IMG/VR virus record: IMGVR_UViG_3300033143_003488
Span: 1 to 46,698 of that record
Direction: 5' to 3' (one strand)
DNA: 46,698 bases
Origin: a virus
The position numbers and the translations under genes are program-made. The notes under the pieces are model-generated. The model did not search any database and was not told where the DNA came from. It saw only the letters and a program-made list of their open reading frames with translations. Shown one piece after another: positions 1-46,698 of this stretch; position 1 is the first letter of the stretch; the number at the start of each line of letters is the position of its first letter.

Positions 1-105
1 GGCTTTTTCATATTCAGTTACTAATTTCCTAATAACTCTATCCGCTCTATGGTTTATCCCGGTAAAATTTTGCTGATATTCTTTAGCTTCTTCTATAATT
101 GACAT
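1..105 (-). CDS. Partial hypothetical protein, N-terminal 35 residues
   Basis: Seen: an open minus-strand frame starting MSIIEEAKEYQQ and running off the left edge without a stop. A strong Shine-Dalgarno (GGGGAGGG) lies just upstream of the ATG at 105. The start is a charged amphipathic helix. It follows the tiny ORF at 110-193 in the same operon. I do not recognise the family and the rest lies outside the window. Confidence 0.6.
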   Translation of the reverse strand, partial: MSIIEEAKEYQQNFTGINHRADRVIRKLVTEYEKA

Positions 106-109
106 CACT

Positions 110-193
110 TCACCCTCCCCAAAGAAAATACTTAACAAATAACACGGTGATGTGATACGCGAAAATAACTAATATAACTTTATATACGCTCAT
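110..193 (-). CDS. Tiny 27-aa hydrophobic peptide
   Basis: Seen: the start codon overlaps the stop of the preceding gene (TGATG), and the frame ends 4 nt before the next ATG at 105, so it fills the gap between two operon genes exactly. The peptide starts MSVYKVILVIFAYHITVLF and is almost entirely hydrophobic, consistent with one membrane segment and a short WGG tail. The coupled start and position support expression. The function is unknown; it could also be only a coupling leader for the next gene, whose ribosome site lies in its last codons. Confidence 0.4.
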   Translation of the reverse strand: MSVYKVILVIFAYHITVLFVKYFLWGG

Positions 194-549
194 CACTTCA
201 CCGCCTTATAATGTTCGTATGCCCATTTACAGACGGCCTCGGCCAGTGTTTTCCCGCCATACGTTGTTGCGTCAGTCACCATGTAATATTTATCGGTAAA
301 TTTCTCAAATTCCACTAATTCATTTATCTCTAACGCTTTCTCCATTATCTCAACCATCTGGTCATTGTTAGTGGTGTCGGGGCAGTATTCTTTTCTTGTA
401 CCGTTAGCATGATAAATATACAAACAGATTGCGCCTTGCCCATCACGAACGCCCATATCTTCATGGACTTCATACCCCATACCGGCGGCAACTATTTTCA
501 GCTTCTCTGCGTTCATGCTTTGCCCCACCTGTATTTTTTCTGGTTCCAT
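193..549 (-). CDS. Small phage protein, ABA-sandwich-like
   Basis: The start is taken as the ATG at 549, which overlaps the upstream stop (TGATG); a GTG one codon earlier and an ATG at MNAEKLK further in are alternatives. The protein is about 118 aa. A first segment with a Tyr-Cys-Pro-Asp-Thr-Thr-Asn-Asn-Asp pattern leads into a helix, and the end has a GKTLAEAVCKWAYE pattern. This layout is familiar from small early phage proteins of the Phage_ABA_S (alpha-beta-alpha sandwich) type. No catalytic motif is visible and the role is unknown. Assignment rests on pattern recall. Confidence 0.55.
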   Translation of the reverse strand: MEPEKIQVGQSMNAEKLKIVAAGMGYEVHEDMGVRDGQGAICLYIYHANGTRKEYCPDTTNNDQMVEIMEKALEINELVEFEKFTDKYYMVTDATTYGGKTLAEAVCKWAYEHYKAVK

Positions 550-908
550 CACTTCACCTCTGGCGCGTTATCCATGAATAATTGTATTTCTTGTTTTGTT
601 AGAGGGATAGCTTTATTCCAGAAGTTAATGGATTGCTGGTCTGTGTTTAATCCATTTAATCGCTTTATATTTCTTATAACAGCTACATCTCCAACATCGT
701 AGCACCAACAAAGCACACCACCATCAGGGATATTCTCGTACCATTTTGGTTCTTTGTGGATTTGCCAATCAGAAGGATATACAAATGAAGTTATACTCCC
801 TCTTGTTGTTAAGTTACCGTTATCTGTAATATTAACTTCGTGGCCATCATTACTAACTAAAGTCTCACCCGCTAATAACGCCTCATATATTTCTCTTTGG
901 TTTTTCAT
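549..908 (-). CDS. Hypothetical early phage protein
   Basis: A 119-aa protein. The ATG at 908 follows a clear ribosome site (CGGAGA) that lies in the last codons of the helicase gene. The N-terminus (MKNQREIYEALLAGE) looks like small phage proteins that begin with a short helix and then a beta-rich domain with Trp and Tyr around 'EPKWYENIP' and 'GGVLCWCYD'. The end is a helix (TKQEIQLFMDNA). No motif indicates a reaction. It is translationally coupled to its neighbours on both sides. Confidence 0.6.
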   Translation of the reverse strand: MKNQREIYEALLAGETLVSNDGHEVNITDNGNLTTRGSITSFVYPSDWQIHKEPKWYENIPDGGVLCWCYDVGDVAVIRNIKRLNGLNTDQQSINFWNKAIPLTKQEIQLFMDNAPEVK

Positions 909-909
909 T

Positions 910-2412
910 TTATCTCCGTTTGTTTTGATGCGCTGCTTTAATGTTTAAATATTTCACATAATTCATAAAGTCTGGGGTTCTGGTCATCAAACCTCTATGC
1001 AATTTATCCGGCCAGTCCTTGTATTTCTCTTTGTACTTGTTCGCTGCCCAGCCTGACTTGTAACCTTTGGTCTCAGCATGCGTTAACAGCATCGAGTAGA
1101 ATTCCTGTTTCGTGTACGGCTCAACTTTTTCTTTTTTCTCCTTAACCTTAAATTCAACGAGTTCTCCCTTGGCTGTGGCCACGTCTTTTCCGTGAGCTCC
1201 AAGAGCTGTGCCACACTTTGGGCAGATAGCTTGTTTGGAGAAGATGTTTCCGCAGTTGTCGCAGACGAATTCTCGGGCGAGACTTTCCTCACCACCTTCT
1301 TTTTTCTCACGGTCGACCTCCTGAATGGTCCGGTTCTCGAGAGTCCAGTAATGCTCTTCGTCGACGGCACCATGACGGTACACGTTGCCGGCATGGTCAA
1401 GAATAATGCAGTCGGAACCATCGTCCTTTGGCCGAAGACCACGGCCAGCCATTTGCAAATACAGCCCGAGTGACTTTGTTGGTCGGGCCAGTATTACGCA
1501 CCCGACCTCCGGCATATCAACACCCTCGGTGAATACTTGGCAGTTCGATAGAACCGAATACTTTCCAGCACGAAAGTCAGAAATAATCTGGTCCCGCTCT
1601 TCCTGTAGTGTGCGCCCGTCGATGTGAGCAGCCGGTACGCCAGCATTAATGAAGTTATCCCGCATTGCTATTGAATGGGCCACGTTAACCGAGAAAGCGA
1701 TTGTCTGGCGGTCTGAGGCATACTTCTTCCAATGTTCTACCACGTCACCCAGTAATTTTGATTGGTTCATTACCTTGGCCAGCTGGGATTCAACGTAGTC
1801 ACCTCTGGCTGTCTTGATGCCCTGCATATCTGGTACCGCCGGCACCATGTATGACGCCTCGGCTAAAAAACCAGCATCCATAAGTTCACGAACAGTTGCA
1901 CCAATAATAAGATAATCAAAAAAGTCACCAAGACCTTTGCCGTTTCCACGACATGGTGTTGCAGTAACTCCAATAATGAGAGCATCATCGTACTTGTTAA
2001 ATATTTTTTCATACGTTTTACTTCCTACATGGTGGGCCTCATCGACAACCATCACTTCAGCAGTGGGCCATGGGATTATTTCTCTGGTGATACAGCGCGA
2101 ACGTAAAGTATCCACGCTGGCTAATTGTGTTTTTGCATATAATTCTGGGACCTGACCGGCCATGATGATGCCGTGGTAAACATTCTCGTTATCCATGTGC
2201 TCGGAAGCCTGACGGATTAATTCACGACGGTGCACGAGAAATAAAGTGTGGTTATCTTTTGCGTCAGCACCACTAATTACCTTGGAGAACACAATAGATT
2301 TACCGCCACCGGTTGGTAGCTGGATAAGTATTTTTCGGTGGCCGGCTTTGAATGCTTCTTTTAATTCATTCAGTAACCGGTTTTGGTATGGTCGTAATGT
2401 TTTTTCACTCAT
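910..2412 (-). CDS. SF2 DEAH-type DNA helicase with zinc ribbon
   Basis: A 500-aa superfamily 2 helicase/translocase, expected to unwind or translocate on DNA using ATP. Seen: Walker A PTGGGKS at residues 33-39, DEAH at 124-127, motif III-like GVTATP near 150, and motif VI QMAGRGLRP near 325, giving two complete RecA-like lobes. A four-Cys zinc ribbon (CDNCG...CPKCG) follows near residues 388-405, then a lysine-rich linker and a small helical C-terminus. This matches the SSL2/UvsW-like helicases of phages, used in recombination, repair or replication restart. Its operon contains two further zinc-ribbon proteins. Start: ATG at 2412 after GGAG. The exact substrate cannot be inferred. Confidence 0.9.
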   Translation of the reverse strand: MSEKTLRPYQNRLLNELKEAFKAGHRKILIQLPTGGGKSIVFSKVISGADAKDNHTLFLVHRRELIRQASEHMDNENVYHGIIMAGQVPELYAKTQLASVDTLRSRCITREIIPWPTAEVMVVDEAHHVGSKTYEKIFNKYDDALIIGVTATPCRGNGKGLGDFFDYLIIGATVRELMDAGFLAEASYMVPAVPDMQGIKTARGDYVESQLAKVMNQSKLLGDVVEHWKKYASDRQTIAFSVNVAHSIAMRDNFINAGVPAAHIDGRTLQEERDQIISDFRAGKYSVLSNCQVFTEGVDMPEVGCVILARPTKSLGLYLQMAGRGLRPKDDGSDCIILDHAGNVYRHGAVDEEHYWTLENRTIQEVDREKKEGGEESLAREFVCDNCGNIFSKQAICPKCGTALGAHGKDVATAKGELVEFKVKEKKEKVEPYTKQEFYSMLLTHAETKGYKSGWAANKYKEKYKDWPDKLHRGLMTRTPDFMNYVKYLNIKAAHQNKRR

Positions 2413-2415
2413 TCT

Positions 2416-2646
2416 TTATGCTCCTTTTGTACACCACTTAGTTATTAATTGTGGCTGCTCTAAGATATAGCCGTAATCACAATCTAAGTTAGGACACCAA
2501 ATCCTACCAACATTAGTAACGGTCATTCCTGAACACTTAGGACAATGTAAACCGTCATAGCGCACTGGTGACTCCTTTAGTGCTTTAAGGAAACTTTCAG
2601 CCGCTAATATATTGGCATCGTTTACAGCCTTAATTATATCACTCAT
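2416..2646 (-). CDS. Small zinc-ribbon protein
   Basis: A 76-aa protein with an N-terminal helix (about residues 1-28) followed by a zinc ribbon: CPKC near residues 35-38 and a second Cys pair spaced C-x4-C in 'WCPNLDCDYGY'. The ribbon should bind one zinc ion and suggests nucleic acid or protein binding. It starts with an ATGA overlap on the upstream gene and ends 3 nt before the helicase start, so it is co-translated with the helicase. Possible helicase partner (inference). No family name assigned. Confidence 0.6.
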   Translation of the reverse strand: MSDIIKAVNDANILAAESFLKALKESPVRYDGLHCPKCSGMTVTNVGRIWCPNLDCDYGYILEQPQLITKWCTKGA

Positions 2647-2882
2647 CCCTTATGCTCCTTTAGTTCTGCATCAAGTATCGCTTGGTCATCCAGCTTCCAG
2701 TGCTCATGACAAACCCTAATTGTTTCATCTTCACCCCTGAAATATGAATACTGGACCCACTTTTCACCGCAGGTACCCTTGCCGCATATGACGCAAGGCT
2801 TACCGTAATTCTTGCCGCCATCTTTAACTTGGTCTGGCCTCCGGCGAGCACCTTCAATTCTTGGGTATGTTTTTTTACTCAC
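2643..2882 (-). CDS. Small Cys/His-rich phage protein
   Basis: A 79-aa protein. The start is a GTG at 2882, overlapping the end of the upstream ASCH-like gene. The first 28 residues are basic and Gly-rich. A CVICGKGTCG cluster and a CHEH pair follow, a pattern suggesting one zinc site. An acidic helix ends the protein. It sits between an ASCH-like gene and a zinc-ribbon gene with short overlaps. Function unknown. Confidence 0.6.
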   Translation of the reverse strand: MSKKTYPRIEGARRRPDQVKDGGKNYGKPCVICGKGTCGEKWVQYSYFRGEDETIRVCHEHWKLDDQAILDAELKEHKG

Positions 2883-3150
2883 TGATGATTTCCCCCAGTT
2901 TTAATATATAAACTTTCTCGCCTTCTGGAGCGCCCCATTCAACAATACCAAGGCCGGTCAGAATTTCTTTTATTTCAACCGTTATTACTGGGGAGCCTTT
3001 GCTGTACCCATTACGGAACCTGATTACGTCATAGCTTTTATTCAAACGCTTATCCCAGTACGGCTTAATTTCCCTGTACTCTTCACGCTTTTCGCCAGAC
3101 TTAATCATGTCGAACCATTGTTTCTTGAGAGTTAAATGTAAAATTTTCAT
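2875..3150 (-). CDS. ASCH-domain-like protein
   Basis: A 91-aa protein with the start MKILHLTLKKQWFDMIKSG followed by EKREEYREIKPYWDKR. This is the characteristic opening of small phage ASCH/PUA-like proteins: a beta strand, then 'W..I..G.K..E.R', then 'W'. The fold is a beta barrel that binds RNA or modified nucleotides; some ASCH proteins are N4-acetylcytidine amidohydrolases. Residues here fit the fold, but the activity is not established. It is the second gene of the minus-strand operon, 46 nt downstream of the T5orf172 gene. Confidence 0.65.
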   Translation of the reverse strand: MKILHLTLKKQWFDMIKSGEKREEYREIKPYWDKRLNKSYDVIRFRNGYSKGSPVITVEIKEILTGLGIVEWGAPEGEKVYILKLGEIISE

Positions 3151-3196
3151 CCTCGGATTTTCCCAAACAACTCAACAAATTGCCAATCAGTTATTT

Positions 3197-3505
3197 TTAT
3201 ATGGCTATAAACCCGTCTTCTACAGCTATCAGTCCGGAATCTTTTATTAATTTTGTTTCCATCAATTTCTTTATTGAGAAACTTGGGTGGTACCACTCAC
3301 CATGAAGTCTTCTTTTTTTCATCAACCTATGGAACCTGCCCTCAAGGCTGTAGGCTGATTTTTCATCTTTACATGGGATTATACGTATTAACTCAAGCTT
3401 GCAAGGGTTTCCAGTTTGCAGAAATTTCATTCTTTTTTCTGGGTTTCCACTTTTCCCTATTTTTACTGGGCCCTTCTTCCCAGACTTCATAAAATAAACA
3501 AACAT
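3197..3505 (-). CDS. T5orf172/MUG113-type GIY-YIG-like protein
   Basis: A 102-aa protein. The ATG at 3505 (MFVYFMKSGKKGPVKIGKSG) is chosen because GGAGG lies just upstream; a longer in-frame reading to 3592 has no ribosome site. The N-terminus is a variant GIY-YIG core: FVYFMK replaces the GIY strand and VKIGKSGNPEKR supplies the second element and the conserved Arg. This is the T5orf172/MUG113 pattern. A catalytic Glu is plausible in 'SLEGRFHRL'. Such proteins are predicted DNA nucleases or DNA-binding modules. It is the first gene of the leftward operon, directly downstream of the noncoding region. Confidence 0.7.
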   Translation of the reverse strand: MFVYFMKSGKKGPVKIGKSGNPEKRMKFLQTGNPCKLELIRIIPCKDEKSAYSLEGRFHRLMKKRRLHGEWYHPSFSIKKLMETKLIKDSGLIAVEDGFIAI

Positions 3506-3745
3506 ATTTTTCCTCCGGACACCACGACATAAAGTATGTTGGTGCATGGACAGACAACAACTTACTTTTATTTGCTTTGAACTGCTTATCAATACCTTAA
3601 CTTATTGCAACCGAGAACTTTGCGGCGTTGGTCACTCCGCTATAGGGCATCCCCCTCCCCTCTATCATCCATGAATCCTGCATTTAGTGGTTGTTTAAAA
3701 CGGCCATACTTAAATCCGAGTTAAAATATTGTAACGCTCTGCGTA

Positions 3746-3772
3746 TGCGAACCAGTTGCGAACCGTAACGGT
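3746..3772. repeat. Tandem TGCGAACC repeats and adjacent dyad
   Basis: Seen: two exact copies of TGCGAACC at 3746-3753 and 3757-3764, 11 bp apart (one helical turn). The second overlaps the inverted repeat ACCGT-A-ACGGT at 3762-3772. The position, upstream of the leftward operon and of the plus-strand RNA candidate, suggests a regulator site. On the minus strand a TACAAT sequence lies about 17 bp beyond the repeats, so they could cover a -35 region. The binding protein is unknown. Confidence 0.35.
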
Positions 3773-3786
3773 CAAGTATTTGTGAA

Positions 3787-3917
3787 TTTTGGTGATGAAA
3801 ATCACCGAAAGGTGGACTGATGGGTAATATTTGATATACTTCTACCCAAGTCCTGCTCGACACTCGACGAAACCAAGAATACCCCTTTCGAACCTGTTTT
3901 GGAAGGGGTATTTTTTT
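3787..3917 (+). ncRNA. Short structured RNA candidate ending in a terminator
   Basis: Seen: GGTGAT-GAAA-ATCACC at 3791-3806 and the overlapping alternative CACC-GAAA-GGTG at 3803-3814, which cannot form together. A two-part stem follows: GGACT 3814-3818 with AGTCC 3849-3853, and GGGTA 3822-3826 with TACCC 3843-3847. The region then runs into a strong intrinsic terminator. No open frame of note is present. This could be a small RNA or a switch-type leader. The 5' end is not defined and I see no convincing promoter. Confidence 0.45.
3878..3917 (+). terminator. Strong intrinsic terminator
   Basis: Perfect 10-bp stem AATACCCCTT (3878-3887) with AAGGGGTATT (3903-3912), followed by a run of seven T at 3911-3917. 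The T run is only on the plus strand, so it ends a rightward transcript starting upstream and insulates the promoter at 3954. Confidence 0.85.
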
Positions 3918-3953
3918 GCCTGTATATAAGTATAAAAATAAATAAAAAATCTA

Positions 3954-3983
3954 TTGTGCTTTCAATCAACAATTGTTTATAAT
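3954..3983 (+). promoter_or_regulatory. Sigma70-type promoter of the large RNA
   Basis: TTGTGC (3954-3959), 18-bp spacer, consensus TATAAT (3978-3983). The predicted start is about 3988-3991, exactly where the first RNA hairpin begins. The palindrome AACAATTGTT fills the right end of the spacer, next to the -10, so a bound repressor would block it. Confidence 0.75.
3968..3977. promoter_or_regulatory. Putative operator, copy 1
   Basis: Perfect 10-bp palindrome AACAATTGTT inside the spacer of the large-RNA promoter. The wider 17 bp (3967-3983) is identical, in inverted orientation, to 5484-5500 next to the Cro/YdaS-like gene. I infer that this repressor binds both. Confidence 0.6.
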
Positions 3984-4405
3984 GTCGGTCTCGTTCGGAG
4001 ACATAAACCATGGTGACATGGGGAAAGGGGTGGTTATCTACTAAGCCCCGCTACTTGTAGTATTCCGAGCAAGCTGAGTCCGTGGGGTATGCCCCAGTTT
4101 CGCTTCCTGAGCGGAAATAAGTGTGAGTAATTAGTTCTGGCTGTTAGGCATAATGACCAAAAGCCATGGTCACCGTGAGGTGAAGCCCAGAACGAAAGCA
4201 AGCTCTGATTGGACAAAGAGTAGAGCATTAAGTCAGAGCCGACAGGTAAGGGCGTGTGTTCAGTTGATTTGGTTTGTGCCGCAGGGTACTAAGCCGAAGA
4301 AAACAGTAAACCCTATATGTTATTGGGTTAACAGAAGATGTGTGGCATTCCGTAGGGGCAACCCGATGGAACCACAGAGTAGCGCACTTCTTCGTAGATA
4401 TGCAT

Positions 4406-4481
4406 TGTTTTATCGCTCAGTTGGTTAGAGCGTATCCATTTTAAGGATGTTGTCGGGGGTTCGATTCCCTCTAAAACACCA
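4406..4481 (+). tRNA. tRNA-Lys (anticodon UUU)
   Basis: Full cloverleaf seen. Acceptor TGTTTTA 4406-4412 pairs with TAAAACA 4472-4478, and CCA is encoded at 4479-4481. D stem GCTC/GAGC with a GG-containing loop. Anticodon stem TATCC/GGATG with loop ATTTTAA, so the anticodon is TTT at 4440-4442. Variable loop of 5 nt. T stem GGGGG/CCCTC with loop TTCGATT. It lies inside the large structured RNA and must be cut out of that transcript or have its own promoter, which I do not see. It would decode AAA/AAG. Confidence 0.93.
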
Positions 4482-4672
4482 ATCGCAAACGAACTTGAAA
4501 TTCGTTAAACGCAAAGACGCTGCTCAGCGTGAAGTGAAAATGGCTTAAATCTACAGCCTTCGGGTAATGTAGAACCCTTGAAATCGCAAGTGGACAGGGT
4601 TTTGTCAAGAAGAGCACTATCGAGGTTAGCTGCCGAGGTAGGTATCGAGAGGACAGAATAGCGTCACGTCAT

Positions 4673-4703
4673 AGGTCAATGCCGGACCTGTAAAAAAAAG
4701 GCA
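4673..4703 (+). other. H-type pseudoknot in the large RNA
   Basis: Stem 1 is AGGTC 4673-4677 with GACCT 4685-4689. Its loop carries TGCC 4680-4683, which can pair with GGCA 4700-4703 across a linker containing eight consecutive A (4692-4699). An A-rich third loop is typical of stable H-type pseudoknots. Read from sequence by eye. Confidence 0.55.
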
Positions 4704-4800
4704 GTCATGCAGTTTTACTTCGGGGCCCTCGGGACTGGAGTGGACAGAAGGGAAAGGTTAGCCGCAAGCTGATTCGTAACCCCTTTAAAGGAACTGTACC

Positions 4801-4837
4801 AGCCAGTGTAGTCTCAGCTGGCTTAACTTTTAATTTT
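4801..4837 (+). terminator. 3' hairpin / probable weak terminator of the large RNA
   Basis: AGCCAG (4801-4806) pairs with CTGGCT (4818-4823) and is followed by an interrupted T-rich tract (TTAACTTTTAATTTT). It is a weaker terminator than the one at 3878, so some read-through into the gene at 4851 is likely. Confidence 0.5.
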
Positions 4838-4850
4838 CTGGAGAGAGGAA

Positions 4851-5087
4851 ATGAATTTAACAATAAATATAGATAACAATTTGAAAGCGGTTCTTTTAAC
4901 GAACACCGGCAAAGCAGATATTAATTCAGAAATAAGACTATTTGAAGGGAAGATAAAAAAACTTCAAAACAGAATTAAAAAATCTCCGGATGGTAAATAT
5001 TGGTTGTTTGTTGATAATGCCGATAGCACACGTAGATTTGGGATAGCGCTTAAGATTAAAAATAAAGTGATATCATTAAAGTTTTAA
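4851..5087 (+). CDS. Small hypothetical protein downstream of the large RNA
   Basis: A 78-aa protein with an excellent ribosome site (GGAGAGAGG) before the ATG at 4851. The middle is a lysine-rich helix (EGKIKKLQNRIKK), flanked by beta-prone segments. It is expressed by read-through from the RNA promoter unless it has its own, and is followed by a strong terminator at 5147. It may be a partner of the large RNA, since it is basic and in the same transcription unit, but that is inference. Family not recognised. Confidence 0.65.
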   Translation: MNLTINIDNNLKAVLLTNTGKADINSEIRLFEGKIKKLQNRIKKSPDGKYWLFVDNADSTRRFGIALKIKNKVISLKF

Positions 5088-5146
5088 ATAAATTCCGTTC
5101 CCGTGAGTGATGGGCTGAATTCAAAAATAGAAATAATCACTTACTA

Positions 5147-5177
5147 AGCCGGAGAAGTTATGAGCTCTGGCTTTTTT
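5147..5177 (+). terminator. Intrinsic terminator after the small gene
   Basis: AGCCGGAG (5147-5154) pairs with CTCTGGCT (5165-5172), 8 bp with one G-U, then six T. It ends the rightward unit and overlaps the last bases of the convergent repressor gene. Confidence 0.8.
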
Positions 5178-5451
5178 ATGGCCACGGAATGTCCTGTCTC
5201 AATAATTTACGATTAACACCTGATAATCTTTCAACGTATTCAAGATATTCGATTGGAATACCGCACTTATCCCTGTTTACCCAAGCCCACACCGAACCAA
5301 TTTGCAGTGGGCGCTTAATTAAATCATCTTCAAACAGAATATCAGTTATCTTTCTGGCTGTTTCAGCCTGCCCACCAATAGCCTCGATTGCAGCTGCAGC
5401 CTGCAATCTATTAGCTTCGTACTTCTTTTCATAAATTTCTTTTATGGACAT
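5176..5451 (-). CDS. Cro/YdaS-like transcriptional repressor
   Basis: A 91-aa protein. A helix rich in Ala and Glu is followed by 'GGQAETARKI' and 'QIGSVWAWVNRDKCGIP', then 'YLEYVERLSGVNRKLLRQDI'. This is the layout of small Cro/YdaS-family helix-turn-helix proteins: 'W' in the recognition helix, then an ending close to 'v.r.dLRpDi'. Known members bind short palindromes as dimers and repress early phage promoters. The gene faces away from the recombination operon, and AACAATTGTT lies between them; the same palindrome sits in the large-RNA promoter. Target assignment is inference. Start: ATG at 5451, with a weak AAGAG upstream. No integrase is in the window, so a lysogeny role cannot be claimed. 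Confidence 0.75.
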   Translation of the reverse strand: MSIKEIYEKKYEANRLQAAAAIEAIGGQAETARKITDILFEDDLIKRPLQIGSVWAWVNRDKCGIPIEYLEYVERLSGVNRKLLRQDIPWP

Positions 5452-5483
5452 ATAAATATAACTCTTGGTAAATAACTGCGGTT

Positions 5484-5513
5484 ATTATAAACAATTGTTG
5501 ACCAACCTTGTAT
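5484..5513 (-). promoter_or_regulatory. Candidate repressor-gene promoter (weak -35)
   Basis: On the minus strand, a perfect TATAAT at 5489-5484 is preceded by AACAATTGTT. With an 18-bp spacer the -35 is ATACAA, a poor match, so this would be weak or controlled by the operator. Confidence 0.4.
5490..5499. promoter_or_regulatory. Putative operator, copy 2
   Basis: Palindrome AACAATTGTT in the divergent region. Its right end overlaps the TTGACC -35 of the recombination operon and its left end abuts the TATAAT of the repressor promoter, so one bound dimer could block both directions. Confidence 0.6.
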
Positions 5514-5527
5514 GCCTGTTGTATGCT
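5498..5527 (+). promoter_or_regulatory. Promoter of the recombination operon
   Basis: TTGACC (5498-5503), 18-bp spacer, TATGCT (5522-5527). The predicted start is about 5534, leaving a leader of about 28 nt with GGAGAGAG before the recT ATG at 5562. Confidence 0.65.
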
Positions 5528-5561
5528 CTATGTATTGAAATTATCTATTTGGAGAGAGAAA

Positions 5562-6458
5562 ATGGGTCAAGATTTAGTAAAAAGTATTCGCCAATCAATT
5601 GGCCACGGCAAGAAAGCCTTCGAGAAACTTGCCTCAGAACAAAGCAATGGCATGGTTTGGGCTAAAGAGTCTGGATTTGCTATGCAGGTTATTGATGGTA
5701 ACGACTACCTTCAAAAATGCCCTGTTGACTCATTCCGTAGAGCCATTGTTAATGTGGCTGCTATAGGTTTATCCCTTAATCCAGCAGAAAAATTAGCTTA
5801 CTTGGTGCCCCGTGACGGTAAAGCCTGCCTTGATATTTCATATCGTGGTTTAGTAAAGATTTGCACTGATTCAGGCTCAATCCTTTGGGCTAAAGCAATG
5901 ATTGTCCACGAAGATGATACCTTTCAATTCGTTAGTGTTGATGAAAAACCGCTTCACACGTTCAATGCATTCAAGGAACGCGGCAAAATTGTCGGTGGTT
6001 ACTCAATCGCTAAACTTCATAATGGCGATTATCTGGTTGATGCTATGTCAATGAAAGATATTGATGCTGTTAAAAATACCTCTAAAGCCAAGAATGGCCC
6101 ATGGAAAACATGGCCGGAAGAAATGATGAAGAAAACTTTACTTCGTCGTGGCTCCAAGTCATGGCCAATTAGCCAGCGATTGATGGCTGCAGAAGCCGTG
6201 CTTAATGAGCATCAGGGTATTGAGATTGTTCAGCAACCAGAGAAGGAGATTACCCCAAAGGTTGATAAAATACAGATTTGCATGTTAAACAAACTTGCTG
6301 TTGATTCCCATGTTAACGTCCAAAAGATTTTCGAAGCGTTTAATATTGAATCCATAGAAGAGCTTCCTGAAACTGAGTTCGCAGCATGCAAGTCTCGCTT
6401 GGAAAAAGCACTCGAGGCCCACAATAAAAAAACGGAGAAGAAAAATGCCGACTCCTAA
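5562..6458 (+). CDS. recT: RecT-family single-strand annealing protein
   Basis: A 298-aa protein that should coat single-stranded DNA and anneal homologous strands, working with the exonuclease encoded at 6636. Seen: the RecT core 'FRRAIVNVAAIGLSLNP...AYLVPRDGKACLDISYRGLV', then a GWP-like region ('GPWKTWPEEMMKKTLLRRGSK') and an acidic/lysine-rich tail that may bind SSB or exonuclease. The start is the ATG at 5562 after GGAGAGAG; a longer TTG start at 5508 is rejected because it lies inside the promoter. First gene of the recombination operon, overlapping the next gene by 14 nt. Confidence 0.95.
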   Translation: MGQDLVKSIRQSIGHGKKAFEKLASEQSNGMVWAKESGFAMQVIDGNDYLQKCPVDSFRRAIVNVAAIGLSLNPAEKLAYLVPRDGKACLDISYRGLVKICTDSGSILWAKAMIVHEDDTFQFVSVDEKPLHTFNAFKERGKIVGGYSIAKLHNGDYLVDAMSMKDIDAVKNTSKAKNGPWKTWPEEMMKKTLLRRGSKSWPISQRLMAAEAVLNEHQGIEIVQQPEKEITPKVDKIQICMLNKLAVDSHVNVQKIFEAFNIESIEELPETEFAACKSRLEKALEAHNKKTEKKNADS

Positions 6459-6642
6459 AGAGGCAAAAGAAAAACAGTGCTGCGTGAATGTAAATAGAGC
6501 ATGCGTAGCAGACCGTTGTATGGGGTGGGATTGGTCATTTTCACCAGAGAGGGCTGATGCTTGGAATAGTGATAAGGCGAATAAAAACCGTCAGGATTAT
6601 CCAGCAAAAGCAAGAGGGTACTGTGGGAGATTGAAATGCTGA
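6445..6642 (+). CDS. Cys-rich small protein A
   Basis: A 65-aa protein overlapping the end of recT. Six Cys: CC near residue 12, then 'ACVADRCMGW' and 'GYCGRLKC'. The pattern C..C-[IV]-A-x-x-C-M-x-W plus a late G-x-C-G is shared with the protein at 8778-9038, so the two are likely distant paralogues. Probably a zinc-stabilised fold; the function is unknown. Common phage family type placed next to recombination genes. The gene ends inside the exonuclease start (overlap 7 nt). Confidence 0.65.
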   Translation: MPTPKEAKEKQCCVNVNRACVADRCMGWDWSFSPERADAWNSDKANKNRQDYPAKARGYCGRLKC

Positions 6643-7262
6643 CACCGGAACAAAATAAAGTACGTGCTGGCCGGATTACCGGTTCAGTCATGTCAATTAT
6701 TATGGATGGCGGCATGAAAGCTTGGTGCACCCTACTTGACCAAAAGAAACTGGAGATTGAGCAGCCGGATATTGCGTTTGGTGAGCAGGTAACGGCTCCC
6801 TCACTTAGTTGGGGTACCGCCAACGAACCATTAGCAATTGCGAACTATGAAATTATTAATGCGACGGAAGTTGTCAAGCCAAAGCTTTCAATTATTCATC
6901 CGAAATATGATTTTATTGCCTGCATCCCTGACTTTTTGGATGAGGACCATATTGTAGGTGAGGTTAAATGTCCGTTTAATGAAGAAATTCATGCCATGAC
7001 AGTTGTTTATGGTACCGGTGCCGAGAGTTATAAGCCTCAAATCCAAGCCGAGCTTGCTGTAACTCAGCGAGATGTGTGTAAATTTGTGAGTTACGACCCT
7101 CGTTACCCAGACCCAGACAAGCAAATCATCGTTATCGACGTTCTTCGTGACGAAAAATATATTGATAAAATGATTGAGAAATGCACAAAATTTAATGATT
7201 TCTTGGTGAGCGACACTCGCCCAGATATTGGTTTTACAACTGAAGTTCCAACAATATTTTAA
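6636..7262 (+). CDS. YqaJ/lambda-type 5'-3' exonuclease
   Basis: A 208-aa nuclease of the YqaJ viral recombinase family (PD-(D/E)XK fold), expected to chew one strand of linear duplex DNA for RecT-driven annealing. Seen: 'RAGRITGS' at the N-terminus, the 'LSWGTANEPLAIANYE' helix with the conserved Glu, then Asp in 'CIPDFL' and the E-x-K of 'GEVKCPF' near residue 108, followed by 'YKPQIQAELAVT', the Q-x2-x-E/Q helix typical of this family. All catalytic positions are present. Slightly shorter than lambda Exo (226 aa). Start: ATG at 6636, overlapping gene A. Confidence 0.93.
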   Translation: MLTPEQNKVRAGRITGSVMSIIMDGGMKAWCTLLDQKKLEIEQPDIAFGEQVTAPSLSWGTANEPLAIANYEIINATEVVKPKLSIIHPKYDFIACIPDFLDEDHIVGEVKCPFNEEIHAMTVVYGTGAESYKPQIQAELAVTQRDVCKFVSYDPRYPDPDKQIIVIDVLRDEKYIDKMIEKCTKFNDFLVSDTRPDIGFTTEVPTIF

Positions 7263-7279
7263 CTGCTAGGAGAGAGAAA

Positions 7280-7972
7280 ATGTCAGGATTAATGAGCCCA
7301 GAACAACTTGGTGAAAAAACAGCACCATTAATTGCAACCGGTACCGACCTTCTTGGTCAGGCTGTACGTGCCGAAATACCGAACGCTGAGATACTTGCTC
7401 AGGCTGGTGACCTTTATAAAGTTATTAATACCCAGATAAAAAAATCTGATGAAGCAAGAACCGCATTAACTAAGCCGCTTAAGGACCACTGTAAGTGGAT
7501 TGAAAAGCAATTTAAAGAAACCACTGACCCGTTAACCAAGGCAAAAGGTATCCTGAAAGATAAAATGGATAATTATGTTGCTGAAGAAACCCGCATTCAG
7601 GAAGAAGCTAACTTTAAGGCGAAAGCTAAGGCCGAAGAAGAAGCTCTTGCTGCAGCTGCTAAGCATGAAGAGGCTGGTGACAATAAAACCGCTCAGGCTG
7701 TTGTGGAAGCTGCTACTGGCCTGCCTGACGCTGTGTCTAAGGCTCCAATTGCTCGTGGGAACCTTGGTTCATCCACATCCACCAGAACCGACTGGAAGGG
7801 CAAGGTGGTTGATATAAAGGTATTCTTGCAGGCAATCATCGACGGTGACCTGCCAGAAGAATTTATTACCATTAACCAAGGCGAGCTGGATAAGCTGGCT
7901 AAAAGCCGGAAGGTTGAGAAAACAAATTTAGGTATCGAGCTATACAAGAAAGTGAGCGCATCGGTACGCTAA
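7280..7972 (+). CDS. Coiled-coil protein of the recombination operon
   Basis: A 230-aa protein. Residues about 45-130 form a long charged helix rich in Ala, Glu and Lys ('KAKAKAEEEALAAAAKHEEA'), then a short Gly/Ser linker, then a compact C-terminal domain ('DWKGKVVDIKVFLQAI..GDLPEEFI..NQGELDKLAK'). This layout is familiar from phage genes lying between exonuclease and SSB genes. It may be an accessory to recombination, but no enzymatic motif is visible. Ribosome site AGGAGAGAG, ATG at 7280. Confidence 0.75.
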   Translation: MSGLMSPEQLGEKTAPLIATGTDLLGQAVRAEIPNAEILAQAGDLYKVINTQIKKSDEARTALTKPLKDHCKWIEKQFKETTDPLTKAKGILKDKMDNYVAEETRIQEEANFKAKAKAEEEALAAAAKHEEAGDNKTAQAVVEAATGLPDAVSKAPIARGNLGSSTSTRTDWKGKVVDIKVFLQAIIDGDLPEEFITINQGELDKLAKSRKVEKTNLGIELYKKVSASVR

Positions 7973-7994
7973 GCCACTAAATTAAGGAAAACCA

Positions 7995-8192
7995 ATGGAA
8001 AAGAAATATTCATTCAAAACGGACAGAGCCAGCGTAGAGTTCGTTATCAATAATTTATCTGACCAAAAGAGAAATCTTAATGAGTGGGAGAATAACTACA
8101 TTATCAGTATTAAAAGGCACTACATAACAGAACATAAATCCCTGTCTGAAAGGCAGTATGAAGTATTAAGTAAAATTTGGGAGAAATACTAA
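7995..8192 (+). CDS. Small hypothetical protein before ssb
   Basis: A 65-aa mostly helical, charged protein ([19 protein letters not shown]). A motif '[16 protein letters not shown]' ends the protein; it resembles a short pattern found in phage and replication proteins where S-x-x-Q-x-x-x-L-x-x-I forms a helical hairpin. Ribosome site AAGGAAA. The stop overlaps the ssb start (TAATG), so translation is coupled. Function unknown. Confidence 0.65.
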
Positions 8193-8644
8193 TGGCAAAT
8201 GGCGTAAACAAAGTAATTTTAATCGGTAATCTCGGGGCAGATGTTGAAGTTAAATTCCTGCCAAATGGTACCGCGGTGGCTAATTTCACCGTTGCTACTG
8301 GCGAAAGTTGGAAGGACAAAAATACTGGTGAAAAAGTCAATAAGACTGAATGGCACCGTATCGTTGTATTCCGTAAGCTGGCTGAGATTTGCGGCGAGTA
8401 TCTGCACAAAGGTTCTAAGGTTTATATTGAAGGCAAACTGCAAACCCGTAAATGGCAGGATAAAGAAGGTAAAGATAGTTGGACAACTGAAGTGTTGGCC
8501 AATGAAATGCGTATGTTGGATGCGCGTGGCGGTGATGGTTCTTCTAGCGGTGGCCAGAATCAAAATGCGTCATCCAGCTCCAATCAACCAAGTCAGGCTG
8601 CTCCGGCACCAGATAATGACTTCGATGATGATATTCCGTTCTAA
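8192..8644 (+). CDS. ssb: Single-stranded DNA-binding protein
   Basis: A 150-aa SSB. The N-terminal OB fold (about residues 1-110) shows '[19 protein letters not shown]', '[11 protein letters not shown]', 'TEWHRIVVF' and '[13 protein letters not shown]', all standard for bacterial-type tetrameric SSB. A disordered Gly/Ser/Gln linker follows, and the end is the acidic tip DDDIPF, which recruits partner proteins. The start at 8192 is chosen over 8177 because it matches the conserved MANGVNKV opening and overlaps the previous stop. It protects the single strands made by the exonuclease. Confidence 0.97.
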
Positions 8645-8781
8645 TGAAATATTGGGTCATCATTTTAATTTTGATGATTCATGAAATGTGGGAAGCCATG
8701 GGCCCGTTTGGGCTTGTGCTTTCCGCACCATTTATTGGGTATACCGTAGCTTACTGGTTAACTCGGAGAGAGAAAAAATGA
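8644..8781 (+). CDS. Small membrane protein (45 aa)
   Basis: The ATG at 8644 overlaps the ssb stop (TAATG), and the TGA at 8779-8781 overlaps the next ATG (ATGA). It therefore fills the gap between two genes exactly, in phase with the coupling used across this operon. Seen: a first hydrophobic segment (WVIILILMI), a short charged turn, a second hydrophobic segment (FGLVLSAPFIGYTVAYWL) and a basic C-terminus (TRREKK). A two-pass membrane peptide is likely. Role unknown. Confidence 0.6.
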   Translation: MKYWVIILILMIHEMWEAMGPFGLVLSAPFIGYTVAYWLTRREKK

Positions 8782-9038
8782 CAGAAGAAGAAGCTAAGAC
8801 TAAATGGTGTCCTTATGTCGAGGGGGAATATAGAGCAAAGTCTATTCTCGGTAAAAAAATTGATATGAACCGCAGCTGCATCGCATCTGACTGCATGATG
8901 TGGAGAAGCACGGGCTCAACCCAAAAAGAAACTGGAAAGATGCTCGCAGTTAATTACGATAAAGGACGCATGAGGCCAGAACCAGAAATGATAAAACTTA
9001 AAACTGGGGTTTGCGGATTAATTGGAGTTTCATTATGA
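8778..9038 (+). CDS. Cys-rich small protein B
   Basis: An 86-aa protein. It opens MTEEEAKTKWCPYV, with the same 'EAK.K.C' start as protein A at 6445, followed by 'SCIASDCMMWR' and 'GVCGL'. The order C, C-[IV]-A-x-x-C-M-x-W, then G-x-C-G is shared, so the two look like paralogues. Likely a zinc-binding fold. Start: ATG at 8778 after GGAGAGAG; the longer upstream reading is out of keeping with the ribosome site. Ends with an ATGA overlap to the next gene. Confidence 0.65.
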   Translation: MTEEEAKTKWCPYVEGEYRAKSILGKKIDMNRSCIASDCMMWRSTGSTQKETGKMLAVNYDKGRMRPEPEMIKLKTGVCGLIGVSL

Positions 9039-9391
9039 CAGCAGAATTGAAAAATCCTCACGCCACAATGACGAACTGGCTACCATCGGTTGAATTATTG
9101 CCAGACGGCATAACCTTCTCTGATTTAGATGGGATTATGGAGCGTAAAGGCCATTTTCTCGTGGTTGAAAGCAAATATAAGAACGAAAACATTGGGAAAG
9201 GGCAGCTGATAATGCTGTCCCAGCTAAGCAAATTACCCCAGTTCAACGTATTTATGGTGCACATGGATAAAGCAACTGGACTCGTTGAGGATTTTTACTA
9301 CCTCAACAACGGTGTTTCCGGAACCCAGTATTTTGGTCACGAGAAATGGGTTCAAATAGTTAAGCGCTGGTGGGATAAAGCAAATGGATAG
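9035..9391 (+). CDS. PD-(D/E)XK-like (VRR-NUC type) nuclease
   Basis: A 118-aa protein. 'DLDGIMERKGHFLVVESKYKN' contains an acidic residue before a beta strand and then the E-x-K of 'VVESK', the catalytic signature of small PD-(D/E)XK nucleases; 'GKGQLIML' follows, as in VRR-NUC and resolvase-like proteins with a conserved Gln. It could be a structure-specific nuclease or resolvase for recombination intermediates. The start at 9035 (ATGA overlap) is preferred over 9011. The family call is by motif only. Confidence 0.6.
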   Translation: MTAELKNPHATMTNWLPSVELLPDGITFSDLDGIMERKGHFLVVESKYKNENIGKGQLIMLSQLSKLPQFNVFMVHMDKATGLVEDFYYLNNGVSGTQYFGHEKWVQIVKRWWDKANG

Positions 9392-10334
9392 TCACTTTGA
9401 AAATACAGCACTATTGTGGGATTACGGGGAAAGCTCCGGTACTGGCCCATGGATAAAATTACTTATACCCCCATCAGAATTACCTATGTGGCGTGGTGGT
9501 AAAGGTAATACGTTCGAAATAACCGCATGCCTATGCGATGAAGTGGCCGGAGAATACAAGCTCAATAAGAATGTTGTCTGGCGCAATGAAGGTCAGCAGC
9601 TCGGGTTTGGTGAGACAGACAGTAAAGGTGGTTGGGTAAAGTTCCGTATCGACCCGATGGACCTGACGTTTTTCCGCGGTAGAAAAGATGATATTTTCTA
9701 TTGGAAATTTATTGCTACAGAAAAAGTCGAGGAAATCCAACGTGCAAAAGCTAAAAAGAAAAAAGAAAAAGGTCAGTGGGGTTACGAAGTCATGGCCCTT
9801 CATCAATCTGGATTTTTTAAAGCGCCGAAACTATGGAAAATCTTGGGCACTGATAGTCAATATCAGGAGTTTACTCGGAACAGAAAATGTATTGTTAGTG
9901 GTGGTTTCGACTGGGATGGCGAAAAAGGTGTGGAAAGAACTGAGTTTGCCCATGTACGACGAGCTGGTGATTCAGGAACGGCACACAAGCCAGAATTTAG
10001 TGGAGTTCCTCTTGTCCACGAAATACATCGACTTCAGCACAGTGGTGGAGAAACGGCGGCCTATCAACAATATCTGGTTAGACGAGGCATCGATGCTGGA
10101 GGTGTTGTCACCGAAACAGCTGCAAAAGATTGGTTCGAGAAAAAAGCATTAGAAAATGTTGAGAAATGGGCGCATGGTGCGCTGTTAGTAAAATTTAATG
10201 AATGGTGGAAAGCAAAAGGCTGGGACTTCGAGTGTGATTCTTTAACTAAAATACCACCAGAAAATCTATTTCACTGGGCAAAAGATAATGATATGACGCA
10301 ATATTTACCTAAATGTTACAAGGAGTCACAATGA
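9384..10334 (+). CDS. Ref/DUF968-like HNH nuclease with N-terminal domain
   Basis: A 316-aa protein. The first about 125 residues are a Trp- and Gly-rich domain I do not recognise, then a Lys-rich linker. Near residues 165-225 lies a zinc-HNH segment: Cys169, 'EFAH' with His190, 'RRAGDSGTAHKP', then 'VPLVHEIHRLQH' with His212, 215 and 219. This matches the Ref (P1 recombination enhancement function)/DUF968 pattern of RecA-stimulated or recombination-linked nucleases. The remaining 90 residues are helical, Trp-rich. Overlaps its neighbours by 8 nt (upstream) and ATGA (downstream). Confidence 0.7.
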   Translation: MDSHFENTALLWDYGESSGTGPWIKLLIPPSELPMWRGGKGNTFEITACLCDEVAGEYKLNKNVVWRNEGQQLGFGETDSKGGWVKFRIDPMDLTFFRGRKDDIFYWKFIATEKVEEIQRAKAKKKKEKGQWGYEVMALHQSGFFKAPKLWKILGTDSQYQEFTRNRKCIVSGGFDWDGEKGVERTEFAHVRRAGDSGTAHKPEFSGVPLVHEIHRLQHSGGETAAYQQYLVRRGIDAGGVVTETAAKDWFEKKALENVEKWAHGALLVKFNEWWKAKGWDFECDSLTKIPPENLFHWAKDNDMTQYLPKCYKESQ

Positions 10335-10837
10335 AAAATAAAAATCCGATTAATAGGGCTGCTGAAATGCTAATAAATGTGATGGCGTTCGGTGGATTCT
10401 TAGTTTTATGTATATTTGTTTACGTCGCTTTTATTTATGACGCTGAAGCAAAAACATATACCGACAAACCGATGAGCGGGTACTACATGACTCAGGTTGA
10501 CAAGGTTTATGATGGTGACACGTTCTATGGCTGGACCAGAACATTCATTTACCAAGGCACCTACATGAAGATACGAATCCGCGGGATTAGTGCACCGGAA
10601 ATTCGTGGGTCTGACGCTTGTGAAAAAAAACTGGCCTATGCATCTCGTGATTATCTTAAGAAAATTTTAACCAGCTCCAGCTTTATCAGGCTTGATAAGC
10701 TCGGATATGACAGTTTTGGCAGGGTATTAGCTGAAGTTAATATATCCCAAGGCTCGGTAGCCGTGCTCATGATTCAAGCTGGCTACGCGAGACCTTACAT
10801 CAAGGGTGACACAATGCCGTGGTGCGTTAGTTCTTAA
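10331..10837 (+). CDS. Membrane-anchored or secreted SNase-like nuclease
   Basis: A 168-aa thermonuclease-family protein. A hydrophobic segment at about residues 14-36 (MLINVMAFGGFLVLCIFVYVAFI) would be a signal or anchor. The SNase barrel follows, with 'VDKVYDGDTFYG' (calcium Asp), 'IRIRGISAPEIRG' (catalytic Arg and the D/E-P-E position as APE) and 'DSFGRVLAEV' (second Arg). It cuts DNA or RNA, probably in the periplasm. Start: ATG at 10331, coupled by ATGA to the Ref-like gene, after AAGGAG. Last gene of the operon; its 3' end overlaps the convergent giant gene by 11 bp. Confidence 0.88.
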   Translation: MKNKNPINRAAEMLINVMAFGGFLVLCIFVYVAFIYDAEAKTYTDKPMSGYYMTQVDKVYDGDTFYGWTRTFIYQGTYMKIRIRGISAPEIRGSDACEKKLAYASRDYLKKILTSSSFIRLDKLGYDSFGRVLAEVNISQGSVAVLMIQAGYARPYIKGDTMPWCVSS

Positions 10838-13800
10838 GGTTAGGGTGAATTTCTGACTCTTCTTTATAAGCCTTCATTCTCCCCTGCATGCGCTTGATTT
10901 CTTCCTTGTAAGATTTTCTCAAGTCCCGCTTTTCATCAGGTGAAAGGTTGGGGTTTGAGAGCTCCCTACGCATGGATGTTTTCTTATCCTGCATATCACG
11001 CTGCATAAACTTCAAGTTCGTCTTCCGGCTTCGCTCAGCCTCAATTGGATAAATATTTACACCTAACCAGCGCATAGTTGCCTGCGGAAGTGTTGGTTGT
11101 GGGTTACCCCATTTATCTTCGAACCCAGTACCTGCTTTCCACATTTTTCCTAACGGACCTTTGCTGGTCATCCATGGTGGAACCATCAATGAATATACAA
11201 AATTCATCCGGTCATATACTTGCTTCGATGGCAGGTCACCCTCATTCACAATTTCTTTTCTGGTGAACGGGTCAATATTGGTCATCATCGCACCCATTAA
11301 TTGAGGTATTGGCCCACCAAATAAACCGGTGCCCTGAATTAAATTACGTCCAGCATCAGCCTCATCTGGGTCAACCAAACCACCAGCATCTTCAGCGAGG
11401 TCAGTCCAAGCTGTCCATGGGAAGAAATACCCCATATTGAAAGCCTGCCACCTACCCTCGGCATCCTTCCAAGGAAGAATCATTGCGTGACCACGTTCTC
11501 GCAACCATTTAGGCAGGGCCATTTTAAGGCTCTCAACATCCTCATCATCCACATCATTTATTGCAGCAACTGCCATCGATAAACCTTTAAGCAGAATGTA
11601 ATAAGGTGCGAACCTCCATGGCGCTGTTGCTGCTGTCTCAAGTAATCGAGGCAATACCTTCATGTAGAATGTTAAAAACGGCGAACCAACGGGCGCATTT
11701 CTAATGGTGCGTATGGTTGGGTTTACCGCCGAGTAATCGAATAGCCATTTGTTTGCTTCTTGTGCAGCAACAGCAGGCTCCATATTATTTCGCTCAACTT
11801 CGTATGCAATTTTTGCAACCTTACTTAATACTTCTGCCAGCTGATAAATGTCACCAGCTTTATTGGTGATGCCCGAAGCCAGATGCATTAAGCCGGTGAT
11901 GCTAAACTTGCCAATATTACGTGCTTTAAAATCGAGGAACTCGCGCTCAACAGCCAGTAACTCATGAGCCGTGAATGTACCAGCTGTCACACCGTATTTT
12001 TCAGCAATCTTGTAGTATTTTCCACCGGTTGCAATTTCACGGGCTGCTTTAGCCAAATAAAACGGCATCAGGTCCAGACGAACTCCGGAAATATTAAGTA
12101 ATACCCAGTTTGAAACCAAGTTACGAATTTGTGACGGTGGATTTAATGCCACCTTAGTGGTTTTCCATGCCTGAGTAATCTTGGTACCGGTGCTGCCGTA
12201 ATTAAACAACCGCTGCCATGCATTCAAATCATTCTCTGGTACAGCGTGAGCCACACCAAGTAGGTCATCATAGATTGCCTTTCTAACGATTAACCCACGT
12301 AGAACACCGTACTGAGGGGTGTCAGGAAGCTGTTTCCACTCATTATGGTCGTATTCGCGAGGTAATATTTCACGAGACTTCATATCGTACTGCTCGGCAA
12401 TTTTCATCACCTTACTTTTTTGCTCGCCCTCTTTCATAATCATAGCCATATCACGCATACGAGCAGCTTCTTTTTGCAGCCAGAATGCCGTGACGTTTCG
12501 TTCTTTGTTGGTGCCGGCTATTTTATATTTGATTGTCTGGTCCGGTAATGACCAAGCTGGGTTCTCCAAAATATCATCAAAGAAATCCATAATTGCCAAG
12601 TCGCGAGCAGGCACACCGATTGCTCTGGATGCCAAGAAAGCTGGGTCCTTAATCTCACCGAGAACAACTTCACGATATTCTTTGGAAAGTTTTTCGTCGC
12701 GGTGCATTGCGTAACCTTGTTTTGATAATTTCTTACCACCACCAAGGGCGCTCACCGCTTTATCTCCCAGTAAATATGCGAGGTATAAACGAGGCAGGTA
12801 CCTGTCGTTATAAAGTTGTTGTGATGAAGCTGGGATAACGCCACGCTCAACCAGCATGCGGCCAATTGTGCTAATCATATTCTTAGCTCGCATTGCCTCA
12901 GCCCGAATACGTGGGTCTGGTATTAGTCCCTCAGAGGCATCACGGTCCGTCATATATTCAAAAACATTACGCGCATCAGTTGCGCTTAAATCTTTAAACA
13001 CATTATAAATACGCTTTGCCACTTCCTGAGATTTATGGATGTTGGCCTGAGTGATTCCCCGAGCTTCGCGGTACTTAACAATATCCTCGAGATGACCAAA
13101 ACCATCGATGGCATTATCCAGTTTCGCAATAACAGCCCTCGCTCTGGTCTTATATGCTTCCCATAATGATTGGCGAACCTCTTCCGTTGCAGCTGCAGTT
13201 TCACGCTGGCCACGAGAGAACATCGGCTGGCCCTGCATAACCGAGTCACGCATTTCTTCTGTGATGTCGATTGATTGCTGCTCAGTCTTCATAATCTCAG
13301 CTATTTTCTTATCGATATAATCTATCGCATCGCCGCGATTATTAAACTCAGCTACCGCAACCCCGTCCTTCAACACAGAAAACTCAGTGTCATCCATATT
13401 TACTTGGATTCCAAATGGGTTTGTTTCATATCCAGCTGCTTGCCATTCACCAGTAGCTGGCCGTTGAGTTCCGGACGTGGTTTCTAATTTTGTGGTTGAA
13501 ACTTTAGAGCCCCACTTCTTAACGTACTTACCAATTTCTTTTGGGATAATTTTATCATATAAAGTTTTGAGACCTTCACCACCAACCTTTAAATCTGGGC
13601 CAATTATTTCTCCAGAAATATCGCCCTCCATAACTTTCTCAGCGAGACCTTTCCCTAAAATATTTTCTATTTTCTCCCCGTCAAACTCCAAGCCTTTCAT
13701 GTCTTTTGCGTTGTTAACTTTGCCGTCTTTTTCAACTAAAAACTGATGCGCCTTCCCGTCATGCAGCTTTATGGTGACCAACTTTCTTTGCGTCACAACA

Positions 13801-16800
13801 TGCCTAGCCCAAGCTATTTTTGAAACCTCTTTACTTAAATCATACCGCTCAGCCTGCTGCTCGCCAGTGGTCCACGCAATAGTATCGAACCCGTTTTCAG
13901 CTGCGTAACGAATAGCTCGTTTGATAGCCAGCATTCTCCAGTTCTTTTTGAATGGGGCGTCGGGAACCCCATCCGGATGACCTATTGATGGCGGGTTATC
14001 AAACGAATCTGATAACTCTTGAAGAACAGATGGCTCATCACCTTCTTTTTTGTACCCTTTTTTCTTTGCATCCATGTGGCGCTTACTTTGTATTTCTTCG
14101 ATGAACATAACCCTTTCACCATTGGCGCCTTCGCGCTCTTTAAAACGAATCCAAGCCACGGCTGTGCCGCCACCTTCTTCTGTGAAGTGAATGGCGTCCG
14201 GCTTATATGGTTTAATTTGGTCGGGTAAAGTGAGGATTAGCTCTCGATAGTTTTTACCACCTTCGAGCGTGTATTGTCTGTGCTTTGGCCCATCTGTAAT
14301 GGTGAAATCATTGTTTTCATTCAGCTCCCTATTGGCGGCATCAACAGCATCTTCGTATTTTTCATATGCGTTATAGTGGTTTAACTCTGGGCCAGCGAAA
14401 TCAACCTGCAGCCCAGTTGGGTCCTCAACAAAAAACCCTTGCGCTGTGTCGCGGATTACGAAGCCAACCTCATCATCTTCATAAACCTTGTTAACTTCAA
14501 CATCGTCATGCCCATAGAACCAATCTTTAACATCAACCTCTTCGAAGTTAAGGGATACGCCAGCATCAGGCTCACCAAGAATTTCTTCTTGGACATCGAT
14601 TTTATTTTCAGCCACAAAATCTAATACTTGTTGCTTGGTGAAAGACTCATTTAAAGCATCAATCTTGCTTGAGCCTAAATTATGCAACCAGTCAGTCACA
14701 CCGGACCACTCAACCTCTTCAATTTTAATCTGACCCTTTCTCACATAAGCATTAATCGCATTAATATATGACTGACCGGTGCCTTTGTTTGGCAGCTTAT
14801 CTGACAAAACGCGCTCAAGTTGTGAGTAAAATGTTGGTTTAGCTTTTGCTAATAGAGGGTGAGTCCTCGCCATCAGGTCACCAATTTTGTCACCATCACG
14901 GATAACCTGACGCATGCGACCGAGTGCACCTAATACTTCAGCATTGGTTACTTTAAATGCACGACCATGGCGCCCAAACATTCTGCGTAGGGCCTGTCTT
15001 ACAAATGAGATGAACCGCTGAACCCAAGTTGACCGAGGTGCATTTTCTGCTTCCATGGCCAGCCATTCTTCAGCAGCAACCAAACGGTCCCTTACTTTGG
15101 TGAAATCAAGGTTATACATGCGCCCGACTTCATTCATTTCGTTACGTTTAGCGTCGAAAAGTTCTTTTAAAAATGAACTTGCTTCCGAACCGAACAACCC
15201 TTTAATGCCTGCATGCCCCATTACTTCATGGAAAACAACCCGAGTGGCATGATTTGCATCAGTAATACCATCAGCGATAAGGAATACTTGTCCTGTGGCG
15301 GTATCATAAATGCCGTCAACCTCACCTTCAGCATTTTCACTTTTAACAAAATCATATAAGTGTGCTGGTAGCTCAGCTGCTGAGCCCACTGCTGTGATAG
15401 GTGGTGCATTTTTCCAGTCACGGGAAAGCTCATCCACGTAAACTTGAAGTTCTTCCTTACCCATACGGGTATCACCAATTGCTTGGCGGGACATCATCGG
15501 GTCAACGGTGACCTGCTCACTAATTAATTCTTGTAGTTCTGCCTCGGTGAACCGCTTATAACTTTTAAGGTCGATACCTTTACTTGGTTTGCGGCCCTGC
15601 TCTTTTGCCATGGCAGTTTCTTGGTTTTGGAGTAAGGTTAAGATAGATTTTACTTGAGGTAATGTTCCATGTGGAACGAAACCGGTGATACCAGCATCAG
15701 CAAAATCACCGGTTAATGTCCGGTGAATAGCATCAGCCACATTATTATTGTATTCCTTGCCAAAAACTTCAGGTGATGCGTTGATGCCAAGCTGTTTGAA
15801 CAGCATACGTTGGACGCGGAAAGCAACATCCTCCCATTCTACGGCTCTCTGAGACTGCATAAGGGTCAATGGTTCGAGCTGTACAGTTACAACCTTTTTG
15901 TTCGGATTGCCGCGCTGAGCACCCCACTCTCTACCCATACGGCCTTCTCGACGAGAATCTCCGTAACGCTCTTGTATGATACGTTCAGTAATTCCATGGC
16001 CAAGCTCGTGAACAATGCGCCATTGGCGAGTGTACTCGGTGTCCTTGAAAGAACCATGCTCGATGGCTGGGTCATAAATCCAAAGCGTACCTTGCTGATA
16101 CCCATCTTTTTTAAGCTTGGGTAGTTTCCAGTTCGCTGGGTCAAATGAGAAATATTTTACGTTGTACCCGTATTTGGTCAGCATATCGTCAACCAGACTC
16201 GGGTCCTTAATAATTTTATTAAGGTTGTAAAATTTTAGTGATTCGGTGGTGTCTTTGTTGGTGAATTTTCCGAAGCGCCCATAGATTTCTCTTTGGACAG
16301 CAACGGAATCCTCTAATCGATGTAAGGATATTGGTGAGGTAACCGACCCGATTTTTTCTGAGGTTGGTCTTGTTGTTTTCCATCCATACTTGCTTTCAAA
16401 TTGCTTGTCGACTCGTTCAACCCGTTGTGCGAGCTCACTGTCAACCCATTCAAGGAGACTCCGTCCCCCTTCTTCAAGAATCCTTTGTCTATAATTTTCG
16501 CCATTTGCATTCTCCGTCCAGTCGTTTGTGCGTAATTCTCCATCGCTACCAAAGCGACGAGCTTCGATAGTTATGTCGGACCCTGCAAAAACAGAGCCCA
16601 TAGCTTCCACTATTTTAACATGAAAATCTTTATTATCAACAATTGTAAAGTTAAGAAACCGGACCCCTTTCTCAGTTGGGATTGGAACCACGTCTTTATC
16701 GATTGTTTCATTAACAATATTAGCAACTGCTGTTGCTTCTTCATAGGTAATCGGACGTCCAAGCTGGAAATCCATACCATTCGAGTCTTTAATTGTTGTT

Positions 16801-19271
16801 GTGTAGAAAGGACGATGCCAAGAAACACCATCCTGACTTAAAATATACCCCTTAATATCAGAATATAAGTTTAGAATTTTTGCAGCAGCTGGTGATGCGG
16901 CTGCCTCTTTGGTTGCTTTCTTACGTTTTTGAGGGATAACAACCGTTCGCTGGGCACCGGCACCGGTAAACCCGTCCCATACTCCAGCACCAACCAGCTC
17001 TTCATCTGTGAGCATACCAATCTTTTCAGCAATAATATCGTTGCCTTTTTCGTCAGTCAGAGCTTTACCCATAGCTGTCTGGTATTCAATATGCTGCTCA
17101 AGAGGTGCATCCTGAATGCCTTTTAAGATATTTGTGTCCGTACTTGGTCGAGCTTCCCATGAGACCTGACCATACATATCGCGCAGCGCATCATGAAAAT
17201 CATACTTTGAACTCTCGAGGTGGGCTTGAGTGAGCGATGCTTTTAATGCATGCTTACGCCAAATCTTTCTGTGTTCCTGACCTTTTTTAGTTGATGTTGG
17301 AGCCTTCCATTTTCCATTAACACCGTACTCAGAGAATCCTTTTTTAACACTCTCTTTTATCGTAGCCTCTTTAACCGATGGAATTTCATGCCGGCCTTTA
17401 ATTGCCACCCAGATAGCAGCCTGAGCTTGGTGTGGTGTCCAGCCGTATTCATTAGCAATGTCTGTCACTTCGTTTTCAATGAAGCTGTAGATACCCGAGC
17501 CTTCCTTGATGCCGCTTGCAATACCGTCATTCAGGTACCCGAACGCACGAGACATCCACATATCAACCGTAACTGAGTGGACCCCAGTATGCTCAATATC
17601 AACCATGAGGTTTTCGTAGAAGCTGTTTGTTTTACGGCCAACCCATGGCTTATTGTTATAGAGTAAATCAACCGCCTTGTGGTCCAGAGTATTTACCAGA
17701 ACACCATCTTTCTTTTGGCCCATTGGACGAACCACAAAATCTTCTGCTTTTACACCAGATTTAAACTGGTAATACGCCTGAATTGCTTGGGTCATATTAG
17801 GGAAAATAGAATTTTGCGGAGAGTAAATGGCTATCAACTGAGCAATAATCTCAGCATCAACTTTATTTCCACTGGTCAGCCGCATAATCATTTTGCTGCT
17901 GTTCTCATACCACATCCGGCCAACTTCACCTTCTGTAGCAAGTTGACGTAATAATTTGCGGAGCTTGGTTACATCTGCAGCTTTTTCAACCCAGATAGGC
18001 ACACCAATGTACCGGCCATCTTTTGTTTTATCGAGTTTGCGGCGAACGTGTTTTTTTGGTTCGGCCTTCTTCGACATAAACGGAATTTCAAAATCATCTT
18101 TAGGCGGGGTAATGTCCTTAACATCTTTAGCAAAACCACCACCAGCTTTTTTGTCACCCTCATATTGGGCAAGCATCATTTCAATAATAGATTGCTGACG
18201 AACACCTAAAGGCCGGCCTGCTTTATATTTATCAATAGCATTCCAGATTTCCTTAACCGTGGCACCGGTGTCAGACATAAGTGACTGAGCCCATGACGGG
18301 TTAATGCTTTTGGTTCGACCAGTAATAGCACCTGTTTCGCGGCCAATTAATTCAATGCCACCACCCACAGTGAGTTCATCACCCATTTGGGTTAAAGCAT
18401 TTTCAATTTCTCCGGTTCGTTCAATCGGATGAATCGCGCGTTTTGACAGGAACGGGTCCTTAGTATCTTCGAGAGCATCCCATATTTTTTTCGCATTCAT
18501 GCCGAGATAGGCTGTTGTTACTGTGTTTTCTTTTACTGCTTTTTTAGCTGCAGCTAATTCTGTTTTCGCATTCTTACTTCTACCTCTGGCAACTTTCGCT
18601 TTGGATTTTTCAACCCTCGCTACAGCAGACTTATTTTTGCCAACCTCGATTGAGGCTTTTTCTATCATGGCCGTCAATGTTCCGGCACTTACTTTATTTT
18701 GGTTAAATGCCTCAACACCTGTTTCAATATATGAATCTGGAACACCTTCCGTTCTAAATTCCTCCTTAATACTTTCAAGGGTATGAGTGGCCTTTTCTTT
18801 TTGTTGAGGTTTTTGTGGGGTTACTTTTCCAACATCCATTTTGAATGCACCAGAAGTATTTCCCCAGCTCATTAGTGCGCCAGCAATCATGCTTGTATTA
18901 GCCGCTGAATATTTAGCTTGGTTTGATGGGCGAATCGCTTTGGTCCATTTAACAGCCCTTTCTGCATTAATCTCACCAGACTCAAGTGCAGCAGCAAGCT
19001 CTAAATTTGTTTTATATTTTCCACCGATTGCTTCGGCAGCTTCTCTGGCAAGCAATAAGTTTTCAGTTAATTCTTCACGGGTTCGTTTGCCAATAGGAAT
19101 TGATGAACCTTTTGCAACAGCAATAAATTCTTTCTTGCTCATCGCATTTAATTTTTCACGGACCTGCTCCGGTGTGCTGGTTGATTTTTTCGGTGCTTCC
19201 ATTGCTTGCGCTGGCTCTTCAGTCTTGGCTGTAGCATAGATATAGCTGTAACATTGCCCAGTCCCTTCCAA
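10827..19271 (-). CDS. Giant polyvalent DNA-ejection protein (main part, up to 2814 aa)
   Basis: A polyvalent protein, expected to be packaged in the virion and injected with the DNA. Seen: an Ala/Lys-rich N-terminal region; a block near 405-620 ('LIAIYSPQNSIFPNMTQAI', 'HQAQAAIWVAIKGR'); a metallopeptidase motif HELGH at 1088-1092; a second HEVMGH at 1348-1353; a conserved phage block near 1690-1840 ('RVMFIEEIQSKRHMDAKKKG', 'IAWTTGEQQAERYDLSKE'); and a large helical C-terminal region from about 2000 with 'NPPSQIRNLVSNWVLLN' near 2375, like LPD38-type domains, then a charged coiled-coil tail. The upstream limit 19271 is a TTG with no ribosome site; an ATG at 19142 lies 6 nt beyond the stop of the 658-aa gene. 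It may instead be a -1 frameshift fusion. Confidence 0.85.
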   Translation of the reverse strand: MEGTGQCYSYIYATAKTEEPAQAMEAPKKSTSTPEQVREKLNAMSKKEFIAVAKGSSIPIGKRTREELTENLLLAREAAEAIGGKYKTNLELAAALESGEINAERAVKWTKAIRPSNQAKYSAANTSMIAGALMSWGNTSGAFKMDVGKVTPQKPQQKEKATHTLESIKEEFRTEGVPDSYIETGVEAFNQNKVSAGTLTAMIEKASIEVGKNKSAVARVEKSKAKVARGRSKNAKTELAAAKKAVKENTVTTAYLGMNAKKIWDALEDTKDPFLSKRAIHPIERTGEIENALTQMGDELTVGGGIELIGRETGAITGRTKSINPSWAQSLMSDTGATVKEIWNAIDKYKAGRPLGVRQQSIIEMMLAQYEGDKKAGGGFAKDVKDITPPKDDFEIPFMSKKAEPKKHVRRKLDKTKDGRYIGVPIWVEKAADVTKLRKLLRQLATEGEVGRMWYENSSKMIMRLTSGNKVDAEIIAQLIAIYSPQNSIFPNMTQAIQAYYQFKSGVKAEDFVVRPMGQKKDGVLVNTLDHKAVDLLYNNKPWVGRKTNSFYENLMVDIEHTGVHSVTVDMWMSRAFGYLNDGIASGIKEGSGIYSFIENEVTDIANEYGWTPHQAQAAIWVAIKGRHEIPSVKEATIKESVKKGFSEYGVNGKWKAPTSTKKGQEHRKIWRKHALKASLTQAHLESSKYDFHDALRDMYGQVSWEARPSTDTNILKGIQDAPLEQHIEYQTAMGKALTDEKGNDIIAEKIGMLTDEELVGAGVWDGFTGAGAQRTVVIPQKRKKATKEAAASPAAAKILNLYSDIKGYILSQDGVSWHRPFYTTTIKDSNGMDFQLGRPITYEEATAVANIVNETIDKDVVPIPTEKGVRFLNFTIVDNKDFHVKIVEAMGSVFAGSDITIEARRFGSDGELRTNDWTENANGENYRQRILEEGGRSLLEWVDSELAQRVERVDKQFESKYGWKTTRPTSEKIGSVTSPISLHRLEDSVAVQREIYGRFGKFTNKDTTESLKFYNLNKIIKDPSLVDDMLTKYGYNVKYFSFDPANWKLPKLKKDGYQQGTLWIYDPAIEHGSFKDTEYTRQWRIVHELGHGITERIIQERYGDSRREGRMGREWGAQRGNPNKKVVTVQLEPLTLMQSQRAVEWEDVAFRVQRMLFKQLGINASPEVFGKEYNNNVADAIHRTLTGDFADAGITGFVPHGTLPQVKSILTLLQNQETAMAKEQGRKPSKGIDLKSYKRFTEAELQELISEQVTVDPMMSRQAIGDTRMGKEELQVYVDELSRDWKNAPPITAVGSAAELPAHLYDFVKSENAEGEVDGIYDTATGQVFLIADGITDANHATRVVFHEVMGHAGIKGLFGSEASSFLKELFDAKRNEMNEVGRMYNLDFTKVRDRLVAAEEWLAMEAENAPRSTWVQRFISFVRQALRRMFGRHGRAFKVTNAEVLGALGRMRQVIRDGDKIGDLMARTHPLLAKAKPTFYSQLERVLSDKLPNKGTGQSYINAINAYVRKGQIKIEEVEWSGVTDWLHNLGSSKIDALNESFTKQQVLDFVAENKIDVQEEILGEPDAGVSLNFEEVDVKDWFYGHDDVEVNKVYEDDEVGFVIRDTAQGFFVEDPTGLQVDFAGPELNHYNAYEKYEDAVDAANRELNENNDFTITDGPKHRQYTLEGGKNYRELILTLPDQIKPYKPDAIHFTEEGGGTAVAWIRFKEREGANGERVMFIEEIQSKRHMDAKKKGYKKEGDEPSVLQELSDSFDNPPSIGHPDGVPDAPFKKNWRMLAIKRAIRYAAENGFDTIAWTTGEQQAERYDLSKEVSKIAWARHVVTQRKLVTIKLHDGKAHQFLVEKDGKVNNAKDMKGLEFDGEKIENILGKGLAEKVMEGDISGEIIGPDLKVGGEGLKTLYDKIIPKEIGKYVKKWGSKVSTTKLETTSGTQRPATGEWQAAGYETNPFGIQVNMDDTEFSVLKDGVAVAEFNNRGDAIDYIDKKIAEIMKTEQQSIDITEEMRDSVMQGQPMFSRGQRETAAATEEVRQSLWEAYKTRARAVIAKLDNAIDGFGHLEDIVKYREARGITQANIHKSQEVAKRIYNVFKDLSATDARNVFEYMTDRDASEGLIPDPRIRAEAMRAKNMISTIGRMLVERGVIPASSQQLYNDRYLPRLYLAYLLGDKAVSALGGGKKLSKQGYAMHRDEKLSKEYREVVLGEIKDPAFLASRAIGVPARDLAIMDFFDDILENPAWSLPDQTIKYKIAGTNKERNVTAFWLQKEAARMRDMAMIMKEGEQKSKVMKIAEQYDMKSREILPREYDHNEWKQLPDTPQYGVLRGLIVRKAIYDDLLGVAHAVPENDLNAWQRLFNYGSTGTKITQAWKTTKVALNPPSQIRNLVSNWVLLNISGVRLDLMPFYLAKAAREIATGGKYYKIAEKYGVTAGTFTAHELLAVEREFLDFKARNIGKFSITGLMHLASGITNKAGDIYQLAEVLSKVAKIAYEVERNNMEPAVAAQEANKWLFDYSAVNPTIRTIRNAPVGSPFLTFYMKVLPRLLETAATAPWRFAPYYILLKGLSMAVAAINDVDDEDVESLKMALPKWLRERGHAMILPWKDAEGRWQAFNMGYFFPWTAWTDLAEDAGGLVDPDEADAGRNLIQGTGLFGGPIPQLMGAMMTNIDPFTRKEIVNEGDLPSKQVYDRMNFVYSLMVPPWMTSKGPLGKMWKAGTGFEDKWGNPQPTLPQATMRWLGVNIYPIEAERSRKTNLKFMQRDMQDKKTSMRRELSNPNLSPDEKRDLRKSYKEEIKRMQGRMKAYKEESEIHPNLKN

Positions 19272-21124
19272 CCTTTCTCATAATTTTCGAGGTACGCATC
19301 TTCCGCAGCCTCAATATTAGGGTACCCAATCATTACCTTATGCTCATCGAACTTTCCGGTATCTGGGCTAACTTGGTCCACAATGTAAGCAATCTCAGCC
19401 TGCTCAGGATTTTCACCTAAAAATACATCAACTTGGTCACCATCAGCGCCATTAGTTTTCTTTATGTAGCCATAATGAGATTTAATATCTTGAGACCACT
19501 TATTGCCTGACTCATCGGTACCGGAGCGAGTTGAGCCTTTTGGGTTTTCAATTGCAATATCTAAACCCTGAACACTAACGTGGGCTTTTTTGTAATTCCC
19601 AGCTTCTTTTTGGGCATCAGTTGGTTCGGTCTCCACTTCGGAAACAGCGTCACTAATGGCTTGGGGTTTTTCCGCTTTCTTTTTCTGTGCAGCTGCAGCT
19701 GGTGGAGGTGGTTCGTCAGCCGGTGGCTCCGCGGCAACCGGTTCTTCAGCTGATACAGCATTGACTTCTGATTGCAGTTTAACTTCTTCTTCTTCAATTT
19801 CTTGATAACGAGCTTCAAGCTCAATCTCTTGCACCTTTGACTCTTCAGCCTCGGCAAGCTCATCCATCATTTCGTTCAGGTTATCGAGGCGAGATTTAAT
19901 TTCTTTATTTGTTTTTGATAATTTATTTGCGCGATATTTTATTTCAGCTTTGTCGACAGCATGCATGGTTGTGGTCATACCTGTACCAACGCCCATACCA
20001 ACAAGTCCAGCGTAACCAACCTTTTTCCAGTCGAGGTTCATGATGGCATCTTTCAATGACATACCTTTAAGTTCCGCATCGTCGTATACAGTTTGCAGAA
20101 CCTCAGTAATCATTTCCTGAGCGCCTTCACCCAGTATCCCTTCAAAATATTTGCGGATTATTGGGCTGCCTCTTTTCAGCAGTGACGAAAATACAATTGT
20201 TTCTGGAAGACCTTCAGCAATAGCGTGGAATTTTGAACGTGCGGTTGCCTGTGCTGGGTTTAATCCCATGTCACGGCTATCACCATACACTTGGCCGTAC
20301 ACTTGTCCGGTGATAATACTGCCGGATAATGCAGGCATTCTTGTTATGGCACCAACAGCGAGCGCTGGAACCATGTCTTCAAAGCCACGAGCAACATCAA
20401 CAATATAGGTTTCTAGCGAGTTCAATCCTTCAGGACGATTCTTTTCAACCTCAGCTTTGGATGTTTTAAATAATTCGTGACCCCACTCAACCATGCCTTT
20501 TTTAAGTTTCATTAATTCTGGACCAACAGTTTTCTCAAACTTACTGGCCATGATTAATGGAGCCATATCCATTGACAAAGATAGTCGGTCCCATGTTGTT
20601 GGGTTTTCTAATTTTTTGTATTCTTCAGCACGGGACCGCATTTGTACTTCAGCGGGTGTGCCAGCAGCTTGGGCTAAACCACCACCAATCATACCCCAGC
20701 GCTCAGGTACGTTTTCAATTAATTCTTTTTTGAGTCCGGACATTAACGGGCCAGCGCGAACCTCTTCGCCATCATCGCTTGGTTCTTGGGCACCCATCAT
20801 GCCGAGGGGTTGTTCTTGTTGATATTGGTCAGGTTCTTCTTGTTGGGATGCACCCATGACAGCCATCGCTGGGGCTGGCGTTTCTGGTGCTGGGGATGTT
20901 TCTTGAACAGGTGACTGCTCTAAAACTTCTTCTGGGACTTCAGTTAAATTAAGAGAATCGCGCGTATCGAGGTCAAATTCACCCCACACAACTGCGGATT
21001 CTTCTTGCGGTATATTGTTTTCAATTATTAAATCATTGAAATATTCCTGACGGGCTTCGTGTCTTTCTTCCTCAGAAAGCTCTGCGAATCGTGCGTCAGC
21101 AACGACTTCATTCCACTTTTTCAT
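19148..21124 (-). CDS. N-terminal ejection protein with inorganic-pyrophosphatase-like domain
   Basis: A 658-aa protein. It opens 'MKKWNEVVADARFAELSEEERHEARQEYF', as in podovirus polyvalent ejection proteins. A Pro/Gln/Glu-rich linker (about 60-115) is followed by a helical region with Gly/Ala-rich hydrophobic stretches (about 230-380), then an acidic coiled coil (about 400-450) and a Pro-rich linker. Near 540-632 is the InPase-like domain of polyvalent proteins: 'YGYIKKTNGADGDQVDVFLG', 'YIVDQVSPDTGKFDEHKVMI', 'AYLENYEKGWKGLGNVTAIS'. After this the frame becomes basic and unlike a linker, while the -1 frame reads 'TAKTEEPAQAMEAPKKS', so the reading probably shifts into the giant gene. Confidence 0.85.
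   Translation of the reverse strand: MKKWNEVVADARFAELSEEERHEARQEYFNDLIIENNIPQEESAVVWGEFDLDTRDSLNLTEVPEEVLEQSPVQETSPAPETPAPAMAVMGASQQEEPDQYQQEQPLGMMGAQEPSDDGEEVRAGPLMSGLKKELIENVPERWGMIGGGLAQAAGTPAEVQMRSRAEEYKKLENPTTWDRLSLSMDMAPLIMASKFEKTVGPELMKLKKGMVEWGHELFKTSKAEVEKNRPEGLNSLETYIVDVARGFEDMVPALAVGAITRMPALSGSIITGQVYGQVYGDSRDMGLNPAQATARSKFHAIAEGLPETIVFSSLLKRGSPIIRKYFEGILGEGAQEMITEVLQTVYDDAELKGMSLKDAIMNLDWKKVGYAGLVGMGVGTGMTTTMHAVDKAEIKYRANKLSKTNKEIKSRLDNLNEMMDELAEAEESKVQEIELEARYQEIEEEEVKLQSEVNAVSAEEPVAAEPPADEPPPPAAAAQKKKAEKPQAISDAVSEVETEPTDAQKEAGNYKKAHVSVQGLDIAIENPKGSTRSGTDESGNKWSQDIKSHYGYIKKTNGADGDQVDVFLGENPEQAEIAYIVDQVSPDTGKFDEHKVMIGYPNIEAAEDAYLENYEKGWKGLGNVTAISMLQPRLKSQRKQWKHRKNQPAHRSRSVKN
19184..19190 (-). 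promoter_or_regulatory. Candidate -1 ribosomal frameshift site
   Basis: On the minus strand the heptamer A_AAA_AAT is exactly in the X_XXY_YYZ register of the 658-aa frame. Nine bases downstream, CA-c-CGGA pairs with TCCG-TG around a 5-nt loop. A -1 slip enters the giant frame and predicts a fusion of about 647 + 2785 residues. Confidence 0.45.
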
Positions 21125-21138
21125 TTAACTGTCCTATA

Positions 21139-21912
21139 TTATTTCCACATTGAATTATATTGTGAGTTGCTTTCTCTGTCGATTGCGCCTGTGTTTGATG
21201 CAGGCATGTCTGGTGCTGGCTTTTGTTGTGGCTTTTTATTGCCAGCCATAACATCTATTAAATTCATGCGGCGAGAAACTTCTTCCTGCATTTCTTCTGA
21301 AGTACGCTCAGTGAAGTTTTTAGAATCAGCTGCAGATATTTGTCCCATTATTTTAGAGATGAGCATTTCTCGACTGTGACGGCCAGACTTCGCCATTTTA
21401 TAAGCTTGGTTTGCCGACATCTTAGAGCCATCATCGTTCTGTAAATTATCTATAATAAATTTTGTTTCTTTAACGATAGCTGGGTCTCGGTTTACACTAC
21501 CCTTTTTGCTGCCCATAGAATAAAGTCTGACCATTTTTTCAAGCATAATACTTTCATTACCATTAGAGTCAACGGAACGAAAAACTTTTTCGCCATCAAT
21601 AACATCTGGTGTAATTGACTCAAGCTGGTGGTCTGGGTTTGATTTATTCCACGTTTTAACTGCGCCAACAAGGTCACCGGTTAAGGCTCGCTTAAAGGAT
21701 TCGGTCATACCCATTTTTTCCATCTGAAGTTGAGTTTTAGCTAAATCCGCTTTTCGCGTATCCTGTTTGCCAGCATGCTCTTCTCGAGTCATACCCATGC
21801 GCTCGTCTTCCATTTCAGTTTTACGTTTTGCTGCACCTTCTTTGGCTATATCACGTTCACCTTCGCGATACCCCATCATTGCGCCTTCTGCTATTCCACC
21901 TAATCCAGCCAT
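21139..21912 (-). CDS. Internal virion / DNA-ejection protein (gp15-like position)
   Basis: A 257-aa, mainly helical, hydrophilic protein. It opens 'MAGLGGIAEGAMMGYREGERD', a small Gly/Ala segment, followed by a long charged helix (about 20-75) and a compact domain with 'VIDGEKVFRSVDSNGNES'. The end is Pro- and Gln-rich. Its place between the 256-aa and the polyvalent protein parallels the three consecutive core-protein genes of short-tailed phages. Role inferred from order and composition; no domain is recognised. Confidence 0.65.
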   Translation of the reverse strand: MAGLGGIAEGAMMGYREGERDIAKEGAAKRKTEMEDERMGMTREEHAGKQDTRKADLAKTQLQMEKMGMTESFKRALTGDLVGAVKTWNKSNPDHQLESITPDVIDGEKVFRSVDSNGNESIMLEKMVRLYSMGSKKGSVNRDPAIVKETKFIIDNLQNDDGSKMSANQAYKMAKSGRHSREMLISKIMGQISAADSKNFTERTSEEMQEEVSRRMNLIDVMAGNKKPQQKPAPDMPASNTGAIDRESNSQYNSMWK

Positions 21913-21914
21913 AA

Positions 21915-22685
21915 TTATTTACTCCAATCTGTGCCTTCGCCATAAGTATCTTCGTAACTTCCCGAATCATACCCGCCACCACCATCATCACTCTTATATT
22001 TTGATATTGCGTAACCTGCGGCCCGAGCCCCTTTCGCTGCATCAGCGTATGAGTCAGATGACTGCCTTCCATATGATGCTGCTTGTTGTCCATACATATC
22101 ACTTGCTGCTCTCGATGCACTGGCAACCGCCTCAGCTGAGCCAGATATACCCTTGCCGAACTGACCAACTGCAAGCTTGCGAGCGAACATCTTATCATCT
22201 TCCATCTCTGAGCGCATGTCAGCCCCACGAAGATTTGTGACTGTAGCCAAGGCTCTGTCACGCCCAAGGTCTGCATCAGATTCCTGAAACCTTGCTTGAG
22301 TTGGGTCCATACCCATTCGCATCATATCTCTTTGTGAAGCCTCTTTTGCCTTGTCAAACGCCATGGCTGTATCTGCCGTTGCTTCACCTCGATATTTTTC
22401 CTTGTTTATTCCGGCTTCGTATTCTTCAACCTCTGTCACCATTGATTCTTCAAGGTCACCGTACATATCCTTGTAATCTTGGTATTGCGACATAGCAAAA
22501 GCCAGCTGGTCTTCCCCAAGTTTAGCTTGTCTGGCCATGGCCGCTGCTTGAGCTTTGGCTTGTTTACTTCCACCAATCATGCCGGCGATTGCCGTTACAG
22601 CACCAATAGCTGCAGCCACCCAATTCAACTGGGTTAAATGTAGCGGCAAAATCTGCCGCATAACAAAACGATTAAAATTTAACAT
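21915..22685 (-). CDS. Internal virion / DNA-transfer protein (gp14-like)
   Basis: A 256-aa protein. After an N-terminal extension, residues about 22-50 form a small hydrophobic segment ('WVAAAIGAVTAIAGMIGGSK') and an Ala/Gln-rich helix, as in short-tail internal core proteins that form the channel. Two further coiled regions follow, with 'MGMDPTQARFQE' and 'ATVTNLRGADMRSEM', then a Gly/Ser/Tyr-rich tail. This composition and its place upstream of two other ejection genes fit a DNA-transfer protein. The start at 22685 has only a weak ribosome site (TAGGT); a start nearer the hydrophobic segment is possible. Confidence 0.7.
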   Translation of the reverse strand: MLNFNRFVMRQILPLHLTQLNWVAAAIGAVTAIAGMIGGSKQAKAQAAAMARQAKLGEDQLAFAMSQYQDYKDMYGDLEESMVTEVEEYEAGINKEKYRGEATADTAMAFDKAKEASQRDMMRMGMDPTQARFQESDADLGRDRALATVTNLRGADMRSEMEDDKMFARKLAVGQFGKGISGSAEAVASASRAASDMYGQQAASYGRQSSDSYADAAKGARAAGYAISKYKSDDGGGGYDSGSYEDTYGEGTDWSK

Positions 22686-22692
22686 AGCTTAC

Positions 22693-22917
22693 CTACTTCG
22701 GTACTTGGTCTTTGATAATTAATCCGAGGTCAATCAAATCCTGATATGTGACAACGGCATCCAGTTTTCGTGATGAAGTGCGTCTTTCCCCTCTCCATAT
22801 TTCTAAAGTTTCTTTCATTGCATCAAGCCACGGCTTTGTCGGCTCATTAAAAGGGATGGCTGGTATAGACGGTAAATTAGATGGTCTAAATTTACCGCTC
22901 TGAAATTTAAGAGACAT
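22693..22917 (-). CDS. Small hypothetical virion-module protein
   Basis: A 74-aa protein, overlapping the end of the nozzle gene by 11 nt. It opens 'MSLKFQSGKFRPSNLPSIP', Pro- and Ser-rich, then 'WLDAMKETLEIWRGER' as an amphipathic helix, and ends with 'TYQDLIDLGLI'. Similar short proteins precede internal-core genes in many marine podoviruses, with no known function. Likely virion or assembly related by position. Confidence 0.6.
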   Translation of the reverse strand: MSLKFQSGKFRPSNLPSIPAIPFNEPTKPWLDAMKETLEIWRGERRTSSRKLDAVVTYQDLIDLGLIIKDQVPK

Positions 22918-24709
22918 CTAATTGTAACTCCCGAATTGATGTCGCTATTACAACTTCCCTTATAGGATATTGCCCAGCAACTTCAATTTCATATTTATTG
23001 TATTTGCTGCTAATTGGGATTCTAAACGGCTCTATACTAAAAACAGACCGCTCATGAATTAAATTCCCATCACCGAATACTCGCATAACATAACTTGTTA
23101 TCGTTGGAACTTCCGGTAAATCATATAAGTCGTGTCCGTTAACCGCTCTGCAATTAACTTCACACCCGTTAATATCACCAATCCCTTCGCCTGAAGCAAT
23201 AACTGCAGCATTCAACCCCTCAAGATAATCTCTTTCAGCTTGAATAGCGTCGAGCTCTTCTTGGGTTATAAGGTCATCAAATGCAGCATTTATTTTTGCA
23301 GCTGACATCGATGTTTTTTTGGGCATCGAGAACGCCTTTGAGCGCCACGTATAATTAAGCCGGCTGCCACCAGCGTTAAATTCTTTTACATTTGTTACTT
23401 GGTTAATTTGGTCATAAATTGCTATATATAATTTATCACCCTCATCATCAACCCAGAGTGCATCGGCTTCAACATTTAAGCCAACAGGACCCTTCTCGTC
23501 AAATATAAATCCATTCTTTGTTGTGCCAAAAAATATTACATACCGGCCATCATATTGAGCAGCAACACTGCCGCTTGGCGTTAACTCACTCCACTCATCA
23601 CGAGTATAATGTTCTTTTGTAATCAGTTTTGCACCACTGTCACCAATATAAAACAAACCATCTGGGCAGGCATATACAACCCCGTCCATCATACTAATCA
23701 AGCTTCTTTTTGAAACGCAAGCCTGACGATGTGGCAGCTTTGTCATTGACATTGAGTCAGGAGAAAGCCCAGATACCGAGTACGGGTTTGATTTTGTCGT
23801 TACAATTAACGTGCTTCCAAACGAAGCAATGCCAACAATATCAACCGGAAATGTAAAAGTGTATTTCTCTGGCCATGCATATGGAACATATGGCTCACAG
23901 AAATAAACTACGTTACCTACAAATCCGGCAAAGATACCATTTGCCATTTCAGTTAAGCCAATAAGGTCTGCTGGTGGGAAATCCCAATCCTCAACCGTTA
24001 TTGTCTCACCAAGGCCGGTGCCTAGAATTAAATCATTATATTGTGGAGTGCTTACGTTTATAGCGACATCAGCAACAAATAAATAATCAGCACCTGTTTG
24101 GCCAACTGCAATGCGGTATATTCTCCATGTTGTAATTGGAACATAATCTCCAGCTGGAGCAGCACTTAACCCAGTTAAATCGACGCTGCCTGTTGTAAAA
24201 TCAGCTGCCACAATATTTGAAACGGGGCTCGGTGCGCTCTCTTCTCCCCATGCATTAACAAACGTATAAATATAAGCTGTATCTGATGGCACTGTGTGCG
24301 TCCCAACCAGTGCAGCAGTCGGTGCTCCGGTTGGTGCCGGCAATCCAGCAATATAAGAATCCTCTGGGAACTCGTCATTACCACCAATATCTATGAGAGT
24401 ATTATTTGTTACTCGATACTCACCTGTTCCAGTGTAATAAAGCTTATCTGTTGCATCATCAGCAAGCTGACTTTTAACGATATCAACGTCCACATTAAAT
24501 TGAAGCCATTGACCGCCCTCAGCCCTATGAATGGTTTGAACTTCTCCACCCAGCGCAAGTTCTTTAGTTTGGGCATTCGTCCTCCACCCTTCAACGGCAC
24601 CAGAAGACAGCTTGCAATTATCAGATACCTGCGCTTGATTTGGAGTCAGGTATCTCGCGTCAATTTTTGGCGCGGCACCTAAAAAACCATGTAAGTTTAT
24701 TCTTGGCAT
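22907..24709 (-). CDS. Tail nozzle / packaged-DNA stabilisation protein (P22 gp10-like)
   Basis: A 600-aa beta-rich protein. It opens 'MPRINLHGFLGAAPKIDARYL', then 'NCKLSSGAVEGWR', typical of short-tail hub proteins where the N-terminus lists 'aq.a.N..l..G.L...'. Middle repeats of 'YIYTFVNAWGEESAPSP', 'YRI', 'GIFAGFVGNVVYFCEPYVPYAWP' and 'VVYACPDGLFYIGDSG' fit a beta-propeller. These patterns match P22 gp10/T7 gp12-like nozzle proteins that close the portal channel. One-base overlap (TAATG) with the upstream fibre gene. The structural class is likely; the exact family is an inference. Confidence 0.75.
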   Translation of the reverse strand: MPRINLHGFLGAAPKIDARYLTPNQAQVSDNCKLSSGAVEGWRTNAQTKELALGGEVQTIHRAEGGQWLQFNVDVDIVKSQLADDATDKLYYTGTGEYRVTNNTLIDIGGNDEFPEDSYIAGLPAPTGAPTAALVGTHTVPSDTAYIYTFVNAWGEESAPSPVSNIVAADFTTGSVDLTGLSAAPAGDYVPITTWRIYRIAVGQTGADYLFVADVAINVSTPQYNDLILGTGLGETITVEDWDFPPADLIGLTEMANGIFAGFVGNVVYFCEPYVPYAWPEKYTFTFPVDIVGIASFGSTLIVTTKSNPYSVSGLSPDSMSMTKLPHRQACVSKRSLISMMDGVVYACPDGLFYIGDSGAKLITKEHYTRDEWSELTPSGSVAAQYDGRYVIFFGTTKNGFIFDEKGPVGLNVEADALWVDDEGDKLYIAIYDQINQVTNVKEFNAGGSRLNYTWRSKAFSMPKKTSMSAAKINAAFDDLITQEELDAIQAERDYLEGLNAAVIASGEGIGDINGCEVNCRAVNGHDLYDLPEVPTITSYVMRVFGDGNLIHERSVFSIEPFRIPISSKYNKYEIEVAGQYPIREVVIATSIRELQLDVS

Positions 24710-26043
24710 TATGAATTTGTAATCACTCCAAAGTAACCATCAGCACCATCGCCACCATCATAAGTGACAACACCATCGCCACCAAGGCCGCCGGATATGT
24801 CAGTCGTTCCGTCATTAGCTGTTAAAACTCTGGATACTAGCAGCACCATGCCACCACCACCACCGCCGCCAGCAGCAGAAAGGACCGGCTCATCTTCGGC
24901 ATCATCGCCACTACAATCAATTATGGCTCCGGTTTGAAAATCAATTTCATCTGCAATAATAACAACAACGCCGCCGCCATTAGCCCCGCTTGTTGGAGAG
25001 CCATCAGTTGATGTACCAGCGCCACCGCCAGAACCACCCTTAATGTAGTTAGTAAAACCATTAGCTAAAATTGACTCTATCTGCCTTGCTGTCATCTCAT
25101 TGCCATTCAAACCAGCACCATTAGTGCCTGTTCTACCGAGACCGCCCTCTACAATATAAGGCCCCCATTCGTTGTCACCGCCATCCCCGCCATCAAGGTT
25201 ATCATCTTGGCCACCACCACCACCCGTGCCACCAAAAGTACCATTATCGCCTTTAGCTCCAACCTGACTGTTAACAGCAACGCCCCCGAGACTACCTCTG
25301 CCAGATAAATCTATTGTCCCAATTATTGTGCATTTTCCGGTACAACGAATAACCAGCATCCCATCAGAAAGTTCTGTGGTGTCTAAAATTATTCCGGAGT
25401 TCAGTGTGTAATCAACAAAATCATACTCACCTGAATCTAATGTCGTATTAACTGCGTGAATTACGGTTCCATCTGAACCGTCACCAATGAACTGCTGCCA
25501 TTCCCTGTATTTGCCAATACCGAGAACTTGCTTTGCTGCGCCCAAGTCATCAACATCAGCAAGATTATTTACCTTAAGCATTATCTCTGCGCCTTCAATG
25601 CCGTCAACTTGGTCTGCATTTAGGTCAACATTTAATGCTGTGTTGTTTATGGCGAGGCCGCCGGATGTGTTTGCTGGCTCATATCCATCAACCAAATCTG
25701 CATTTAAGTCGGCTTTTAAATCTTGGGAACCATCATTCTGAACAAACTGAGTTAATGCTGCAGCAGTATTTCTGTGTGAAATAGAATCTCCGGACAACCA
25801 AGAGCGAGCGACAGTTCCTTCTTCCCCACGGACAACCGTCAATGTATCGATTGCTCTTGATGTTACCCTGCATATTTCAATGTTCCCTGCCGCATCTGTC
25901 AACGTAACCATTTGAATTTCTAATCCTGTTGGAGAAGAAAATTTTGCGCCGTCGCTGGTCTGCAGGAATATGCTGGTGTCGGTATCGTTAATACCAGCAG
26001 CTAATGTTGATACCGCATTATTTATAAAAACGTACTTGCTCAT
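24709..26043 (-). CDS. Tail fibre with Gly-rich adhesin-like C-terminus
   Basis: A 444-aa protein. Residues 1-100 ('MSKYVFINNAVSTLAAGIND', '...EICRVTSRAIDTLTVVRGEEGTVARSW') closely resemble the start of the next fibre gene (26071-27795) and should be the virion anchor. A middle part contains repeats of 'LNADLVDGYEPANTSGG' type. The C-terminal half is extremely Gly-rich (GGTGGGGG, GGSGGGAG, GGGGGGG), with beta strands between, reminiscent of polyglycine-helix receptor-binding tips such as the gp38 adhesins of T-even phages. Receptor binding is inferred. Coupled to the nozzle gene. Confidence 0.75.
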   Translation of the reverse strand: MSKYVFINNAVSTLAAGINDTDTSIFLQTSDGAKFSSPTGLEIQMVTLTDAAGNIEICRVTSRAIDTLTVVRGEEGTVARSWLSGDSISHRNTAAALTQFVQNDGSQDLKADLNADLVDGYEPANTSGGLAINNTALNVDLNADQVDGIEGAEIMLKVNNLADVDDLGAAKQVLGIGKYREWQQFIGDGSDGTVIHAVNTTLDSGEYDFVDYTLNSGIILDTTELSDGMLVIRCTGKCTIIGTIDLSGRGSLGGVAVNSQVGAKGDNGTFGGTGGGGGQDDNLDGGDGGDNEWGPYIVEGGLGRTGTNGAGLNGNEMTARQIESILANGFTNYIKGGSGGGAGTSTDGSPTSGANGGGVVVIIADEIDFQTGAIIDCSGDDAEDEPVLSAAGGGGGGGMVLLVSRVLTANDGTTDISGGLGGDGVVTYDGGDGADGYFGVITNS

Positions 26044-26070
26044 AATTTAATACCTGTCATTACCCAATTT

Positions 26071-27795
26071 TTAAAGAGAGAACCCGAAACGATACGCTTG
26101 TAAATCGTCGCTGGTGGCGTCATGCATCACTATATCCGTTCCGTTTATTGCCGCTATTTCTAATCCAGCAGCTGCAGTGATGGATAAATGCCCACCTATT
26201 TGCTCCCAAACAGACCCATCAAACCTAAAAGTTGTCATTAAGTCATTGTTCGCATCAAAGAAAGCAATATCTGTCGCATTTAAAGCGGTTATTGAAACAT
26301 AAGATGATGCGCCGAGTGTCGGCAGGGCAAGAACGCTACCTGTTAATGTCCAATCTGTTCCATCAAAACTATAAAAACCTAAATCAGAATTGTTGCCATC
26401 AATAAGCGCAACCTCAGTATCAGACATTCCAGCCAAGGCAACGCTATAGTTCGCATTGGTAATTGTTAAACTGTTCCCTATTTGGGACCAAGTTGTACCG
26501 TTAAAGCGATATAATCTCAAGTGGTCATTGCCAGTATCTATATATGCTATATCTGTGTCATTCAGCCTAGCAACTGCTACGTCGCTACCGGTACCGGAAA
26601 TACTTAAAGCCGTGCCTTTTGCCGTCATGCTGGATGTTGCTTTGGTGTATGTTTGTAATGTATTTGTAGCGCTGGCCTTAGCAAGAACAATGTCAGAGGC
26701 AGATACCGCTGGAGCAAGATAAGTTAAAGTAGCTAACGATATATTTTCTACTATGCCAACAGAAAGAGTCTGCCCTAGAGTAAATGAGTCCCCATCAAAA
26801 CTGTATGAATTTAATGAATCATTAGTTCCATCTAAAAAGCAAATCTCTGGCGGCGAAATTAAGTTACCTCTGCTTCCTATGCTGCATAAAGCGACGAAAT
26901 TACCGGTATTGGAAATAGACAATGCTGTGCCAAGCGGGGTTGGCGATGTCCACTTAGGTGTTGTTCCGCCAGCACCAACAGCAGCTGTTACAAACTCTGT
27001 CGTGGCTAATCGTGTAGTGTCATTACCGGCAGTTTGCGTAGGTGCAGTTGGGTTTCCTGTGAATGCTGGGTCTGCTAGTTTTGCAAACAGGTTCGCAAGG
27101 TCACCGCCTAATTCTAGTGAATCAGCAGCAGTTGCAGCGACAGCTAGTGCCCCAATATCTGCCGGAGTGAGAGCTCTTGTTGCAATGGCTGTAACAATTC
27201 CGTCAGTTATAGTGATGTCACTAAATACTGTTGCTCCACTTAATACGCTTGATACCCTATCGAAAGCTGAGTGGGCGTGCCCTGATAAAGCAAAGGCAGT
27301 GGCCACCAGCCCTTGTAATGTATTAGCGTTTAACCCGCTATCATCAACATCAACAGTCAGTAAAGCAGTAAGAATTTCCGCAGCTGTCTGGTCATCTTTG
27401 GCGTTATCTTCTATTGTGCCAAGCTTAGAAAATAACGCATCCGTAAACGCACTCACTTCAGCTTCGTATAAAGTTTTTATTTGTGCTCCGGTTTGTGGGA
27501 ACCCTTCCATTGAACCTTTAGTTAACCTTGCTTCAGCGAATGTCCCTGCAGGCCATATTCTTGCAGCGGTACCATCTTGTGCTCGCTCTATTGTGAGAAC
27601 GTCACCAGCACGTCCTGACACATGGCATACTTCAATATACCCAGCGTAATCCAGTAATGTTATTGCTTGGCGGTCAACACCTGCTGGCGAAGCAAACAGG
27701 GACCCCTCGCCAGTAGGCAAGGTAATTTCTGTGTCGCTCGCAGATATTCCAGCGTTTAATGTGGAAGCTGCATTGTTTGTAAATAAAAAACTCAT
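26071..27795 (-). CDS. Tail fibre with beta-propeller-like C-terminus
   Basis: A 574-aa protein. Its first 100 residues ('MSFLFTNNAASTLNAGISAS', '...YIEVCHVSGRAGDVLTIERAQ') match the anchor of the gene at 24709. A coil and 'ALSGHAHSAFDRVSS' follow, then the phage-fibre motif 'PTAPTQTAGNDTTRLATTEF' near 265. From about 300 there are five to six repeats of roughly 50 residues with 'T.iA.iD..n..l..Y.FdG..W...G..l.i', which read as propeller blades. Likely a receptor-binding or glycan-binding fibre. Together with the 24709 gene it gives two fibres on the same anchor. Confidence 0.78.
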   Translation of the reverse strand: MSFLFTNNAASTLNAGISASDTEITLPTGEGSLFASPAGVDRQAITLLDYAGYIEVCHVSGRAGDVLTIERAQDGTAARIWPAGTFAEARLTKGSMEGFPQTGAQIKTLYEAEVSAFTDALFSKLGTIEDNAKDDQTAAEILTALLTVDVDDSGLNANTLQGLVATAFALSGHAHSAFDRVSSVLSGATVFSDITITDGIVTAIATRALTPADIGALAVAATAADSLELGGDLANLFAKLADPAFTGNPTAPTQTAGNDTTRLATTEFVTAAVGAGGTTPKWTSPTPLGTALSISNTGNFVALCSIGSRGNLISPPEICFLDGTNDSLNSYSFDGDSFTLGQTLSVGIVENISLATLTYLAPAVSASDIVLAKASATNTLQTYTKATSSMTAKGTALSISGTGSDVAVARLNDTDIAYIDTGNDHLRLYRFNGTTWSQIGNSLTITNANYSVALAGMSDTEVALIDGNNSDLGFYSFDGTDWTLTGSVLALPTLGASSYVSITALNATDIAFFDANNDLMTTFRFDGSVWEQIGGHLSITAAAGLEIAAINGTDIVMHDATSDDLQAYRFGFSL

Positions 27796-28238
27796 TATTG
27801 CACCGTAATATTCCAGACACCAACCATGGCGTCAGATGGGTCTTTTGTCGCTAACGTAAATATAACTCGTGACAACATTTCGCCACCAGCTGCGGCATTA
27901 AAAAGACCAGCCTCAATAACAGAGCCAGTCGCTATGGTTGGTAAAAACGTGGCAATATATAATATTGATGCCCCTGTTCTTACCACACTATCTAAAGCAA
28001 CTCGGCCAAGCTCATTTCCCAATCCTGTATCAGCAACATCTGGAGCAGTACCATCGGAACCTAACGCCATAAAGCTTAAATTGTCAGGCGATTCTCCAGC
28101 TAAATATTTAGCAACCCACTCTTTTCCAACATCAACAACGAGGTTTTTTTTCTCGCCCGAATCCTTTAAGTTCATATTCTTGTCGTACAATTTGAACTCA
28201 AATGACCCTGTGACTTTTAGTGCCTCATTAATAATCAC
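27795..28238 (-). CDS. Tail-appendage structural protein
   Basis: A 147-aa protein of a phage family recognisable by 'KNLVVDVGKEWVAKYLAGE', 'FMALGSDGTAP', 'LGNELGRVAL', 'ATFLPTIATGSVIEAGLFN' and 'GEMLSRVIFT'. In other phages such proteins lie among baseplate or fibre genes and form small beta-rich appendage domains. It overlaps its two neighbours by 1 and 4 nt. Precise placement in the virion is unknown. Confidence 0.7.
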   Translation of the reverse strand: MIINEALKVTGSFEFKLYDKNMNLKDSGEKKNLVVDVGKEWVAKYLAGESPDNLSFMALGSDGTAPDVADTGLGNELGRVALDSVVRTGASILYIATFLPTIATGSVIEAGLFNAAAGGEMLSRVIFTLATKDPSDAMVGVWNITVQ

Positions 28239-28534
28239 AAGACAACAACCAGTTGTGGGCTACCGTTCAGTTGCTTACCATTAAGAACGGATGAATTTAA
28301 GCCTCCAATCTGAGGTTGATAAAGCTGAAGTGAAAAACTTTCAGAAAAAGAAAGTGAGTCACCATCGATAATTCTATTTAGATAATCTGGGTCAGCATTC
28401 AGCTCATAAATTTCTTTATGCTCGTAGTTCGGACTATTATCAATTCGAATAGCTGTTGTCTCACCTTCGGATTGTACAGTCTCCTCAACGAACGCGGCCA
28501 TTTGCTTATACGAAACTGTGGCCCGAATAATCAA
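28235..28534 (-). CDS. Small virion-module protein
   Basis: A 99-aa protein between appendage genes, overlapping each by 4 nt. N-terminal helix 'YKQMAAFVEETVQSEGE' and a beta-rich rest ending 'LNGSPQLVVVL'. No family recognised. By position, a minor tail or appendage component. Confidence 0.6.
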   Translation of the reverse strand: MIIRATVSYKQMAAFVEETVQSEGETTAIRIDNSPNYEHKEIYELNADPDYLNRIIDGDSLSFSESFSLQLYQPQIGGLNSSVLNGKQLNGSPQLVVVL

Positions 28535-28890
28535 AAATCTCCCCTTATTCTAAATCGAACTTTATCGTAAACCGTTTGCAATGATACGCCGCCAATATTA
28601 ACTTCAATTTCACCTTCATAGGCTCCGGCTTCAACATCCAACGCATCTGTTGGCCACTGCATAAATATTTCACCATCCAAGCCAGTGTTGACTTTGAAGC
28701 ACTCAATCGTCTGCAAGATTACTGTTGTACCAGTCTTTCTAAATTTAAGAAAAATTGTTGTTGCAGCATCAGATAAATCAATAGGGTCCCAGCTTTCTGG
28801 GTCAGATTTATCGCCAGAATTAGAATCCCTTAATATGATATTTATTTGTGGACCATCATCGCCCTGTGTTAAATAAACTGTTTCGCTCAT
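28531..28890 (-). CDS. BppU-like N-terminal domain protein
   Basis: A 119-aa beta-sandwich. Seen: 'YLTQGDDGPQINIILRDS', 'DPIDLSDAATTIFLKFR', 'TGLDGEIFMQWP', 'AGAYEGEIEVNIGG' and 'RFRIRGDF'. This is the same order as the N-terminal domain of BppU-type baseplate proteins ('G D..p.l...l.d..g.pidLtGa', 'G.v.y.w...dt..aG.Y..e'). It probably links tail parts or forms a collar. Overlaps both neighbours by 4 nt. Confidence 0.7.
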   Translation of the reverse strand: MSETVYLTQGDDGPQINIILRDSNSGDKSDPESWDPIDLSDAATTIFLKFRKTGTTVILQTIECFKVNTGLDGEIFMQWPTDALDVEAGAYEGEIEVNIGGVSLQTVYDKVRFRIRGDF

Positions 28891-29543
28891 GCTAATGGCC
28901 TCATAACAACGCTTTTCTTTGTTCGTGTATGGCTTCTTGATATTTCTACTTTCGCGTCAAGCTTGCCTTTTTCGTATTTATCTTCTTCGTCTTTTGCTGC
29001 AGCTGCGTTATACCAGCTCTGTGCTTTCATATTTAAAAGCCTTGCTCTGGCACCGGCAGTAATCGTTTCCATGAATTTATTATAAATAAATGTTGGCGCT
29101 TCATATGATTCCCTGCTTGGGATTAATGCGGCACCAAGATATAAAGTGTACGGTTCTGTTGGTTTTGCAACGATGTGGACGAAACCATCAGCTGTCATAA
29201 AATAAACTGAAGGGGTTCCATCAATATTTCGCCATCTATGAATCTGTCTGTCAGCATCAAGTTCGTCCTCTGATGTTGCTGTCATTCTTATTTCTTCACC
29301 GCTGGCGTCGAGCATGTATCCCCAAGTAAGTAATGAAGGAATACCTTCAGCCACATCCAATTCATATTTAGCTGTTCCGGCAATAACACTAATTGGGTCA
29401 ACCTCTGCCTTCCATGCGAGCGTCACCTTACAAAAATCAATCATTGTGTTTCTTATTTCTGTTTCAGCAATAATTGGTGGGCAGCCATCAACCTCAGACA
29501 AAACATCATAGAGGTAAGAGTCGTATGTTGTCATGTCGGTCAT
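28887..29543 (-). CDS. Head-tail adaptor-like protein
   Basis: A 218-aa protein. It opens 'MTDMTTYDSYLYDVLSEVDGCPP', then 'IRNTMIDFCKVTLAWK', 'YELDVAEGIPSLLTWG', 'DRQIHRWRNIDGTPSVYFMT' and a C-terminal helix with 'KAQSWYNAAAAKDEEDKYEKG'. These features match small adaptor/tail-tube-A-like proteins found just after capsid genes in podoviruses. It would sit between portal and nozzle. Assignment is by pattern and gene order. Confidence 0.65.
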   Translation of the reverse strand: MTDMTTYDSYLYDVLSEVDGCPPIIAETEIRNTMIDFCKVTLAWKAEVDPISVIAGTAKYELDVAEGIPSLLTWGYMLDASGEEIRMTATSEDELDADRQIHRWRNIDGTPSVYFMTADGFVHIVAKPTEPYTLYLGAALIPSRESYEAPTFIYNKFMETITAGARARLLNMKAQSWYNAAAAKDEEDKYEKGKLDAKVEISRSHTRTKKSVVMRPLA

Positions 29544-30199
29544 TTAACTGGAGTCTCCTTGCTTGGTGATAAAGCAATATCAACCTGAGTTTTTCCGGTT
29601 AATGATTTGTAGAACGACGCTTGTTGTTGCCTTGCTAAGTCTCGACTCTCGGTCGAATCTGTTTCTTTACTGTAAGCAAGGTACATCATCCAATGACGAA
29701 GTGGTCCTTCATAAATATCATCGATTGAAATCGCATCATTATCAACATCAGTTATATCTGCTGGTGATGTGGAAACTTTTGCTTCAACAATTACAGTAGT
29801 TGTGGCGTGGGCTGGGGGGTAGACATAAAATGTATTTGGTGTTTTTTCATCATAAATAAAATTCTTTATGACTGTTTTACCTGTCTCGCTATGCCATGTT
29901 GGGCGATATGAGTTCAGTGTTTTTTCTGGTATAGGCCAAATAGGTTTCCCAGCTGTATTGCCGTCAGCACCCATATTGCGAACAATATCGAGGAGCCTTA
30001 ATGCTGTTGCTGGGATAGATTGTTTTGTGCCGGAAACCAGCGTGATATTTTCTACGGATGAACTAACGTCAGGCCGGATTAACGCGGTCTGACGCTGTGC
30101 CGAATTAAGGAAATCGGTTAACTCGTCTTTTGTCCAAGTGATGAAAGTTGCATCACTTAGTTCTTCTGCTACGTTGTTAACTATCGTTATCGCTTGCAT
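29540..30199 (-). CDS. Head-tail adaptor protein (DUF6682-like)
   Basis: A 219-aa protein. Seen: an N-terminal helix pair ('NNVAEELSDATFITWTKDEL', 'FLNSAQRQTALIRPD'), a conserved 'ALRLLDIVRNMGADG', then 'FYVYPPAHATTTVIVEAKV' and a helix-rich end with 'LRHWMMYLAYSKET'. This is a common podovirus adaptor pattern placed between coat and fibres. It should bind below the portal. Overlaps both neighbours. Confidence 0.7.
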   Translation of the reverse strand: MQAITIVNNVAEELSDATFITWTKDELTDFLNSAQRQTALIRPDVSSSVENITLVSGTKQSIPATALRLLDIVRNMGADGNTAGKPIWPIPEKTLNSYRPTWHSETGKTVIKNFIYDEKTPNTFYVYPPAHATTTVIVEAKVSTSPADITDVDNDAISIDDIYEGPLRHWMMYLAYSKETDSTESRDLARQQQASFYKSLTGKTQVDIALSPSKETPVK

Positions 30200-30506
30200 C
30201 CATTAATTCCTTGAATTGTGCTCGCAGCTCTTTTGCTGTTGAATCCATGGAAAGCTCAGCATTAAAATCTTCCTGAGCTTTAGTTACAATTTGTTGCTTC
30301 GTTGCTTTGCCAAGTTTAAATTCTTTTCCAACTGGATTTTCAGCTGGGGATTTACTGGCTACGGGTGGTTTGTAGTCATACACAGGCGTCATATCTTTGC
30401 GAGCCAATAGTACCGGTGTTGCAATAAACACACGACCAGCTTCATTTTTAACATGCGCTGGCGCTTTACCTTCTTCGTATTTTACATCTTCATCGCGTAA
30501 TCCCAT
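30177..30506 (-). CDS. Small protein downstream of the coat gene
   Basis: A 109-aa protein. The first part is extended ('YEEGKAPAHVKNEAGRVFIA'), with Pro-rich linkers, and the end is a helical segment ('STAKELRAQFKELMDAS'). The layout of a virion-binding segment, linker and small helical end resembles head-decoration or completion proteins, but no family is recognised. It follows the coat terminator, with ribosome site GAGAGGAG and ATG at 30506. Confidence 0.55.
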   Translation of the reverse strand: MGLRDEDVKYEEGKAPAHVKNEAGRVFIATPVLLARKDMTPVYDYKPPVASKSPAENPVGKEFKLGKATKQQIVTKAQEDFNAELSMDSTAKELRAQFKELMDASDNDS

Positions 30507-30529
30507 GGTGCTTCTCCTCTCTTAATTAA

Positions 30530-30558
30530 AATAAAGAACCCCCAGACTGACGGGGATT
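30530..30558 (-). terminator. Terminator after the coat gene
   Basis: On the minus strand, GAATCCCC pairs with GGGG..GGTTC around GTCAGTCT, followed by TTTATTTT. A partial terminator directly after the major capsid gene is common in phages and raises coat mRNA over downstream genes. Confidence 0.6.
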
Positions 30559-30578
30559 CTCTATTTAACTACTCAAGC

Positions 30579-31514
30579 TTATCCGCGTTTAGCGTACAAG
30601 TGAACGAGATAGTTGCCTTCGATTACCTTGTAACCGTAAACATTTAAGCCACGAATCAATTGGCCAAATGAATTTGGGTTAGGCAATGTTTCCATTTTAG
30701 TCATTTGAGCTGCGAAAGTTAAACCAGCTTTGTGACCAGCGACAATGTTATAAACATTATCAGAACCATCAATCGTTACATCGATATTGTTGCTCATGTA
30801 AATCATGAAGCGGTCAATCATACCGACACGACCGTTACGCATAATTGAAGTGCCGTCACCCGCAAGACTTGCGTCTTTTAAGTCAGACTTCTTAATTAAA
30901 CCGCAAGCCCATGCTGGTAATACTAACCAACGACCGGATTCCGGAATATTCTGTTCATCCATTACTGAACCAAGGTCCACAATGTAATCGAGAATATTTG
31001 CTTTAGTTAATGCAACCGGTGCACCAGTGTCACCTAAGTTGTAAGAACTTGATTTACGACCAGCTGCAATACCAGCATTTTGTGCATCGATGTCTGCATA
31101 GATGTTAGCCAGTAAATCAGTGTCAACAGCAATCTTCATCTGTTCACCACCATCGCCAGCCCAGTCATCCATAATATCGATGTCTGCTTGGTACTCATCA
31201 ACATCATCTACTGAGAACGCAAAGTATTTACCTTTGTCGATAGAAAGTTCTACGGCAGGACTTGTTGGTTGTTCGTAGTTTAACGATTGACCAATTTTGT
31301 AGTCGTTGATTGTTAATGTTGGAGTGGTACGGATTTCAACTGTATCACCCATTGCTTTGATTTCGCCTTCGTAATCAGTTGATGCAATCTCACCGAAAAC
31401 TGTTGCGTCGTAGAATTTCTCTACTAATTTGCCACTCCAAATCTGTGGAATGAACTTACCCGAACTAGTCGAGCTTATATCTGTGTAGCCTGTATCACGA
31501 GTTAAACCAGCCAT
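30579..31514 (-). CDS. Major capsid (coat) protein
   Basis: A 311-aa HK97-fold-type coat protein. Seen: 'SGKFIPQIWSGKLVEKFYDA' at the N-terminus, 'MGDTVEIRTTPTLTINDYK', 'YFAFSVDDVDEYQADIDIMD', 'GRWLVLPAWACGLIKKSDL' and a final 'LIRGLNVYGYKVIEGNYLVH'. These are standard positions of the coat family found in P22-like and other podoviruses. The scaffold gene is immediately upstream and a terminator follows. Start: ATG at 31514 after AAGGAG. Confidence 0.9.
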   Translation of the reverse strand: MAGLTRDTGYTDISSTSSGKFIPQIWSGKLVEKFYDATVFGEIASTDYEGEIKAMGDTVEIRTTPTLTINDYKIGQSLNYEQPTSPAVELSIDKGKYFAFSVDDVDEYQADIDIMDDWAGDGGEQMKIAVDTDLLANIYADIDAQNAGIAAGRKSSSYNLGDTGAPVALTKANILDYIVDLGSVMDEQNIPESGRWLVLPAWACGLIKKSDLKDASLAGDGTSIMRNGRVGMIDRFMIYMSNNIDVTIDGSDNVYNIVAGHKAGLTFAAQMTKMETLPNPNSFGQLIRGLNVYGYKVIEGNYLVHLYAKRG

Positions 31515-31548
31515 TTTGAGGCTCCTTATCTATCGCGACATTACTGAC

Positions 31549-32586
31549 TTATGCGCTAACGTGCCCTCTTTTGGTCACGATACGGCCTTGTTGCCCCGCA
31601 GCAATAATGTCTTTTTCAATTGCTCGAGCCTCTTCTTCTTTGCCTTTATATCGACCTTTGGTTTTGTCAGTGTAAAAATCAGTTACTTCCTGAGATGTAT
31701 ACACCCTTAACTCCGGAGCTGGAGGCTTACCACCACCCTTGCTATTCGGAGAAATTAATTCCTCTGGTATCGACGGCACGTCATCTTGAGACTCACCATT
31801 TGTCGATGTGGCTTTGAAGTCGTTAAAAATACCAGACACTTGTTCAAGGTCTAAATTCTTCCGCGCTTCTCTGAGAAAATCCAATCTGGTTTTCCCGCTG
31901 TAAGGAACTTCTTCGTCCAGAAACTTTAAGAACTCGGGGTTGGTATTGGTTTTTTCCCAATCACTCCCAACTCTTTCATTCATACCGCTAAAGAAACGCT
32001 GCTCGTCGCTTACGACCGCATGCTCCTTAACTTGTTTCTGGCCCTGCTTTAAACTAGCAAGCTCTGCTTGAACATCCATTAATGTTTTAACGAGTTCAGT
32101 GTTGGATTGCTCCGCAACTTTCTCCATCATATTAATGTAACCATCGCCATACTGTTCACGCTCTTCGTCAGTGAACACGACTGGTGCTGGTGCCGTGACT
32201 TCTGGTTTTGACTCCAGTTGCTCAATCTTCTCCTGCAGAGCGGCCATCTTAGAATTTACTTCATCGACGGCAGTGTGTGCAGTATCCAATTCGCCACGTA
32301 ATTTCGGAACCTCGCGGTCATAACTAGCTTTAAGCCCGTTAAATCGCTTTTCCCAATCTGTCTCAGGTTTTGCCGCAAGCTCCTCACTTTTGGCGTCTTT
32401 ATCAGGTTGGTCTAAATTCTTGTCCTCATCTGCCTTAGCAGCGAGTTCCGCATCATCTGCGGGGTTTGGTTCCTGAACTGCATCAAGGGCGACATCATCT
32501 GCCGGATTCTTTATCAGTTCTTCCTGAAGTTTTTTCGCTTCAGCTGCTTGCTTTTTAATGCCTTTTGGTTGCCTTACTTGTGCCAT
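31549..32586 (-). CDS. Capsid scaffolding protein
   Basis: A 345-aa highly charged protein directly upstream of the coat gene. N-terminal Lys/Glu-rich helix, an acidic Asp/Ala-rich segment, a coiled coil (about 100-160), and a C-terminus with 'VTDFYTDKTKGRYKGKEEEA', close to the 'v..fy.dv..GkY.g...e....e..i..A..eGRI' ending of podovirus scaffolds. It directs procapsid assembly by binding the coat. The start at 32586 (MAQVRQPKG) is chosen because AGAGAGAG lies just upstream; a reading from 32613 has no ribosome site. Confidence 0.88.
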   Translation of the reverse strand: MAQVRQPKGIKKQAAEAKKLQEELIKNPADDVALDAVQEPNPADDAELAAKADEDKNLDQPDKDAKSEELAAKPETDWEKRFNGLKASYDREVPKLRGELDTAHTAVDEVNSKMAALQEKIEQLESKPEVTAPAPVVFTDEEREQYGDGYINMMEKVAEQSNTELVKTLMDVQAELASLKQGQKQVKEHAVVSDEQRFFSGMNERVGSDWEKTNTNPEFLKFLDEEVPYSGKTRLDFLREARKNLDLEQVSGIFNDFKATSTNGESQDDVPSIPEELISPNSKGGGKPPAPELRVYTSQEVTDFYTDKTKGRYKGKEEEARAIEKDIIAAGQQGRIVTKRGHVSA

Positions 32587-32724
32587 ATCTATTTCTCTCT
32601 CTTTGCAGGCCATCAGTGCTGGGGCTCACGCCTTCACTTCAGGGATTCGCGATATGCCGATAAGCTATAAATAGGATTCATCGACGTATAAAATAAACTT
32701 ATGTTGATTGTAGTGTGTAACCTG

Positions 32725-32922
32725 TTATTTGACAAGCTTTATCAGCTCTTCAAGAAGAATTGCTGCGCCTTGCCCACGGTACATTTGAATGTCTTCTTTC
32801 TGCCGATTACTGGAGTCTTCATCCTTAAGGCATTTCTCCAAATAACCAATGAATTCCTTGCCTTCTGTCGAACAGGCAATCATATGTATAGCGCTTCTTT
32901 CTCTCTCATCTGGATTTAACAT
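32725..32922 (-). CDS. Small hypothetical protein upstream of the scaffold
   Basis: A 65-aa helical protein (MLNPDERERSAIHMIACST). Its pattern 'F..YLEKCL..E', then 'R.kEDI.MYRGQGAAILLEELIKL', is typical of small podovirus proteins between portal and scaffold genes. Function unknown. The stop is followed by 138 bp without a gene before the scaffold; I see a possible AT-rich promoter there (TTATAC near 32690) but no good -35. Confidence 0.6.
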   Translation of the reverse strand: MLNPDERERSAIHMIACSTEGKEFIGYLEKCLKDEDSSNRQKEDIQMYRGQGAAILLEELIKLVK

Positions 32923-33422
32923 CAGACCTCCGAAAATATAATAATTAATGCCAGAGCTTCATCATGCTCTACCAGTTTTTCTTTAATTAATTTTGCTGCT
33001 GATAATTCTTTTTTGGCCCTCAACTTAAGCGCGACAACTGCTTTTTTCTCCGATACACCAAGCTCACGTTTCACAGCCTCGATTTTCTTTATCAGGTCAT
33101 CTGGGGGCAGCATTTCGAGCGCCTGCTTCGGTGTCGGCATTGGGAGACCGGAAACCTCGTAAGTCTCACCGTCAAGCGTCACCTCGGTTGCCTCGCTAAG
33201 AGTTTCCCTGATTTGCTCTGGCGTGATATCTGAGAGCCTTAATGACGGTTCTTGGTCATCAATTTTCAGAAATATTTTACGTGGAGCAATCTGATATTGT
33301 GGGACCGAACCACCCGAACCTGTGTCACGGCCACCATCTGTAATCACATAAGCGCCATACGAGCCAAGGCCAAATAAGCAAATGTTATTCGATGAACCTA
33401 AACCTCGTGTGCATAATGTCAT
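32922..33422 (-). CDS. Hypothetical virion-module protein
   Basis: A 166-aa protein. The start 'MTLCTRGLGSSNNICLFGLG' has the repeated 'GLG' pattern of a common phage family found between fibre and scaffold genes. The middle contains 'EPSLRLSDITPEQIRETLSE' and 'YEVSGLPMPTPKQALEMLPP', and the end is a long charged helix. No catalytic motif. Function unknown. Overlaps neighbours by 1 and 4 nt. Confidence 0.6.
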   Translation of the reverse strand: MTLCTRGLGSSNNICLFGLGSYGAYVITDGGRDTGSGGSVPQYQIAPRKIFLKIDDQEPSLRLSDITPEQIRETLSEATEVTLDGETYEVSGLPMPTPKQALEMLPPDDLIKKIEAVKRELGVSEKKAVVALKLRAKKELSAAKLIKEKLVEHDEALALIIIFSEV

Positions 33423-34687
33423 TCTAATCGGTCTCGACGATTAACTGCATTTCCAGCATATGGGTCTGTTGCTGCGATATTTTCCCAGATATTAGCGGTG
33501 AATAGTGGCGTTACATTATCTCTGGCAAACACCGTCATTATTCCAGTCACTGGGTTAGTTTCAGTTTTATTTCTTAATATGCTGTCAGCAATATTAATAT
33601 TGGCTGGATAACCTGTTTCATCAATGACAACACCAGCAGTTGGTACTTCGTTTACAAATTTACACATGCCTCTGGCAATCATGGAGTTAGCCACGGTGGT
33701 GGTATTCGATGAGTCAAATGTGAGTGAACCTTCAGCCACTTCAACGGTTACTTCATCAAGGACGTTATTACAATCTTTAAGGGTGAGACCGCCTTCATTT
33801 CCTCGGACACTTAGATTGCACCAGCCCGTTGCATTCATGCTAACTGTTGGCCGGCCAAGCCCTGCAATCGCGGAAGCGTTGTCTTTCATGAACACACTGG
33901 CACCATCAACACAAATTAAATCACCAGCAAGCCCGTTTTTCTCAAAGAAGCCGTTCAGATAGAAGCCGCCGAGCAATACGCTTTCCTGAACAATAATCAC
34001 ACCAATGTAATTGCCTTGCATCTTACAATGCCAAAACTCAGATTTAGTTAAATCCTGTCCGTTTGCATCAATGGTTGGTGTACCAACACCGATAACCTTG
34101 AAGTTTTTAAGTTGTCTATCGAGCGTTATATCAGCATAGACATATAGTGTCTTGATGCCTTCAGCTTCAGCATAATCAACCGCAGCGGTTAATGTATTAA
34201 ATGGCGAGGCTTGTGACCCATCGCCGGCAGGAACAAGCTCAGTATCAATCCAAACGCCAGCTTCCATGTAATTAAGGCGCTCAAGTGTCGCTAACTCTCC
34301 AGCAGACAACCCGCCGCCTGATGTGGCCAGCTGCGTGACTGGCTGCAAGCCTATAATTGCTGCTGTGAACGCGCCAATGGTTGGAATAAATATAGGTAAA
34401 TCTGTACTTTCAGCAACCAAGCTCCCAGTCAAGTAAGTTGTTATATCTTCCTCTGGTGGTCTAAGCCTCCAGCCAGCAACATTATTCCAGAAGAAATATG
34501 TACCGGCTTTAAGCTCACCAGTCAACGGGTCACCCCCAACTGGTCTGAATAGTTGTGGGTACTTCATATTGGAGTTGTTGCCTAACAGCCAATCTTTCCA
34601 AGCTTCATATAAATCTTCACGCACATCAACTTCAGTTACACCGGAGTCGAGCGTTACGATTAAGTTGTCTCCATCAAAAGTTGGCAT
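33419..34687 (-). CDS. Structural protein with beta-helix-like C-terminus
   Basis: A 422-aa protein. N-terminal domain opens 'MPTFDGDNLIVTLDSGVTEV' with 'DLYEAWKDWLL', a phage structural opening seen in tail or appendage proteins. After 'AGDGSQASPFNTLTAAVDYA' (the start seen in parallel beta-helix proteins) come many short strands with Asn, Ser and Val turns to about 380. This layout suggests a trimeric beta-helix. Two-nt spacing to the gene at 34690. Could be a fibre or a collar part. Confidence 0.65.
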   Translation of the reverse strand: MPTFDGDNLIVTLDSGVTEVDVREDLYEAWKDWLLGNNSNMKYPQLFRPVGGDPLTGELKAGTYFFWNNVAGWRLRPPEEDITTYLTGSLVAESTDLPIFIPTIGAFTAAIIGLQPVTQLATSGGGLSAGELATLERLNYMEAGVWIDTELVPAGDGSQASPFNTLTAAVDYAEAEGIKTLYVYADITLDRQLKNFKVIGVGTPTIDANGQDLTKSEFWHCKMQGNYIGVIIVQESVLLGGFYLNGFFEKNGLAGDLICVDGASVFMKDNASAIAGLGRPTVSMNATGWCNLSVRGNEGGLTLKDCNNVLDEVTVEVAEGSLTFDSSNTTTVANSMIARGMCKFVNEVPTAGVVIDETGYPANINIADSILRNKTETNPVTGIMTVFARDNVTPLFTANIWENIAATDPYAGNAVNRRDRLE

Positions 34688-34689
34688 AA

Positions 34690-36321
34690 TTATCCTACAA
34701 AATTTGGCTCATCGAGCTGTGTAATTGAAACAGTTTGGTCCACAGTGAATATTCGGTTTTCAAGTCTGAGCGGTATTGAAGCGTCAGCCTCATCTTCACC
34801 ACCCTCAAGAATAACAATATCAACACCGGTAGAAATCGGGACCGCAAAATTAAATGAGGTGCCTGAGTTTAATGTTTCATCAACCAAGGTTGAGGTTCCA
34901 GTTAAATAAACACTCACAACGGAACCAGCAAGCAATGGTGACAAAGTAATACTCAAATCGGCTGTTACAAGTATTGTGGCACCAGCTGTTCTTACATGGC
35001 TCGCAGCTGTTACGCCCGAACCACCTGAGATATTAATCGTCATCGAACCGGTTGCGATATTTACATAAATTGCTTTATCAGCATCAACCGTTAGTGAGTA
35101 ACCGGTAAAGTCAATACCGTTCAATGTTACGTTTGCAGCTGTGCCGGTAATCTCTAAACCATTACCTGCCCCACCACTTATAAACTCTGTGTTACTAATC
35201 TTTCCGGCTTCAGCTGGACTTGCTGTTGTCACTGCTATAGTTGCATTAAATGTGTCATCTATTATGCACCCATCTAATGTTGCCCCACCTGTTGTGATTT
35301 TATCGCAGCGCCTAAATGTTGTTCCGTTAATTATGTTGGTGTTTGTTCCATCATTAAAGACAAACGTACCCATATCAGTGAATGAACACGACTCAAATAA
35401 AAGTGTTGCGTTATCAATAACAGCAAAAATACCTCGGCTTGCTGTAGCGGCAATAGCATTATCAACGCCATCCTGAGCCGATATTGCAATTGAGGTCCAC
35501 TCTATATTTGAGCTTGAATGGCGTATTTCTATTTTATTAAAGTTAGACGTTACTTGGGGTACGTTATCAACAAAAATGTTTGCGTTTGAATCTCTGAAGT
35601 CAACAGACGTTCCGGCAAGGCCGAGCGACATTAAGCCTTTCCACTTATAACCGCCAAATATCTTTTGAAATAATGCGTATCTTTGTCCAGAGCTGTCATC
35701 AAATGAAGACATTCCGGTAAAGGTGCCATAGTCACCAGCTTGGCCATCAGTAACTTCTAATGTGCACCGGCCAACGCGAATAACATCAACAGCAAAAGGA
35801 TTACCGCGAGACTGGGCTGTTGCATTTATTGCAATACCTACAACGCTCCAAGTGTCATCAGGTGTGCCAACCGTTGTATCAGGAGTTGCTGTGTCAGGGT
35901 CGATTGCATAGTTCGCCCAACCACCAATCGGATTGGGGTCAAAATCTGAACCGGATGCTTTGAAAGCGTAAAAATCACCCAAAGTATCACCAACTATTGT
36001 TCTTATGCCACCATTAGCATAAGTTGCTAATGATGATGGGGAGGCCCAAAAAGCCCAGATAAGAATCGCACCATCCGTATCAACAGTGAAAGCACCAGCA
36101 AATTGGTTGACATCATTAAGGAGTGTGCCAACACCTGTCTTGGTGAACTGTGCGGAAATGCAATCTGTGCCTTGAATATAAAAGTTAGATTCGGCTGTTT
36201 CTGTGCCGCCATCAGCCCACGCAGCAACGCTTGACTCGTCCCAGTTGGTTACGGTAAGAGCTTCATCAACTAAACCACTATTAGCAGAGGTTAAATCAGA
36301 ATCGTATGCTGCTATTGCCAT
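34690..36321 (-). CDS. Beta-helix-type structural protein
   Basis: A 543-aa protein. The first 200 residues resemble a jelly-roll ('NFYIQGTDCISAQFTKTG', 'GAILIWAFWASP'), followed from about 210 by a repetitive strand pattern ('NKIEIRHSSSNIEWTSIAIS', 'LFESCSFTDMGTFVFNDGTN', 'LDGCIIDDTF', 'NVTLNGIDFTGY') typical of a right-handed beta-helix. Probably a virion surface or fibre protein. The start at 36321 follows GAGGGGA, inside the end of the Cys-rich gene. Confidence 0.65.
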   Translation of the reverse strand: MAIAAYDSDLTSANSGLVDEALTVTNWDESSVAAWADGGTETAESNFYIQGTDCISAQFTKTGVGTLLNDVNQFAGAFTVDTDGAILIWAFWASPSSLATYANGGIRTIVGDTLGDFYAFKASGSDFDPNPIGGWANYAIDPDTATPDTTVGTPDDTWSVVGIAINATAQSRGNPFAVDVIRVGRCTLEVTDGQAGDYGTFTGMSSFDDSSGQRYALFQKIFGGYKWKGLMSLGLAGTSVDFRDSNANIFVDNVPQVTSNFNKIEIRHSSSNIEWTSIAISAQDGVDNAIAATASRGIFAVIDNATLLFESCSFTDMGTFVFNDGTNTNIINGTTFRRCDKITTGGATLDGCIIDDTFNATIAVTTASPAEAGKISNTEFISGGAGNGLEITGTAANVTLNGIDFTGYSLTVDADKAIYVNIATGSMTINISGGSGVTAASHVRTAGATILVTADLSITLSPLLAGSVVSVYLTGTSTLVDETLNSGTSFNFAVPISTGVDIVILEGGEDEADASIPLRLENRIFTVDQTVSITQLDEPNFVG

Positions 36322-36733
36322 TTTTCCCCTCTGCTATTTTATGTACTCGACTCAGTAGCTCTTCCGGCCTAACATCGTCCAAGTGATAAACTATAGGTTG
36401 ACCCTTCTTGGTGAACACAACATTAATCCCTTCTTTTAAGAAAAAATCAACCTGTCCACTCATGAATTTGAAGTCAGTATGATTTGGGTTTATTGTCCCA
36501 AACATTAAATCATCTTCGAGCTTTTCAAAAATAACACCACAGTTATCTGGGCGCATTTTCTCTGAAGCAGCCCCCATCTGATTGTAAGCACATTTAAACT
36601 CGAGGCACCGAGCATCTACTGTTTCATAAATATCACAGCCTTTATTGCAGTGCTTGCATGCCTCCCCTGCTTTTTTATCCATCCAAGGGACATCGAGCAG
36701 GAGACAACATAATGTGCATTCACCGCATTCCAT
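36296..36733 (-). CDS. YkgJ-like Cys-cluster protein
   Basis: A 145-aa protein. The N-terminus has CGECTLCC (the CxxCxxCC motif), then 'CKHCNKGCDIYE', 'RCLEFKC' and 'RPDNCGVIF', giving about eleven Cys in the first 66 residues. This is the YkgJ-type putative metal-chelating (Zn or Fe/Fe-S) pattern. The C-terminal half is an alpha-beta region without Cys. It lies between two structural genes, overlapping the downstream one by 26 nt and the upstream one by 1 nt. Its role in the virion or in protein modification is unknown. Confidence 0.75.
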   Translation of the reverse strand: MECGECTLCCLLLDVPWMDKKAGEACKHCNKGCDIYETVDARCLEFKCAYNQMGAASEKMRPDNCGVIFEKLEDDLMFGTINPNHTDFKFMSGQVDFFLKEGINVVFTKKGQPIVYHLDDVRPEELLSRVHKIAEGKNGNSSIRF

Positions 36734-39435
36734 TAAACAGTTACGTTCAACTCGCCCTGTGCAACTAACGGGATGATAAGCGCTGTGGTTGATATTGATT
36801 GGTCGGTTGACTCGGTGTACTGAGCGGTTATTCGACCAACTGCTTTTGCTTTAACGCTGGCTGTGGTGCCACCTGAGCGACCACCCTGAACATTATTTGA
36901 ATAATCAAATGAGAAGGCAAAATCAACTTGCAATGGAACCTGAACAACTTTTGAAATTGTAATTGCCGGACCAGTGCCTTCAGTTGAAATTAAGATACCT
37001 TCTTCATTAACAACAGTTAGCTCATTAACTGGTGTCGCTGTAACTTCCCAGATGTGGTTGTTATCTGTGCTGCCCTCAATCTCAATAAAGTCACCGACAG
37101 AGAACACGCCATCGATTCCGGTCTGGCCAATAGTGTCAGTTGCAGTGAATGAAATATCCGTACCGCTTGCTGTTACGTTCGTGTGAACAATAATCGCATC
37201 CGGTGTATCAATTGGATTTTCATCGATGCTTGCTGCTTCACCGGCTGTGGTAACAATGGTTGCACCATCATAGCGGGTGACACTCCATAATGATGTGGAG
37301 GTTAATGCTGTCACCTGATAAATGCCGTTCATCGGTTCATCGATACCAGTTAAGCCTTTCACTTCAACATAAGCACCAACACCGCGATTTAATGATGCTG
37401 GGAACTGGGCAGTTGAAACAAATGTTCCGTTTGCTCCGGTCCCTGCCGTAACAACAAAAGTTGCATCAACTGCGTTTTCGATAGTATGGGTGAAGAACAA
37501 GATGCCATCAGAAACTGCATCACTGTTCAGCGTAGCATTTGCATCCAAGGTTACGGATGTTGCAATTGGTTTTAATTGACCAACACCGTTGCTGTCATAA
37601 AAGACAACATCATTTGCGCTTGATGAATTGAGGCTGTCGATATATAAACCGGCACCACCACCATCAGGGCTTACTGTTTGCGTTAAACCACCATCAGCAG
37701 AACCAACTTCTAATGTGTCGCCAACAAACCGAGCCAATAGCCCGATTGCGCGACCAATAGCATCAGCTCCAGCATCATCATCGATGTCGGTAAGTTTCCG
37801 TAATTGCCATTGCAACCACTCAAAACATTCTTCAGCTGTACCGTTATTACCTTCCATAATGAAACCGAAGTTATATGGACCACCAACCAGCACACCTGAA
37901 CCACCACGAGCTTGTGGTGTTGCGTACATTGTTAATGTCATTAAGTCATAAGGCGATACCGTCATATTTGCATCGGTAGTCGTAATCTTTAAATCAGAAC
38001 CGGTTTTAAGCGGGAACTGGAATACGAAGTTACCAAGCACTGATTTATTAATTGTATTCAAATCAGCTTGTGCAAATGTTGAGCCGAATGTGTCACCGGC
38101 ATCACGTTCACGCATACCTAAACGGAAAGCATTTGAGTTATCAACTGCAAGAATTGCGGCTGTGTCATCAGCATTTATTGTTAAGCCGGCTGTGGTTAAT
38201 ACTAGTGCTGAAACACCAGTTAATACCCATGACCCATTATTAGCGGCATCTTCTGCGTCACGAATTGTTACCATACCACCAACAACATAACCTTCTGTAA
38301 TGAACGAGCCGCCAATACGAGTAATTGTTGTTGCTGTGATTGCTAAATCGGTTTGCGCCTGCTCTTTAAAGAACTCAACCGCTTCATTCACCGGACCGGC
38401 AAAATCTAAATCAAACGTGTTATCAACCGTAGTATCCGTACCGAACATACCGAAGGCAGTATCAGTCAGGGAATTTTCCACGGCATCAACCGTCAATACG
38501 CCAGCGCGTCGAGCGGTTATATTGCCGGCTGAATCGATTTCATTCCAGCCTGCATTACGCATCAACTTACGTGTGCGAATACCGAAAGTACCAAGGGCAA
38601 TGTCAGCATCATCAACGAAGTTCCAGCCAGAATTATTACCACCAGCATCCTGCCCCATTAAATATTTACCAGCATCTGCATCAATACAGCGCATTGGGAA
38701 CTTGGCATTTGCACGGAGGAAGGTATCATCCAGCCAGTCAATCATGGTTTTAGAGTAGACTGCTTGACCTGACGCGCCGGTTGCATCAATACCGCCTTGT
38801 TCCAAAATATAAAGCCCGTTGGAGGCTGTATCGAACATAATCGTTTTGCGTTCGGTTACGGTGTCAGCTGCTTCGGAAGCTGCATCATTTGGCTCATTAG
38901 CGTTACCGGCGGCAACCCCGAGTAATTTTGTACAGGTATAATCGTCGTTCACCGTATTGATTGTGATGACTTCATACGCGCCATTGTTGTCAGCATCAGA
39001 GTGCGCTTCAACTTCAAAACGCTCACCAACTGCCATGGTAGGTAATCCGCTTAATGCTGATGTTATATCAACGCGGTTAGCCGTGGTTGCTGTAGCTGGT
39101 GTCGTATTTGCGAACACCATATCAGTCAGTGCAGTATCGACAGCTGAGAACATATCAACAGCTTCGGCACCACCGGCAATTGGATTTGAACCGCTGACTT
39201 TATCAACAGTTACAGAGTTTGTTGCTGGTGAGGCATCATTGACCTGATATAAACCATTATTTACAGTTGATGAATGGTCGCGAACTTCGAAAAATTCATT
39301 GTCATCCAGCGGGGGTAGTTCAGAGCCTGCGCTCGTTATCGTTACTTGATTGCCTGTAGGAGTACCCCAAACGGCATCCGATACGGCGAGTAATGAACCT
39401 TGTGATAAACCCGATGGGTCATTTGCTTGTGGCAT
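36733..39435 (-). CDS. Large modular structural protein
   Basis: A 900-aa protein directly downstream of the portal. At least five copies of a 50-60 residue module are visible near residues 25, 123, 345, 675 and 775. Their core pattern is 'l..G..feV......NNG.y.Vt', as in 'NEFFEVRDHSSTVNNGLYQV', 'ERFEVEAHSDADNNGAYEVI' and 'AYVEVKGLTG....MNGIYQV'. The centre contains a different beta-rich domain. The C-terminus ends 'STTALIIPLVAQGELNVTV'. Probably a virion surface or whisker-like protein. Ribosome site AGGAG, ATG at 39435. Confidence 0.65.
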   Translation of the reverse strand: MPQANDPSGLSQGSLLAVSDAVWGTPTGNQVTITSAGSELPPLDDNEFFEVRDHSSTVNNGLYQVNDASPATNSVTVDKVSGSNPIAGGAEAVDMFSAVDTALTDMVFANTTPATATTANRVDITSALSGLPTMAVGERFEVEAHSDADNNGAYEVITINTVNDDYTCTKLLGVAAGNANEPNDAASEAADTVTERKTIMFDTASNGLYILEQGGIDATGASGQAVYSKTMIDWLDDTFLRANAKFPMRCIDADAGKYLMGQDAGGNNSGWNFVDDADIALGTFGIRTRKLMRNAGWNEIDSAGNITARRAGVLTVDAVENSLTDTAFGMFGTDTTVDNTFDLDFAGPVNEAVEFFKEQAQTDLAITATTITRIGGSFITEGYVVGGMVTIRDAEDAANNGSWVLTGVSALVLTTAGLTINADDTAAILAVDNSNAFRLGMRERDAGDTFGSTFAQADLNTINKSVLGNFVFQFPLKTGSDLKITTTDANMTVSPYDLMTLTMYATPQARGGSGVLVGGPYNFGFIMEGNNGTAEECFEWLQWQLRKLTDIDDDAGADAIGRAIGLLARFVGDTLEVGSADGGLTQTVSPDGGGAGLYIDSLNSSSANDVVFYDSNGVGQLKPIATSVTLDANATLNSDAVSDGILFFTHTIENAVDATFVVTAGTGANGTFVSTAQFPASLNRGVGAYVEVKGLTGIDEPMNGIYQVTALTSTSLWSVTRYDGATIVTTAGEAASIDENPIDTPDAIIVHTNVTASGTDISFTATDTIGQTGIDGVFSVGDFIEIEGSTDNNHIWEVTATPVNELTVVNEEGILISTEGTGPAITISKVVQVPLQVDFAFSFDYSNNVQGGRSGGTTASVKAKAVGRITAQYTESTDQSISTTALIIPLVAQGELNVTV

Positions 39436-39471
39436 TGGTAAATCTCCTAGTTAGCTCTCTCATAAGCCCGA

Positions 39472-41880
39472 TTAGTTTTCAATATTTTCTTCTGTAACAG
39501 TCGCTCCTGAGAGCTTTCCACCTGTAGTGGTTAAATCAATTTTCTTTTTCACGAGACCTTTGTTGTTGTCAATCGTTAAATTAAAAACAGAACCGGATTG
39601 TGCTGGTTCCGTCTTCGTGGTCTCAGTTTCTTTCTCGGCAACTTTGTTTTGTCGATTAAGTTTAATTTCTTCACGGATACGTTGAATATCTTTGTCACGT
39701 TCCATGCCAGCTTTTTCACGCTCGAGGTCTCGGTCGAGTTCTTTCTGTAACGACTCTTCCTCGAGCATCTTCAGTTTGAAATCATACTCAGATTGCAGCT
39801 TGTCTCTGTTTTTCTGCAGCTCAACGTCAGCCTTGCGAGCATCCGAGTTCTCTTCTGCTTTGAGTTTCGCACCAAACTGTTCCTGTTCGGCAATAAGTTT
39901 TTCTTTGTCTGCTTGACCTTTTTGCTGAATCGCAACAATTTTAGGGTCTTGAGGTGGCTGTTCTTTCGCAGCTTTCTCTTCTTGTTTTTTGATGAACTCT
40001 TCAACCGTTGGAAGCAGCTTATCAACTGGAATATCAAGCAATTCTGCATTAGACCTTAGCAGCTCTATGCGGCCTTCTACGCCAATGATGCCCATATCGA
40101 CCTCATTATTCGTTTGAGCCAAGAACTCACTTCTACGCATCTGTGCCTGTTCACGGGTAAGCAATGCTGTTGCACCACGAGCAATAATGTTCACATCGCC
40201 CTTAATTTCTTTATCTGGGTCATACAGCATGTTTAAAGTGAAGGTTTGTTCAATTGTTTGTTTGATGACATTCCCGTCGATATTGGAAATTGCCATCTTG
40301 ATACCTTTGCTTGCGCTGTTCATCAACATCGACAAGCCTGCAGCTGTGGCACCGGCACCGGACATTTTCTCGTTCCCGTGCGCGTAACGCGGGATACTGG
40401 TTGCATCATCAGCACGTTTTTCAAATTCTTCGTAAACTTTTAACAGCTCTGGGGCATTTGATTTAGGCTGGAAGAAGCGAACTGCTTCACGGCCACGACC
40501 TGATTTATCAGCTTTAACCTGCCATATTTTCCATGGCGTCATTTGTTCTATTGTCTCGCCATCGGCCAGACGGTCAATTTCAACCTCAACTTGAGGTCCA
40601 GAAGCAATACCAAGGTTGTTTGCAAGTGCACGAGCAGCTGCATTACACATTCTTTGTTGGTCGCGCATCAGTTTCGGAATAGCAATCCCCCAAAAACCAT
40701 CAGGTACAGACTGATATGAAGCCACATGATATGGCCTGCGCTGGAGCGGGTCTTTGTTAATTACCGCCCGAATGATATGACGGCCAATTTTAATGGCGTC
40801 AATCTCGTATTCTGCTAATGGGTCATCGATTTCATCCGGAGACATGCCCCATTCAAGCAATGCCAAGCCCTGTGCTGAGCCCCAGTAATGCAGGCCATCG
40901 ATTGTCTTTTGGTCCTGACGCATCCAAAATTTGTCTTTACCTTCAAGTCGGGCACGAGAATAGTCACGCCACAACCAGTCACGCAAACCATTGCGGCCAT
41001 ATTCCTGCAGAACCGCTCGAATTGCTTCGTCGTTGTAACCATCGAGGCCCTGCATATTATAGATGTCACGACGGTTAAATTTAATTCTCTCAATCAAATC
41101 ACCATCTTCTGTGTTGCTCGAGTCAGGTGATGGATAAATATCAAACGGAGAAACGCGGTTATATGAGAAATAAATCTTATCATCAACAATAGCTTTATTA
41201 TTGATTCCCCACTTCAGGTTTTTCTTTTTCTTGATGATTGGCGCTTTAATAATTGCTGATGGGAATGTACAGAAATCTTCAATGAAATCACTTAACGCTT
41301 TATCCCAGCCACCTTCGACAAGCTGGTCTTCGATTTTAACTTCCATTTTATCGGCAGCATCTTCAGCTTTTTGTTTTAAGGCAGACATTGCTTCATCGCG
41401 CATTAATGCTGCACGGTCATCCATATATTGTTCTTCACCTTGCTCTGGCTCTAATGCAGGCATGGTTTGCTGAATGCGCTGGGCAATCATTTGCATAAAT
41501 TCTTGTGGAAGTTCTGGTATTGGAGTGGGGGATAATCCCCATGGTTTATCGTTTGCGGGTACTAAAATGTCGCGTATCCATGAGACTGCGGCCCTTATTT
41601 TTGTTGCGGTCAGCATCATATAAATGCCGGAACCACCGTTATCTTTTATTGCTGTGAGGATGTCAGGTGAGTATTCACCATTACGCTGACGGAGGCACTC
41701 GAGCATTTCATCTTCATGCTCTTCTTTTGCCCAGCGATTTATTTCCCATGCCTTGCTGATATGTGCCGCAAGCTGGGATTCGATTAAGTCTGGTTCACGG
41801 TTTATATCTTCCTGTGCTTTTTTTGCACTGTTGATTTCCGTGTTGCTTTGTATTCTGAGTAAACCGCCATTTTCTGCCAT
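39472..41880 (-). CDS. Portal protein
   Basis: An 802-aa podovirus-type portal (dodecameric DNA channel and terminase dock). Seen: 'ISKAWEINRWAKEEHEDEM' near 45, a loop with 'IRAAVSWIRDILVPANDKPW', 'SYNRVSPFDIYPSPDS', 'YHVASYQSVPDGFWGIAIPK' (wing/stem) and 'ATSIPRYAHGNEKMSGAGAT' (tunnel region). Residues about 620-760 form a long, highly charged coiled coil, an extended barrel or C-terminal tail. Longer than P22 gp1 (725 aa). Downstream of terminase. Confidence 0.9.
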   Translation of the reverse strand: MAENGGLLRIQSNTEINSAKKAQEDINREPDLIESQLAAHISKAWEINRWAKEEHEDEMLECLRQRNGEYSPDILTAIKDNGGSGIYMMLTATKIRAAVSWIRDILVPANDKPWGLSPTPIPELPQEFMQMIAQRIQQTMPALEPEQGEEQYMDDRAALMRDEAMSALKQKAEDAADKMEVKIEDQLVEGGWDKALSDFIEDFCTFPSAIIKAPIIKKKKNLKWGINNKAIVDDKIYFSYNRVSPFDIYPSPDSSNTEDGDLIERIKFNRRDIYNMQGLDGYNDEAIRAVLQEYGRNGLRDWLWRDYSRARLEGKDKFWMRQDQKTIDGLHYWGSAQGLALLEWGMSPDEIDDPLAEYEIDAIKIGRHIIRAVINKDPLQRRPYHVASYQSVPDGFWGIAIPKLMRDQQRMCNAAARALANNLGIASGPQVEVEIDRLADGETIEQMTPWKIWQVKADKSGRGREAVRFFQPKSNAPELLKVYEEFEKRADDATSIPRYAHGNEKMSGAGATAAGLSMLMNSASKGIKMAISNIDGNVIKQTIEQTFTLNMLYDPDKEIKGDVNIIARGATALLTREQAQMRRSEFLAQTNNEVDMGIIGVEGRIELLRSNAELLDIPVDKLLPTVEEFIKKQEEKAAKEQPPQDPKIVAIQQKGQADKEKLIAEQEQFGAKLKAEENSDARKADVELQKNRDKLQSEYDFKLKMLEEESLQKELDRDLEREKAGMERDKDIQRIREEIKLNRQNKVAEKETETTKTEPAQSGSVFNLTIDNNKGLVKKKIDLTTTGGKLSGATVTEENIEN

Positions 41881-41881
41881 G

Positions 41882-42127
41882 TTAATCGTTTCCGGTTACA
41901 ACCTTCACAACTTTTTGAAAGAGGGAAGGTTTGACTTCATTATCAATATGGTCAGCCAACGCGCGTAAACCTGTGGCAAAATCATCAATCGGCATGCCTT
42001 TCATGAAGTCCATCTTCACCGACTGCTCTTTCGTTTTACCATTTGCTCCAACGATGCGGTTCCGAAATACCATATCCAAACGGCATTTAGGCCCATTCAC
42101 CATGAATTTAGCGTCAAGTAGCTCCAT
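41882..42127 (-). CDS. Small protein between terminase and portal
   Basis: An 81-aa protein. Beta-rich first half ('FMVNGPKCRLDMVFRNRIVG'), then a helix 'DDFATGLRALADHIDNE'. It follows a 58-bp gap with a possible promoter and has a strong ribosome site (GAGAGAGG). Unknown function; expected to be expressed with the portal. Confidence 0.55.
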   Translation of the reverse strand: MELLDAKFMVNGPKCRLDMVFRNRIVGANGKTKEQSVKMDFMKGMPIDDFATGLRALADHIDNEVKPSLFQKVVKVVTGND

Positions 42128-42157
42128 GTTTTTCCTCTCTCATAAGAAATTTTTATA

Positions 42158-42188
42158 GTAGTATAGATTGTATCTTAAAATACCTTTA
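42158..42188 (-). promoter_or_regulatory. Candidate internal promoter before the portal unit
   Basis: On the minus strand TATACT (42165-42160) lies within CTATACTAC, the same nine bases found at the promoter upstream of terminase. The -35 (TAAAGG at 17 bp) is poor. Confidence 0.3.
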
Positions 42189-43661
42189 TGTCCAACCTGA
42201 CGCTGATTTGCTTTTCACTGGTCGACGGACAACTTTTTCAATCTTGAGTCCCTCATCAATCATTAAAACACCATACTGCAGCGCCTCATGGACATGGGAG
42301 AAGATGTTTTTCTTCGCTTTCTCTTTGTAACGCTCCTCACCGACAACTTGCACACGCTCGTACATGAAGCCACCATTGAAACCTTTACGCAGAATTTTAC
42401 ACTTTGGTGAGATGATAAAGCCTGCCTCACCGTCAGCATCAAACTTCAATAAGTGGAAGGCTACCGCCTCACGTCTGGCAGTTGGGTCCTGTGTCGAAGC
42501 CGGTTCCGTTGGGAAACCCTCTTCATCTAAAATGGACATGCATGTGCTTTCTTCATTCTGATTTCCAAATGTTCCGGACGGGTCACCCCAGAGCCGGATG
42601 GTCATATCGCCGTATTCATTCACGAGTTTTGGTTTCATTAAATCTCGAATGAATCTGCGTACACCCATGTCTTCAGAAACAATTTCATCGATGACACGAA
42701 CCTGACCCTTTGGTGATAACTGGAACAAAGCAGCTGCTGGCGTCCTACCAAAATCAAGACCAATAAACAAAGGTAGGCCCTTCATCACTTCTATATCGTC
42801 AGTAGCGCAATGAATTACATCGTTGTATTCATTGTAAATTGGTTTTCCGTCATAAACTGTAGCGTATTGGCCAAGCACATAAGATTTAATCCACTCTTGG
42901 GATTTACCGTGCACCATTCGGGTCCAGTATTTAAACCCGAGCGGTTGGTTCTGTGCATTTTCTGCTTCTGGGTTCGGCACGTAAATTGTCATGCCTTTTT
43001 CATCAGTCGCTTTAATTAAAGCTGGTGGTTGCTGCCAGAACTTATATCCTTCTGGTTTTTTTACTTCAGCAAGGTCATACCACCAATGGTCATCATCAGG
43101 TGGGTTGGTATCCAAGATGACGCCGGAGAATGTTAATTTGTTCTGCGTTACGCTGGGATATCGACCGACACGCATCGTCACACCTTCGAGGATTTCCTTT
43201 GGCAATTCACGCGCTTCGTTCATCCAAGCCATGGTTAATTCCATGGAGAGTAATTTTTTTACATCCTTGGGTGTGTCGAGCGGCATAAACCACACTTCAA
43301 ATTCTACTGTGGTGCCATTTGGAAATTCCGGAGTGGGGGGTGCAGGGCCGATATACTTTGCTGTTATGGGTGAGCCCCAATTGATGGGCATCATTTCTTC
43401 TGGGAACCAGTCGGTCCACGTCTTTATTGTGGTTGTTTTTAATTCTGGATAACTGTTACGGATGACCGCAGCACGGAACCTTCGTATGCCTTCAGCATCA
43501 GGCTCCTGTTCAAGTGCGCGTTTAAATAGTTCAACACAGCATGCAACAGATTTGCCGGAGCCAACAGGCCCCATAATCCCGCGAACTGGTGCATCGGAAT
43601 TATGGAACTTTCTTGCTGTTGGTTCAGCGTTATAATTTATATTAATTACTTTATCAGCCAA
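42186..43661 (-). CDS. terL: Terminase large subunit
   Basis: A 491-aa DNA-packaging motor with ATPase and nuclease domains. Seen: Walker A GPVGSGKS at residues 31-38, Walker B with catalytic Glu in 'LTMAWMNEARE' near 140-152, and 'GVILDTNPP' (coupling motif) near 180. The RNase-H-type nuclease domain has 'FIGLDFGRTPAA' near 297 (first Asp), 'GDPSG' and a late 'SHVHEALQYG' (last acidic His-x-x-Glu). Complete length. The next gene upstream ends at its start. Confidence 0.95.
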   Translation of the reverse strand: MADKVININYNAEPTARKFHNSDAPVRGIMGPVGSGKSVACCVELFKRALEQEPDAEGIRRFRAAVIRNSYPELKTTTIKTWTDWFPEEMMPINWGSPITAKYIGPAPPTPEFPNGTTVEFEVWFMPLDTPKDVKKLLSMELTMAWMNEARELPKEILEGVTMRVGRYPSVTQNKLTFSGVILDTNPPDDDHWWYDLAEVKKPEGYKFWQQPPALIKATDEKGMTIYVPNPEAENAQNQPLGFKYWTRMVHGKSQEWIKSYVLGQYATVYDGKPIYNEYNDVIHCATDDIEVMKGLPLFIGLDFGRTPAAALFQLSPKGQVRVIDEIVSEDMGVRRFIRDLMKPKLVNEYGDMTIRLWGDPSGTFGNQNEESTCMSILDEEGFPTEPASTQDPTARREAVAFHLLKFDADGEAGFIISPKCKILRKGFNGGFMYERVQVVGEERYKEKAKKNIFSHVHEALQYGVLMIDEGLKIEKVVRRPVKSKSASGWT

Positions 43662-43934
43662 TTAGAGTAACCCTTGTTTGATTAAGTCCGTGGGGGATGT
43701 TGTTACTGATGGAATTTTTGAGTGCTCGCAAATAACAATTGGTAACCCATTTACAGTATCTCTATCTGAATTTTGGACATCGCATGCATACTGAAGGTAT
43801 CCGTAATCCGCTACATTCATCGTGACATACTTTGGAGTCAGATTGTTCTTTGTAAATACTTCCATCTGATTACGAAGTGATAATATAATACGCTTCGCAA
43901 TAACCTGTTTTGTTTCTTGCATTTCGGCCAACAT
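43662..43934 (-). CDS. Small protein upstream of TerL
   Basis: A 90-aa protein. The ATG at 43934 is chosen because GGAGG lies 5-6 nt upstream; ATGs at 43952 and 43946 lack that spacing. N-terminal helix 'MQETKQVIAKRIILSLRNQM' and then 'KYVTMNVADYGYLQ'. It occupies the usual small-terminase place but has no visible HTH, so that role is unsupported. No family recognised. Confidence 0.6.
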   Translation of the reverse strand: MLAEMQETKQVIAKRIILSLRNQMEVFTKNNLTPKYVTMNVADYGYLQYACDVQNSDRDTVNGLPIVICEHSKIPSVTTSPTDLIKQGLL

Positions 43935-43968
43935 ATTAGCCTCCATCAACATTTGTTTATTTATCTGT

Positions 43969-43997
43969 AGTATAGAGGTAGCTTATGTTGTTATCAA
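43969..43997 (-). promoter_or_regulatory. Promoter of the virion operon
   Basis: On the minus strand TTGATA (43997-43992), 17-bp spacer, TATACT (43974-43969). It is close to consensus and is positioned just after the terminator at 44010, directing transcription into terminase, portal and beyond. Confidence 0.7.
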
Positions 43998-44009
43998 TAA
44001 AACTTATGA

Positions 44010-44045
44010 GAAAATGTGGGGAACCATAAGGCTCCCCTCATTTTT
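44010..44045 (-). terminator. Terminator between lysis-side and virion units
   Basis: On the minus strand GGGGAGCC pairs with GGTTCCCC around TTAT, extended by AAAATG/CATTTT, and followed by a T-containing tract. The plus strand form ends in TTTTT, so it may work in both directions. It separates the gene at 44044 from the virion promoter. Confidence 0.65.
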
Positions 44046-44466
44046 ATGCGAAGGTAATCGCGTCTGAAATAATCAAACCACCGGTAGGTGGAACGATTAC
44101 AAGGTACCAAGTCGGCGTACCTGTCGTATCAGAGATAGCGACATTTACGAGACCTGCGGCATCAGAGATTAATTTACCCGCGGCATCAGTTACTGTTTCC
44201 AGCATTTTGCCTGCTGCACCAGCGGCAATGCCGCCATCAGGTACAGCTGCTGTTGGTACGGCACCAGCCGCATCATCAGACAGATAAAAATCTACAACAC
44301 CTACCACTTCCAGAGCATTACCATCGTGGTCATTTAACTGTACTGCAACATCAATCACATTTCCTGCTTCTGTACCTACGGTCATCACGACATCATAGGC
44401 AGGGCATTCGATAGATTTATTACCACGTACAAGTTGACCAATTCCAAGATATTCACGCCAAGACAT
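44044..44466 (-). CDS. Hypothetical virion-type protein, Ala/Gly-rich
   Basis: A 140-aa beta-rich protein. 'DVVMTVGTEAGNVIDVAVQLND' and 'VVGVVDFYLSDDAAG' are followed by an Ala/Gly-rich middle and 'TPTWYLVIVPPTGGLIIS'. This resembles small phage structural or carbohydrate-binding-like domains with repeated strand patterns, but no family is assigned. Ribosome site AGGAGA. Last gene before the terminator at 44010. Confidence 0.55.
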   Translation of the reverse strand: MSWREYLGIGQLVRGNKSIECPAYDVVMTVGTEAGNVIDVAVQLNDHDGNALEVVGVVDFYLSDDAAGAVPTAAVPDGGIAAGAAGKMLETVTDAAGKLISDAAGLVNVAISDTTGTPTWYLVIVPPTGGLIISDAITFA

Positions 44467-44556
44467 AGCGATTCTCCTGTAAGTTGCTCACCAGCCATCC
44501 ATAGCCATATTGATAAGATTGAAATTAGAAGCCGGACTCAGCCAGCCTCCACGTTT

Positions 44557-44757
44557 TTACGACTCAGCAGCCGTAGTTGTGCCATCTGCAACCTGTACCC
44601 AATTAGTACCGTTAGATACAATTAAGCCTGCAGCACCAGCGATACCAGTAGGACACCAAACAGTGTCAGTGATATTACCAGCCGCTGCCGCAGGCAAATC
44701 AGCAAATGCTACTACTGGGTGGCTTACGGCGTTGCGTGGTTCGTCAAATTTACTCAT
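44557..44757 (-). CDS. Small hypothetical protein
   Basis: A 66-aa protein. The ATG at 44757 has GGAGG at good spacing; the longer reading (to 44877) lacks one. Pattern 'VVAFADLPAAAAGNITDTVW' then 'GLIVSNGTNWVQVADGTTTA', the 'l....G..wv' pattern seen in short phage tail or head-fibre repeats. Function unknown. A 90-bp gap with no visible feature follows. Confidence 0.55.
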   Translation of the reverse strand: MSKFDEPRNAVSHPVVAFADLPAAAAGNITDTVWCPTGIAGAAGLIVSNGTNWVQVADGTTTAAES

Positions 44758-44779
44758 GAGTAAATCCTCCATACAGTTA

Positions 44780-44849
44780 AAAAACCCTTTCGGGACCAAC
44801 CTCTCTCTATTTAGGTGGCTCCTGTTATTCCATTGCACTCTGAGAGAGG
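44780..44849 (-). other. Intergenic hairpin region before the 66-aa gene
   Basis: An 8-bp inverted repeat, CCTCTCTC (44800-44807) and GAGAGAGG (44842-44849), followed on the minus strand by CCCGAAAGGG and six T. It may be a weak terminator or mRNA processing hairpin. Confidence 0.3.
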
Positions 44850-44876
44850 AAAGAGCGAGTGCGCTGGCAGGAACCA

Positions 44877-45137
44877 TTATTCAGTTTGTTTTTTGTTAAA
44901 TTCGTCGATTGAATTTTCCAATGTCTTCACTCGACCTTCACACATTGCCCTACGAACGCTTAATAGTTTGTAGGTCTCAACATCAAGGCATTGCAACTTG
45001 TGCCCGAATATCGTCGGGTAAATAGGTGACGCTGGACGTTCAATGCGACCTGCAGTCTGGGTTGGACAGGTACAGCTACTCAAAATCATCGCGCTTAGGA
45101 TTATTAAGCTTAGCTTTTTTAACAGCTTCTTGTTCAT
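44877..45137 (-). CDS. Rz1-like outer-membrane spanin lipoprotein
   Basis: An 86-aa protein with a lipoprotein signal (basic 'MNKKLLKKL', hydrophobic core, LSSC box), so it would be lipidated at Cys near residue 21 and anchored in the outer membrane. The mature part has a Pro-containing segment ('ERPASPIYPTIFGH') and a C-terminal helix. The start at 45137 is chosen because GGAGGG is 8 nt upstream; it lies inside the previous gene, the nested Rz/Rz1 arrangement. It would pair with the protein at 45076 to fuse the membranes at lysis. Confidence 0.75.
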   Translation of the reverse strand: MNKKLLKKLSLIILSAMILSSCTCPTQTAGRIERPASPIYPTIFGHKLQCLDVETYKLLSVRRAMCEGRVKTLENSIDEFNKKQTE

Positions 45138-45324
45138 CTGCGAGTCCCTCCATCGTTGCTTTGGTTGCTGCATTTGTCTTTTTCTGGGCAATTACGGCAC
45201 CGGCAAGCTTTTCTCTTGCTCGGGCCGCTTGTTCAGACTTAAATAAAATCGTCACAATGGCCAAGGCAGCGCCAAGAATTATCATGCCCCATGTTTTAAT
45301 TGTACCTAAAAATGGGATTCCCAT
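45076..45324 (-). CDS. Rz-like inner-membrane spanin
   Basis: An 82-aa protein with one N-terminal membrane segment ('WGMIILGAALAIVTILF') and a charged Ala/Lys/Glu coiled coil to the C-terminus, as expected of a type-II inner-membrane spanin. Shorter than lambda Rz (153 aa). Its start overlaps the holin-like stop (TAATG), and the Rz1-like gene starts within it in another frame. The call depends on this overlap. Confidence 0.6.
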   Translation of the reverse strand: MGIPFLGTIKTWGMIILGAALAIVTILFKSEQAARAREKLAGAVIAQKKTNAATKATMEGLADEQEAVKKAKLNNPKRDDFE

Positions 45325-45521
45325 TACTTTTCACCCAGCGGCTTGGTTGTCACTTTACGCAGGATATAAAACACCACTGCGAACGCAACGTAGCTCAAAC
45401 CATACCATTGGCCCAAAAGAGCCTGCAGCATGCCAAAGTTCATCTCAACGACGCCGAGCGCACCTAAAAGAAGTGTCGCATCAACTGTTTTTGATTTCTG
45501 TACTATTCCGCTATAACTCAT
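45324..45521 (-). CDS. Small holin-like membrane protein
   Basis: A 65-aa protein, ATG at 45521 after AGGAG (the longer start is unsupported). Two hydrophobic segments are visible ('TLLLGALGVVEMNFGML' and 'GLSYVAFAVVFYIL'), then a basic C-terminus (RKVTTKPLGEK). This topology and the placement in front of spanins fit a holin. The family is not identified. Confidence 0.65.
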   Translation of the reverse strand: MSYSGIVQKSKTVDATLLLGALGVVEMNFGMLQALLGQWYGLSYVAFAVVFYILRKVTTKPLGEK

Positions 45522-45523
45522 AA

Positions 45524-45820
45524 TTATTCTCCTGATTTGTGAAAATTTCCCAAAACACAATGTAAAAATTCATGCCCTATTATCGCCATAAGGTAATCAT
45601 CTTCTTGGTACTCAGGCATTGTGACAAACATATAACAAGTGTCACCGCCCCAAACTGCTAATCCAGCTAAGTTCTTAAAGCCAAACTGGCTCTCAACTTC
45701 AGAAAAATCTTCAACAAAAACAACTTCCACGTTGAGTTTTGTTACATATTGGTCGCGGGTTAAAGGGGTCCCTCCGCAGCTAACTAAGAAGACTAATGTA
45801 ATTAGCCAGAGATATTTCAT
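45524..45820 (-). CDS. Lipoprotein with HExxH motif
   Basis: A 98-aa protein with a lipoprotein signal ('MKYLWLITLVFLVSC', lipidated at Cys15). The mature part ends with 'LMAIIGHEFLHCVLGNFH', an HExxH zinc-metalloprotease signature with a further His 7 residues on. This suggests a small zinc peptidase or a binding relic on the cell envelope. Its place between a tail gene and the holin-like gene suggests a role in lysis or superinfection control, both inferences. Starts with an ATGA overlap. Confidence 0.65.
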   Translation of the reverse strand: MKYLWLITLVFLVSCGGTPLTRDQYVTKLNVEVVFVEDFSEVESQFGFKNLAGLAVWGGDTCYMFVTMPEYQEDDYLMAIIGHEFLHCVLGNFHKSGE

Positions 45821-46698
45821 GCAGCAAACCTTATAACTTGTAACTCTTTAATCCCGCCGCACTGGTAATTAGCATCATTATCTCTTCCGATAGTAATTGT
45901 TGTGCCGCCGCTTAAATCATCGGTGTTTGAATCGTTAATACCTATAACGCCATTAACAAACACATCAACCCCAGTCTCGCTATTGAGCCTGAACCTTAAT
46001 AGATACTCTGTGCCTACAACCCATGTTTCTGACTTAGAGGCGATATAATTAACGCCTAAAATTTTCTTTTGGAAAGAAATTCCAGCTGGAGTTACATAAC
46101 CCCTGAGCCGCTCTGTCCCACTAACATATATCTCAAACACTGGATTTGTTGTTGCCAAGACTTCTGATGTTGGAGTCCACTTAACCTCAACATCATAATC
46201 ATTGTACGGGATATAAGTCTCGGGAAAATCCAAATCATCATTGTTACGGGTTACGGCTGAACCTTCTGTGAAGATGTTAGAGGTTACGAATGATTGTGCT
46301 AGCTCTACTTGTGGCGCGTCAACCACTATCGAACCTTGAGCTGACGATTCTATTGACCCCCATGAGGTTGTAACCGCAGGGAATATGGCTAATGCCAAGC
46401 CAGTTGAGCCGGTAGCGTTATTGGTTAGTTTCAGAGTTATTTCCCACCAAGACTCTCCACCTAAAGTAACGGATTTTACAGCCGAGCTAACTGTACCTGT
46501 TGTAGTCCTATTATTAAGCGCTCCTGTGGAGGTGTTTAATTGAACCTCAATCTTAACCACCGTCCCTGCCACAGTATAAAGCTGGAACTCTGGGAAACGA
46601 GAAGTGTCAGCATCTTGCTTAACATATACTCTTACTGAGTGAGTATCAGTATTACTGGATATAGATATTGTTTGGTCTTTTGACTCATATTGAGTACC
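45817..46698 (-). CDS. Tail protein with LamG-like domain, partial
   Basis: At least 293 residues; the frame is open to the right window edge, so the true start is outside and the GTG at 46572 is internal. Beta-sandwich repeats ('KSVTLGGESWWEITLKLTNN', 'VEIKW' type strands), then 'YDVEVKWTPTSEVLATTNPV', 'YLLRFRLNSETGVDVFVNG' and 'TTITIGRDNDANYQCGGIKE', the pattern of LamG/concanavalin-like carbohydrate-binding domains ('a..vNG......d.....g.l.iG....'). Likely a receptor-binding tail fibre or spike. Confidence 0.75.
   Translation of the reverse strand, partial: GTQYESKDQTISISSNTDTHSVRVYVKQDADTSRFPEFQLYTVAGTVVKIEVQLNTSTGALNNRTTTGTVSSAVKSVTLGGESWWEITLKLTNNATGSTGLALAIFPAVTTSWGSIESSAQGSIVVDAPQVELAQSFVTSNIFTEGSAVTRNNDDLDFPETYIPYNDYDVEVKWTPTSEVLATTNPVFEIYVSGTERLRGYVTPAGISFQKKILGVNYIASKSETWVVGTEYLLRFRLNSETGVDVFVNGVIGINDSNTDDLSGGTTITIGRDNDANYQCGGIKELQVIRFAA

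Follow-up and report, generated by a model that had tools for sequence, protein, structure and literature searches.

A GOLLD RNA in a viral genome carries a tRNA-like linker domain that has mostly lost its acceptor end across its clade

Introduction

The DNA analysed here, referred to as the window, is a stretch of 46,698 nt from a viral record (IMG/VR IMGVR_UViG_3300033143_003488). Its plus strand encodes, at positions 3988–4838, a GOLLD RNA of the already known kind that holds a tRNA in its linker. The comparison of this RNA with its relatives is best explained, with a probability that we put at roughly 0.6, by a single GOLLD transcript that would form a cage and retain a tRNA-shaped linker domain which is not matured; a role of that domain as bait is the likeliest use but a much less certain one.

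The GOLLD RNA env-38 has been solved by cryo-EM as a 14-mer hollow cage with its linker inside (Kretsch 2025, PMC12286853). Since the 3′ region of env-38 begins at residue 421, its disordered 42-nt linker (residues 497–538) starts approximately 76 nt into that region (PMC12286853). tRNAs in GOLLD linkers have been reported already, the legend of Fig. 4c of that paper describing an opened cage that exposes covalently linked tRNAs (PMC12286853), and a published suggestion is that such tRNAs may be cargo. For a mycobacterial GOLLD the RNA was seen and expression of the embedded pseudo-tRNA was undetected (PMC6582537). Because of these two reports a tRNA inside a GOLLD is not new in itself; what is new here is comparative evidence, drawn from sequences, for a single tRNA-bearing clade, a kept tRNA fold, a lost acceptor end and a swap of the tRNA module.

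Results

The window encodes a GOLLD RNA

A cmscan search in E-value mode matches positions 4333–4820 (+) to the full GOLLD model RF02032 (1–416 of 416) with 131.4 bits and E = 5e-36. The curated gathering cut-off of this family is 150 bits, which is a curation threshold and not a feature of the RNA, and because the window scores below it default scans miss this GOLLD: in the gathering-threshold Rfam scan the tRNA was the sole passing match. The score below the cut-off is likely due to divergence together with a 75-nt insert. Other members of the tRNA-carrying clade score above it (G096, 190.5 bits; G022, 180.4 bits; G085, 159.4 bits), and L204, a copy of the window RNA with an identical 3′ region, lies inside this clade, which has 99/94 support and includes above-cut-off members.

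A preliminary description, made from the letters alone, had proposed a member or analogue of GOLLD or ROOL and a search of Rfam for large RNAs as a check. That search identifies a GOLLD, and the tree places it among the tRNA-bearing ones. ROOL RNAs likewise form giant cages in phages, enclose a variable linker and are often encoded close to tRNA genes, but no ROOL model matched the window in cmscan up to E = 10. The long structured RNA with a tRNA midway, as first described, is confirmed by the RF02032 match, by the fold of the 851-nt region (z = −3.28, with none of 20 shuffles equally stable), whose minimum-energy structure contains the tRNA cloverleaf, and by two programs that call the tRNA. 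The remark that it holds no convincing protein gene was also borne out, the longest ORF inside 3988–4838 being 91 aa and running into the tRNA. A blastn search against annotated phages gave no match.

The ends at 3988 and 4838, and with them a total of approximately 850 nt, are likely ones, placed from a candidate promoter and a terminal hairpin. The candidate promoter (3954–3983, +) consists of TTGTGC at 3954–3959, an 18-nt spacer and TATAAT at 3978–3983. It had been called a consensus promoter, which holds for the perfect −10 element; the −35 element agrees at only three of six positions, and the candidate is not among the promoters listed by a promoter scan of the window.

The variable 5′ domain (3988–4332, +), the putative cap, begins with the hairpin GTCTC-GTTCG-GAGAC and lies outside the Rfam model, with blastn homologues in L270, L202 and L203. 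When 4005–4345 is aligned with three relatives, 29 of the 73 predicted pairs show at least one two-sided compensatory change among only four sequences. Inside the conserved 3′ domain (4333–4820, +) the tRNA-like domain is followed by a small hairpin, AACGAA/TTCGTT (4488–4506, +), resembled by hairpins in L202 and L203, and then by the GCAAAGAC motif (4511–4518, +), where comparison places the re-entry into the GOLLD 3′ domain. This motif is almost always GCRAAGAC in tRNA-bearing GOLLDs, in part because later scans were built on it and so selected for it. The terminal hairpin (4801–4823, +) has the conserved loop TGTAGTCTCAG, and the UGUARUCUCA terminal loop typical of GOLLD reads TGTAGTCTCA at 4807–4816. 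The window RNA has in common with RF02032 GOLLDs the full 3′-domain match, this loop, a separate and less conserved structured 5′ domain, a phage location, its length (many members exceed 800 nt) and a linker tRNA of the kind in the literature. It differs in falling below the cut-off and in belonging to the tRNA-bearing clade, whereas the env-38 linker is too short for a tRNA.

Outside the RNA, an ORF of 78 aa (4851–5087, +) has no Pfam match and one viral relative only, in the same phage species. Near the GOLLD gene lie genes for a YdaS-like regulator (5176–5451, −) and a T5orf172/MUG113 domain protein (3197–3592, −), and RecT and YqaJ-like genes are found downstream. A RecT search of GTDB genomes for the host of the window phage gave no relative, and one large protein of the phage, searched in phages, gave one weak match.

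The linker tRNA is confined to a single clade

Relatives were collected with a pattern for the terminal hairpin, which is blind to the tRNA and gave at least 120 viral loci; RF02032 was found in 108 of the 124 records searched, a number that includes four RecT relatives, three of them with a GOLLD. Among the 109 GOLLDs compared (the window included, 105 from the tRNA-blind scan), ARAGORN finds a linker tRNA in 15, L203 has a degenerate one, and all lie on the GOLLD strand. A second scan, for a T-arm plus GCRAAGAC, gave approximately 36 further tRNA-bearing loci, but because it selects for the tRNA, the frequency of the tRNA can be read from the first scan only. The terminal-hairpin pattern itself misses many clade members. 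A second viral pattern with a longer gap added no GOLLD matches.

A tree built from 84 3′ domains groups the tRNA-bearing GOLLDs in a single clade: they make up one side of a branch with 99/94 support and are joined only by L261, in which the tRNA is cut off at the end of the locus and the T-arm pattern matched. Every clade member observed has the tRNA, at a mean 3′-domain identity of 58%. It starts 63–76 nt into the 3′ domain (73 nt in the window), at the place of the linker in the cryo-EM structure, and tRNA-less GOLLDs have an AT-rich linker at the same place.

Many GOLLDs sit in phage tRNA clusters, and the clade also occurs in bacterial genomes, mostly Gammaproteobacteria, often within tRNA arrays. 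One region of Microbulbifer flavimaris (L478, 387–7743) has 22 predicted tRNAs, a tRNA-bearing GOLLD, an HNH endonuclease and an RtcB RNA ligase (two overlapping frames). Among tRNA-less GOLLDs, the order tmRNA–GOLLD–tRNA-Met recurs in L145, L147, L149 and L227, the tmRNA lying approximately 560–660 nt upstream of the 3′ domain and the tRNA-Met 11–17 nt downstream. At L193 (G038:33000–35636), where the GOLLD match is unusual in length (580 nt), the 3′ half of a tRNA (T-arm, CGGGATC-G-CCA) precedes what seems to be its matching 5′ half, GATCCCGTAGCTGAGT, an order that a permuted or interrupted tRNA would have.

Most embedded tRNAs keep the fold and lose the acceptor end

Embedded elements were parsed outward from the T-loop without use of the acceptor stem, and the free tRNAs of the same contigs were parsed identically. 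The first set compares 45 distinct embedded elements with 295 free tRNAs. The four inner acceptor pairs are formed about equally (3.76 versus 3.79), whereas the three outer pairs fall to an average of 1.64 from 2.87 in the free tRNAs (p = 3e-31) and an in-register CCA is found in 1 of 45 against 262 of 295. Specifically, pairs 4–7 are paired in 91–96% of the 45 elements and pairs 1–3 in 53–58%, compared with 40–49% after shuffling, pair 2 being above chance (p =.006); only five elements have the full 7-bp stem. The result was replicated with 43 new distinct viral elements obtained by a third, three-part pattern: there the outer pairs are at or below chance (.33/.44/.44, shuffled.50/.48/.51), the inner pairs reach.88–.98, and an in-register CCA occurs in none of the 43 elements against 561 of 591 free tRNAs. 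Elements with an in-register CCA are those of L238, L487 and L488. The shuffles and rank tests count related sequences as independent, so the p-values are overstated, but neither the difference from free tRNAs nor its replication depends on them.

The rest of the fold is kept. The D, anticodon and T stems are 98–100% paired, most with many pair types, and compensatory changes hold them. Elbow and U-turn letters are nearly invariant (GG.99, T33.99, T54T55C56 and A58 1.0); the T-loop letters alone are no evidence, because the search anchor fixes them in embedded and free groups alike, but at the D-loop GG, at A14 and in the anticodon U-turn the conservation is about that of free tRNAs. The anticodons take 27 states, with NUU over-represented and an excess of U35 and U36, and their tree signal is weak (61 parsimony changes, 66.8 when shuffled). 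Anticodon loops of 6 or 8 nt occur in 9% of embedded elements, and Leu, Ser or Tyr anticodons are found on bodies with a short variable arm. Two candidate contacts were rejected. A kissing interaction between the anticodon loop and a CTTAAT/CTAAT element of the 3′ domain was unsupported by eye in approximately 100 members, and a TTGC/GCAA helix closing the linker around the tRNA, present in L160, L161, L199, L200 and L235, is absent in too many others to be a general feature.

The copy in the window (4406–4479, +) is called tRNA-Lys(TTT) at 4406–4479/4480 by Rfam and ARAGORN, in agreement with the tRNA-Lys(UUU) first proposed. Its acceptor stem, TGTTTTA/TAAAACA (4406–4412/4472–4478), is paired at 7 of 7 positions. 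The encoded CCA that had been placed at 4479–4481 does not hold, being one base out of register with this stem: position 73 is C4479 and positions 74–76 are CAA (4479–4482, C-CAA), and a CCA would be in register only with a 6-bp acceptor stem. In the window's own clade of 15 elements, pairs 2 (.67, p =.016) and 3 (.80, p =.003) are above chance and pair 1 is not, while an in-register CCA is found in one. The erosion of the acceptor is graded, since the window stem is complete and its own clade keeps pairs 2 and 3. Random outer pairing predicts that approximately one element in ten is paired 7/7 by chance, so the window's stem proves neither way. The sequences make the case for a retained mimic appear strongest in the large clade and weaker for the window's own copy.

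The tRNA slot is exchanged apart from the GOLLD body

L505 and L509 differ by one substitution in the compared GOLLD body (approximately 180 nt of 5′ and 325 nt of 3′ sequence), yet their tRNA cores are just 61% identical, which shows that the tRNA slot is exchanged, or diverges, apart from the body. L326/L321 and L244/L548 show a similar, less clean pattern. The contigs around L505 and L509 are approximately 82–84% identical; in this pair the flanking DNA seems less conserved than the GOLLD gene, or the gene the more recently exchanged of the two. Across the clade, tRNA and body distances are still correlated (Mantel 0.31, above all 2000 permutations). L202 and L203, the nearest relatives of the window, fill this slot with other tRNAs, an Ile(UAU) and a Lys(CUU)-like one respectively. 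Comparison of the 5′ half, the tRNA and the 3′ region with L204, of the same phage species, shows a single difference, at tRNA position 9 (window 4414), which is C in the window and A in L204.

Discussion

In the explanation that we favour, 3988–4838 would be transcribed as a single GOLLD RNA. By analogy with env-38, positions 3988–4332 would form the cap and 4333–4820 the ring of a homo-oligomeric cage, and the linker, close to where the 3′ domain starts, would carry the tRNA-shaped domain into the lumen, in up to 14 copies; we place it there because the linker lies inside the solved env-38 cage. The earlier proposal that the tRNA is displayed on the RNA fits this linker position. The other half of that proposal, a released tRNA, is unsupported for the class, in which the outer acceptor pairs and the CCA are lost and the remaining fold is kept by covariation; for the window's own copy, with its complete acceptor stem, a release may still occur.

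Because the tRNA fold is kept and the acceptor end mostly lost, the domain probably belongs to the cage for good and is no excisable tRNA gene; we read it best as a tRNA mimic, mostly acceptor-less, that the cage holds on a tether. The clade's linker tRNA would then stay in the RNA permanently instead of being matured, with selection keeping the L-shape (elbow, anticodon arm and inner acceptor pairs) and leaving the amino-acid end unmaintained, a suggestion that is weakest for the window copy. The elbow and anticodon arm might be offered as bait that, in an infected cell, binds or occupies partners recognising tRNAs (host tRNA nucleases, tRNA-modifying enzymes or ribosomes, for instance), and module exchange would change the bait. 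We regard any such bait role as tentative. It is a possibility on the weaker side that throughout the clade a swappable mimic with an opened acceptor end has been selected inside the cage as a bait or sponge for tRNA-binding or anticodon-cutting proteins. The Microbulbifer tRNA array with RtcB counts in favour of a retained mimic. Against it count the varied anticodons, whose 27 states are unexpected for a bait with a single target, and the ability of bacteria to add CCA by enzyme.

The most obvious alternative is that host RNase P and 3′ nucleases excise a working tRNA-Lys, the GOLLD transcript being its precursor and store. The complete acceptor stem of the window, the cloverleaf in its minimum-energy fold, the three loci with an in-register CCA and the many GOLLDs within phage tRNA clusters would all suit such a cargo. 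However, two independent sets have nearly random outer pairs and almost no CCA, unlike free tRNAs of the same contigs, and neither the 6- or 8-nt anticodon loops nor the Leu, Ser and Tyr anticodons on short-variable-arm bodies are what working tRNAs would lead one to expect. The mycobacterial GOLLD, which resembles the window in its internal tRNA-like sequence and differs in sitting in a mycobacterial tRNA array and not in a free phage, was detected with no separate tRNA product seen (PMC6582537). We consider excision unlikely.

Loss of the acceptor end and CCA, in a linker that is otherwise variable and where ARAGORN misses L203 and a few others, could also be signs of decay: a tRNA gene or an integration site might have become trapped in the linker as a relic that serves no role. 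Such a relic is very improbable given a pairing of 91–100%, with many compensatory changes, in the D, anticodon and T stems and the inner acceptor stem, despite a mean 3′-domain identity of 58%, and given that no clade member seen lacks the tRNA. The fold could also be conserved by a constraint that has nothing to do with tRNA mimicry, such as filling or spacing of the lumen. The domain might be a stiff, compact plug that has no tRNA-binding partner and sets the spacing of the linker or helps GOLLD to fold during transcription. Its fixed position, conserved fold, free sequence and anticodon, as well as the AT-rich linkers that replace it in tRNA-less GOLLDs, are as such a plug would have them. 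Yet any hairpin could serve this purpose, whereas conservation at the D-loop GG, A14 and the U-turn is as strict as in free tRNAs, NUU anticodons are over-represented and the observed exchange brings another tRNA fold; we think a purely architectural role improbable.

A retained mimic would have parallels in other RNAs. Plant-virus tRNA-like structures keep their acceptor end, which the GOLLD domains mostly lose. Bacterial Y RNAs mimic tRNAs, according to a reference cited in PMC9569102. As far as these descriptions go, both build a tRNA-shaped domain into a larger RNA whose gene is no ordinary tRNA gene, though neither is a GOLLD and their surroundings are different.

For annotation, the comparison is a warning that many "tRNA genes" inside GOLLD RNAs probably do not deserve the name. 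Should the linker tRNA prove to be, for the most part, an acceptor-less mimic selected for its elbow and anticodon arm, the question about these phage RNAs would shift from which tRNA is delivered to what binds a tRNA inside an RNA cage.
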